Of a stretch of DNA of 37,298 nt, positions 1-37,298 are shown one piece after another (position 1 is the stretch's first letter; the number at the start of each line of letters is the position of its first letter). Under the pieces are notes generated by a model, which ran no database searches, was not told the DNA's origin, and saw nothing but the letters and a program-made list of their open reading frames with translations. The stretch spans positions 1-37,298 of IMG/VR virus record IMGVR_UViG_3300021505_000003; one strand, given 5' to 3'. The translations under genes and the position numbers were made by a program. Origin of the DNA: a virus.

Positions 1-1426
1 CCGTTTAATAGACGGCAAGCCAGGGCTAATAATCTCGCCTAAATGTAAAATGGCTAGAAAAGGGCTTGCTGGCGGATATTGCTATAAGCGCATACAGATA
101 GCCAACGATGAGCGTTATAGAGATAAGCCTGATAAAAATATTTATTCACACGTGATTGATGCTGCTGGTTATGCGATGTTAGGCGGTGGTGAAGGCAATA
201 GAATAGTAACTGGTGAGCAAAGCATGACGCCTGAAGAGGCTAGAAAACTTTATATCCAAAACTTGCCACCAGATGCGAGGAAATATATTGATTTTAACTT
301 TGGAGGGTTTTAATGGCAACTCCAGAACGTAAAGAATTTGAAGACGCCTATATGGCAGCGATAACGCATTGGTCGCCCTTTTTGGTAGAAGCTGAGAAGG
401 ATCTTAATATGGCACTTGGCGATCAATGGGATGTTGAAATGAAGGCGTATCTAAAGCAAAGAAGACGTGAAGCCTATGTCTTTAATAAAATTCATAGAAT
501 TATTAAACTTATAACGGGTTTCCAGCGTAAAAATAGACTCTCCCTAAAATTTGAGGCTTTACTCGGCGGAGATAGTCAGACCGCATCGCAGTTCACTAAG
601 GCAGTTATGTGGCACATGCAATATGCTGGTGGCTATCAAGAGATGAGCGAGGCTTTTGAGAAAGGCGCTTTGATTACAGGAATTAATTTAGTCCATCTTT
701 ATGTTGACCGTTTAACAGACCCAATTAACGGGGATATCAGGTTTTCCAGATGCCCTTATAATAGCTTTTTGCTTGATCCAAATATGACCAAAAAAGATTT
801 GAGCGATTGTGCTTATATTTTACGGCGGAAGTATTTATCAAAGGAACAGGTAAAAGCGCTGTTGCCCTGGGCGGAGAAAGATATTGAGCTAATAAAGCCA
901 ACAAGCAACGATGAAAAGTTTCCTCAGTTAAAGCCAGCATCTAAAAGTTATTATGCCTATGATGAATTTTGGCGCATGGATACTAAGAAAATATGGCTGG
1001 CGACTTTACCAGATGGAAGTTTTAAGCAGTTTGAAGATAAGAAGGAGATAGAGCAATTATTTGAAATATATCCTCCACTAGCCGAGCATATAAAAATAAT
1101 CCCTTCATGGAAAAAAGTAATTAAACTCCAAGTTTTTGTGCAGGGCAATTTGCTTTATGATGGTGATTCTCCCTGGATTTCAGATAATTATCCCTTTGTG
1201 CCTGTCTGGGGATTTTTTACGCCAGAGGCTAAAAATTCAGAATTGAAGGTGTTTGGGATAGTAAGGGTTGCCAGAGATCCACAAACAGAAGTTAATAAAC
1301 GCAGAAGTCAAATGATAGATATTATTGAGTCAACGATTGCCGCAGGATGGAAGGCAAAAGAAGGGAAACTCGTTGATCCAAATGCATTATACCAAAGCGG
1401 GCAAGGGCTAGTGGTTTGGCTTAAAG
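1..1426 (+). repeat. Left copy of the diverged terminal overlap (pairs with 35876-37298)
   Basis: Bases 1-1426 align with 35876-37298 across the terminase tail and the portal N-terminal half. The offset is 35,875 up to the portal start and 35,872 after it, because the left copy has one extra codon (MATPERK against MSAERK). The outermost parts of the overlap are nearly identical and the middle is clearly diverged, mostly at third codon positions. This implies a circular or terminally redundant genome of about 35.87 kb assembled from two co-existing variants. A true tandem of two related phages is the alternative. Confidence 0.9.
2..313 (+). CDS. Terminase large subunit, C-terminal end (partial, 5' truncated by window)
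   Basis: This is the last ~103 codons of a large terminase whose start lies outside the window; the frame is open from base 2. It matches the end of the complete terminase at 34716-36188 almost residue for residue, including the third nuclease acidic residue in the HVIDAAGY motif. Differences from the other copy are few (for example GNRIVTGEQ against GNRLVTGGQ) and most base changes are silent. The stop codon overlaps the portal start (taATG), as in the second copy. The first in-frame ATG, at base 50, is internal and not a real start. The piece is best read as one strain variant of the gene at the other contig end, not as a separate gene. Confidence 0.95.
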   Translation, partial: RLIDGKPGLIISPKCKMARKGLAGGYCYKRIQIANDERYRDKPDKNIYSHVIDAAGYAMLGGGEGNRIVTGEQSMTPEEARKLYIQNLPPDARKYIDFNFGGF

Positions 1427-2229
1427 AGACCGCTAATATGGAAGATGTGCAAAGGTTGGACCCACCGCAAATTCCAGCGGGATTATTCCAACTTTCAGAG
1501 GTTTTTGATAAAGACGTTTACGAGAATGTTGGCGCTAATGCCGAGCTTTTAGGGTCGCCTGAAAATGAGAATATTCAAATTGCTGCCTTATTAAGTAAAT
1601 TAAGGCAAGGTAGCGGTTTAACGATACTCCAAGACTTGTTTGATAGTTATAGAAGCTCAAAAAAGTTATTAGGCATGAAGTTGTTGCAGATGATACAGGA
1701 AAATTATACGCCTAATAAAGTTCAGCAGATTATTGGTGAACCGCCAACACAATTGTTTTTTAACAAGGATTATGCTAAATATAATTGCACACCAGCAGAG
1801 GGGATTCTCACGGACTCTCAGCGTCAGATGTATTTTGGTCAACTCGTTGCCTTGCAGCAAATGGGCGTGCCGATTCCACCATCTGCTTTATTGGAAGCAG
1901 CGCCTATTCAAAACAAAGAGGAGCTTATTCAGTTTGTTAAAGCTGCCGAACAGGAACAGGCACAACAGGCACAGGAAAATAAACAACTTGAAGATATTAT
2001 TAAGCAAGTTAATATTGCTAAGATGCAAGCTGACCTTGCTAGGGCGCATGAAAGAGTATCTCAGGAGCAGGAGAACCGAGCGAATGCTTTACTTGATAGA
2101 ATAAAGGCGATAAAAGAGCTTGAAAAAATTGACGTGGAAAAATTTAAGATGTTGGCTGATGCTTTACATACGATGGAACTTGCAAAGGAAAAAAGAGAGA
2201 AAATAAAGAAACTTTTAACAACGAGGTAA
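313..2229 (+). CDS. Portal protein, P22 gp1-like
   Basis: The portal forms the dodecameric ring at the capsid vertex through which DNA is packaged and ejected. Its 638 aa, its place directly after the terminase, and the N-terminal region (DQW near residue 38, then basic FNKIHRIIKLITGFQRKNR around residues 57-75) fit the P22-type portal family. A central VNKRRSQMIDIIE segment (around 330) fits the portal stem/crown region. Residues from about 540 onward are a long charged, Gln-rich helix, probably a coiled coil like the P22 barrel. The start overlaps the terminase stop (taATG), suggesting translational coupling. A second, diverged N-terminal copy lies at 36188-37298. Confidence 0.88.
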   Translation: MATPERKEFEDAYMAAITHWSPFLVEAEKDLNMALGDQWDVEMKAYLKQRRREAYVFNKIHRIIKLITGFQRKNRLSLKFEALLGGDSQTASQFTKAVMWHMQYAGGYQEMSEAFEKGALITGINLVHLYVDRLTDPINGDIRFSRCPYNSFLLDPNMTKKDLSDCAYILRRKYLSKEQVKALLPWAEKDIELIKPTSNDEKFPQLKPASKSYYAYDEFWRMDTKKIWLATLPDGSFKQFEDKKEIEQLFEIYPPLAEHIKIIPSWKKVIKLQVFVQGNLLYDGDSPWISDNYPFVPVWGFFTPEAKNSELKVFGIVRVARDPQTEVNKRRSQMIDIIESTIAAGWKAKEGKLVDPNALYQSGQGLVVWLKETANMEDVQRLDPPQIPAGLFQLSEVFDKDVYENVGANAELLGSPENENIQIAALLSKLRQGSGLTILQDLFDSYRSSKKLLGMKLLQMIQENYTPNKVQQIIGEPPTQLFFNKDYAKYNCTPAEGILTDSQRQMYFGQLVALQQMGVPIPPSALLEAAPIQNKEELIQFVKAAEQEQAQQAQENKQLEDIIKQVNIAKMQADLARAHERVSQEQENRANALLDRIKAIKELEKIDVEKFKMLADALHTMELAKEKREKIKKLLTTR

Positions 2230-2232
2230 AGT

Positions 2233-2610
2233 ATGTATAAAGAACTTGCAAAGGCGCTTAATTATAAACCTAAAAGCGGGCTGGTTATTGGTGATTTAAG
2301 AGAAGAGCTTGCCAGAGATACCATCCTTAACTTGGAGAAGGTTATTAACGCCAACAAGCACAGAGATGAGTATTATCTCCTTGTCCATGCTGGCAATTTT
2401 GGTAAAAATATTAAGACGACGATTATGATAAGCGATAAAGAACCGCCAAAACTTTTGGGAACTATTTGCTTAAGAGTAAACAACGTTAAAAGTAGGGTTG
2501 ACAGGCTTTGGGTTTTGCCCTATGATATTCCTAAGGATGATGGGGATTTATCAGATATAGGGGTAGAAGAAGTTTTTAAGTCAATTCAGGGAATACCTTT
2601 AAAATATTAA
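2233..2610 (+). CDS. Unknown protein between portal and scaffold
   Basis: This 125-aa protein starts three bases after the portal stop, with a GAGG Shine-Dalgarno sequence inside the portal end. It is soluble-looking, with no signal or membrane segment. It has an N-terminal helical, charged part (residues 1-45) followed by a predicted beta-rich half (YYLLVHAG, TTIMISD, LLGTICLRVNN). I do not recognise a family. The position between portal and scaffold suggests a head-assembly accessory factor, but nothing in the sequence proves it. Confidence 0.7.
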   Translation: MYKELAKALNYKPKSGLVIGDLREELARDTILNLEKVINANKHRDEYYLLVHAGNFGKNIKTTIMISDKEPPKLLGTICLRVNNVKSRVDRLWVLPYDIPKDDGDLSDIGVEEVFKSIQGIPLKY

Positions 2611-2626
2611 ATAAAAGGAGCAAACT

Positions 2627-3355
2627 ATGAATAATAATCAAATACAAAGTGGAGAGCCAACTCCACAAAATCAAGGGCAAGGACAGGAGCAAGGGCAGCA
2701 ACAACAGCAGCAACAGGCTCAAAATCAAGGGCAAGGGCAACAACAGGAAGTAGATATTATCCAGCAGATGCGTGAAGAGCTTGAGGAGCTAAAACGACAG
2801 AACGCTGCCTTGCAAGCACAACTTGCCTTTTTTGGAGGGCAACAGCCTGTAGGAGAGCCAACTCCACAGGAACAGCAGGGACAGCCTCAAGACCCTTTTG
2901 AAGGGCTAGAGGACGATGATGTTCTTACTGTTGCCGATGTAAAAAAGCTGATGGCACAAGTTCAGAGACCAGCGGTAGATCCAAATCTTTATAAAGAAAT
3001 TCAGATGCTCAAGTTGTCTGTTCAAGAGCCAAATTGGCAAGATATAATAAAGAATTATTTGCCTGATATGATAAATTCTAATCCCTTACTAGGGCAAATG
3101 ATTCAGAATGCGCCAAATCCACTGGAAGCTGCATTGCACATTGCTAAACTTAATCCTCGCTATCAGCAGCAACAACAGCAACAACAAGTGCCTCAGCAAC
3201 AATCTCAACAAATTATTGATCAATTAATTAATAAACCTGCCTCGCCAGATCAATTTGGCGGTGGCGGTGGAGTAAGTAAGGCAGACAAGATAGCATCCAT
3301 GAGCGATGAGGAGTTTGATAAATACGTTCAGGATGTTTTATCTGGTAAAGTATAA
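2627..3355 (+). CDS. Capsid scaffolding protein (putative)
   Basis: A 242-aa acidic, glutamine-rich protein directly upstream of the major capsid gene, the usual scaffold position. Residues 1-45 are low complexity (Gln/Gly), followed by a probable coiled coil near 45-68 (REELEELKRQNAALQAQLAF). A second poly-Gln tract lies near residues 180-190. The C-terminus is a short charged helix (SDEEFDKYVQDVLSGKV), as expected for the coat-binding helix-turn-helix of scaffolds. The Gln tracts are encoded by CAA/CAG repeats prone to slippage. A good AAAGGAG site precedes the ATG. The assignment rests on composition and context; no enzymatic motif is present. Confidence 0.75.
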   Translation: MNNNQIQSGEPTPQNQGQGQEQGQQQQQQQAQNQGQGQQQEVDIIQQMREELEELKRQNAALQAQLAFFGGQQPVGEPTPQEQQGQPQDPFEGLEDDDVLTVADVKKLMAQVQRPAVDPNLYKEIQMLKLSVQEPNWQDIIKNYLPDMINSNPLLGQMIQNAPNPLEAALHIAKLNPRYQQQQQQQQVPQQQSQQIIDQLINKPASPDQFGGGGGVSKADKIASMSDEEFDKYVQDVLSGKV

Positions 3356-3377
3356 AAACCTTTAAAGGAGGGGTATT

Positions 3378-4316
3378 ATGGCTTTAACAACTACAGCACA
3401 AATAGATCCTGCGGTGCAGGTCTTTTATGATAGAGTCCTTTTAAGGGCTGCTTATCCAAAGTTAGTTCATCTTAAATTTGCCCAGCATGCTAGGCTGGAT
3501 AAGAAACACGGGAACACCTACAAGTGGAGGAGATATGCTCACCTTGCCGATGCAACTGTTCCTCTAACTGAAGGCGAGACTCCACCAGGGCAACAGTTAT
3601 CTAAGACTGACCTGACTGTTCAGGTCAAAGAATACGGCGACTATGTTCATATTACTGACATGGTTGACCTAACTGTTGAAGATCCTGTTTTAACTATTGC
3701 TGCTGACTTGCTCGGAAAACAGATGGGCAAGACTTTTGATAGCTTGATGAGAGATATTCTCGCTGCTTGTGCTAGTTCTACAAACGCTGCTGGTGGTTCT
3801 AATGGTAAGACTCCAACTGAAATTACTACTGCCGATATTGATGGGGTAGTTAAAACTCTGTTAAATAACGATGCTGAGCCAATTACTGAGATCGTTAAAG
3901 CAGGTCCTGGTCAAGGCACAATGCCTGTAAGAGCTGCCTTTTATGGCATTGCTCATACAGAGTTAATTGATGACCTTGAAGCTTGCACTGGTTTTATCCC
4001 AGTAGCTCAGTATCCACGTCAAAATGATGTTGATGATGCCGAGTGGGGTTCTATTAAAAATACACGCTGGTTGGTAACTTCCAATGGTTACAAGGACACG
4101 AGCGGAACTGACCCTGTTTACCACTTGCCAATAATTGGCAAGGACGCCTATGGCGATGTTGAGCTGACAACTGCTAAAAACATCGTTAAACCTTTTGGCA
4201 GTGCTGGGACTGCTGACCCATTGAACCAGAGGGCAACTTCTGGATGGAAGGCGGTTTGGGCTGCCAGAATACTTAACGATAACTTTATGCATGTGTTAAA
4301 AGTGACACATAGTTAA
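3378..4316 (+). CDS. Major capsid protein, N4-gp56 family
   Basis: The main coat protein of the icosahedral head. Its 312 aa match the N4-gp56 capsid family pattern: an N-terminal FYDRVLLRAAYPKLVHLKFA segment, a Gly/Arg basic stretch (KKHGNTYKWRRYA), the LTEGETPPGQ loop near residue 64, then VQVKEYGDYVHITDMVD and a helical spine with QMGKTFDSLMRDIL. The family has an HK97-type fold. It has the strongest Shine-Dalgarno site in the area (aaaggagggg) and is followed by a hairpin that may dampen downstream expression, as is common after coat genes. Codon use looks less AT-biased than in the tail fibre genes. Confidence 0.92.
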   Translation: MALTTTAQIDPAVQVFYDRVLLRAAYPKLVHLKFAQHARLDKKHGNTYKWRRYAHLADATVPLTEGETPPGQQLSKTDLTVQVKEYGDYVHITDMVDLTVEDPVLTIAADLLGKQMGKTFDSLMRDILAACASSTNAAGGSNGKTPTEITTADIDGVVKTLLNNDAEPITEIVKAGPGQGTMPVRAAFYGIAHTELIDDLEACTGFIPVAQYPRQNDVDDAEWGSIKNTRWLVTSNGYKDTSGTDPVYHLPIIGKDAYGDVELTTAKNIVKPFGSAGTADPLNQRATSGWKAVWAARILNDNFMHVLKVTHS

Positions 4317-4322
4317 TTAACC

Positions 4323-4344
4323 GCCTCTCCCTAACGGGAGGGGC
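4323..4344 (+). terminator. Hairpin after capsid gene (partial terminator or mRNA-stabilising stem)
   Basis: A 9-bp stem with one G-T wobble and a 4-base loop (GCCTCTCCC taac GGGAGGGGC) lies in the 52-bp gap after the capsid gene. It is not followed by a T-run (ctaaaattta), so a full intrinsic terminator is unlikely. Attenuation of readthrough or 3'-end protection of the coat mRNA are both plausible. Confidence 0.55.
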
Positions 4345-4368
4345 TAAAATTTATTAAAGGAGCGCAAT

Positions 4369-4743
4369 ATGGATTTAGAAGCCAAAAAGAAATATGAAGA
4401 GCAACGTGCAAGGATAATGAAAAAAAGACAGGAGTTAGCTAAAAAACTAGCTCGGGAGAAAAAGGTTAAAGTTATATTTCAGAACCTTGAAGATCCTGTT
4501 GACGTTGAATTTACATATGAAGGTGTAAAAACTTATCAGTTGAAACATGGTGAAGTGGTGGAATTACCTGTGTCTGTTTTAAAGCATTTAATGAGTTTAA
4601 AAGTGCCTGTTTACCGTTATGAAGTAGATAAAAAGACAGGGCAGTTAAAACCTGTTACAAAAGTCGCTGAGTGGCGGAATAGGTTTGCTTTTGTGCCTGT
4701 TGATGAAAAAGATGTAATAGGCACAGGAAACACGGAGAACTAA
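4369..4743 (+). CDS. Unknown protein downstream of capsid
   Basis: A 124-aa protein with a highly charged N-terminal helix (residues 1-35, Lys/Glu/Arg-rich) followed by a compact part that looks beta-rich (VKVIFQNLEDPVDVEFTYEGV). It sits between the capsid gene and the head-tail adaptor with its own AAAGGAG site, and the next gene starts one base after its stop. I do not recognise the family. A head decoration or head-completion role is suggested only by position. Confidence 0.75.
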   Translation: MDLEAKKKYEEQRARIMKKRQELAKKLAREKKVKVIFQNLEDPVDVEFTYEGVKTYQLKHGEVVELPVSVLKHLMSLKVPVYRYEVDKKTGQLKPVTKVAEWRNRFAFVPVDEKDVIGTGNTEN

Positions 4744-4744
4744 G

Positions 4745-5371
4745 ATGGAATGGACTTTGGCAGATATAAGAAAGAAAGTAAGGCAATACACGGGGCTGTT
4801 AGCTACGCAACAGATAGCGGATGCTGTAATTGATGATGCTATTAATGATTTTTACGTTAATGAGTTTCCTTTACTGGTAAGTTCTACAAGTTTAAGCCAG
4901 TGGTATGAGTTTAATACTACAGCGGGAGCGGGTGAGTATCCACTTGAAGTAGATATTTTAAATATCCTTTCACCAGTTTATGTAAACGATTATCCCTTGT
5001 TTTTTACGAGGGATAGAGGTTTATTTTTTGGTAATTATCCTTTAGATGAACCAGCACAGCAAGGAAAACCTTTTGCTGCCTTTTTAGATGATGACAGGAC
5101 GTTATATTTGCGCCCTGTCCCTGATGCAGAGTATAATGTGAGAGTTTTAGTAGTTAAAAAGCCAACAGCGCTTGTAAACGATACAGATAAACCGCTTGAC
5201 CCTGCATGGGGGCGGGCAGTTGCTGTTGGCGCTGCTATTCATCTTTTATTAGAAGAGGGCGACAAAGATGCTGCTAATGAGCTGAGCGATTTATTAGGAG
5301 CGCTTTTAGGACAAATTAATCGTAAAGCAACTCTTTTCTCTGCTACTAAAGAGGCAATAAGGAGTTTTTAA
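4745..5371 (+). CDS. Head-tail adaptor protein (P22 gp4-like position)
   Basis: This 208-aa protein has the layout of podovirus adaptors. An N-terminal helical part (LADIRKKVRQYTGLL...ADAVIDDAINDFY) is followed by a beta segment that reads as a layout typical of these proteins (YEFNTTAGAGEYPL, then RTLYLRPVPD) and a C-terminal helical bundle (AVAVGAAIHLLLEEG, then ELSDLLGALLGQI). Such proteins bind below the portal ring and connect it to the tail hub. It is followed at once by a fibre gene, with stop and start adjacent. The family call is from pattern recognition; the exact Pfam family was not tested. Confidence 0.75.
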   Translation: MEWTLADIRKKVRQYTGLLATQQIADAVIDDAINDFYVNEFPLLVSSTSLSQWYEFNTTAGAGEYPLEVDILNILSPVYVNDYPLFFTRDRGLFFGNYPLDEPAQQGKPFAAFLDDDRTLYLRPVPDAEYNVRVLVVKKPTALVNDTDKPLDPAWGRAVAVGAAIHLLLEEGDKDAANELSDLLGALLGQINRKATLFSATKEAIRSF

Positions 5372-6103
5372 ATGTGGGATAAGAATAAGCCTGCAGGCAA
5401 TCAAAAAATAAGACTCTCCGATGAGGAAATAAGGGCTAACTGGGCAGCGCTTGAAGATGCGCTGTCTAGGGAGCATATTTTCCCTGGGACTGAGGGAGAG
5501 GATGCTGGAGAGCATAAAGCTTTAACTTTAAGGCAACAAAGCTCAGCACCTAATACAGGTTCTGGTAAGGTGGGTATTTATCCCAAAGATGATGGACATT
5601 TATATTATGTAGACCCTGATGGCAATGAGTTTAAAATATGGCATGAAGGCAATGACGGCGAGAATAGCGGGCTTGATGCTGATACAGTGAGAGGTGTTGA
5701 GCCATCAACTTTAGCCAAAAAAGATTTAAGCAATGTGGATGATAACATGGTTTTAAACAAGGTAAAAAATGTTGATGGTAGTGGGAGTGGTCTGGATACT
5801 GACTTTATTAGAGGACTCCCTGGAGATTTTACCTGTTCATTGGCTGAGAATGGTTATGCAAAGTTTCCTAATGGATTGATAATTCAGTGGGGAAGAGTAA
5901 ACGATGTTCAACAAGCAACTGTAAATTTTCCGATAGAGTTTCCTAATGCGTGTTTAAATGCTCATGTTACGCAACTTTGGAATAATACTTCAACTAAATA
6001 TACTCCGAGAGTTTTAAGTTATAATAAATCTTCTATAACAATTTGGTGGGGATCTGATTATTCAACAGGTGCTGATATGTTTTGGTTAGCAATAGGATAT
6101 TAA
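5372..6103 (+). CDS. Tail fibre protein with gp53-like C-terminal domain
   Basis: A 243-aa short fibre. The N-terminal part is an unusual helical segment (KIRLSDEEIRANWAALEDAL), the middle holds Leu-Asp-Ala-Asp linker motifs (GLDADTVRGV, GLDTDFIRGL) typical of fibre shafts, and residues ~155-243 match the gp53-like tail-fibre C-terminal domain: NGYAKFPNGLIIQWG, then NFPIEFPNAC and a terminal FWLAIGY. That domain forms the receptor-facing trimeric tip in many phages. The gene starts directly after the adaptor stop. It is probably one of three receptor-binding proteins in this genome. Confidence 0.85.
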   Translation: MWDKNKPAGNQKIRLSDEEIRANWAALEDALSREHIFPGTEGEDAGEHKALTLRQQSSAPNTGSGKVGIYPKDDGHLYYVDPDGNEFKIWHEGNDGENSGLDADTVRGVEPSTLAKKDLSNVDDNMVLNKVKNVDGSGSGLDTDFIRGLPGDFTCSLAENGYAKFPNGLIIQWGRVNDVQQATVNFPIEFPNACLNAHVTQLWNNTSTKYTPRVLSYNKSSITIWWGSDYSTGADMFWLAIGY

Positions 6104-6106
6104 GCC

Positions 6107-7972
6107 ATGAGTAGCTACCAGCCTTTTTTAATAGCAGATTTTAGAGAAGGTTTATTATTAGACCGTGAACCCTGGCTTTTACCGCCTAAAGCTTTTGCAC
6201 GCCTTAAAAACGCTCAATTAAAAAGAGGAGTTCTTAAAAAAAGATTAGGTTATACTTTATGGCAAAAATTTCCTCATGCAGTTAAAAATGAACCTTTAGT
6301 TGAGTTAATATTAGATGGGGGATACTCAAATAGTGATTTTGAACGAACAATAGATGGCGGGTTTGCAGACAGTGAATTTAATGAAACAATAGATGCCTTG
6401 CGAACTATTTGGGGACAGCTTATTAATAAACCAATCCAGCCAAAAAGTCTTATTTTCAGTGACGGTTCTCAAATTATTACAGACGATGGTAATGGCAATT
6501 TAATAGGTGATGGGAGCGGGACAGTAAATTATGATACGGGTGAATATGATATATTTTTTAATGAGCCTACAAGCGGGACTTCAATTTGTGATTATCAATA
6601 TTATCCAGGTTATCCCATAATGGGGATTTATAACTTCTATACCTCAACTGGTGCTTCTCAACTACTAATATTTGATACTAAAAGGATGGCTAGATATGAT
6701 TCACTTGATAGGCGTTTGATAGATATATGCGAGCAAGATGTTTGGACAGGTGGTGAGGCTGATTATATTTGGACTGAAATTATAAATGATAAAATGTATA
6801 TTACCAACAATATTGACCGTATAAAATCATGGGATGGTAGTAATTTAAAAACTCCAATTTTAGATATAGACGGTGACGGACAAAATGATATAGATTGTTG
6901 CCTTTTAATTTTTAATTATAAAGGGCATATGGTTTTATTGAGGACGACTGAAAATGGGACTTTATATGCGCAAAGAGCAAGGTGGTCAAAGGCGGGTTTA
7001 CCAGAAGATTTTACCAATGATGGTTTTGTAGATGCGCCAACGCTTGATTGGATTGTAGGCGCTGACTTTTTAGGAGATGATTTAATAGTTTTTTTTGAGA
7101 GAAGTATTTGGGCGTTAAAATATACACATGATCCAGATTTGCCTTTTAGGTGGGAGAAGATAGTTTCAACTGATGGTGCTTATGCTACTTTCTCAGTGGT
7201 TTCTTTTAGCAATGAATTATTAGCACTTGGGGCGACTTCTTTAATAGGCACTGATGGATTAGATAGTTATTCAATAACAGAAAAAATCCCAGATATTATT
7301 TTAAATATTAACGCAAATAAATTTCATTATGCTTATGCTGTTATAATAGAAGAAAATAATGAAATGCTAATGTTTTATCCTCCTGCAGGAGAAGAGAGGA
7401 ATAAAGAAATATTAGTCTTAAACTACGATGACAATGCATGGAGTATCTTTACTTTAGAAGGAACGGTTTTTGGCTATTTTGAGCAGCAGAGCGATTTAAC
7501 ATGGGACGATATAGATAAAACTTGGGATGAGATTGAATGGGCTTGGGATGATAAAGAAGTCCAAGCGGGATATCCTACAACTTTAATGGGTGGATATAAT
7601 GGTGAGATTTTTATATTAAATAATGATGGGAATGATAATGGAAAATCTATTGAGTTTGATGTGGAGACTGGATGGTTAAATCCTTTTATAAAAGAAGGGA
7701 GACAAACAAGATTAGGATGGGTGGACTTTTTAGTTACGAGAGATCCAAATATATCTTTAACTGTTGATTTTTACGTTGACCATTTAACATCTCCTTATGT
7801 ATCACAGACGATAACTTTTGATGACGGCTCAGATGAGGAGAAAATTTGGATAAGAGCTTATGCTGGTGCTAGGGGTAGGTCACATAAAATTAAATTACAT
7901 CATAAAGCAAGCGAACAAACACCTGAAATTCATGCGATGATGTTTTATTTTAAGCCAGAAGGTAAACTTTAA
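6107..7972 (+). CDS. Tail hub / stabilisation protein, P22 gp10-like
   Basis: A 621-aa, beta-rich protein. The N-terminal part (MSSYQPFLIADFREGL, then a run ending LKNAQLKRGVLKKRLGY around residues 36-49) is typical of podovirus tail nozzle/hub proteins, which build the channel below the adaptor. A Trp/Asp-rich segment WDDIDKTWDEIEWAWDD (about 465-481) and a long beta-propeller-like middle fit the same class. The location after adaptor and fibre genes supports the role. No enzymatic residues were noticed. Confidence 0.75.
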   Translation: MSSYQPFLIADFREGLLLDREPWLLPPKAFARLKNAQLKRGVLKKRLGYTLWQKFPHAVKNEPLVELILDGGYSNSDFERTIDGGFADSEFNETIDALRTIWGQLINKPIQPKSLIFSDGSQIITDDGNGNLIGDGSGTVNYDTGEYDIFFNEPTSGTSICDYQYYPGYPIMGIYNFYTSTGASQLLIFDTKRMARYDSLDRRLIDICEQDVWTGGEADYIWTEIINDKMYITNNIDRIKSWDGSNLKTPILDIDGDGQNDIDCCLLIFNYKGHMVLLRTTENGTLYAQRARWSKAGLPEDFTNDGFVDAPTLDWIVGADFLGDDLIVFFERSIWALKYTHDPDLPFRWEKIVSTDGAYATFSVVSFSNELLALGATSLIGTDGLDSYSITEKIPDIILNINANKFHYAYAVIIEENNEMLMFYPPAGEERNKEILVLNYDDNAWSIFTLEGTVFGYFEQQSDLTWDDIDKTWDEIEWAWDDKEVQAGYPTTLMGGYNGEIFILNNDGNDNGKSIEFDVETGWLNPFIKEGRQTRLGWVDFLVTRDPNISLTVDFYVDHLTSPYVSQTITFDDGSDEEKIWIRAYAGARGRSHKIKLHHKASEQTPEIHAMMFYFKPEGKL

Positions 7973-7984
7973 AAGGAGGAAAAT

Positions 7985-9076
7985 ATGGCAGTAAAAATAC
8001 AATTACGCCGAGATACTGCTGCTAATTGGAATTCCAATAATCCTATTTTAGCAGAAGGTGAAATCGGTGTTGAGCTAGACACCAACCGTATGAAAGTAGG
8101 TGATGGTTCTACGCATTGGAATGATCTTCCTTATACTTTTGAGAATTATTATGTTAAAATAGGGGAGACGGTTGCTAATGCAGATAAATTAGACAATCAG
8201 GATGGGAGTTATTATACAAATGCCAATAATTTAAGTGCTGGAATAGTGCCAGTAGAAAGATTAAGTGGAACTTACAATATTGACATAACAGGAAATGCAG
8301 ATAAAGTTGATAATTTTGATGCCTCTCAATCTCCACAGGCAAAACAAATACCTGTTCTGAACTCTAGTGGCCAACTTTGTTTACCTTTTATTCAAACTCC
8401 AATTCTAGTTAACGGTCAAGATATGATGCATAGAACTTTCTATGTTGATGCAGAAAACGGCGATGATAATAATAACGGCTCTAGTTCTGCGCCATTTAAA
8501 ACTATAAAGAAAGCGTGTGATAGTATACCTAATGGTGGATATGGAACGATTTATTTATCAGCTGGTCAAATTTTTCATATAAGTGTAAGTGTTGGTCTTA
8601 ATAATAAGACTATAATAATGTATGGAGACGCCTCTAATAACTCTAAAATTATATTTGATACATATAATGATGATAATTACAATTATAGTAGATCTATAGG
8701 CTTATCAAATTCAAGATTAATGATAAGATATTGTATATTAGAAAATGCTGAGAAATCAGATTCTAACCTACCTTGGGCAGTTAATGATTGGTCACCTCCT
8801 ATATTAAACAATAAAAATGGATATATTCAACTTTATAATTGCACTATAAATCAAACAAATAAATATTTTATAACTACTCGGACAGGATTCGGGGCTGTAC
8901 ATCTAGCTACGTGTGATATTAATTTCTCTGGCGATGCAATTGCATTAGTAGATAGCGGTGGTGGGAACTGTGCCTTTAGTTTATATAATTCAACAGCAAC
9001 AACTGGATATAAATGGATAGATGGTGGGACTATAGGACAAAATGTAATTACTCATCTTTCTTCTCTTGATACTTAG
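7985..9076 (+). CDS. Receptor-binding protein: Mtd-type N-terminus with parallel beta-helix
   Basis: This 363-aa protein begins with the short domain found at the start of many phage fibres and the Bordetella major tropism determinant (VKIQLRRDTAANW, then AEGEIGVELDTNRMKVGDGS). It continues with a shaft module rich in ADKLDN repeats, shared with the fibre at 10608. Residues ~155-363 look like a right-handed beta-helix of the pectate-lyase type (FYVDAENGDDNNNGSS followed by PFKTIKKA). It may be a tailspike that binds or cleaves surface glycan. No reverse transcriptase or template repeat was seen, so it is not evidence of a diversity-generating retroelement. Confidence 0.8.
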   Translation: MAVKIQLRRDTAANWNSNNPILAEGEIGVELDTNRMKVGDGSTHWNDLPYTFENYYVKIGETVANADKLDNQDGSYYTNANNLSAGIVPVERLSGTYNIDITGNADKVDNFDASQSPQAKQIPVLNSSGQLCLPFIQTPILVNGQDMMHRTFYVDAENGDDNNNGSSSAPFKTIKKACDSIPNGGYGTIYLSAGQIFHISVSVGLNNKTIIMYGDASNNSKIIFDTYNDDNYNYSRSIGLSNSRLMIRYCILENAEKSDSNLPWAVNDWSPPILNNKNGYIQLYNCTINQTNKYFITTRTGFGAVHLATCDINFSGDAIALVDSGGGNCAFSLYNSTATTGYKWIDGGTIGQNVITHLSSLDT

Positions 9077-9086
9077 GAGGTAACTT

Positions 9087-9503
9087 ATGATAACCATAAA
9101 ATATAATGGTAAAACTTATTCTAATTTTGAAAATATAGGTGATTTAATAAATGCTGGTATTCCAGAAGATGTAATATTAGAACATCTAAAACAAGATAAA
9201 CTTTCTCAATTAAAACAAGAACTACAAAATTTCATTTATTCTCATTATGATCAAGGAACTCAAGCTAGTTTTTCAGCTTTATATCAACAAGCAAAAGAAC
9301 AGAATAATACTAACGCTCTTACTCAAATCCAAAAAGTATGGGATTGGATTCAATCTGTATTAGATTATTACTATTCTAAGAAAGAAGCAATTAAAAATGC
9401 TACTACACAAGATGAGTTAGACAGTATTACATGGGACTGGTCAACAGTAGAAGAGACTGAACATGTTGAATTAAGAGATGTTATACAACTATTAAATCAG
9501 TAA
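9087..9503 (+). CDS. Tail-fibre-assembly-like protein (putative)
   Basis: A 138-aa, mostly helical protein between two receptor-binding genes. Its second half (QGTQASFSALYQQAKEQ, then WDWIQSVLDYYYSKKEAI) resembles the helical tails seen in fibre-assembly chaperones and small distal fibre proteins. No signal or membrane segment is present. The strong AGGAGG site and 10-bp spacing indicate it is co-expressed with the flanking fibre genes. The similarity is suggestive only; chaperone and structural roles are both possible. Confidence 0.6.
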   Translation: MITIKYNGKTYSNFENIGDLINAGIPEDVILEHLKQDKLSQLKQELQNFIYSHYDQGTQASFSALYQQAKEQNNTNALTQIQKVWDWIQSVLDYYYSKKEAIKNATTQDELDSITWDWSTVEETEHVELRDVIQLLNQ

Positions 9504-9515
9504 AGGAGAAACGTT

Positions 9516-10181
9516 ATGATAAAATCGATTAAATTTTTGATTATATCACTATTAACAATATTCCTTTGTTTTAATTGTTACGCTTTTTCAACTCTGCCAC
9601 AAGATTATGCAAGTTCATATTCACTTTCAATTGTCAATTTTGATTCTTATCCTGTTCAAACATTTAAATATACTCTTCAGTTAGAGGAAAGTGGTCTTTA
9701 TACCTTACTAGAAAAACGTATTGTAGGCAATCACAGTTATGAATATCCTATTCTATATGGCGTTTGGTATATCAATCCCGATAATGAAACGCTAGTTTTA
9801 AACGTTAATGGTTTAGAAATACCTTTTAGTTGGGATGATGGTGTTATTGTAGCAAACAGCAACACTTTAGGTGGATTAGCAGTAATTGCTTATAGTAAAA
9901 ACAAACTGTGCACTTTTAATCTAATGGGTATGTGTCAATATGATATTATTGGAGATGATAAAGCTAATGTTGGCGAAATAAAGACTTATTATGTTACAAC
10001 TAGCTCTCAAAATTGTTATTACAATATAGATGTAGATAACAACGCTACTATTCAAGAGATTAAATATAGTGATACTGGTGATGCGATAGTTACTGTGAAA
10101 TTTAATGATAGTGGTGATACAAAGATAATTGTTAATAATACAGTTTTTGATGTGAACGTCATTGAAAATAATCAAGAATAA
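9516..10181 (+). CDS. Secreted protein of unknown function
   Basis: This 221-aa protein begins with a clear Sec signal peptide: basic MIKSIK, a hydrophobic core from residue 7 to about 19, and a likely cleavage after Ala23 (CYA/FS). Cys18 and Cys21 do not sit in a proper lipobox, so a lipoprotein is less likely. The mature part is beta-rich, with an Ig-like or pilus-subunit-like look at the C-terminus (YYNIDVDNNATIQEI, then VTVKFNDSG). It is placed among tail fibre genes, where exported proteins are not expected. It could be an envelope-located exclusion protein or a receptor-masking factor. I recognise no family. Confidence 0.75.
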   Translation: MIKSIKFLIISLLTIFLCFNCYAFSTLPQDYASSYSLSIVNFDSYPVQTFKYTLQLEESGLYTLLEKRIVGNHSYEYPILYGVWYINPDNETLVLNVNGLEIPFSWDDGVIVANSNTLGGLAVIAYSKNKLCTFNLMGMCQYDIIGDDKANVGEIKTYYVTTSSQNCYYNIDVDNNATIQEIKYSDTGDAIVTVKFNDSGDTKIIVNNTVFDVNVIENNQE

Positions 10182-10191
10182 GGAGAGAGTT

Positions 10192-10602
10192 ATGCCATTT
10201 ATAGGCGAATTAATAACAAAACCATTGCCTTTACGAGTTGAAAGTCGAAAATTATTTAGAATTATTCCATATAAAAAAAAGATAATTGAATGGGAAGTAT
10301 ATGAAGATTTTGGCTATAAAGACAATGAATTAGGTATAACAATTATTGTTCCAAAAGGCGCAAAGACTGATTTTGCCTCAATTCCTAGAGTATTTTGGAA
10401 TATCTTACCACCGTGGTATCCGACTTACGGTGAGCCTGCCGTTATCCATGATTATTTATACCGTAATGGGTTATATAATAGAAAGACTGCAGATTTAATA
10501 TTTTTGCATGCAATGCAAGAATCAGGAGTAGTTTTTTGGAAACAAATAGTTATGTATAAAGCAGTTAGATTGTTTGGTAAATCAGCATATAAGGAGAGAT
10601 AG
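10192..10602 (+). CDS. DUF1353 family protein
   Basis: A 136-aa protein with the hallmarks of DUF1353: the VPKGAKTDFASIPRVFWN motif near residues 53-70, the AVIHDYLYR motif after it, and a C-terminal MYKAVRLFG. DUF1353 proteins occur in many tailed phages near tail or lysis genes; their biochemical role is not established to my knowledge. The conserved His-Asp pair hints at a metal or catalytic site. I chose the ATG at 10192 because it has an AAGGAGAG site right upstream. A longer reading frame from 10162 would overlap the preceding gene and lacks a ribosome site. Confidence 0.88.
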   Translation: MPFIGELITKPLPLRVESRKLFRIIPYKKKIIEWEVYEDFGYKDNELGITIIVPKGAKTDFASIPRVFWNILPPWYPTYGEPAVIHDYLYRNGLYNRKTADLIFLHAMQESGVVFWKQIVMYKAVRLFGKSAYKER

Positions 10603-10607
10603 TTAAT

Positions 10608-13271
10608 ATGGCTAGGGTTCCAATTCCACCAGTCAAATTACCCTGGAGAGAGAAGGATATTCAATCAGGTGACCATAAACTTTTGGCGGATTATTTAAAA
10701 GTTTTAGTGAAGTCGCTTCAAAAGAGATTAGAAGAGATTGGAAATATTGTAAATATTAATGACAAATATAATACTGGCGACATGCTTAAAGCCGATTATG
10801 ACCCTGATAATGATGGTAAGGTAGAAAACGCTGACCATGCTGATAACGCTGATTTTGCAACAAATTCTGATAAAGTAGATAATAAAGACGCAACAGATTT
10901 TATTAATATAGATGGTTCAACTTCTCCTACAACAGATATTGATTGGGGTGGGCATAAAATAACTAACCTTGGTTCTCCAACAGATATTTTGGATGCAGTT
11001 AATGAGGAATATCTTGCTAAAGCAGTATCTACAATTGGGTCAAGATATTATATGACTGATGATGATTCTGGCATAGAAGATTATAAATTATGCTCTATAA
11101 ATCCATCATCTAGTTCAGAGCAAAGTATTTCAATAACAGATGTTGTAGATGGGCAATATATAGGGGGGTGGATTTCTCCTAATACTGGAGAACCTTCAAA
11201 ACTATTAACAGGGGTATTTAATTGGAGAGTTTATGTAGAAAAAACTGGGGGGAATAAGACACTAAGATTATATTGGAAACTTGTTGAAAGAAAAAGTGAT
11301 AATTCAGAAGTTGTTATTGGAACATCTATTATTAGCAATGAAATAATTACAGAGAAAAATTCTTATATTATTCCATTAACATTAAGCTCTGACTATGAAA
11401 TTGCTTCAGATAGTTATATAGTTGGAAAAATTTATGCTTCAGTTACAGGAAATGGGAACAATCCATCTTTAAAAATATATTATCAAGGCAACTCAGCTTC
11501 TCACTTTCAAATTCCAGTTAATACTGAAATATTAGATAATAGATTTTTAAGTAAAGAAGTTTATGACCCTGATGGTGATGACAAGGTAGAAAATGCAGAC
11601 CACGCTGATAATGCAGACAAAGTTGACAATTTTGACGCTTCGCAGACTCCACAAGCTAATACTATCCCTGTAGCAGGTAGTAATGGAAAACTTGATGAAG
11701 GTTGGTTGCCAGATACTTCAAGTTCAGCAGAAGATGTAAGTTATGATAATACTAATTCTGGTTTAGTAGCTACAAATGTTCAAAACGCAATAGATGAGGT
11801 AGATAATGAAATAGATAAGATAAAAAATGGCACTACTACTGTAGGTAATGCTGACCATGCTAATAATGCCGACAATGCTACTAACGCTGATAAGTTAAAC
11901 AACCAAAATAGTAGTTATTATACAAATGCCAGTAATCTTAATGCTGGCATAGTGCCTAGAGCAAGATTAGATGGAACATATGATATTGATATAACTGGGG
12001 ATGCTCAAACTTTACAAGGGAAAAGTCCATCAGATTTTGCAAGTTCAACTCATACTCATATTTTAGAGAGTTTGAGTAATGTAACTATTTCAAGCCCTAC
12101 AAATGGACAGGTTTTAGGCTATCAAGATGGGATATGGGAAAATGTTGATGTTTATTATGTTTGTCCAGAAGATTATGGAGCGATAGGGGATGGATCTCAT
12201 GATGATAGTTCAGCTTTTCAGGACATGTTTGATGCAATACAAAACAAAAATGTAATAATAGTTTTAGGAGCTAAACAATATAAATTAACTAGACAAATTA
12301 ATGTTAACATAAACAAATCATTAAAAATTTTAGGGTGCGGAATAGAAACAACTAAATTGTATTTTTCTTCATTAGCTGATAATTACGGTTTTTATGTAAC
12401 ATTAGGCTCAGATGTAGAAACGAATTTAACTTTACAAGATTTTAGTATATTAACAGCATTAAATGATACAAGTAAAATGGCTTTTTATATAAAAAGTAAT
12501 TCTGACCAATCTGATTTTTATAAATTGTTTGTAGATAAAATTCAACTTAGAGGCTCTAGTCCTCCAAGCAATGGTTGGGGAACAGGATTTTATTTAAAGA
12601 ATATAAATAATACTTGTTTTTCCAGATTTTGTTTTGTTGGTAAAGGACATTATAACAATAAGGATTTAATTCCAGATAGTATATGTGCGATATGTTATGA
12701 TGGTGCTGATATAGCTGCAACTGGGCATTATATAGATACCAGTTTTATTTGGATTGTGGATAAAGCTGTTCAATGTAAGAATCATATAGAGGGTTTTCAT
12801 ATAAATTTAAGTGAATTAGTAGCAGTAAATTATGGGTTAGAGACTAGTAATCTTACAGGATTAAGACCTTTATTTAATGTAATAAATAGCCATATATCAG
12901 CTAGAAAATCGTGCTTATATTTAAAAAATATTGCACAAAGTCAAATTGTAGGTAATCTTTTTTATTCTAGGGAGTATAATGCGGAAAATTATTTTATTGG
13001 TGTTTATTTGATAGATTGTCAAACTGTTCAAGTTTGTAATAATAATTTTGCTAAAAATCATCATACGAATTTTTGGGGTATAATTATAGAGGGTAGTAAT
13101 AGTAATTATAATTTTATAGGTCATAATATTTTTCAAGCTAGTGGAGATTCTGGTTATGATAATGGTGGAATATGGTTTAAAAATGGAACTGGTGCAGAGA
13201 ATAGAGCTTTAACAGAAGATAACTATATTTGGTATGGCTCATTTAATTATAAGATTTTAGATCAAAGGTAA
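10608..13271 (+). CDS. Tailspike / long fibre with pectate-lyase-type beta-helix
   Basis: This is the largest receptor-binding protein (887 aa). Residues 1-55 (IPPVKLPWREKDIQSG, then DYLKVLVKSLQKRLEEI) are likely the virion-anchoring part. The shaft contains repeated ADHADNADKVDN-type segments at about 73-90, 325-345 and 410-430, shared with the fibre at 7985. From about residue 520 the motif YGAIGDGSHDDSSAFQ marks the start of a pectate-lyase-3 type right-handed beta-helix, as in polysaccharide-degrading tailspikes. Catalytic acids could not be assigned. Base composition looks more AT-rich than in the capsid genes, consistent with module exchange. Confidence 0.85.
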   Translation: MARVPIPPVKLPWREKDIQSGDHKLLADYLKVLVKSLQKRLEEIGNIVNINDKYNTGDMLKADYDPDNDGKVENADHADNADFATNSDKVDNKDATDFINIDGSTSPTTDIDWGGHKITNLGSPTDILDAVNEEYLAKAVSTIGSRYYMTDDDSGIEDYKLCSINPSSSSEQSISITDVVDGQYIGGWISPNTGEPSKLLTGVFNWRVYVEKTGGNKTLRLYWKLVERKSDNSEVVIGTSIISNEIITEKNSYIIPLTLSSDYEIASDSYIVGKIYASVTGNGNNPSLKIYYQGNSASHFQIPVNTEILDNRFLSKEVYDPDGDDKVENADHADNADKVDNFDASQTPQANTIPVAGSNGKLDEGWLPDTSSSAEDVSYDNTNSGLVATNVQNAIDEVDNEIDKIKNGTTTVGNADHANNADNATNADKLNNQNSSYYTNASNLNAGIVPRARLDGTYDIDITGDAQTLQGKSPSDFASSTHTHILESLSNVTISSPTNGQVLGYQDGIWENVDVYYVCPEDYGAIGDGSHDDSSAFQDMFDAIQNKNVIIVLGAKQYKLTRQINVNINKSLKILGCGIETTKLYFSSLADNYGFYVTLGSDVETNLTLQDFSILTALNDTSKMAFYIKSNSDQSDFYKLFVDKIQLRGSSPPSNGWGTGFYLKNINNTCFSRFCFVGKGHYNNKDLIPDSICAICYDGADIAATGHYIDTSFIWIVDKAVQCKNHIEGFHINLSELVAVNYGLETSNLTGLRPLFNVINSHISARKSCLYLKNIAQSQIVGNLFYSREYNAENYFIGVYLIDCQTVQVCNNNFAKNHHTNFWGIIIEGSNSNYNFIGHNIFQASGDSGYDNGGIWFKNGTGAENRALTEDNYIWYGSFNYKILDQR

Positions 13272-13279
13272 ACGGTAAA

Positions 13280-14617
13280 ATGATTTTATTTATATCAAAT
13301 AGCGGAGAATGTTTACCAATAGCTTATAGGATACAGAAAGAAGGCACGGAAGTTAAGGTATATCTGCATAATCCTAGATACAAGAAAAATTATGATAATA
13401 TTATCCCTAAAGTAGGACTAAAGGACTTAAAACGTGCTGTTAAAAAGGCGGAACTTATTATTTTTGACATTACTAGGGTTAATGAGAAGACTCGCCAAGA
13501 TATTGCCTTGCTTAAGATGTTTGGCGTGCCTAAGAGTTCTCCGACGGTTTTTGGTCCTGTTGCAGACAAAATGAAAGCGATGGGTAAAAAGGTTATTGGA
13601 GCATCTACATGGACTGAAAAAATAGAGATGGATAGAAAATTGGGAACTGATATTGCTAAAAAAATAGGATTAAAAGACCCTGAGACGGTGGAATTTTCCT
13701 CGTTAAAAGAGGGAATCAGATTTTTAAAAACAGAAGGCAGAAAGGATTTATGGGTGTTTAAACCTGAGAATAATCTTGATCTTGACATGACTTATGTTGA
13801 GAAGTTTCCAGGGGAGCTAGCTGATAAGATTGCCAATGAATACCGCCAGAGGTTAGGAACAGATAAAATAGAATTTATCTTACAAAAGCGGGTGGAAGGG
13901 ATTGAGATTTCAACGGAGATGTGGTTTAATGGTAAAGATGCTGTCCACTTTAATCACACGATAGAAGACAAGCGGTTAATGAATTTCAATTTAGGACCTG
14001 CAATTGGTAGCCAGAGCAATACGGTCTGGATTAAAAAAGATGAGAATGGGTTGTTGGTTAAGGAGCTTAAAAGACTTATTCCTTATCTTAAGAGGGCGAA
14101 TTATATAGGTCCTGTTGATATAAATGCTATTATTAGCAAAAAAGATCATAAACCTTACTTTTTAGAGTTCTCGCCTCGCTTTGGTTATGACGCTATATAT
14201 TGCCTTTTGACGCTTATCAAAGGCGGTTTGACGGACTTCTTTCTAAATAGATTTCAAACTGAATTTTATTCTGGCTTTGCAAGTTCACAAAGAATAACGA
14301 TCCCACCCTTTCCTTATGCGGATAAAGAATTGCTTGATGTTATGGCAAAGGATATCCTTATTAAAAATAAGCTGGAAGATTTTTGGATGGAAGATGTTTA
14401 CATGGATGATAAAGGCAATATTCGATGCGCAGGGTCTGATGGGATTATTGGAGTAGTAGCTGAGAGAGGCAATAGTTTAGGCGGGTCTGTTGGGAATGTG
14501 TATAGGAAAATTGATAAATTAAAGATTGCTTCCTATATCCAATACCGAACCGATTTGGGTAAAAGAAGCAGCAAAGCTTTAAAAACCTTTAAAGAGTGGG
14601 GGATTTCAGTTTTATGA
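13280..14617 (+). CDS. ATP-grasp ligase, PurD (GARS)-like
   Basis: A 445-aa enzyme with the three-part layout of phosphoribosylamine-glycine ligase: an N-terminal Rossmann-like domain (FISNSGECLPIAYRI), an ATP-grasp core (DLWVFKPENN near 155-165, then FILQKRVEGIEIS near 200) and the metal-binding end motif LEFSPRFGYDA near 295-305. Glu296 fits the conserved Glu; the Asn usual two residues later in PurD is Ser298. The class forms C-N bonds using ATP and an acyl-phosphate intermediate. No other purine genes are present, so a purine-synthesis role is doubtful; modification of DNA, peptide or surface sugar is possible. Its stop overlaps the GNAT gene start (ATGA). Confidence 0.75.
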   Translation: MILFISNSGECLPIAYRIQKEGTEVKVYLHNPRYKKNYDNIIPKVGLKDLKRAVKKAELIIFDITRVNEKTRQDIALLKMFGVPKSSPTVFGPVADKMKAMGKKVIGASTWTEKIEMDRKLGTDIAKKIGLKDPETVEFSSLKEGIRFLKTEGRKDLWVFKPENNLDLDMTYVEKFPGELADKIANEYRQRLGTDKIEFILQKRVEGIEISTEMWFNGKDAVHFNHTIEDKRLMNFNLGPAIGSQSNTVWIKKDENGLLVKELKRLIPYLKRANYIGPVDINAIISKKDHKPYFLEFSPRFGYDAIYCLLTLIKGGLTDFFLNRFQTEFYSGFASSQRITIPPFPYADKELLDVMAKDILIKNKLEDFWMEDVYMDDKGNIRCAGSDGIIGVVAERGNSLGGSVGNVYRKIDKLKIASYIQYRTDLGKRSSKALKTFKEWGISVL

Positions 14618-15012
14618 GTAATTTACGTTGGGTAAGGGCTAAAACTTTTTTAAAAATACCACCACATCTTTTTAAAATTAAGGGCGTTAATATAAGAATA
14701 GATAGAGTTTATGCTTTTGATTATATAGCGCAAGACCCTTATAATTTGTTGTTTTTGTTAGAAGACGAAAAAAGAAAAGTGAAAGGTTTTTGTTGGTCTA
14801 TAATCAATCCTATTGATAATGCCCTTCACGTAAATATTTTATCCGTTGAAAAAGAACTTTACAATAAAGGGATTGTCAAACAGGTCTATGATATGTTAAA
14901 GAAGATTAAAGACAAGCTGGGATTAGATAAGATTGAGTGGCGGACAACAAGACCAAAAGCCTTTGAAAGATTAATAAATGCAAAGCCAATAGCGACAATT
15001 ATGGAGGTTTAA
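14614..15012 (+). CDS. GNAT-like acetyltransferase protein (putative)
   Basis: A 132-aa protein whose central part (GFCWSIINPIDNALHVNILSV) followed by KELYNKGIVKQVYDMLKKI resembles the GNAT beta4-alpha3 acetyl-CoA-binding region. The usual Q/R-x-x-G-x-G/A loop is only partly visible (ELYNKGI). The ATG at 14614 overlaps the ATP-grasp stop, which implies translational coupling. A longer frame from 14596 lacks a ribosome site. Small GNAT-like proteins are found next to tail and internal-virion genes of several podoviruses. Together with its neighbour it could form a two-enzyme modification cassette. Confidence 0.6.
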   Translation: MSNLRWVRAKTFLKIPPHLFKIKGVNIRIDRVYAFDYIAQDPYNLLFLLEDEKRKVKGFCWSIINPIDNALHVNILSVEKELYNKGIVKQVYDMLKKIKDKLGLDKIEWRTTRPKAFERLINAKPIATIMEV

Positions 15013-15015
15013 GAT

Positions 15016-15846
15016 ATGGGCAGTGTAAGCCATGCATTATTTGGCAGTAAGCCAAAAGTAAAGACTAAAAAGGTAGAGCGCTTAACCCCAGGGCAGATGG
15101 AGTTGCTGAATGAGTTGACTAATCTGCTCAAAGGACAGTTGGGGAAAGGCATTGAGCCGTATCCAGGGCAATTAGTTCCAGGTCCATCAGATATACAACA
15201 GCAGATATTTGAATTGGCTGGGGGTGATCTTGGCGGACTTATGAAACAAGGTGCTGATTATATCTCCCAGTTAATGCAACAGCAATTTAATCCTGAAGAG
15301 GCGCAAGAGTATTGGCGGCGTGCTTATGTAAGTCCTGCTGAGCGTGCTTGGAAAGAGACAGTAGTCCCAGAAGTTATGGAGCGTTATGCAGGGGTTAATG
15401 CTTTAGATAGTGGCGCTGCAAGGCGGGCATTAGCAAAAAGCTGGGGTGATATTCAAAGTCAATTAAACGCTGAGCTTGCTAAAATATTATGGGGTGAAAA
15501 ACAGAGTCTAACGCAAAGACAGGACACAGCATCTCAGTTAGGGCTAAATTTATTACCACAAGTAATGGGCATAGGAGAGGAACAGAGAGGCATAACTCAA
15601 GAATTAATGCAAGAGCCGTATCAAAAGTGGCAAATGAGTCAGGCATGGTCAAACCCCTGGTTGCAATATCTACCAGTGGCTTTAGGAACGAATCCTTACC
15701 AAATAAACACCTACACAACAGGCGGTGGTGGCGGTTTATTTGGTTCATTGCTGCCGACAGCAGGTAGAATGGGTATGGGTGCATTAGCAGGACATTTTAT
15801 TCCAAAAGTGGGAGCTGCAAAAGGCGCTTTGTTGGCTTTACTGTAA
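15016..15846 (+). CDS. Internal virion / DNA-ejection protein candidate 1
   Basis: A 276-aa protein starting three bases after the GNAT stop. The N-terminal two thirds are helical and Gln-rich (DIQQQIFELAGGDLG, RRALAKSWGDIQSQL). The C-terminus has a Gly-rich run (GGGGGLFGSLLPTAGR) and a hydrophobic, glycine-zipper-like end (MGMGALAGHFIPKVGAAKGALLALL region, 252-276). Such small-residue hydrophobic tails occur in ejection proteins that insert into the host envelope. Position before two further internal-virion candidates supports this. No family was recognised with certainty. Confidence 0.6.
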   Translation: MGSVSHALFGSKPKVKTKKVERLTPGQMELLNELTNLLKGQLGKGIEPYPGQLVPGPSDIQQQIFELAGGDLGGLMKQGADYISQLMQQQFNPEEAQEYWRRAYVSPAERAWKETVVPEVMERYAGVNALDSGAARRALAKSWGDIQSQLNAELAKILWGEKQSLTQRQDTASQLGLNLLPQVMGIGEEQRGITQELMQEPYQKWQMSQAWSNPWLQYLPVALGTNPYQINTYTTGGGGGLFGSLLPTAGRMGMGALAGHFIPKVGAAKGALLALL

Positions 15847-15916
15847 AAATAATGCTCTTTTAAGGTGCTTTAAAATTAAAACAGGTATTACAACATATGA
15901 AATTGAGTAAACACCG

Positions 15917-15946
15917 TTTAAAAAGCCATTATTAAATTCTGATAAT
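15917..15946 (+). promoter_or_regulatory. Weak candidate promoter before the internal-virion genes
   Basis: The 128-bp gap between 15846 and 15975 is the longest in the late module. It contains TTTAAA (15917), an 18-bp spacer and GATAAT (15941), five of six bases matching the -10 consensus. No terminator hairpin was seen here. The site is plausible but in such AT-rich DNA could occur by chance. Confidence 0.3.
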
Positions 15947-15974
15947 TATTTTAATAACTTATAAGGAGTAAAAA

Positions 15975-16961
15975 ATGTATATAGGGCATTTACCTGATAG
16001 ATGGTCTCAGTTAGGCGCTTTATTAGGCGCTGGGATGGCGCAAGGGCTACAAAGTTTTAGGCAGAACTGGGCAAAAGAGACAGCGCTTAATAAATTACAG
16101 GAGATTTTAAGCGGTGGTAATTCTGTTACTCCTCAGCAGTTAGTTAAAACATTAGCGCAAATGCAAGATCCTCTTGCAAAATTATATGCTCTCCAGATGT
16201 TTAAACAGGTATCAGGGATAATAGATCCTTCAAAGCAGTGGTTAAAGATGGGTCCTGGAGATATATATTATAATTGGGCGACAGGAAAGTTAGTGAAAGC
16301 GCCTGAAAAACCAATGAAGGTGAAGGAGGGGGAATCGATTGTTGACCCTAATACTGGAAAAACAATTTATAAAGGCAAGAGACATCTTACTAAGAATGAC
16401 GTTGTAACAGTGCTTGATCAAGGAACTGGACGTCAGTTATTACTTCCGTATGATAATGCTGTAAATTTACAAAAGAAAAATCCTGATAGGTATGTATTAC
16501 CTCAAAAAGTAACTTTAACAAAGACATTATCTGATGGGCGTATAAGGAAAGTTGAAGTGCCTTTTGGTTCTAAAATGTATAATAAACTTATAAAGCAAGG
16601 TTTTGAGGTAGGCGACATAGAGGGGACTCCTGAGTTGAAGGCGTCGCAAGCTCTTAAAAGAATATCTCAAATTAAAAAAGCAATGGCGACTTTAGATAAA
16701 ACTGATGTTGTAACAACGATGCTAGCTTCTTTAGACCCTAGTTTAAAAAATATGGTAGGGCAGAAAATAAGTCCTGCGCTTAAAAAACAGTTAATTGAGC
16801 AATGGAATAAAGAAATTGCTTATTTAAATAAATTTATCCCAGAGGGCTATCAAAGTGAGTCAATAGAAGATGAAGCGCTATTACCACCTAATCCTAAACC
16901 TGAATCTAAAAAAGTTCCAGAAGAAAATTATTATAGGAAAAACTTTCTTTTAGGGAGATAA
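15975..16961 (+). CDS. Internal virion / DNA-ejection protein candidate 2
   Basis: A 328-aa protein with a small-residue hydrophobic stretch near its start (LGALLGAGMAQGLQSF, residues 13-28), a helical, basic first third, a beta-rich middle (ESIVDPNTGKTIYKGKRH) and a charged C-terminus. It lies two bases ahead of the giant polyvalent protein. Paired or triple internal proteins at this location are typical of podoviruses that eject proteins with the DNA. No catalytic motif was found. The call is from context and composition. Confidence 0.6.
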   Translation: MYIGHLPDRWSQLGALLGAGMAQGLQSFRQNWAKETALNKLQEILSGGNSVTPQQLVKTLAQMQDPLAKLYALQMFKQVSGIIDPSKQWLKMGPGDIYYNWATGKLVKAPEKPMKVKEGESIVDPNTGKTIYKGKRHLTKNDVVTVLDQGTGRQLLLPYDNAVNLQKKNPDRYVLPQKVTLTKTLSDGRIRKVEVPFGSKMYNKLIKQGFEVGDIEGTPELKASQALKRISQIKKAMATLDKTDVVTTMLASLDPSLKNMVGQKISPALKKQLIEQWNKEIAYLNKFIPEGYQSESIEDEALLPPNPKPESKKVPEENYYRKNFLLGR

Positions 16962-16963
16962 TA

Positions 16964-19900
16964 ATGCTTTTACTACAAAAAGTTTTAGAAGATAGAGACT
17001 CACAATTTAGGGAATTAACCCCCCAGGAAAAAAGTAAAATTATTATTCAATTAGCAAATCAGCCAAGTAAATTATTTCAAGTTTTAAGGGAAAGAGACCC
17101 TGACTTTAAAAATTTATCTTTTGAGGAGAAAAAGCAGGTATGGGAACAATTATTGCAGGATATTAAACAGCAACGTGGAACGGATCTTTTAAAGAGCGAA
17201 ATAGCCATTAAACAAGATACGCAAGGAGTAGAAGAGCCACCTAATATTTTTACTGCGGGTAAAAAGGTAGGAAAAGCATTATCAAGCGTTGAGCATGCTG
17301 CTAGGGGGCTTGTTGAGACGGGTGCATCTTTTGGAACTAGCACAGTTGCTTTTCCTGTTAGTGGTTTAGGGATGTTATATTATTTAGGTAAAGCCTTTGC
17401 GACAAAAGGCAAAATAGACGATGAGGATTTAAACGCAGCGGAAGAGTTTGGCAACAAGATAGCTTCTTATTTGCAGTATCAGCCAAAGACAGAATATGGT
17501 AGAATTTATAATGAGTATCTTAATAAAGTAATGGCTATCCCTCATGAAGCTGTTGTGGCTGCTGGTAACAAATTAGTAGAGAGAGGGTGGAATCCAGCGC
17601 TTGTGACGGCTTTAATGACTCCAGCGGAATTTGGTGCTTATGGAGTCTTGTTTAAAGGGTTAGAAAAACCTTTTGAAAGACCCGCAACGCCAGAGATTAA
17701 GGCGCCTAAAGATTTCTTAAAACCAACAGAAGAGCCAAAAACAGCGCCTAAAGAACCAGAACCAGAAATACCTAAAGAACCTGAGTTAAAATCAGAAGCG
17801 CCTAAAGAACCCACCAAACCAACAGAGCCAGAAGTAAAACCAGAACCAAAGTCAGAGCCAGCGCCAGAATCGGTAGAAACAGGCAAAAAATCTGAACGTG
17901 AACCCTGGGAGATGACCTTTGAGGAGTATAAAAAAGAATATTTTAAACCTGGGAGTGCTTATAATGAAGAGGCGCAGGAAACTTGGAGAACTTGGCAAAA
18001 ACAAAAGTTGCAGGGTATAAGAGGGAAAAATGAAGAGTTGCCTTATGGCATTAAGGATTTTAAAGGTTTAGTAGATAAAATGGCAAGGGACTTTCATAAA
18101 TATGAAGTAGATTTAGCTTTATCAAGAGGTGATAAAGTCCCAGAGAAAGTCTTAAAAGATTATCCTGATTTAGCTGAAAAATATAATATAAAAATAACGC
18201 CTAAAGTTGAAGTTAAAGAATCAGAACCAGTGCCAACGCCACCTAAAGAAACGCAAGAGATTGATAGTAGTATTGCTATCCCTCGCACAGAAGTGAGAAA
18301 ATACAGACCTTATCCTTTAATGGGCAATAAAGAGCAGTTAATTAGCCAAAAGGGATATCATGAGATTATAAAAAAAGGCGTTGAGGAGTCTGATAGAGTT
18401 ATAGATGCTTTCATGGGGACTGGAGTTAATTCAAATATTTTACCTTTAATAACTGATAAAAAGATCCCAGTCATTAAAAACGAATTTAATAAATTTAGGT
18501 ATAATGTTTATAAGGCTTTACATGAGAACCCAGAAGCAGTTATTGACGGCGTTAAAAAACATATAGAGACCATTGAGAATATACATCGTCAACATGAGTT
18601 ATATAAAGAAGCAAAAAAAGAGATCACAAACTATTTTAAAGAGCATATAGAAGATGATCCGTCTGTTTATATTGTGGCGCAGCATTTTTCTCCCTCAAGT
18701 AAACCAATTAATGAACCAAAAGATATCGCTGTTGATATTAGAAAAAATTTTAAAATACGTAATTTTAAACTTTTTAAGTCTGGAGAGATAGAGCAAAGAT
18801 TAAAAAATATTGCATCTGTTCTTAAAGAATATCCTCATGAGATAAGACAAGGCGATGCCTGGAAGTTGATAGCCAAAGAAGCTAAAAAGGGCGATTTAGT
18901 TATTGTTGACCCTGATTATTTATCTGAAAAAGGGAGAAAAGTAGCTGGTTATGGCGCAACAATAGAGGATAAAAACTTAAAAACTTTTCTAAGAAAATTT
19001 GACAGAATCATCTTGCCAAAAGCTAAAAGAGGAGCTAGATTTATCATCACTAATACTTGGGATGAGGGGTTAGCAGAAGCCTTAAAGGAGAGGGGCTTTA
19101 AAGTTTTTAAAACTAAAAGAAGGAGTGCAAAAAGTGTCAAGGACGAACTTATCGCAACAAACTTTGATGAGAGAAGCGGAGAAGTTTATACCTTTCATGA
19201 TACTGCAAATGCAGGACGAGGATCTGGAAAAGTTAGACAAGGACTTTCCAAAGAGGAAGGACAAAGACAGGATATTGGTTACGATGCTGGTAAATCCAAA
19301 GGAGAAGTGGAGGGAACTGGGAGTGCCAGAGTATCTGATGAAATACGAGGTGGAGGACGAGGATTAAAATATCGTGTAGATAAAGAGAAAGAGGCAGAGC
19401 CTGCTAAAAGCAATATTGAATTCAGACCCATTCCAGAAGGTAAGCGCAGGTCTGCTATCATAAAACTTCTATCCAAAAAACTAGATGTCCCCATCCGTAT
19501 TGGTAGGTTTAGGACCAACAAAGGGAAAATACGTGGGATTTATAAACCTACCGAGAAGGTAATTAGACTTGCCAAAGCTAATGATATTGAAACTCTTTCT
19601 CACGAAATAGGGCATCACATCCAAAAGTTGTTAGGGTTTCCTGATACCCTGCCTGATGAGGTGCGCAAACTTGCTTATAAAGGGGCAGATGACCTTGACT
19701 CTGAGGGTTTTGCTGAATTTGTAAGATATTACATCACAAATCCAAGTAAAGTTAAAAAAGAAGCGCCTAATTTTTATACTGAATTTGAGAGACGTCTGGA
19801 GATGTTTCCTGACGTGCAAGATGTGCTTGATAAAGCAAGAGAGGCATGGCACATATGGCAACAATCTTCAGCAGTAGCTAGAATTGACTCTTTTATTGTA

Positions 19901-22483
19901 AGAGGAGGCGAAAAAAAACCATTACTCACAAGAGAAAAGTTAAACCAGATTTATACACAAGTAAAAGATGACCTACATCCTTTGCAGGTTCTTAAGAAAG
20001 AAGCCGAGAAAAGGGCAGGACGTAAATTATTAGTATTTGAGGATCCATATCTATTAGCTCGTTTAACTCGGGGTTGGGCTAGAAAAGCCGAGCAGTTTTT
20101 AAAGTATAAAACTTTTCAATATGATCTTGAAAAAGGCGTAAAATTTACAGGTAAAAGTTTAAAAGACATCCTTAAACCTGTTGCAAAAAGAGGTGAGTTG
20201 TCTTTATTGGAAGACTATTTAATTGCCAAAAGAGCTTTAAACGATGAGCGTATTCTTAAAGGATTTAAAGGCATTATTGCTAAAGAAGACTTTGAGACAG
20301 TTGTTAAACAATTAGAACCTAAATTTAAGGATGTTGCAGAAGAGCTTTATAAATATTCTGATGAGTTGTTAAAATACTTAGTGGATAGCGGCAGGATAAG
20401 TGAAGATGTTGCTAAAATGATTAGAGAGAAAAACTTATTTTACGTGCCCTTTTATCGGGTGATGGACTATGAGCCTCCAGTGGGCGGTTTAAGTAGTAAA
20501 AAATTTACTAATCTGTTTAATCCCATTAAAAGATTAAAAGGGTCTTCTAGGGACATTTACAGTCCGTTGGAGAGTTTAATATATAATACTTATACGATGA
20601 TAAATATTGCAGAGAGGAACAGAGTAGGGCATGCGTTAAATGAGATTGCAAAAATCCCTGGGATGGGTAAGTTTATTGAGCGTGTTCCTTTCAGGATGAA
20701 ACCTGTTAAGATGACTAAGGCGGAAGCTTTAAAGGCAATAGTAAAAGATTTACCAGAGGAAGAGCGAAAAATATTTCTAAAAGAGTTAAAAGACCTGCCT
20801 AAAGAAGAGCTTAATAAACTGGTAACAACATTCAGACCACATATAAAAGCGGGACCAAACGAGGCGATCTTTTATGTAGATGGTAAACCTGTTTTATTTG
20901 AACTTGACCCAGAATTAGCTAAAGCGCTCAATAATGTTGATGCTGCCAATACCAGTGTATTAGTAAAAATTTTAAGTTATCCTGCCCAATGGTTAAGGGC
21001 GGGTGCGACTACATTTTCTCCTGAGTTTGGTTTAAGAAACCCTGCCAGAGACCAATTGACTGCCTTTTTACAAAGCAAATACGGTTTTAAACCAGGGATA
21101 GACTTCTTAAGGGGTTTATTCCACATGATAAAAAAGGATGAGCTATGGCAAAAATATAATGCTAGTGGTGCTGCACATAGTGCGCTGGTTTCTCTTGATA
21201 GAGATTATTTATCTCAGAATCTTAAAAAATTAATAGGCGGTAGTAAAATAAAAGGACTAGTTAAAAATCCTTTAGAGCTTATACAGACTTTATCAGAGTT
21301 TACTGAAGAGGCAACAAGAGTTGGAGAGTTTGCTAGAGCCTTAAAGAAAGAAGGAGGATCCTATGAGGGACTTTTAAAAGCTGGTTATGCAGGCAGAGAA
21401 ATAACGATGGATTTTGCGAGACAAGGCGGGACAGCTGCTAGATATTTAAATACTATCAGTGCCTTTTGGAATGCAAGGATTGAAGGTATAGACAAAATGA
21501 TAAGAACATTTAAAGAGCAGCCTGTAAAAACTTCTGCTAAAGCTTTTTTAGGGATAACGTTACCATCTATATTGCTTTGGTATATCAATAAAGACGATCC
21601 TTATTATCAGGAACTCCCTGAATGGCGCAAGGTGCTATTCTGGAATATTGTTTTACACAATGACGATGGGACATTAAAAGCCATTATCTCCCTTCCAAAA
21701 CCCTTTGAGTATGGTCTTCTTTTTGGATCTACAATAGAGTCTGCTCTGGATTGGATATACCATGATAATCCTGATAGCATGAAGGAGACGGCTAATCAAA
21801 TAGCACAAGCTTTAAAACTTGTTCCTCTCCCAACGGCAACAGTTCCTATAATTGAATGGTGGGCTAATAAAAGCATGTTTTTTGATAGACCGATTGTTCC
21901 TCGTGGTAAGGAAATACTAGAACCAGTTTTACAATACGGACCTCATACATCTAAAACAGCAAGGGTAATAGCAGAGATTATGGATAAAATCCCAGGGCTA
22001 AAGGAAGTAGCAAGTCCAGCTAAGATTGAAAATCTCCTTCATGGTTATTTTGCTGCTGGTGGTTCTTTAGCGTTGAAAGCTGGAGATGAGTTAATTGAAC
22101 ATTTTAAGATTATAGATGTTCCACCAGATCCAAAAATGACTTTGGCGGATATCCCTGGAATAAGAGCTTTTATAGCTCGTTTTCCATCTGCTAACACAAA
22201 ATCAATTGAGGACTTCTATAAAGAATATAACGAGTTAAATAGAAAATGGGAGAGCGCTAAAGAAAGAGCAGGGATAAGAGGCTATGGTATAAAAACTGCG
22301 ATTCCACAAAAATTATTGCGTTATCGTGCAGCAGCAAAGGCTTTAAGTATATTAAGAAAAAAAGCAGACATAATATACAATAGCAAAAAATTAAACGCAG
22401 ATGAAAAACGAGAAATGCTTGATAATATTTATTTAAGCATGATTAACGTTGCTAGAGCTGCTTTAAATAAAGAAAAAATTTAA
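16964..22483 (+). CDS. Giant polyvalent protein with D12-type methyltransferase and zincin motif (LPD38-like C-terminus)
   Basis: At 1,839 aa this is by far the largest gene, probably packaged and ejected with DNA. Order: helical N-terminal domain; Pro/Glu-rich linker (about 245-305); a Dam/D12-class adenine methyltransferase with YPLMGNKEQLI (motif X), DAFMGTG (481-487, motif I) and a C-terminal RRSAKSVKDELIATNF; then a zincin-type HEIGHH (880-885) with a downstream SEGFAEFVRYY helix; then a long helical C-terminal part with FSPEFGLRNPARDQLTAF near 1350, like the large polyvalent-protein domain LPD38. The methyltransferase motif IV reads DPDY (649-652) in place of DPPY, which may lower or change activity. 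Co-injected methylation and proteolysis would protect incoming DNA. Confidence 0.82.
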   Translation: MLLLQKVLEDRDSQFRELTPQEKSKIIIQLANQPSKLFQVLRERDPDFKNLSFEEKKQVWEQLLQDIKQQRGTDLLKSEIAIKQDTQGVEEPPNIFTAGKKVGKALSSVEHAARGLVETGASFGTSTVAFPVSGLGMLYYLGKAFATKGKIDDEDLNAAEEFGNKIASYLQYQPKTEYGRIYNEYLNKVMAIPHEAVVAAGNKLVERGWNPALVTALMTPAEFGAYGVLFKGLEKPFERPATPEIKAPKDFLKPTEEPKTAPKEPEPEIPKEPELKSEAPKEPTKPTEPEVKPEPKSEPAPESVETGKKSEREPWEMTFEEYKKEYFKPGSAYNEEAQETWRTWQKQKLQGIRGKNEELPYGIKDFKGLVDKMARDFHKYEVDLALSRGDKVPEKVLKDYPDLAEKYNIKITPKVEVKESEPVPTPPKETQEIDSSIAIPRTEVRKYRPYPLMGNKEQLISQKGYHEIIKKGVEESDRVIDAFMGTGVNSNILPLITDKKIPVIKNEFNKFRYNVYKALHENPEAVIDGVKKHIETIENIHRQHELYKEAKKEITNYFKEHIEDDPSVYIVAQHFSPSSKPINEPKDIAVDIRKNFKIRNFKLFKSGEIEQRLKNIASVLKEYPHEIRQGDAWKLIAKEAKKGDLVIVDPDYLSEKGRKVAGYGATIEDKNLKTFLRKFDRIILPKAKRGARFIITNTWDEGLAEALKERGFKVFKTKRRSAKSVKDELIATNFDERSGEVYTFHDTANAGRGSGKVRQGLSKEEGQRQDIGYDAGKSKGEVEGTGSARVSDEIRGGGRGLKYRVDKEKEAEPAKSNIEFRPIPEGKRRSAIIKLLSKKLDVPIRIGRFRTNKGKIRGIYKPTEKVIRLAKANDIETLSHEIGHHIQKLLGFPDTLPDEVRKLAYKGADDLDSEGFAEFVRYYITNPSKVKKEAPNFYTEFERRLEMFPDVQDVLDKAREAWHIWQQSSAVARIDSFIVRGGEKKPLLTREKLNQIYTQVKDDLHPLQVLKKEAEKRAGRKLLVFEDPYLLARLTRGWARKAEQFLKYKTFQYDLEKGVKFTGKSLKDILKPVAKRGELSLLEDYLIAKRALNDERILKGFKGIIAKEDFETVVKQLEPKFKDVAEELYKYSDELLKYLVDSGRISEDVAKMIREKNLFYVPFYRVMDYEPPVGGLSSKKFTNLFNPIKRLKGSSRDIYSPLESLIYNTYTMINIAERNRVGHALNEIAKIPGMGKFIERVPFRMKPVKMTKAEALKAIVKDLPEEERKIFLKELKDLPKEELNKLVTTFRPHIKAGPNEAIFYVDGKPVLFELDPELAKALNNVDAANTSVLVKILSYPAQWLRAGATTFSPEFGLRNPARDQLTAFLQSKYGFKPGIDFLRGLFHMIKKDELWQKYNASGAAHSALVSLDRDYLSQNLKKLIGGSKIKGLVKNPLELIQTLSEFTEEATRVGEFARALKKEGGSYEGLLKAGYAGREITMDFARQGGTAARYLNTISAFWNARIEGIDKMIRTFKEQPVKTSAKAFLGITLPSILLWYINKDDPYYQELPEWRKVLFWNIVLHNDDGTLKAIISLPKPFEYGLLFGSTIESALDWIYHDNPDSMKETANQIAQALKLVPLPTATVPIIEWWANKSMFFDRPIVPRGKEILEPVLQYGPHTSKTARVIAEIMDKIPGLKEVASPAKIENLLHGYFAAGGSLALKAGDELIEHFKIIDVPPDPKMTLADIPGIRAFIARFPSANTKSIEDFYKEYNELNRKWESAKERAGIRGYGIKTAIPQKLLRYRAAAKALSILRKKADIIYNSKKLNADEKREMLDNIYLSMINVARAALNKEKI

Positions 22484-22499
22484 TAAAGGAGGGGAGTTT

Positions 22500-22766
22500 A
22501 TGGAACTCTGTCCTTTACATGAAAAGTTAGAGTCTAAAATAGATGATATTTTTGAAAAATTGAGTAACAGGAAAAGCGCTGATGATGTTCAAGATGAGCG
22601 CCTTGATAGAATAGAGGACGCTATTCAGCGAATTGAACAAAAAACTGATTGTTTAAAGAAACAAATTTCTCAGGTTTCTACAAGAGTTGGCATTATCATG
22701 GGCGTATTTTCAACGATTATTGCTATTTTACAGGTTTTACCTGTTATAAAAACTATATTAAAATAA
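22500..22766 (+). CDS. Holin-like / XhlA-like membrane protein
   Basis: An 88-aa protein with an N-terminal coiled coil (residues ~5-60, heptads in IEDAIQRIEQKTDCLKKQIS) and one C-terminal transmembrane helix (VGIIMGVFSTIIAILQVLPV, 68-87). This is the layout of XhlA-type haemolysin/holin accessory proteins. It lies just upstream of the lysozyme gene with a strong AAAGGAGGGG site, so it probably helps the endolysin reach the cell wall. With a single membrane segment it could act alone or with an unseen partner. Confidence 0.7.
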   Translation: MELCPLHEKLESKIDDIFEKLSNRKSADDVQDERLDRIEDAIQRIEQKTDCLKKQISQVSTRVGIIMGVFSTIIAILQVLPVIKTILK

Positions 22767-22841
22767 TTGAAAACGTTATAAATGAGTTTGGTTATGATTT
22801 GAACAAAATAGCCATAAACCTTTAATCAGAGAGGTTAAGAG

Positions 22842-23369
22842 ATGGTTAAAGATCTTGATTATCTTTTTAAAAGATTAAAGGATATTGATGAGGCGGTAAA
22901 TTGTTTAAGGAAGTGCCTTCAAGCGATGCAAGCTGAGCAAGAGAAAGTAGAACCTAAAGAAGTTAAGGAGTTAAAAAAGCGCCTTAAAAAACATGAAGGA
23001 TTAAGATTATTCCCTTACCGTTGCCCAACTGGACATCTGACTATTGGTTATGGACATAATCTTGAAGCTAAAGGGATAACGCCTGACGTTGCTGAGATGC
23101 TCTTAGAGAAGGATATGCAAGATGCTTTTTATGACCTTAAAAAGTTACCAGAAGAGTCCTGGAAGCATCTTAACCTGAGACGCCAATGTGTGCTTGTAGA
23201 GATGATATTTAACATGGGAGTGACAAAAGTTTTAAAGTTTAAGCATATGCTAAAAGCGCTAGCAGAGAAGGATTATAAACGAGCTGCTGAAGAGATGCTG
23301 GACTCTAGGTGGGCTGAACAAGTGGGAGAGCGTGCTAAAACTTTAGCCAAAATTATGGAGGAGGGATGA
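22842..23369 (+). CDS. Endolysin, GH24 (T4-like) lysozyme
   Basis: A 175-aa muramidase cleaving the MurNAc-GlcNAc bond of peptidoglycan. Residues 1-45 form a helical or coiled-coil extension absent from T4 lysozyme. The catalytic block is HEGLRLFPYRCPTGHLTIGYGHN (51-73, listed in parts): Glu52 equals T4 Glu11, Cys61 takes the place of Asp20 and Thr67 equals Thr26, with identical 9 and 6 residue spacing. Cys at this position is seen in many phage lysozymes (CPxG type), and a D20C T4 lysozyme is known to stay active, so it should be functional. There is no signal peptide, so a holin is needed. Confidence 0.92.
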   Translation: MVKDLDYLFKRLKDIDEAVNCLRKCLQAMQAEQEKVEPKEVKELKKRLKKHEGLRLFPYRCPTGHLTIGYGHNLEAKGITPDVAEMLLEKDMQDAFYDLKKLPEESWKHLNLRRQCVLVEMIFNMGVTKVLKFKHMLKALAEKDYKRAAEEMLDSRWAEQVGERAKTLAKIMEEG

Positions 23370-23569
23370 TGGCTAAAAAGAAAAAGAATTGGATACCTAA
23401 AGATTTAAAGAAGGGCGCTTTTACTGCTTATTGTAAAAGGCAGGGATTTAAAGGTGTGACAAAGGCGTGTATTGAGAAGGCTAAACGGAGTAAAAATCCT
23501 ACAACTAGGAAAAGAGCAATCCTCGCTGAGACCTTCAGGAAGATGGCAAAAAAGAGAAAGAAAAAATAA
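23369..23569 (+). CDS. Small, highly basic conserved phage protein
   Basis: A 66-aa Lys/Arg-rich protein. The pattern KKGAFTAYCKRQGFKGV followed by AKRSKNPTTRKRAILAETF and a poly-basic end is shared by many small proteins of tailed phages that may bind DNA or the virion interior. Two adjacent ATG codons (23366 and 23369) are possible starts; I chose the second because the GGAGGAGGG site lies better spaced from it. The first overlaps the lysozyme stop. It is the last gene of the late module, just before the terminators. Confidence 0.8.
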   Translation: MAKKKKNWIPKDLKKGAFTAYCKRQGFKGVTKACIEKAKRSKNPTTRKRAILAETFRKMAKKRKKK

Positions 23570-23598
23570 AGAGGGCAAGGCAATCGCCTTTACCCTCT
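23559..23598 (-). terminator. Intrinsic terminator of the leftward operon
   Basis: Read on the minus strand, a hairpin with an outer 6-bp stem (AGAGGG/CCCTCT, 23570-23575 with 23593-23598) and an inner 5-bp stem (AAGGC/GCCTT) is followed by a T-rich run (plus-strand A-run 23559-23569). It lies 66 bases past the stop of the last leftward gene, so it should end the leftward transcript at the boundary with the late module. Confidence 0.8.
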
Positions 23599-23654
23599 GA
23601 GAAGCCATAGAAGCCGTTTTAAACGCCCTTTCTTTACTTTCTAATAGTTTATAT

Positions 23655-23688
23655 AGGCTAGGGCTAAAAATAGCGCTCTAGCCTTTTT
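23655..23688 (+). terminator. Intrinsic terminator of the rightward late module
   Basis: AGGCTAG pairs with CTAGCCT (23655-23661 with 23678-23684), with a 3-bp inner GCT/AGC pairing, followed by TTTTT up to 23688. It overlaps the 3' end of the convergent gene at 23664. With the opposed terminator at 23559-23598 it insulates the two convergent operons. Confidence 0.75.
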
Positions 23689-24113
23689 AAATCGCTTACA
23701 GCCATATCCATGGTCATATTGGCATCTAATTCAGGGTCTATTTTTTGATAGAGTTTAAATAGATGGTCTATAATTTTCCCTAGCCGTTTCTTCTCCTCTT
23801 TATCGTTCACCTTCTCCCAAATATCATTGCCTAGTCCCAGCAGGAAGTTTAAATAATACTTTAGGTCAATCTCATCATAGTTTAAACTTTCAAAAAACTC
23901 TTTGCTTTTATTCATAGTGGTTTTTAACTGTTTATGTAAATTACCCTTAAAACTACCATAAATAAGTTTTTTAACAGCGTCCCTTTGGCGTCTTAAGGCG
24001 TTTATATACGCCCAACTGCCTCTGGGTAATCGGTGCTCTTTTGCCATTAAGACAAAAGGATTATCATCAATGCACGCTAAAAAGAAAAACTTTTTTTGGT
24101 CTTTTTTAGCCAT
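23664..24113 (-). CDS. Unknown protein, last gene of leftward operon
   Basis: A 149-aa, mostly helical, charged protein. It starts MAKKDQKKFFFLACIDDNPFVLM and has a basic part (INALRRQRDAVKKLIYGSF), then a hydrophobic LKYYLNFLLGLGNDIWEKV segment. No signal peptide is evident, and the hydrophobic parts look amphipathic rather than membrane-spanning. It has a strong GGAGG site and is the most promoter-distal leftward gene, downstream of the repeat tract. I do not recognise a family. Confidence 0.75.
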   Translation of the reverse strand: MAKKDQKKFFFLACIDDNPFVLMAKEHRLPRGSWAYINALRRQRDAVKKLIYGSFKGNLHKQLKTTMNKSKEFFESLNYDEIDLKYYLNFLLGLGNDIWEKVNDKEEKKRLGKIIDHLFKLYQKIDPELDANMTMDMAVSDLKRLERYF

Positions 24114-24192
24114 TTCCTACCTCCTTCACCTCGCTAAACTGAACTATGCTCATCATTGCCTTTGCTTTTCAAAGCTACTCAATGCCTTATTT

Positions 24193-24474
24193 TTAACTAG
24201 AGATATATGTATAAATTATTTTAGTATAAGGATTGTAATTAAATTCTACCACATTATAAAGATGGACTTTTTCAAATGGTTCGTCTATAAACGCTATCAA
24301 TTTAAAAGTGTCAGCATCCAAGATAAAAACTTTTTTAACATCATCAATTACTTTTGTCTTAAAAAATCCCATTGCTGTCTCATAAATAAGATAACAATCG
24401 TTTCCTTTTATTGTTAACGTTTCTTTATTAAAGCGATAGCGGACGATTTTTTTGCCTCCTTTTAATAAAAACAT
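24193..24474 (-). CDS. Unknown small protein, beta-rich
   Basis: A 93-aa protein with alternating hydrophobic residues suggesting a small beta-sheet domain (GKKIVRYRFNKETLTIKGND, then KVFILDADTFKLIAFIDEPF). The start follows an AAAGGAGG site located in the end of the preceding gene, only one base away from it, so the two are co-translated. No motif or cysteines of note. Function unknown. Confidence 0.7.
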   Translation of the reverse strand: MFLLKGGKKIVRYRFNKETLTIKGNDCYLIYETAMGFFKTKVIDDVKKVFILDADTFKLIAFIDEPFEKVHLYNVVEFNYNPYTKIIYTYISS

Positions 24475-24475
24475 C

Positions 24476-24676
24476 TTAATCCTCCTTTTTAGGTTTATAG
24501 TTTTGGCAATCGGTCACAAAATTTGTCCAAGAGCAGTGCCCTTCCCAAAAAGTTGAGTGGAAAGGGCAATCTGTATTATTACAAGGTTTTACATGTTTGT
24601 AATATTCTACTCTTAACTCCTCAATCGCTTGTTCATATTCTTTGATTTTATTTACTATTTCTTTAACTTTTTGCAT
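24476..24676 (-). CDS. Small Cys/His-rich protein, possible zinc-binding
   Basis: A 66-aa protein. The N-terminal half is one charged helix (KVKEIVNKIKEYEQAIEELR). The C-terminal half carries CNNTDCPFHSTFWEGHC and a further Cys, a spacing that could bind zinc. Similar C-x4-C-PF/L motifs recur in other small proteins of this genome (25797, 29650). It has a clean AAAGGAGG site and is the first gene after the GGYAA repeat tract. Confidence 0.75.
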   Translation of the reverse strand: MQKVKEIVNKIKEYEQAIEELRVEYYKHVKPCNNTDCPFHSTFWEGHCSWTNFVTDCQNYKPKKED

Positions 24677-24699
24677 TTTTACCCTCCTTTAATTTAAAC

Positions 24700-25150
24700 G
24701 TTACGAAGCCATGCTATACGTTACCGCTGCTTTGCCTTTCCTTGCTTTCCTTTACCCTCACCTCACCACACCTTACTTTACCTCTGCCAATGCTTTGCTT
24801 TTGATTGTTTTACAATTCTTTACCTATGCCTTACCTCACCTCTCCTTACTTTACCATTACATTGCCACACCTTACCAAACTTTCACATGGCTCTTCCAAA
24901 CCTTACCTTGCCCATGCAAGGCATTACCCACCATGCCCTGCTCCGCCAATGCCTATGCTTTGGGACACAAAGCCTTGCCTTTGCTTTATAAAGGGACCGC
25001 ATTGCCAAGCTTTGCATAACTGAACTTTAAAATGCATTGCCTTTGCCTTTACTATGCAATTCATCGTCGTTGCCCAGCAGTTCTCCGCCCTTGCTTTTCC
25101 TAGCTAGACCTTGCCTTTGCCTACTCAGCAGTCATTACTTTACCTCACCT
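24700..25150 (-). repeat. Degenerate GGYAA short-period repeat tract, noncoding
   Basis: This ~450-bp stretch has no credible gene. On the minus (transcribed) strand it is made of short, irregularly spaced units of the form GGTAA or GGCAA plus one to several bases (GGTAAG, GGCAAAG, GGTGAG). By eye about 20 copies of GGYAA occur here, where roughly one is expected by chance in this length. It reads CTTACC/TTTGCC on the plus strand, giving low-complexity spurious open frames. It starts at the very end of the RAMP-like gene and stops before the gene at 24676. Function unknown: candidate structured or protein-binding RNA, origin or slippage-born satellite. Confidence 0.8.
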
Positions 25151-25794
25151 TTGCTCCGTTTTTTCTTTTCTTTTATACGTTCCCACTTAAAACGTCCATA
25201 ACCTGCGTTTCTCCACTGACCTAACCCTTTGAATTTCCCATAATCCAGAAGCGCCTCAATCACTTTAAAATTTAACTCTTTATGGGGAAGTAGCGTAATT
25301 TTTACTTCAAAGGACATCGGTTCAATATAGTCAGAGGACACAAGTGATACCCTGGGACCCTGCGGGGTCATTGCCCTTAACGGGCGCTGAAGAGTTCCAT
25401 CTGGATGTTCCTTAAGCCAGATCCAATCAGGTTCTACAAAAACGTAGTTGTCTATTTTAGACTTAAGATTTTTAATTTTTAAAGACTCTTTTAGGACATT
25501 CCCTGCCTCTTTCAAAAAGCCTTTTATTTGATAAGCTTTTAAGTATATTCCGTCAGGATCCGTATAAAAACCAGTCTCATTATCACCATCTGGAGTCATC
25601 TTCTGTTCAATTTGTTGCTGCATCTCCTGTTCATCTAATTGTTCAGGGTCCTCATCAGTTAAGTCTTTACTGTTACCAAAATATTTTTCCTGAACATATT
25701 TACGGAAAAGTTCTTTATTTTTGGGTAAACTGCCTAAAAGTTTCTCCAATAAAATTATTTTATAGCACCTGCTTTCAAATTCTAAATCGCTCAT
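25135..25794 (-). CDS. RAMP-superfamily (Cas7-like) protein, putative
   Basis: A 219-aa protein with features of RAMP (Cas5/6/7) proteins: an N-terminal strand then KLLGSLPKN, a helix-preceding loop KAYQIKGFLKEAGNVLK (about 87-103) like the Cas7 signature region, the conserved-looking RPLRAMTPQGPRVSL (about 137-151), and a C-terminal glycine-rich loop GLGQWRNAGYGRF (190-202). The acidic segment near 45-70 (DEDPEQLDEQEMQQQIEQ) may be disordered. No other effector-complex subunit or CRISPR array is in the window. Cas7 proteins coat RNA, so this may bind single-stranded nucleic acid, aid recombination with the neighbouring RecT, or interfere with CRISPR complexes. Fold assignment is by eye. Confidence 0.55.
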   Translation of the reverse strand: MSDLEFESRCYKIILLEKLLGSLPKNKELFRKYVQEKYFGNSKDLTDEDPEQLDEQEMQQQIEQKMTPDGDNETGFYTDPDGIYLKAYQIKGFLKEAGNVLKESLKIKNLKSKIDNYVFVEPDWIWLKEHPDGTLQRPLRAMTPQGPRVSLVSSDYIEPMSFEVKITLLPHKELNFKVIEALLDYGKFKGLGQWRNAGYGRFKWERIKEKKKRSKGEVK

Positions 25795-25796
25795 TT

Positions 25797-26045
25797 TTAC
25801 CTCCTCTCGTCTTTAAATAATTCTTTTTTACAATATAAAATTTTACCTTCACATAGCTCTAATTTTATATATATTTCTTCTTTATAAGAAAAATCTTGGA
25901 CAACATTAATCTCTTCAGGTTCACCAAATAAAGGGCAGTCATCCTTACAGGGTTCTGCCCTGTTACTTTTAGGGCAAATCATAGTCTTAAAAAGACTGCC
26001 TCTTTTTATTTCTAAAATACCTCTTTCAGTTATCCTGAATATCAT
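25797..26045 (-). CDS. Small Cys-rich protein, possible zinc-binding
   Basis: An 82-aa protein with Cys24, CKDDC (33-37) in a CPKSNRAEPCKDDCPLFGEP setting and two later Cys (ELCEGKILYC). The N-terminus is a basic, beta-like segment (MIFRITERGILEIKRGSLF). The PCKDDCPLFGEP pattern recurs in small phage proteins. Its start overlaps the stop of the gene at 26042 (ATGA) and its stop is two bases before the RAMP-like gene start, so it is tightly coupled to both. Function unknown. Confidence 0.75.
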   Translation of the reverse strand: MIFRITERGILEIKRGSLFKTMICPKSNRAEPCKDDCPLFGEPEEINVVQDFSYKEEIYIKLELCEGKILYCKKELFKDERR

Positions 26046-26221
26046 CTTTTACCTCCTCTCTTTAGTTTTATTAGCCCTTGCCTTATCTCGTCTTTAGTCC
26101 ATATGCACAAGTCTTTTGCGTATGGGTTATAAAGGCGTCCGCACATCTTCTTAACCCTTACCCATGCTGCGCAATATCTCTCGCAAAAGAGTTCTGGCAC
26201 TTTCTCAATTTTAGGATACAT
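26042..26221 (-). CDS. Small Cys-containing protein (59 aa)
   Basis: A short gene that fills an otherwise empty 177-bp space inside the leftward operon. It encodes 59 aa starting MYPKIEKVPELFCERYC, with Cys13, Cys17, Cys27 and Cys39 and a basic C-terminus (KLKRGGKR). Its stop overlaps the start of the next gene (ATGA) and it starts two bases past the preceding stop, typical of tightly packed phage operons. The four Cys could form a zinc knuckle. It carries no clear strong ribosome site, so translation is probably coupled to the upstream gene. Confidence 0.7.
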   Translation of the reverse strand: MYPKIEKVPELFCERYCAAWVRVKKMCGRLYNPYAKDLCIWTKDEIRQGLIKLKRGGKR

Positions 26222-26222
26222 C

Positions 26223-26660
26223 TTACATTCCTAAATGTTTTACTTTTTTCCTCAGTTCGGCAAATTCTTTTTTGATGTCTTCAGGCATATCAGGGGCATC
26301 ATCTCTTAAAAATCTTAATATTATCGGATCACCAGAAGTAGTTACATATTCAGTCGGATATTCCTTCCTTAAATGTTTACAATTGTGCTCTCGGCAACAA
26401 ACGTAAAGAGTTTCATTAATTATTAAATTGCCTAGTATTAGATTACCACATCTCTCACACATCGGATTCGGATAAATGGCATACAACGGTTCTTTTTTTC
26501 TAGGCGCAATTAGAATATTTTCCTCCCACTCCTTAGCTATCTCGTAACAATCTTTTAATTCACTACTAATTGCCTTTAGAGTTTTAAATTGTTCCTCAGA
26601 AACCTCGTGACTTAAGGCGTTTATTTTTATCCAAACTGATTTAATTTTTTCTTTAAGCAT
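26223..26660 (-). CDS. Zinc-ribbon-like protein of unknown function
   Basis: A 145-aa protein. The first 60 residues are helical (KIKSVWIKINALSHEV, then FKTLKAISSELKDCYEIA). The middle has a likely zinc ribbon: CERCGNLI, then YVCCREHNC about 20 residues later. The C-terminus is charged. I chose the ATG at 26660, which overlaps the stop of the nuclease gene and has a GGAGG site; a longer frame from 26708 would run inside the nuclease gene. It may be a nucleic-acid-binding accessory factor in recombination. Confidence 0.7.
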   Translation of the reverse strand: MLKEKIKSVWIKINALSHEVSEEQFKTLKAISSELKDCYEIAKEWEENILIAPRKKEPLYAIYPNPMCERCGNLILGNLIINETLYVCCREHNCKHLRKEYPTEYVTTSGDPIILRFLRDDAPDMPEDIKKEFAELRKKVKHLGM

Positions 26661-27477
26661 CTTTTGCCTCCTTTTTAGTTTTGGCTTTAGTTTTTTTGAT
26701 TTTACCAAATCTCATTGAGATTGTTGGGCTTAAATATAATCTGTTATTTTCATCTATTTGAAGTTCCTCTAAACCATTTTCTAATAAAAAAATTTTTAAT
26801 TGTTCTTTTACCTGTTTCAAAAAACCTTCTGCTATTAAAACCTTACTGGCAAGTTTAACAGCCTCTTCAACGCTGGTAATCGCTACAGCTTTTACTTCCT
26901 GAAGCTGATTTTCCGCATAACAATCTTTTATAAACGGACAATAACCGCAATGGTCTCCAGGTCTGCATGGAAAGTCCTCTGTGGTCAAAATAGTCTCACT
27001 GATCGTCACTAATTCCTCTTCAAAGTCTTTAAGATCATCTATATTGTAAACAAACCGCTTATAAAAATTACCTTTGAGACTTACAAAATAGCTTGTGAAA
27101 AACTGTAAATCAGGATATTTTTTAGATAACAACAAAGCGTAAATTTTTAATTGCTCATCATCGTTGGGCAGGTTATATAACTTCCAGTCCGCTATAGCAC
27201 AACTTAAACTATTATTAATGCTATAGCAGTCAATTACGCCTTTAAGGGTAAAGGTCAAAAAGTCTTCTTCAAAAACCTCTTCAAAAACAGGATTTGTAAA
27301 ATTCCTTTCAAAGGCGGGCTTAAAAAAATCTGGTATATTGCCTTTTGCAATCTTCTCATGTTCAGTAGACCCTTCTAACATCTTTTGGGTGGGCGCAGCC
27401 TTGCGCCCCTCAACATAAGTATAATAATATTTTTTTGGACAAGTTTTAAATGTTTTTATTCTAGAAAAACTAATCAT
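26653..27477 (-). CDS. PD-(D/E)XK nuclease of Cas4/AddB type with 4Fe-4S cluster
   Basis: A 274-aa exonuclease-like protein. Visible motifs: SFSRIKTFKTCPKKYYY at the start, His40 (GSTEHEKIA), Asp83 (GVIDCY), Asp97 and Lys99 (IADWKLY, the DxK core), Gln109 and Tyr113 (QLKIYA). Cys13 with Cys177, Cys180 and Cys186 (C-x2-C-x5-C) matches the iron-sulphur cluster ligands of Cas4 and AddB. Such enzymes resect DNA ends. Placed directly after recT it probably makes the single-stranded tails RecT anneals, like Redα/RecE with its partner. A Cas4-like adaptation role is not supported because no Cas1/Cas2 is present. Confidence 0.85.
   Translation of the reverse strand: MISFSRIKTFKTCPKKYYYTYVEGRKAAPTQKMLEGSTEHEKIAKGNIPDFFKPAFERNFTNPVFEEVFEEDFLTFTLKGVIDCYSINNSLSCAIADWKLYNLPNDDEQLKIYALLLSKKYPDLQFFTSYFVSLKGNFYKRFVYNIDDLKDFEEELVTISETILTTEDFPCRPGDHCGYCPFIKDCYAENQLQEVKAVAITSVEEAVKLASKVLIAEGFLKQVKEQLKIFLLENGLEELQIDENNRLYLSPTISMRFGKIKKTKAKTKKEAKDA
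27391..27408. other. GC-rich perfect inverted repeat inside the nuclease gene
   Basis: GGGCGCA (27391-27397) and TGCGCCC (27402-27408) form a perfect 7-bp stem with a 4-base loop in otherwise AT-rich DNA, within codons 24-29 of the nuclease gene. No T-run follows on either strand. It could slow translation or transcription or be a protein site; coding constraint (GRKAAP) may explain it. Confidence 0.4.
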
Positions 27478-27478
27478 C

Positions 27479-28258
27479 TTAAACCTCCTCTTTTAATAAG
27501 CTTTCAAAGTTTTTACCATTACCGTTTTTCTTTTCTTTTTTCATTAACCCTTCAATGTGTTTTATAATTTCTCCCTGGTTGCCTTCAAACTCTTCAAATA
27601 GCTCAATAAGGTCTGGGGTCTTAATTTTATATTTTTTAACCAAATTTTTTAAATCATCGGTCGCCACTTCTCTTATCTTTTCTATTGTCCACTCTTCTTC
27701 TGGTTTAGTCTCGGACTCTGCAGGTTCAGATGCGGGTGATACTTCAGCATCTATTATTTCAGGTGGGGTATCAGCAATCTCTTCTGGAGTATAAATACCA
27801 GCAATAACCCCTGGATAAACGGTGCGGATACCTTCACTAATAGTTCGTGCTCTCAACATAGCTCGTGGGTATCTTTTCCAGTTAGAACCAGCTTTATCAA
27901 ATAAACCAGCATTTTTAGCCATCTGTATTGTCCATTCAATAGTTACGCTGCCACCTTGAGGATGGCTGAAAGTAGCTCGTGCTTTTGTGTCCGTAAGCTC
28001 ATGCCACTCAACACGTCCGCCTACTTGCTGAAATCTCGCCAACATGGCATCCGCTCGCATGGCTGGACGACCCTGGATAATATGATATTCCTGTATTGCC
28101 TTCATCGGATGGAGACCTTCCGCTTGTGATAGCAACATCAGCGCCACAGCCTGTTCCTTTCTAGTTATCCCAAATAACCCACTCTTAACTACATAGTCCG
28201 CAATTTTTTCTACTTCTACAATACCAAATTCTTTTGGCGTTAAACTTTTTTCTGACAT
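27479..28258 (-). CDS. recT: RecT family single-strand annealing recombinase
   Basis: A 259-aa annealing protein. The conserved RecT core is visible: EAVALMLLSQAEGLHPMKAI-like segment (residues ~37-56), YHIIQGRPAMRADAMLARFQ (58-77), EWTIQMAKNAGLFDKAGSN, then NWKRYPRAMLRARTISEGIR and VIAGIYTPEE. RecT binds single-stranded DNA and anneals complementary strands or invades duplexes. The Glu/Pro-rich region after ~170 and a basic C-terminus are typical variable tails. Its stop is followed at once by the Fe-S nuclease gene, giving a recombination pair. Confidence 0.93.
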   Translation of the reverse strand: MSEKSLTPKEFGIVEVEKIADYVVKSGLFGITRKEQAVALMLLSQAEGLHPMKAIQEYHIIQGRPAMRADAMLARFQQVGGRVEWHELTDTKARATFSHPQGGSVTIEWTIQMAKNAGLFDKAGSNWKRYPRAMLRARTISEGIRTVYPGVIAGIYTPEEIADTPPEIIDAEVSPASEPAESETKPEEEWTIEKIREVATDDLKNLVKKYKIKTPDLIELFEEFEGNQGEIIKHIEGLMKKEKKNGNGKNFESLLKEEV

Positions 28259-28279
28259 CTTATACCTCCTCTTTCTCCT

Positions 28280-28687
28280 TTATAAAATAATCCATTTCTT
28301 ATGTTGGAAAACAGACTTCTTTATAATGCGTCCATTTTCCAACTTTTCCTCAATTACCCTTCTCTCACTATGAGAGAAAAGGTAGCGAGGATATTTACCA
28401 GAACCATCCTCTAAACTTTTACAATACCTAGCCATCAGCCACATAAAAGCTGGTGAGCCTGCTGGAAAGATAATCCCAGCGTAAGAAAAGTTATCAGGAA
28501 AGATCTCTTCCACCACCCGACGAGCGAGATTTTTTAATGCATCCTCGTCAGAGGGTGTGTTGAGGAGTTCTTCCCGAAGATACTCAGGAAGTTCCTCAAT
28601 TTCTACAGGCTCAAGGAAAATTTTCTCCAGCTCTTTTATTTGAGCTGGCGTGAGATCGTGGTTTAATATTTTTAAAATTTTTGTCAT
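28280..28687 (-). CDS. Csx20-like putative ring nuclease (anti-type III CRISPR candidate)
   Basis: A 135-aa protein, first in the leftward operon. It resembles the CRISPR-associated Csx20 family: an N-terminal strand with LNHDLTPAQIKELEK (8-22), a LPEYL/N-x-P segment (33-45), a second strand ending in the small-residue loop FPAGSPAF (74-81), then LFSHSERRVIEEKLENG (103-119) and the end motif SVFQHKKW (125-132). Csx20 has a CARF-like fold and is thought to cleave cyclic oligoadenylate, the alarm signal of type III CRISPR. A phage copy, made early, could silence that defence. Recognition is by remembered family pattern; the active site and ligand size are not established from sequence. Confidence 0.55.
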   Translation of the reverse strand: MTKILKILNHDLTPAQIKELEKIFLEPVEIEELPEYLREELLNTPSDEDALKNLARRVVEEIFPDNFSYAGIIFPAGSPAFMWLMARYCKSLEDGSGKYPRYLFSHSERRVIEEKLENGRIIKKSVFQHKKWIIL

Positions 28688-28741
28688 AACAACCTCCTTT
28701 CAAATATTTTTTTTTTACTTTCCTTCCAAATGACCTCGTTG

Positions 28742-28770
28742 TTGAGAGCTATTATATAATTATATATTAT
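28742..28770 (+). promoter_or_regulatory. Rightward early promoter overlapping the leftward one
   Basis: TTGAGA (28742-28747), a 17-bp spacer and TATTAT (28765-28770) give a good sigma70-like promoter for the rightward module starting at 28830. Its elements interleave with those of the leftward promoter, so both cannot be occupied at once. The downstream leader (28777-28829) is A-rich and ends in GGGGG-type ribosome site (aaaaggggg). Confidence 0.65.
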
Positions 28771-28778
28771 GTTGTCAA
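28751..28778 (-). promoter_or_regulatory. Strong leftward early promoter
   Basis: On the minus strand TTGACA (plus 28773-28778), a 16-bp spacer and TATAAT (plus 28751-28756) form a consensus sigma70 promoter. Transcription should start near 28744, about 55 bases before the Csx20-like gene, whose AAAGGAGG site is good. It overlaps the rightward promoter at 28742-28770. Confidence 0.85.
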
Positions 28779-28829
28779 GAAAAAAAATAATAAAATTTTA
28801 AAAAAAATTAAATAAAAGGGGGTAAGTAT

Positions 28830-29039
28830 ATGAAATATTTAAATGTTTCCGAGATAAGAGATATTTTATTAAAGAAGGGAATAAAAATGAGCTATATGTC
28901 AGTGAGAGATCTTACACGTGATCCTACTTTCCCTGAAGCCGTCTATCTTCCAGGATATGTTAAACCTAGATGGAAGAAACAGGATGTATTAAAATGGATT
29001 GATAACTATTTAAACAAAAGGAGTAAAGGTAATGAGTAA
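28830..29039 (+). CDS. AlpA/excisionase-like small DNA-binding protein
   Basis: A 69-aa protein with the MerR-type winged-helix pattern of AlpA/excisionase proteins: YLNVSEIRDILLKKGI, then MSVRDLTRDPTFPEAVYLPG and RWKKQDVLKWIDNYL. The DPTFPxAVxLxG segment between recognition helix and wing is characteristic. As first gene of the rightward module, next to the overlapping early promoters, it may regulate them. It overlaps the RuvC-like gene by 8 bases. No integrase exists here, so a regulatory role is more likely than excision. Confidence 0.75.
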   Translation: MKYLNVSEIRDILLKKGIKMSYMSVRDLTRDPTFPEAVYLPGYVKPRWKKQDVLKWIDNYLNKRSKGNE

Positions 29040-29517
29040 AGTGGCTATTTTAGGCATTGACCCAGGGCAAAAAGGCGGGTGCGCTTTAATAAGGGATGGT
29101 GAATTAATAGAACTCCATCCCTTTACGAGAGATCGCTTTGAGAATGTAATGCTTTTAAAAAATATACTTGATAAAGATTATTCTTTTCATGTTATAGTTG
29201 AAGAAGGGCATGCATTTAAAGGGCAGGGTGTAAATTCTGTCTTTACTTTTGGTTTTTTTCACGGCATGATTTACGGTGTGTTCTGCGGTAAAGCGCCTGT
29301 TGTTTATGTCCGCCCTCGTGATTGGCAAAAGTTTCATGGGTTAAACAAAAAAAGAACCACCAAAAACCGTAATGTCTGGCGGAGAGAGCGTAAAAAGATG
29401 TCTGTCCAGAAGGCAAAAGAGCTTTATCCTGGATGGGCAAGCAAAATAAAAAACCACGACGGCATGGCTGAGGCTATCTTGATTGCAAGATATGGGATGG
29501 CTTTATTAAAAACATAG
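29032..29517 (+). CDS. RuvC-like Holliday junction resolvase
   Basis: A 161-aa RNase H-fold nuclease. Motifs: ILGIDPGQKGGCAL with Asp10, IVEEGHAF with Glu57/Glu58, and NHDGMAEAILIARYG with Asp143 and Glu147, the set of acidic residues that bind two metals in RuvC-type resolvases. It would cut branched DNA to allow packaging of recombining or replicating phage DNA. It overlaps the regulator gene upstream. Length is close to bacterial RuvC (~170 aa). A basic patch (KKRTTKNRNVWRRERKK, about 104-120) may contact DNA. Confidence 0.88.
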   Translation: MSKVAILGIDPGQKGGCALIRDGELIELHPFTRDRFENVMLLKNILDKDYSFHVIVEEGHAFKGQGVNSVFTFGFFHGMIYGVFCGKAPVVYVRPRDWQKFHGLNKKRTTKNRNVWRRERKKMSVQKAKELYPGWASKIKNHDGMAEAILIARYGMALLKT

Positions 29518-29518
29518 C

Positions 29519-29552
29519 CTGATAACCCTATATATGGGTTTAAAAGACATAA
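29519..29552 (+). repeat. Direct repeat copy 1 with internal dyad
   Basis: CTGATAACCC, then a 7-base AT core, GGG and a 14-base tail ending in ACATAA. It includes the dyad AACCC tatatat GGGTT. It pairs with 29598-29632, 79 bases downstream, both in the noncoding gap after the resolvase gene. Confidence 0.7.
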
Positions 29553-29597
29553 TAGAGTGCTGTAAATAGAATAATATTTAAAAATAAACTTATATGT

Positions 29598-29632
29598 CTG
29601 ATAACCCCAAATATAGGGCTGAAAAGATATAA
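29598..29632 (+). repeat. Direct repeat copy 2
   Basis: CTGATAACCC, an 8-base AT core, GGG, then CTGAAAAGATATAA. It differs from copy 1 by one inserted base and a few substitutions; the dyad is weaker here. The pair sits just upstream of the small gene at 29650 and could be operators. The remaining ~130-bp gap shows nothing else. Confidence 0.7.
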
Positions 29633-29649
29633 AAAAGGGGTATTTTGAT

Positions 29650-29868
29650 ATGGCAGATAAAATAAAAGCAATTAAAAAATACGGGAGAAAAGCAAAAGGG
29701 AGAGCTAGTTTGCTGAAATATTTACAGGGAGAAAAAATTAGTAAAAATGAAGCCATCCTTGCTAAATGCTATGATTGCATGGGTTACTATGCGGACGGGA
29801 TAGGTGATTGTGGAGTGAAAGATTGTCCGCTGTATCCTTTTAACCCTTATAAAAACACAAAGGAGTAA
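29650..29868 (+). CDS. Small zinc-finger-like protein
   Basis: A 72-aa protein. After a basic N-terminal helix (KIKAIKKYGRKAKGRASL) it has CYDCMGYYADGIGDCGVKDC followed by PLYPFNPY. The four Cys (C-x2-C-x10-C-x4-C) would bind one zinc. This small family is common in phages, often near replication genes; its function is not known to me. It lies just after the direct repeats and has a GGGG-type ribosome site. Confidence 0.8.
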   Translation: MADKIKAIKKYGRKAKGRASLLKYLQGEKISKNEAILAKCYDCMGYYADGIGDCGVKDCPLYPFNPYKNTKE

Positions 29869-29872
29869 AAAA

Positions 29873-30121
29873 ATGGGTAAAAAAGTTCCAGAACCTGTGG
29901 AACACATTGTTGCAGCCATAATGAAAGAAAAGGGCTGCAGTAGGCAAAAGGCTTATCAAATAGCCGTTGGAAGATTGCAAAAGTTGGGTTACCTCAAAAA
30001 AGGCACGTTAGATCTTACTAAAAAAGGTAAAGCTAAACTCTCAAAACATTATAAAGAACCTAAAAAAGTAAGGTTAACCAAAGTTAACAAGGCTAGAAAA
30101 TACAAAAAGAAAAAACTATAA
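29873..30121 (+). CDS. Small basic protein of a common phage family
   Basis: An 82-aa Lys-rich protein. The first half is helical with a Cys-Ser-Arg-Gln turn (AAIMKEKGCSRQKAYQIAVG), then LQKLGYLKKGTLDLTKKGK, a pattern I have seen in many small tailed-phage proteins. The C-terminus is a strongly basic tail (KVNKARKYKKKKL). It probably binds nucleic acid. It has a good AAAGGAG site and is followed after 11 bases by the kinase gene. Confidence 0.75.
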   Translation: MGKKVPEPVEHIVAAIMKEKGCSRQKAYQIAVGRLQKLGYLKKGTLDLTKKGKAKLSKHYKEPKKVRLTKVNKARKYKKKKL

Positions 30122-30132
30122 AGGAGGTGTTT

Positions 30133-30669
30133 ATGCAATATAATTTATCTAAATATAAAAAAATCGCTATTTGTGGCGCTCATGGCGTCGGCAAGACCAC
30201 CCTTGCTAAAAAAATGAGTGAGAGTTTTGGATTGCCCTATATCCCAGAATTTGCTAGGGATCTGCTTAACGCCACCGATGGATTTAATTGGCGGACAACA
30301 GAAGATATAACATCTTGGTGGCATTTTGAACTCGCTATCATCTTCAGCCATCTTTTTACTGTTAAAAACAGAGAGCGCTTTATATCTGATAGATCCATCT
30401 GGGATGTCCTTGCCTATATCCATTTAAAAAGTATAGACTGTCCAGATGTGGGTGAGAGCTTTCATATTTTACAGGAACTTATTAATAAACATCATCCTCT
30501 ATACGACGCAATCCTCTTTTGCAATCCACCAGAGGGGTATAACGATGAACCAGGATGGGTTATTCATTATATTCTTAAAGAAATGTTAAAAGATGTGGAA
30601 GATGTGTTGATCTTCAATATTTATAGGGGAGACGTGTTGATTTATAATGACAAGTCAGTAGAGGTTTAA
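30133..30669 (+). CDS. P-loop ATPase / nucleotide kinase-like protein
   Basis: A 178-aa protein with a Walker A motif GAHGVGKTT (15-23) after a single strand (KKIAICG), then a helix and PYIPEFARDLL, like AAA_28/NadR-type kinases and nucleoside monophosphate kinases. The motif ERFISDRSIWDVLAY (near 79-93) holds the Asp-Arg typical of kinase lid/substrate sites, and DAILFCNPPEGYND follows. It may phosphorylate a nucleoside or a cofactor. I chose ATG 30133 because it lies at good spacing from AAGGAGG; an upstream GTG at 30127 overlaps that site. Confidence 0.75.
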   Translation: MQYNLSKYKKIAICGAHGVGKTTLAKKMSESFGLPYIPEFARDLLNATDGFNWRTTEDITSWWHFELAIIFSHLFTVKNRERFISDRSIWDVLAYIHLKSIDCPDVGESFHILQELINKHHPLYDAILFCNPPEGYNDEPGWVIHYILKEMLKDVEDVLIFNIYRGDVLIYNDKSVEV

Positions 30670-30680
30670 AATGAGCAATG

Positions 30681-30703
30681 AGCCTGCCTTTATGGCGGGC
30701 TTT
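30681..30703 (+). terminator. Weak terminator-like hairpin
   Basis: AGCCTGCC pairs with GGCGGGCT (8 bp, one wobble) around a 5-base loop, followed only by TTTAAAA. It lies in the 68-bp gap between the kinase and the DUF5662 genes and may partly terminate or stabilise mRNA. Confidence 0.5.
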
Positions 30704-30737
30704 AAAACGCAAATATAAACTTCTTAAGGAGGAAAAT

Positions 30738-31199
30738 ATGAATATAGAAATAGAAGTATTAAACGAAATCTTAACGCATAGGGCAGAAGTCCAGAAAAAT
30801 TTGGCTATAATAAGAGCAGAGCTTGAACAAAGGGGGATTATGCATGACATTAGCAAATTTGAGGATGTAGAATTTGACGCTTTTGTTACAACTCGCCCAA
30901 AATTTAAAAAAGCTAACTATGGAAGCAAGGAATATAAAGAATGCGAGGAACAAATAAAACCAGCTCTAGATCACCATTATTCAACTAATAGACATCATAT
31001 CAAATATCATCCACACGGATTTGAAGATATGAACTTATTGGATATATTGGAGATGTTAGCAGATTGGAAGGCAGCATCAAAAAGAAGTCCTAATTTATCT
31101 TTTAAAGATTCTTTAAAAATTGCTTTTAAAAAATATGAAATCCCTAAAAACATGCAAAGGCACATAATAAAAACTCTTGAATATCTTAACTGGTTATAA
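30738..31199 (+). CDS. DUF5662 family protein (HD-like)
   Basis: A 153-aa protein with RGIMHDISKFED (35-46), then NYGSKEYKECEEQIKPALDHHY followed by a second His-rich segment (TNRHHIKYHPHG) and MLADWKAASKR. The HD pair and following His/Asp residues resemble HD phosphohydrolases, the pattern of the DUF5662 family common in phages. It may hydrolyse nucleotides. I chose ATG 30738, which has AAGGAGG upstream; the frame extends to 30678 without a ribosome site. Gene spacing suggests membership of the rightward early operon. Confidence 0.82.
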   Translation: MNIEIEVLNEILTHRAEVQKNLAIIRAELEQRGIMHDISKFEDVEFDAFVTTRPKFKKANYGSKEYKECEEQIKPALDHHYSTNRHHIKYHPHGFEDMNLLDILEMLADWKAASKRSPNLSFKDSLKIAFKKYEIPKNMQRHIIKTLEYLNWL

Positions 31200-31215
31200 G
31201 AGAGAGGGTGCAAAT

Positions 31216-31410
31216 ATGAGACACGTTTACCTTAAAAGACCATTACAACAGCAACAACAACAAAAATTGCCTGATAACGTTAAAGATCGCAAAATTTTTA
31301 GGGTGAAAGATTCTGTCTGGGGTAAATTTGCAGGATACGCCAAAATGCTCCGCTTAACTCAGGCAGAGTTCCTGGAGAGATTATTGGACCTTTTTGAACA
31401 GCAAAAATAA
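31216..31410 (+). CDS. Ribbon-helix-helix-like small DNA-binding protein 1
   Basis: A 64-aa protein: a Gln tract (six Gln near residue 11-16, CAA/CAG-coded), a strand (KIFRVKDSVW) and two helices (GKFAGYAKMLRL, TQAEFLERLLDLF). It shares WxKFAGY and TQAxFLxxL with the protein at 31513, so the two are paralogues. The strand-helix-helix layout suits a dimeric RHH repressor. The start at 31216 follows GAGAGAGG; a longer frame from 31177 overlaps the preceding gene. It lies just before the consensus promoter at 31458. Confidence 0.65.
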   Translation: MRHVYLKRPLQQQQQQKLPDNVKDRKIFRVKDSVWGKFAGYAKMLRLTQAEFLERLLDLFEQQK

Positions 31411-31457
31411 ATAATCCCTTGCCTAAATTTTTTTTGAAGATTTTTTTGTAAAACGAC

Positions 31458-31485
31458 TTGACAAGATATGAAAAGCTTATATAAT
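31458..31485 (+). promoter_or_regulatory. Strong rightward promoter before the second RHH gene
   Basis: TTGACA (31458-31463), a 16-bp spacer and TATAAT (31480-31485) are a perfect sigma70 consensus. It lies 28 bases ahead of the start at 31513, whose AAAGGAGG site is strong, so it should drive the RHH paralogue, initiator and helicase genes. T-rich stretches just upstream (31429-31448) may act as an UP-like element. Confidence 0.85.
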
Positions 31486-31512
31486 AAACCAAAAAAACAA
31501 AGGAGGTAAAAA

Positions 31513-31872
31513 ATGGCTAAAAAATCTAGGTTTATTAGAAGTGTTGACGATCAGACTTGGTTTAAGTTTGCTGGGTATAGCAAGCTTGAAGGCAAGACGC
31601 AAGCACAATTTTTGGCATCTTTAATTAAACTTTACGAGCAATTTAACGGAGAAAATCTTGAAGAGGCTGCTCTTAAACTACAAAAAATACTAGAAAAGAG
31701 GCAAGTTGATCACTTCACAATCTTTAAATTTACCACTGAGTGGAAGGCTTGCTTGGGAACTCCAAATCTTGACACTGGAGAAGGAAGGGAACAAGTAAGG
31801 AAGTTAAAAGGTTGTAAAACATTAGCTGAGGCTGTAAGATGGGCTATTGAAAATCAAGTGGAACCCTATTAA
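31513..31872 (+). CDS. Ribbon-helix-helix-like small DNA-binding protein 2
   Basis: A 119-aa protein. Residues 5-45 hold the RHH-like unit (FIRSVDDQTW, KFAGYSKLEGK, TQAQFLASLIKLYEQ), paralogous to the protein at 31216. The C-terminal half (LEEAALKLQKILEKRQVDH, then KTLAEAVRWAIENQ) is an added helical domain, perhaps for multimerisation. It is the first gene behind a perfect consensus promoter, the usual position of an autoregulated repressor or replication control protein. The exact target is unknown. Confidence 0.65.
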   Translation: MAKKSRFIRSVDDQTWFKFAGYSKLEGKTQAQFLASLIKLYEQFNGENLEEAALKLQKILEKRQVDHFTIFKFTTEWKACLGTPNLDTGEGREQVRKLKGCKTLAEAVRWAIENQVEPY

Positions 31873-31881
31873 AAAAACAAA

Positions 31882-31907
31882 CTCCGCTCTCCTGGGCGAG
31901 GGCGGAG
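31882..31907 (+). promoter_or_regulatory. Stable GC-rich hairpin just upstream of the initiator gene
   Basis: CTCCGCTCTC pairs with GAGGGCGGAG (10 bp, one wobble) around a 6-base loop in the 52-bp gap between 31872 and 31925. It ends four bases before the AGAGGAGG ribosome site. There is no T-run after it on the plus strand. It may control transcription or translation of the initiator; as a minus-strand terminator (GTTTGTTTTTTT follows on that strand) it could also block antisense transcription. Confidence 0.55.
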
Positions 31908-31924
31908 ATTAGAGGAGGTGAACA

Positions 31925-32812
31925 ATGGCAAATAGACGTATGATTTCAAAAACAATTATTGATAGCGACTATTTTTTAGAAATGCCTTTGTCTGCTCAAT
32001 GTCTTTACTTCCACCTGTTGGCACGTGCCGATGATGACGGCTTTATAGACTCCCCAAAGAAAATAATGCGCATGCTGGGCGCAACAGAGGACGATTTAAA
32101 AGTATTGCTAGCTAAACAATTTATTATTGCCTTTGAGAGTGGCGTGATAGTTATTAAGCACTGGAGAATTCATAACTATATCAGAGGGGATAGGTATAAA
32201 CCAACTTTTTACAGAAAAGAAAAGGCAATGCTGGAACTGGACGAAACAAATACATACTGTCTGGTATACCAACGGGATACCAATGGTATACCAACTGACA
32301 TACCAGATGACATACCACCTGACATACCAGATGGCATACCAGATGACATACCAATGGTTGCCAAACGGGAGACCCAGGTTAGGTTAGGTAAGGTTAATAT
32401 AAATAAAAGAGATAAGAAGGAGGTTATAAGTAAAGTAGTAGCTTATAGAGATAATAGCAAAAAACATACCAAAAATAACCCTTCCACCTCTTCTTTTTTT
32501 GAAAAAACTAATAACAACAGTAAAAACTCTAAAGAGTCTAGTGATACCTTAAAAGGAAATATAGAAAAATTAACTGATGAGCAATATATTAGCTATATAG
32601 AGCAAGAGTTTAAGAATATACCAGAAAAAACAATAAAAAAATGGAAGCAGCAATATCCAGACGCTGACGTCGAGGTAGAGACGCTAAAAGCACTTGACTG
32701 GCTTAAAGATCATCCCAAAAAAAGACGTAAAGACATTAAGCGCTTCATGGTTAATTGGCTTAAAAAGGTTAAACCAGCGGAAAGAGGGTTCCAGTTTCAG
32801 TTGGTTTTGTAG
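31925..32812 (+). CDS. Replication initiator / replisome organiser
   Basis: A 295-aa protein. The first ~110 residues form the winged-helix domain of phage replisome organisers (MANRRMISKTIIDSDYFLEM, LYFHLLARADDDGFIDSPKK, then RIHNYIRGDRYKPT). Residues ~113-144 are a tetrapeptide repeat (GIPTDIPDDIPPDIPDGIPD) encoded by the DNA iterons. The C-terminal part (YISYIEQEFKNIPEK, then KRFMVNWLKKV) likely binds the helicase. As in lambda O, the protein probably binds iterons within its own gene and loads the DnaB-like helicase encoded next (spacing 11 bases). Confidence 0.82.
   Translation: MANRRMISKTIIDSDYFLEMPLSAQCLYFHLLARADDDGFIDSPKKIMRMLGATEDDLKVLLAKQFIIAFESGVIVIKHWRIHNYIRGDRYKPTFYRKEKAMLELDETNTYCLVYQRDTNGIPTDIPDDIPPDIPDGIPDDIPMVAKRETQVRLGKVNINKRDKKEVISKVVAYRDNSKKHTKNNPSTSSFFEKTNNNSKNSKESSDTLKGNIEKLTDEQYISYIEQEFKNIPEKTIKKWKQQYPDADVEVETLKALDWLKDHPKKRRKDIKRFMVNWLKKVKPAERGFQFQLVL
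32265..32353 (+). repeat. Eight 12-bp iterons, putative origin of replication
   Basis: ATACCA (once ATACCC) recurs at 32265, 32276, 32288, 32300, 32312, 32324, 32336 and 32348: spacing 11 then exactly 12 bases. The unit is close to GACATACCAGAT; the first and third copies sit in the palindrome TGGTATACCA. The array lies inside the initiator gene and is followed by an AT-rich stretch (from about 32397), a likely unwinding region. The layout mirrors the lambda origin. Confidence 0.8.
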
Positions 32813-32823
32813 GGAGGGGATAA

Positions 32824-34068
32824 ATGGATATAAGAAAAGATCTTATTTATGAAGCCGAACAAACAGTCTTAGCCTTAATCCTGCGAGAGAAAAAAAGTTT
32901 TGAAAAAGTAGCAAATTATTTAACGCCTGCTGACTTTATAGAGAGATTGCATAGGCAAATTTACGAAGCTTGTTTGACTCTTAAAAGAGAAGGCAAAACC
33001 GTTGATTTGCTAAACATTAAAGAATATTTTACCTCAAAAAATATAGATTTTCCTTATACTTATCTGGTAGAGTTAATTGAAACTCCTATTTTAAGCGACA
33101 TCTCCGATGCTGCTAAAAAGATTAAAGAGAATACGGTCAAACGGAAATTGTTAGCCAAATTGAAAAACTTCACGGCTAATCTGGAGAAAGACTTTTCTTA
33201 TCTCACCCTTGAAAATATTGACCTTGTAAAGGTTTTTAATGAGGTCCAAGCGGACATTAAACAGGTTAAGGTTCAAAACTGGAAAAGTGCTGATAAGATA
33301 GATGTTGATAGTCTCCAGGTGGTAGAGAGCTTTCCTTTAGGTATTAAGATCCAAAATGGAGCAATCTGGGGTCTGGCAGGCGCTACATCTACTGGAAAAA
33401 CCGAACTGATGATTGATGTTGCTAATGTTTATTGCCAAGAGAGTGATAATAACGTGGTGTTCTATGCCCAATACGAGGGCACAGAACCTGACTTTGAAAT
33501 TAGACTCTCTAGAAAAAATATAAACGCTAAGAATTTTTACTATGCTATCAAGCCAGAGTTTTGGCAGTATCTTGACTTCATTGATGATTTTAAAGATAAA
33601 AATATTTTTATAGTAGTAGATTATCTTCAAATGTTTGGGAGGCGTTTGAAAAATAAAGACAAACGGGCGTATGAACCTCTTAAAACTTATGTAAACTCTA
33701 TCTTTAACTTTTTTGATGATATACGCTTTAAATATCCTAATGTGTCAGTATGCTTGCTACTTTCTTTATCAAAAGCAGGAATAATTGAAACAAGCAAAGA
33801 CAGGATAAATCTTAGGTTAAATTATTTAAATGCTATAAAAGAAAGCGGTGATATCCAGTATGATTTGGACTATACCTATGGGCTTCTTTTTACCGACGAT
33901 ATGAAAGAATATCATCTCTCTCGCCTGAACTCCAACGGTGAGAGCAGAAAAAAAATTATATGCGCCTTTATCAAGGGAAATCGCATAGGCGCAACGATAA
34001 GAGATGTGGTCTTGGAATACAATGTTGAGAGCAATTCTTACTTTAAGAAGGGGACATTTACGAAATAA
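32824..34068 (+). CDS. DnaB-like replicative helicase
   Basis: A 414-aa helicase. Residues 1-130 match the DnaB N-terminal helical domain (EAEQTVLALILREKKSFEKV, FIERLHRQIYEA). The RecA-like core has Walker A GATSTGKT (186-193) and Walker B IFIVVDYLQMFG with Asp266. Downstream, LLLSLSKAGI and SGDIQYDLDYTYGL fit the later helicase motifs. It would unwind the origin after loading by the initiator upstream. It is slightly shorter than bacterial DnaB (~450-470 aa). No primase or polymerase is encoded, so host enzymes are needed. Confidence 0.88.
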   Translation: MDIRKDLIYEAEQTVLALILREKKSFEKVANYLTPADFIERLHRQIYEACLTLKREGKTVDLLNIKEYFTSKNIDFPYTYLVELIETPILSDISDAAKKIKENTVKRKLLAKLKNFTANLEKDFSYLTLENIDLVKVFNEVQADIKQVKVQNWKSADKIDVDSLQVVESFPLGIKIQNGAIWGLAGATSTGKTELMIDVANVYCQESDNNVVFYAQYEGTEPDFEIRLSRKNINAKNFYYAIKPEFWQYLDFIDDFKDKNIFIVVDYLQMFGRRLKNKDKRAYEPLKTYVNSIFNFFDDIRFKYPNVSVCLLLSLSKAGIIETSKDRINLRLNYLNAIKESGDIQYDLDYTYGLLFTDDMKEYHLSRLNSNGESRKKIICAFIKGNRIGATIRDVVLEYNVESNSYFKKGTFTK

Positions 34069-34069
34069 C

Positions 34070-34181
34070 CCCCTGAGAGGCGAATAATGGCTTTTTAAGG
34101 CGGGGGAAAACAATTTTAAATAGTTTTTGTATAGGTAAAAATTTAAACGCAAAATAAGGGCAATTATGGCGCTCTCAGGGG
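34070..34181 (+). other. Noncoding element bounded by a perfect 10-bp inverted repeat
   Basis: CCCCTGAGAG (34070-34079) and CTCTCAGGGG (34172-34181) enclose ~92 bases in the 227-bp gap between the helicase and terminase genes. The C-run could instead pair with GGGGG at 34102-34106, giving two mutually exclusive folds. It may be a structured RNA, an attenuator at the early/late boundary, or a packaging-site element. The rest of the gap (34182-34295) is AT-rich and holds the TTGACA boxes. Confidence 0.6.
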
Positions 34182-34228
34182 TGGGTGTTAAGAAAATCAA
34201 TATTTTATAAAAAATCTCAAAAAAAACT

Positions 34229-34285
34229 TTGACAAATCTTGACAAAATAGTTAATTTTCTTTTAAAGTTAAAAAAACCTTATAAA
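34229..34285 (+). promoter_or_regulatory. Tandem TTGACA boxes and possible late promoter before terminase
   Basis: Two TTGACA boxes 10 bases apart (34229-34234, 34239-34244) lie upstream of the small terminase. A good -10 at 17 bp is missing (TAATTT at 34252 for the first). TATAAA at 34280-34285 is 11 bases before the ATG and could start a near-leaderless transcript, but lacks a matched -35. The site probably drives late genes, perhaps with an activator. Confidence 0.4.
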
Positions 34286-34295
34286 ATTATGAGAT

Positions 34296-34679
34296 ATGGC
34301 TACAAAAGATAAAATTTTAGAAGAGATAAATAAGCTGCCAAGACGGTTAAAAAAAGTGATGCTCTTGCTGATAAAAGAAGAGAACTGGACAAAGTCGTTT
34401 AGTCAGTTTTGTAGAGAGCACGATTTTAACGAGCCATCTCTTAGGGATGCAATTTGTAAGTATGGCACTCAGCGCTTTTGGGAACTCCGTTCACGTTATG
34501 TTAAAGCGGCACTGGAAGAGCACATGCCTAAAGTTTATGAGGCGATGCTTGCCAAAGCTTGCAAGGGAGATCCGCAAGTGCTGAAGCTTATTTTGCAATG
34601 GCGGGGTGAGCTTGTGAATAAGCATGAGCTTGAAGGGAAAGGGGTAGTAAATTTTAATTTTAATCTGGATAGTGATTAA
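34296..34679 (+). CDS. Terminase small subunit (putative)
   Basis: A 127-aa protein just before the large terminase. Residues 1-55 hold a helix-turn-helix-like part (LPRRLKKVMLLL, SFSQFCREHDFNEPSLRDAI) for DNA recognition; the C-terminal half (VYEAMLAKACKGDPQVLKLIL, split around 85-105) is the oligomerisation region typical of small terminases. It binds the packaging site and starts DNA loading. There is no clear Shine-Dalgarno sequence before the ATG, unlike most genes here. Assigned by context plus the helical pattern. Confidence 0.78.
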   Translation: MATKDKILEEINKLPRRLKKVMLLLIKEENWTKSFSQFCREHDFNEPSLRDAICKYGTQRFWELRSRYVKAALEEHMPKVYEAMLAKACKGDPQVLKLILQWRGELVNKHELEGKGVVNFNFNLDSD

Positions 34680-34689
34680 GATACCCATT

Positions 34690-34701
34690 GGCTGCGCAGC
34701 C
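34690..34701. other. Perfect 12-bp GC-rich palindrome between terminase genes
   Basis: GGCTGCGCAGCC is a perfect palindrome in the 36-bp gap between the two terminase genes, 15 bases before the large-subunit ATG. There is no visible ribosome site in this gap. It could be a protein site (for example terminase) or a hairpin (4-bp stem, GCGC loop) affecting translation. Its role is not provable from sequence. Confidence 0.5.
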
Positions 34702-34715
34702 TTATACATATAGCC

Positions 34716-36188
34716 ATGAATATAAATTATAAGCCAACGCCAACATTAAAGCGCTTTCACAAGAGCGACGCCTTTATGCGTGTTGTGATAGGTCCTGTGC
34801 GCAGTGGTAAATCCACTGCTATGTGCATGGAGATCATGCGGAGGGCTTGCCAACAGAGACCCTTCAAAGGCGTCCGCCATAGTCGTTGGGCTATTGTCAG
34901 GAATACCTACCCAGAGCTAAGGGACACCACGCTGAAGACTTGGTTGATGTGGTTTCCAGAGGAACATTTTGGCAAGTTTAATTGGCAGCAGATGACCCAT
35001 TACGTTAAATTTTATTTGCAGGATGGGACGTTGGTAAAGGCGGAGGTCCTTTTCAGGGCGTTGGATAGACCGAGTGATGTTAGAAAGTTACTCTCCCTAG
35101 AGCTAACTGGTGGGTGGATAAATGAGGCAAGGGAAGTTCCTAAAGCAATTGTTGATGCCTTGGGGGATAGAGTAGGGCAATATCCGAGCAAGATGATTGG
35201 CGGATGCACATGGCGGGGCGTGATGCTTGATACGAACCCACCAGATGAAGACCATTGGCTTTACAAACTTGCAGAGGAAGAGCGCCCAGAAGGCTGGGAG
35301 TTTTTTAAACAGCCTGGGGCATTAATAGAAAGGGACGGCAAGTTTATTCCGAACCCAAAAGCCGAGAATATAGAAAATTTAAACGAAGGGCATAATTATT
35401 ACCTTACAAGGTTAGCAGGCAAATCGCCTGATTATATTAGGGTCTATTATTGCGCTCAATACGGCTTTGTTATAGACGGAAAGCCAGTCTTTCCAGAGTA
35501 TGTAGATGCCGTGCATTGCAGCTATGAAATATTAAAGCCAGAGCGTGATTTGCCCATTTATATAGGGCTTGACTTTGGGCTTACTCCTGCTGCTTTATTT
35601 GCCCAAAGGCTTGTTAATGGGCGTTGGATTTGGTTTGATGAGCTGGTGAGTGACAATATGGGCATCTCCAGATTTGCTGAGTTATTATTAAATAAAATCC
35701 ATCGTGAGTATCCAGGGTTTAAGTTTGAGATATATGGAGACCCTGCTGGGCAACAGCGGGCGCAAACTGACGAAAAGACTTGCTTTCAGATACTTCACGC
35801 TAAGGGCATTCAAGCAGTGCCAGCGCCTACAAACGATTGGACAACTAGGCGTGAGGCGATTGCAGTGCCTTTGAGCCGTTTAATAGACGGCAAGCCAGGG
35901 CTAATAATCTCGCCTAAATGTAAAATGGCTAGAAAAGGGCTTGCTGGCGGATATTGCTATAAGCGCATACAGATAGCTAACGATGAGCGTTATAGAGATA
36001 AGCCTGATAAAAATATTTATTCACACGTAATTGACGCTGCTGGTTATGCGATGTTAGGCGGTGGTGAAGGGAATAGATTAGTAACTGGCGGGCAAAGTAT
36101 GACGTCTGAAGAGGCTAGAAAACTTTATATCCAAAATTTGCCACCAGATGCTAGGCAATACGTTAATTTTGATTTTGGAGGATTTTAA
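34716..36188 (+). CDS. Terminase large subunit (complete)
   Basis: A 490-aa packaging motor and nuclease. The ATPase domain has Walker A GPVRSGKS (26-33) and a GGWINEARE segment with Glu137 as likely catalytic/Walker B acid. The RNase H-like nuclease domain has IGLDFGLTP (Asp286), YGDPAGQQRAQTDE (Asp342) and HVIDAAGY (Asp440), the expected three acidic metal ligands. It follows the small subunit and overlaps the portal start by one base (taATG). Its last 312 bases have a diverged copy at 1-313. There is no clear Shine-Dalgarno site, so translation may be coupled or use the hairpin region. Confidence 0.93.
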   Translation: MNINYKPTPTLKRFHKSDAFMRVVIGPVRSGKSTAMCMEIMRRACQQRPFKGVRHSRWAIVRNTYPELRDTTLKTWLMWFPEEHFGKFNWQQMTHYVKFYLQDGTLVKAEVLFRALDRPSDVRKLLSLELTGGWINEAREVPKAIVDALGDRVGQYPSKMIGGCTWRGVMLDTNPPDEDHWLYKLAEEERPEGWEFFKQPGALIERDGKFIPNPKAENIENLNEGHNYYLTRLAGKSPDYIRVYYCAQYGFVIDGKPVFPEYVDAVHCSYEILKPERDLPIYIGLDFGLTPAALFAQRLVNGRWIWFDELVSDNMGISRFAELLLNKIHREYPGFKFEIYGDPAGQQRAQTDEKTCFQILHAKGIQAVPAPTNDWTTRREAIAVPLSRLIDGKPGLIISPKCKMARKGLAGGYCYKRIQIANDERYRDKPDKNIYSHVIDAAGYAMLGGGEGNRLVTGGQSMTSEEARKLYIQNLPPDARQYVNFDFGGF

Positions 36189-37298
36189 TGAGCGCCGAAC
36201 GTAAAGAATTTGAAGATGCCTACATGGCAGCGATAACACATTGGTCGCCTTTCTTAGTTGAGGCTGAAAAAGATCTCAATATGGCGCTGGGAGATCAATG
36301 GGACGCTGCGATGAAAGCGTATTTAAAGCAAAGAAGGCGTGAAGCCTACGTCTTTAACAAGATACATAGGATAATTAAATTAATTACTGGGTTTCAGCGT
36401 AAGAACAGATTATCTCTAAAATTTGAGGCTTTACTTGGCGGAGATAGCCAGACCGCATCTCAATTTACTAAAGCTGTAATGTGGCATATGCAGTATGCTG
36501 GTGGCTATCAAGAGATGAGCGAGGCTTTTGAGAAAGGCGCTTTGATTACGGGAATTAATTTAGTTCATCTTTACGTTGACCGTTTAACAGACCCAATTAA
36601 CGGAGATATCAGATTTTCCAGATGCCCTTACAATAGTTTTTTGCTTGACCCAAATATAGCCAAAAAAGATTTGAGTGATTGTGCCTATATCCTCCGTAGG
36701 AAATATCTCTCAAAGGAACAGGTAAAGGCGCTGTTGCCCTGGGCGGAAAAAGATATTGAGTTAATAAAGCCAGGGAGTGGTGATAATAAGTTCCCACAAT
36801 TAAAGCCAGCTTTAAAAAACCCTTATGCTTATGACGAATTCTGGCGCATGGATACTAAGAAGATATGGCTGGCAACACTGCCTGACGGTTCTTTTAAGCA
36901 ATTTGAAAACAAAAAAGAGATTGAGCAACTGTTTGAAATGTATCCTCCACTAGCCGAGCACATTAAAATTATTCCATCTTGGAGAAAAATAATAAAATTG
37001 CAGGTTTTTGTGGAGGGCAATTTACTTTACGACGGCGATTCTCCCTGGATAACGGACAATTATCCTTTTGTCCCTGTCTGGGGATTCTTTACTCCAGAGG
37101 TTAAGAAACCAGACTTAAAGATTTTTGGGATAGTAAGGGTTGCCAGGGACCCACAAACAGAAGTTAATAAACGCAGAAGCCAAATGATAGACATTATTGA
37201 GTCAACAATTGCCGCAGGATGGAAGGCAAAAGAAGGGAAACTCGTTGATCCAAATGCATTATACCAAAGCGGGCAAGGGCTAGTGGTATGGCTTACAG
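35876..37298 (+). repeat. Right copy of the diverged terminal overlap (pairs with 1-1426)
   Basis: It covers the terminase end and the portal N-terminal ~370 codons. Near-identical to the left copy in its first ~200 and last ~150 bases and more diverged in the middle, with mostly silent changes and one codon fewer at the portal start. The pattern suits an assembly that closed on conserved segments of two strains. Confidence 0.9.
36188..37298 (+). CDS. Portal protein, N-terminal part (truncated by window end)
   Basis: About 370 codons of the second portal copy, running off the window in frame. The protein matches 313-2229 with scattered changes: MSAERK against MATPERK, PGSGDNKFPQ against PTSNDEKFPQ, LKNPYAYD against SKSYYAYD, EVKKPDLKIFG against EAKNSELKVFG. 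Conserved segments such as VNKRRSQMIDIIE are identical. It is the portal of the second variant, not a new gene. Confidence 0.92.
   Translation, partial: MSAERKEFEDAYMAAITHWSPFLVEAEKDLNMALGDQWDAAMKAYLKQRRREAYVFNKIHRIIKLITGFQRKNRLSLKFEALLGGDSQTASQFTKAVMWHMQYAGGYQEMSEAFEKGALITGINLVHLYVDRLTDPINGDIRFSRCPYNSFLLDPNIAKKDLSDCAYILRRKYLSKEQVKALLPWAEKDIELIKPGSGDNKFPQLKPALKNPYAYDEFWRMDTKKIWLATLPDGSFKQFENKKEIEQLFEMYPPLAEHIKIIPSWRKIIKLQVFVEGNLLYDGDSPWITDNYPFVPVWGFFTPEVKKPDLKIFGIVRVARDPQTEVNKRRSQMIDIIESTIAAGWKAKEGKLVDPNALYQSGQGLVVWLT

What the first reader, a model, noticed from the sequence alone, without database searches (positions are those of the whole stretch)
28280..28687. Phage-encoded Csx20-like ring nuclease as first early gene
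The 135-aa product shows a pattern I associate with Csx20: LNHDLTPAQ near the start, FPAGSPAF loop, SHSERRVIEE, and a SVFQHKKW end. Csx20 is a CARF-related protein linked to type III CRISPR and considered a ring nuclease that removes cyclic oligoadenylate. Known viral ring nucleases include AcrIII-1 (DUF1874); a phage Csx20-type version would be a different anti-type III solution. It is the first gene behind a consensus promoter, fitting an early counter-defence role. The sequence motifs are seen; the family and function are inference.
Basis: partly seen in the sequence, partly recalled or inferred. Interest (0 to 1): 0.86.

Follow-up and report, generated by a model that had tools for sequence, protein, structure and literature searches.

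The report
Diverged phage relative of Csx20
A bacterial virus carries, as the first gene behind a perfect promoter, a distant cousin of Csx20, an enzyme that destroys the alarm molecule of type III CRISPR immunity; it probably disarms that or a similar alarm, but nobody has tested this branch of the family.

Summary
Window 28280-28687, minus strand, encodes 135 aa behind a 12/12 sigma-70 promoter. The promoter and gene recur in a second phage (82% identical protein, dN/dS about 0.18). The family call also holds. Over its full length the protein matches curated Csx20 models (NCBIfam E=4.9e-10; PADLOC E=2.8e-9), and no other family competes. It keeps the core residues shared with CRISPR-linked Csx20 (H10, Q16, G77, R109, E113, G119, F127, H129). 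An AlphaFold model (pLDDT 86) aligns best to CARF/SAVED sensor domains, including the viral ring nuclease AcrIII-2. It is not ordinary Csx20: 39.9 bits against a cut-off of 70; the QGDFGA, YATTxR and HxRFR motifs are absent; and on a tree it joins a phage/plasmid clade separate from CRISPR-linked Csx20. That clade includes Fusobacterium phages, Rhodothermus phage RM378 and an unannotated "NLTQH" family. Csx20 is a proven cA4 ring nuclease and was already reported in four phage genomes (PMC12409355), so phage Csx20 is not new; the diverged mobile-element clade appears undescribed in the papers I could search. Best reading: an early anti-defence enzyme that cleaves cA4 or a related cyclic oligonucleotide. 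Activity, host and early expression are untested.

The parts
28280..28687 (-). Csx20-like protein gene (135 aa); candidate phage ring nuclease
   Evidence: NCBIfam CAS_Csx20 E=4.9e-10; PADLOC Csx20 E=2.8e-9; alignment with canonical Csx20; reciprocal HMMs and hhalign; AlphaFold CARF-like fold
28751..28778 (-). sigma-70-type promoter TTGACA-16-TATAAT (12/12 match), identical hexamers and spacing in the orthologous phage
28693..28698 (-). ribosome-binding site AGGAGG before the ATG
   Evidence: sequence
27479..28258 (-). RecT-like single-strand annealing protein, next gene of the run (21-nt gap)
   Evidence: Pfam RecT 9.2e-6, phrog_561 4.5e-30
26653..27477 (-). PD-(D/E)XK (Cas4/RecB-like) exonuclease of the same run
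   Evidence: Pfam PDDEXK_1 1.7e-18, phrog_69 exonuclease 3e-22, PADLOC Cas4 3.5e-14
25135..25794 (-). conserved protein of unknown function in the leftward run, with a RAMP-like glycine-rich C-terminal loop
   Evidence: weak Cas5/Cas7/Csm4 profile hits; structure prediction failed

Best explanation
The gene encodes a CARF-superfamily protein homologous to the CRISPR ring nuclease Csx20 (shown by sequence profiles). It probably acts as a homodimer that binds a cyclic oligoadenylate in the cleft formed by the beta1-alpha1 loop carrying H10, the G77 loop and the C-terminal strands carrying R109, E113, K123 and H129, and cuts it without metal (inferred from verified Csx20 and from the role of the motif-I histidine in Csx15). 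Made soon after injection from a strong sigma-70 promoter together with the phage recombination genes, it would remove cA4, or a related messenger, before host effectors such as Csx1 or Can are switched on, so disarming type III CRISPR or another cyclic-nucleotide defence (inferred). Shown: homology, retained core residues, CARF-like predicted fold, promoter, purifying selection. Inferred: dimerisation, ligand, cleavage, timing, anti-defence role.
For: Curated Csx20 models hit over nearly the whole protein (residues 5-132) with no competing family. A Csx20 HMM built from 28 CRISPR-type sequences hits it at E=5.9e-11, and profile-profile comparison of canonical and phage sets gives E=1.9e-17. 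The annotated Csx20 in the Arcobacter type III-A locus aligns from end to end. H10, Q16, G77, R109, E113, G119, F127 and H129 are kept in nearly all of 43 sequences. The model has pLDDT 85.7 and pTM 0.70; its 27 best solved-structure alignments are all CARF or SAVED domains (Z 5.0-7.1), rank 3 being the viral ring nuclease AcrIII-2, 9r8s, Z 6.5. Csx20 is a verified cA4 ring nuclease assayed with EDTA, and was found in four phage genomes (PMC12409355). The motif-I histidine, at the same place in the fold, is catalytic in Csx15 (PMC13148439). Conserved promoter and purifying selection. A canonical Csx20 occurs in an independent phage genome.
Against: The score is below the curated equivalog cut-off (39.9 against 70). 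The canonical QGDFGA, YATTxR and HxRFR motifs are replaced (FPAGSPAF, FSHSER, HKKW), so the ligand may differ or catalysis may be lost. Fold matches are all below Z 8, and Foldseek alone finds nothing significant in the PDB. No type III cas locus in the window; host and its defences unknown. Some relatives in the NLTQH branch have lost the histidines. The anti-CRISPR role of natively expressed AcrIII-1 is itself disputed (reference list of PMC12751052).
Confidence: 0.62

Rival explanations
1. Cyclic-nucleotide sponge: the protein binds cA4 or another cyclic oligonucleotide tightly but cleaves it slowly or not at all, lowering free messenger by sequestration.
For: Csx15, of the same CARF superfamily, includes non-enzymatic members that bind cA4 and oligomerise (PMC13148439). 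Sponges are a common phage strategy (same paper). The canonical Csx20 loop motifs are replaced here, and NLTQH-type plasmid relatives lack both histidines.
Against: H10 and H129 are retained in the window protein and its close phage relatives. PMC13148439 argues that type III systems make too much messenger for sponging to pay.
Confidence: 0.15
2. The protein acts on a different messenger (for example cA3, cA6 or a CBASS trinucleotide), and its target is CBASS or another cyclic-nucleotide defence rather than cA4-signalling type III CRISPR.
For: Csx20 has side activity on cA3 at high concentration (PMC12409355). The G77-loop motif differs from canonical Csx20. Several of the best fold matches are CBASS SAVED sensors such as Cap5 and Cap4. 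Diverged kin sit on enterobacterial conjugative plasmids, hosts in which type III CRISPR is rare (own knowledge).
Against: Tested Csx20 prefers cA4 and did not cut cA6 (PMC12409355). No direct evidence here for another ligand.
Confidence: 0.15
3. A CARF-like nucleotide-binding protein serving the recombination module itself (regulation of RecT or exonuclease), unrelated to defence.
For: The gene is the first of the recT-exonuclease run in the window. Relatives lie near recT and exonuclease genes in L008, in a Campylobacterota prophage (G212) and on Klebsiella and Providencia plasmids.
Against: Most other family records searched have no RecT (14 of 18 records lack one). Early recombination operons are also where phages put anti-defence genes, so the link does not separate the two readings. 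The clearest homologues are ring nucleases.
Confidence: 0.08

Closest known systems
Csx20 (CRISPR-associated cA4 ring nuclease; NCBIfam NF040559, PADLOC Csx20)
   Same: Full-length profile homology; core residues H10, Q16, G77, R109, E113, G119, F127, H129; CARF-like fold predicted here for the window protein and reported for Csx20; similar length (135 against about 125 aa)
   Different: Below the curated cut-off; lacks the QGDFGA, YATTxR and HxRFR motifs; phage operon with recT instead of a type III cas locus; separate clade on the tree
Csx20-like proteins of Fusobacterium phages JD-Fnp1/4/6/7 and phage MW202458
   Same: Phage-borne, same core residues, same non-canonical G-loop and HK[GK][FW] end; MW202458 joins the window protein on the tree (94/82)
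   Different: About 24-32% identical; other phage types and gene neighbourhoods; annotated only as hypothetical proteins or not at all
AcrIII-2 / Crn5 (viral SAVED ring nuclease)
   Same: Virus-encoded and CARF/SAVED-superfamily; third-best structural alignment (9r8s, Z 6.5)
   Different: SAVED domain of about 230 aa, no detectable sequence similarity; comes from CalpL
AcrIII-1 / Crn2 (DUF1874)
   Same: Proposed job: virus-encoded cA4 removal
   Different: Different family; no DUF1874 match to the window protein
Csx15 and Csx16
   Same: Small ring nucleases or sponges with a derived CARF-like fold; Csx15 has a motif-I histidine
   Different: Weaker profile match: PADLOC Csx15/20 model 4e-5; no NCBIfam Csx15 or Csx16 model hits the window protein

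Membership tests
Csx20 (NCBIfam NF040559 equivalog) | Whole-protein score over the curated cut-off of 70 bits | tested here: not met
   39.9 bits, E=4.9e-10; complete canonical members score 130-165
Csx20 (NCBIfam NF040559 equivalog) | Full-length homology to CRISPR-linked Csx20 | tested here: met
Csx20 (NCBIfam NF040559 equivalog) | Canonical motifs QGDFGA, YATTxR, F-x-H-x-RFR | tested here: not met
   replaced by AGSPAF, FSHSER, FQHKKW; only G, R, F and H of these are kept
Csx20 (NCBIfam NF040559 equivalog) | Family-wide conserved residues (motif-I His, Gln, Gly, Arg, C-terminal F-x-H) | tested here: met
Csx20 (NCBIfam NF040559 equivalog) | Encoded in or near a type III CRISPR locus | tested here: not met
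   phage genome; no Cas10 or complete cas gene set seen among the window's ORFs (profile searches of selected genes). Phage-borne Csx20 exists, so this does not exclude function
Csx20 (NCBIfam NF040559 equivalog) | Cleaves cA4 without metal | not testable with these tools
   needs a biochemical assay
CARF superfamily | CARF-like Rossmann fold | tested here: met
   27 best VIA-align rows are all CARF/SAVED, Z 5.0-7.1; all below Z 8 and Foldseek alone not significant, so support is moderate on structure alone
AcrIII-1 / Crn2 (DUF1874) | DUF1874 domain | tested here: not met
   no DUF1874 match in Pfam at E up to 10
Phage anti-CRISPR (Acr) protein | Shown to block CRISPR immunity | not testable with these tools
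   needs a plasmid-challenge or phage-plating assay

The most novel reading that the evidence does not exclude
The window protein belongs to a large, mostly unannotated mobile-element clade of Csx20-like proteins (phage type plus the NLTQH type on phages and conjugative plasmids). The clade forms a general anti-signalling family, often expressed with the early recombination genes, that degrades or binds cyclic oligonucleotides of several defences beyond cA4-signalling type III CRISPR; CRISPR-linked Csx20 would then be one sister branch.
Probability: 0.3. Interest if true: 0.75.

Novelty: new variant of a known kind. Interest (0 to 1): 0.52.

Why it matters
If the activity is confirmed, phages and plasmids hold a diverged branch of ring nucleases that present annotation misses: it scores under the cut-offs, has no informative PHROGs or Pfam family, and is labelled hypothetical or left unannotated. 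That would widen the known anti-type-III (or anti-CBASS) repertoire. It would also make testable which way the gene moved between mobile elements and CRISPR loci, and which residues set messenger specificity.

Tried and rejected
Pfam and PHROGs gave no meaningful hit. Searches of PDB sequences gave only chance matches. Viral-contig searches with the window protein alone and with the Fusobacterium set found no relatives; alignment A1 found the orthologue. A mixed alignment was too diverse for the pattern search. Plain Foldseek against the PDB gave no significant hit. Against viral models one unnamed 128-aa protein, A0A5Q2WBQ4, matched (E 5.6e-8, TM 0.61), not followed. A third related contig (IMGVR_UViG_3300022188_000042) ends before the position where the gene would lie, so it is silent. 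The structure of the RAMP-like operon neighbour came out at pLDDT 35 and is not interpreted. I considered that the protein might belong to an unrelated PADLOC 'peptidase'-labelled family (model Csx15/20/peptidase) and rejected it, because the Csx20 models score better.

Full report
WHAT IS THERE. The ORF at 28280-28687 lies on the minus strand and encodes 135 aa. The window is a phage genome of about 37 kb: terminase, portal and major head protein match PHROGs, and lysozyme, helicase and recombination genes are visible; no tRNA was found. The gene is the first of a leftward run: Csx20-like, RecT-like annealing protein, PD-(D/E)XK exonuclease, then small genes and a 219-aa protein. A perfect TTGACA-16-TATAAT promoter lies at 28778..28751. 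About 0.07 such sites are expected by base composition in the whole window, and two were found. An orthologous phage contig (IMGVR_UViG_3300026512_000038, locus L008) has the gene at 82% protein identity, with the same 12/12 promoter and 16-nt spacer and dN/dS about 0.18. The gene is real and under purifying selection. That it is expressed early is inference from promoter and position.

FAMILY. NCBIfam Csx20 hits residues 5-132 with E=4.9e-10 and 39.9 bits, below the curated cut-off of 70. Two PADLOC Csx20 models hit at 2.8e-9 and 7.3e-9. Pfam and PHROGs have nothing significant. By tblastn the protein and its phage kin find an annotated Csx20 in an Arcobacter type III-A locus and phage relatives in MW202458, four Fusobacterium phages and Rhodothermus phage RM378. 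I collected canonical Csx20 from Campylobacterota genomes (30 of 249 genomes hold one over the cut-off; complete ones score 130-165 bits), the phage types, and a third type with the motif NLTQH (RM378; a Caminibacter plasmid; viral contigs L046, L048-L050). HMMs built from each set find the others: the canonical HMM hits the window protein at E=5.9e-11. hhalign gives E=1.9e-17 (canonical against phage), 4.4e-13 (canonical against NLTQH) and 7.7e-19 (phage against NLTQH). Across 43 sequences H10, Q16, G77, R109, E113, G119, F127 and H129 of the window protein are nearly always kept. On a maximum-likelihood tree the canonical sequences (with one phage-borne canonical copy) form one side (100/99) and the phage, NLTQH and prophage sequences the other; the window protein groups with MW202458 (94/82). 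The canonical sample comes from Campylobacterota only, the branches are long and the root is unknown, so the tree does not tell which side is ancestral.

FOLD. AlphaFold2 on the window protein with six relatives gave pLDDT 85.7 and pTM 0.70, with order beta-alpha-beta-alpha-alpha-beta-alpha-beta-beta. The 27 best VIA-align matches among solved structures are all CARF or SAVED domains (Cap5, Cap4, Csx1-Crn2, Csm6, Can2, Cad1, Cam1, and at rank 3 AcrIII-2, the viral SAVED ring nuclease 9r8s, Z 6.5, 3.2 A over 102 residues). The best Z is 7.1, in a range the tool warns may reflect common folds, and plain Foldseek gave no significant PDB hit. The consistency of the list and the independent sequence evidence make a CARF-like fold the sensible reading. 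In the model H10 follows strand 1, the motif-I position where the catalytic histidine of Csx15 lies (PMC13148439); R109, E113, K123 and H129 lie in the two long C-terminal strands.

HOW IT PROBABLY WORKS. Csx20 is an experimentally verified ring nuclease: it degraded cA4 in EDTA buffer, fully degraded cA3 only at high protein concentration and did not cut cA6 (PMC12409355). The same paper found Csx20 in four of 28,114 phage genomes; I could not determine which. The most likely role here is removal of a cyclic oligoadenylate early in infection. The replaced loop motifs (canonical QGDFGA to AGSPAF, HxRFR to HKKW) leave the ligand open, and sponging remains possible. The claim 'works like Csx20' I hold at about 0.6; the claim 'is homologous to Csx20' is close to certain; the claim 'is a Csx20 equivalog' fails the curated cut-off and the motif test.

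CONTEXT AND SIGNIFICANCE. Canonical Csx20 also occurs in phages: IMGVR_UViG_3300026382_000071 (L082) carries one (163 bits) close to terminase-like and lysozyme-like genes, and the same gene is split across the ends of the related 46-kb contig IMGVR_UViG_3300026488_000003 (L083, L084). So mobile elements hold both canonical and diverged forms. The diverged clade has a recurrent, not universal, link to recombination genes: in the window and its orthologue, in a Campylobacterota prophage (G212), and on Klebsiella and Providencia conjugative plasmids (ssb-recT-exo-gene-MoxR). A RecT search found none in 14 of 18 family-bearing records. The two enterobacterial plasmid proteins have lost motif-I His and the F-x-H end; they match only the NLTQH HMM (54-58 bits), and the Klebsiella one matches neither Csx20 profile library, so they may bind without cutting or do something else.

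LIMITS. No activity, host or expression data exist. One related contig ends before the site. The neighbour with a RAMP-like glycine-rich loop could not be modelled. The literature library lacks most subscription journals and many preprints, so 'undescribed' for the NLTQH clade means not found in the papers I could search.

Noticed in passing
window 25135-25794 (-); L008:11353-12003; L089:2099-2740; L091:5983-6573: A 219-aa protein in the same leftward run has a C-terminal glycine-rich loop (GLGQWRNAGYGRF) like RAMP/Cas5-Cas7 proteins, with weak profile hits (PADLOC Cas5_IIId 9e-4, Cas7_IIId 3e-3; Csm4 0.018). A relative in a human-gut phage contig (L091) lies near exonuclease, recT and ssb genes.
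   Followed up: partly
L041:4514-4990 (= L088, Caminibacter plasmid); L004 (RM378); L046, L048, L049, L050; L087: An unannotated 'NLTQH-x-T' family on phages and plasmids is homologous to Csx20 (hhalign E 4e-13 to canonical, 8e-19 to phage type) and keeps the motif-I His and the C-terminal F-x-H.
   Followed up: yes
L085:3989-4369 (Klebsiella plasmid), L086:3995-4369 (Providencia plasmid): Diverged NLTQH-type proteins in the ssb-recT-exo module of MOBH conjugative plasmids have lost the motif-I His (NLTTY, NLTAY) and the F-x-H motif.
   Followed up: partly
L082:8001-8381; L083/L084 (IMGVR_UViG_3300026488_000003, 46,225 bases): A canonical Csx20 (163 bits) is encoded by a phage near terminase and lysozyme genes, outside any CRISPR locus; in the 46-kb contig the gene is split across the contig ends, which share a short overlap.
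   Followed up: yes
L045:246-506 (Pasteurella phage Pm86): An unannotated, probably N-terminally truncated member of the Csx20-like family (GGAPFF...YAFSQREVVE...IFKHAGW).
   Followed up: no
window 31458 (+): A second 12/12 sigma-70 promoter (TTGACA-16-TATAAT) lies upstream of the rightward gene at 31513.
   Followed up: no
L042:4441-4779 (G212 prophage): A Csx20-like prophage protein close to PD-(D/E)XK, RecT and SSB genes has FKFDG in place of the conserved F-x-H-x-G.
   Followed up: partly
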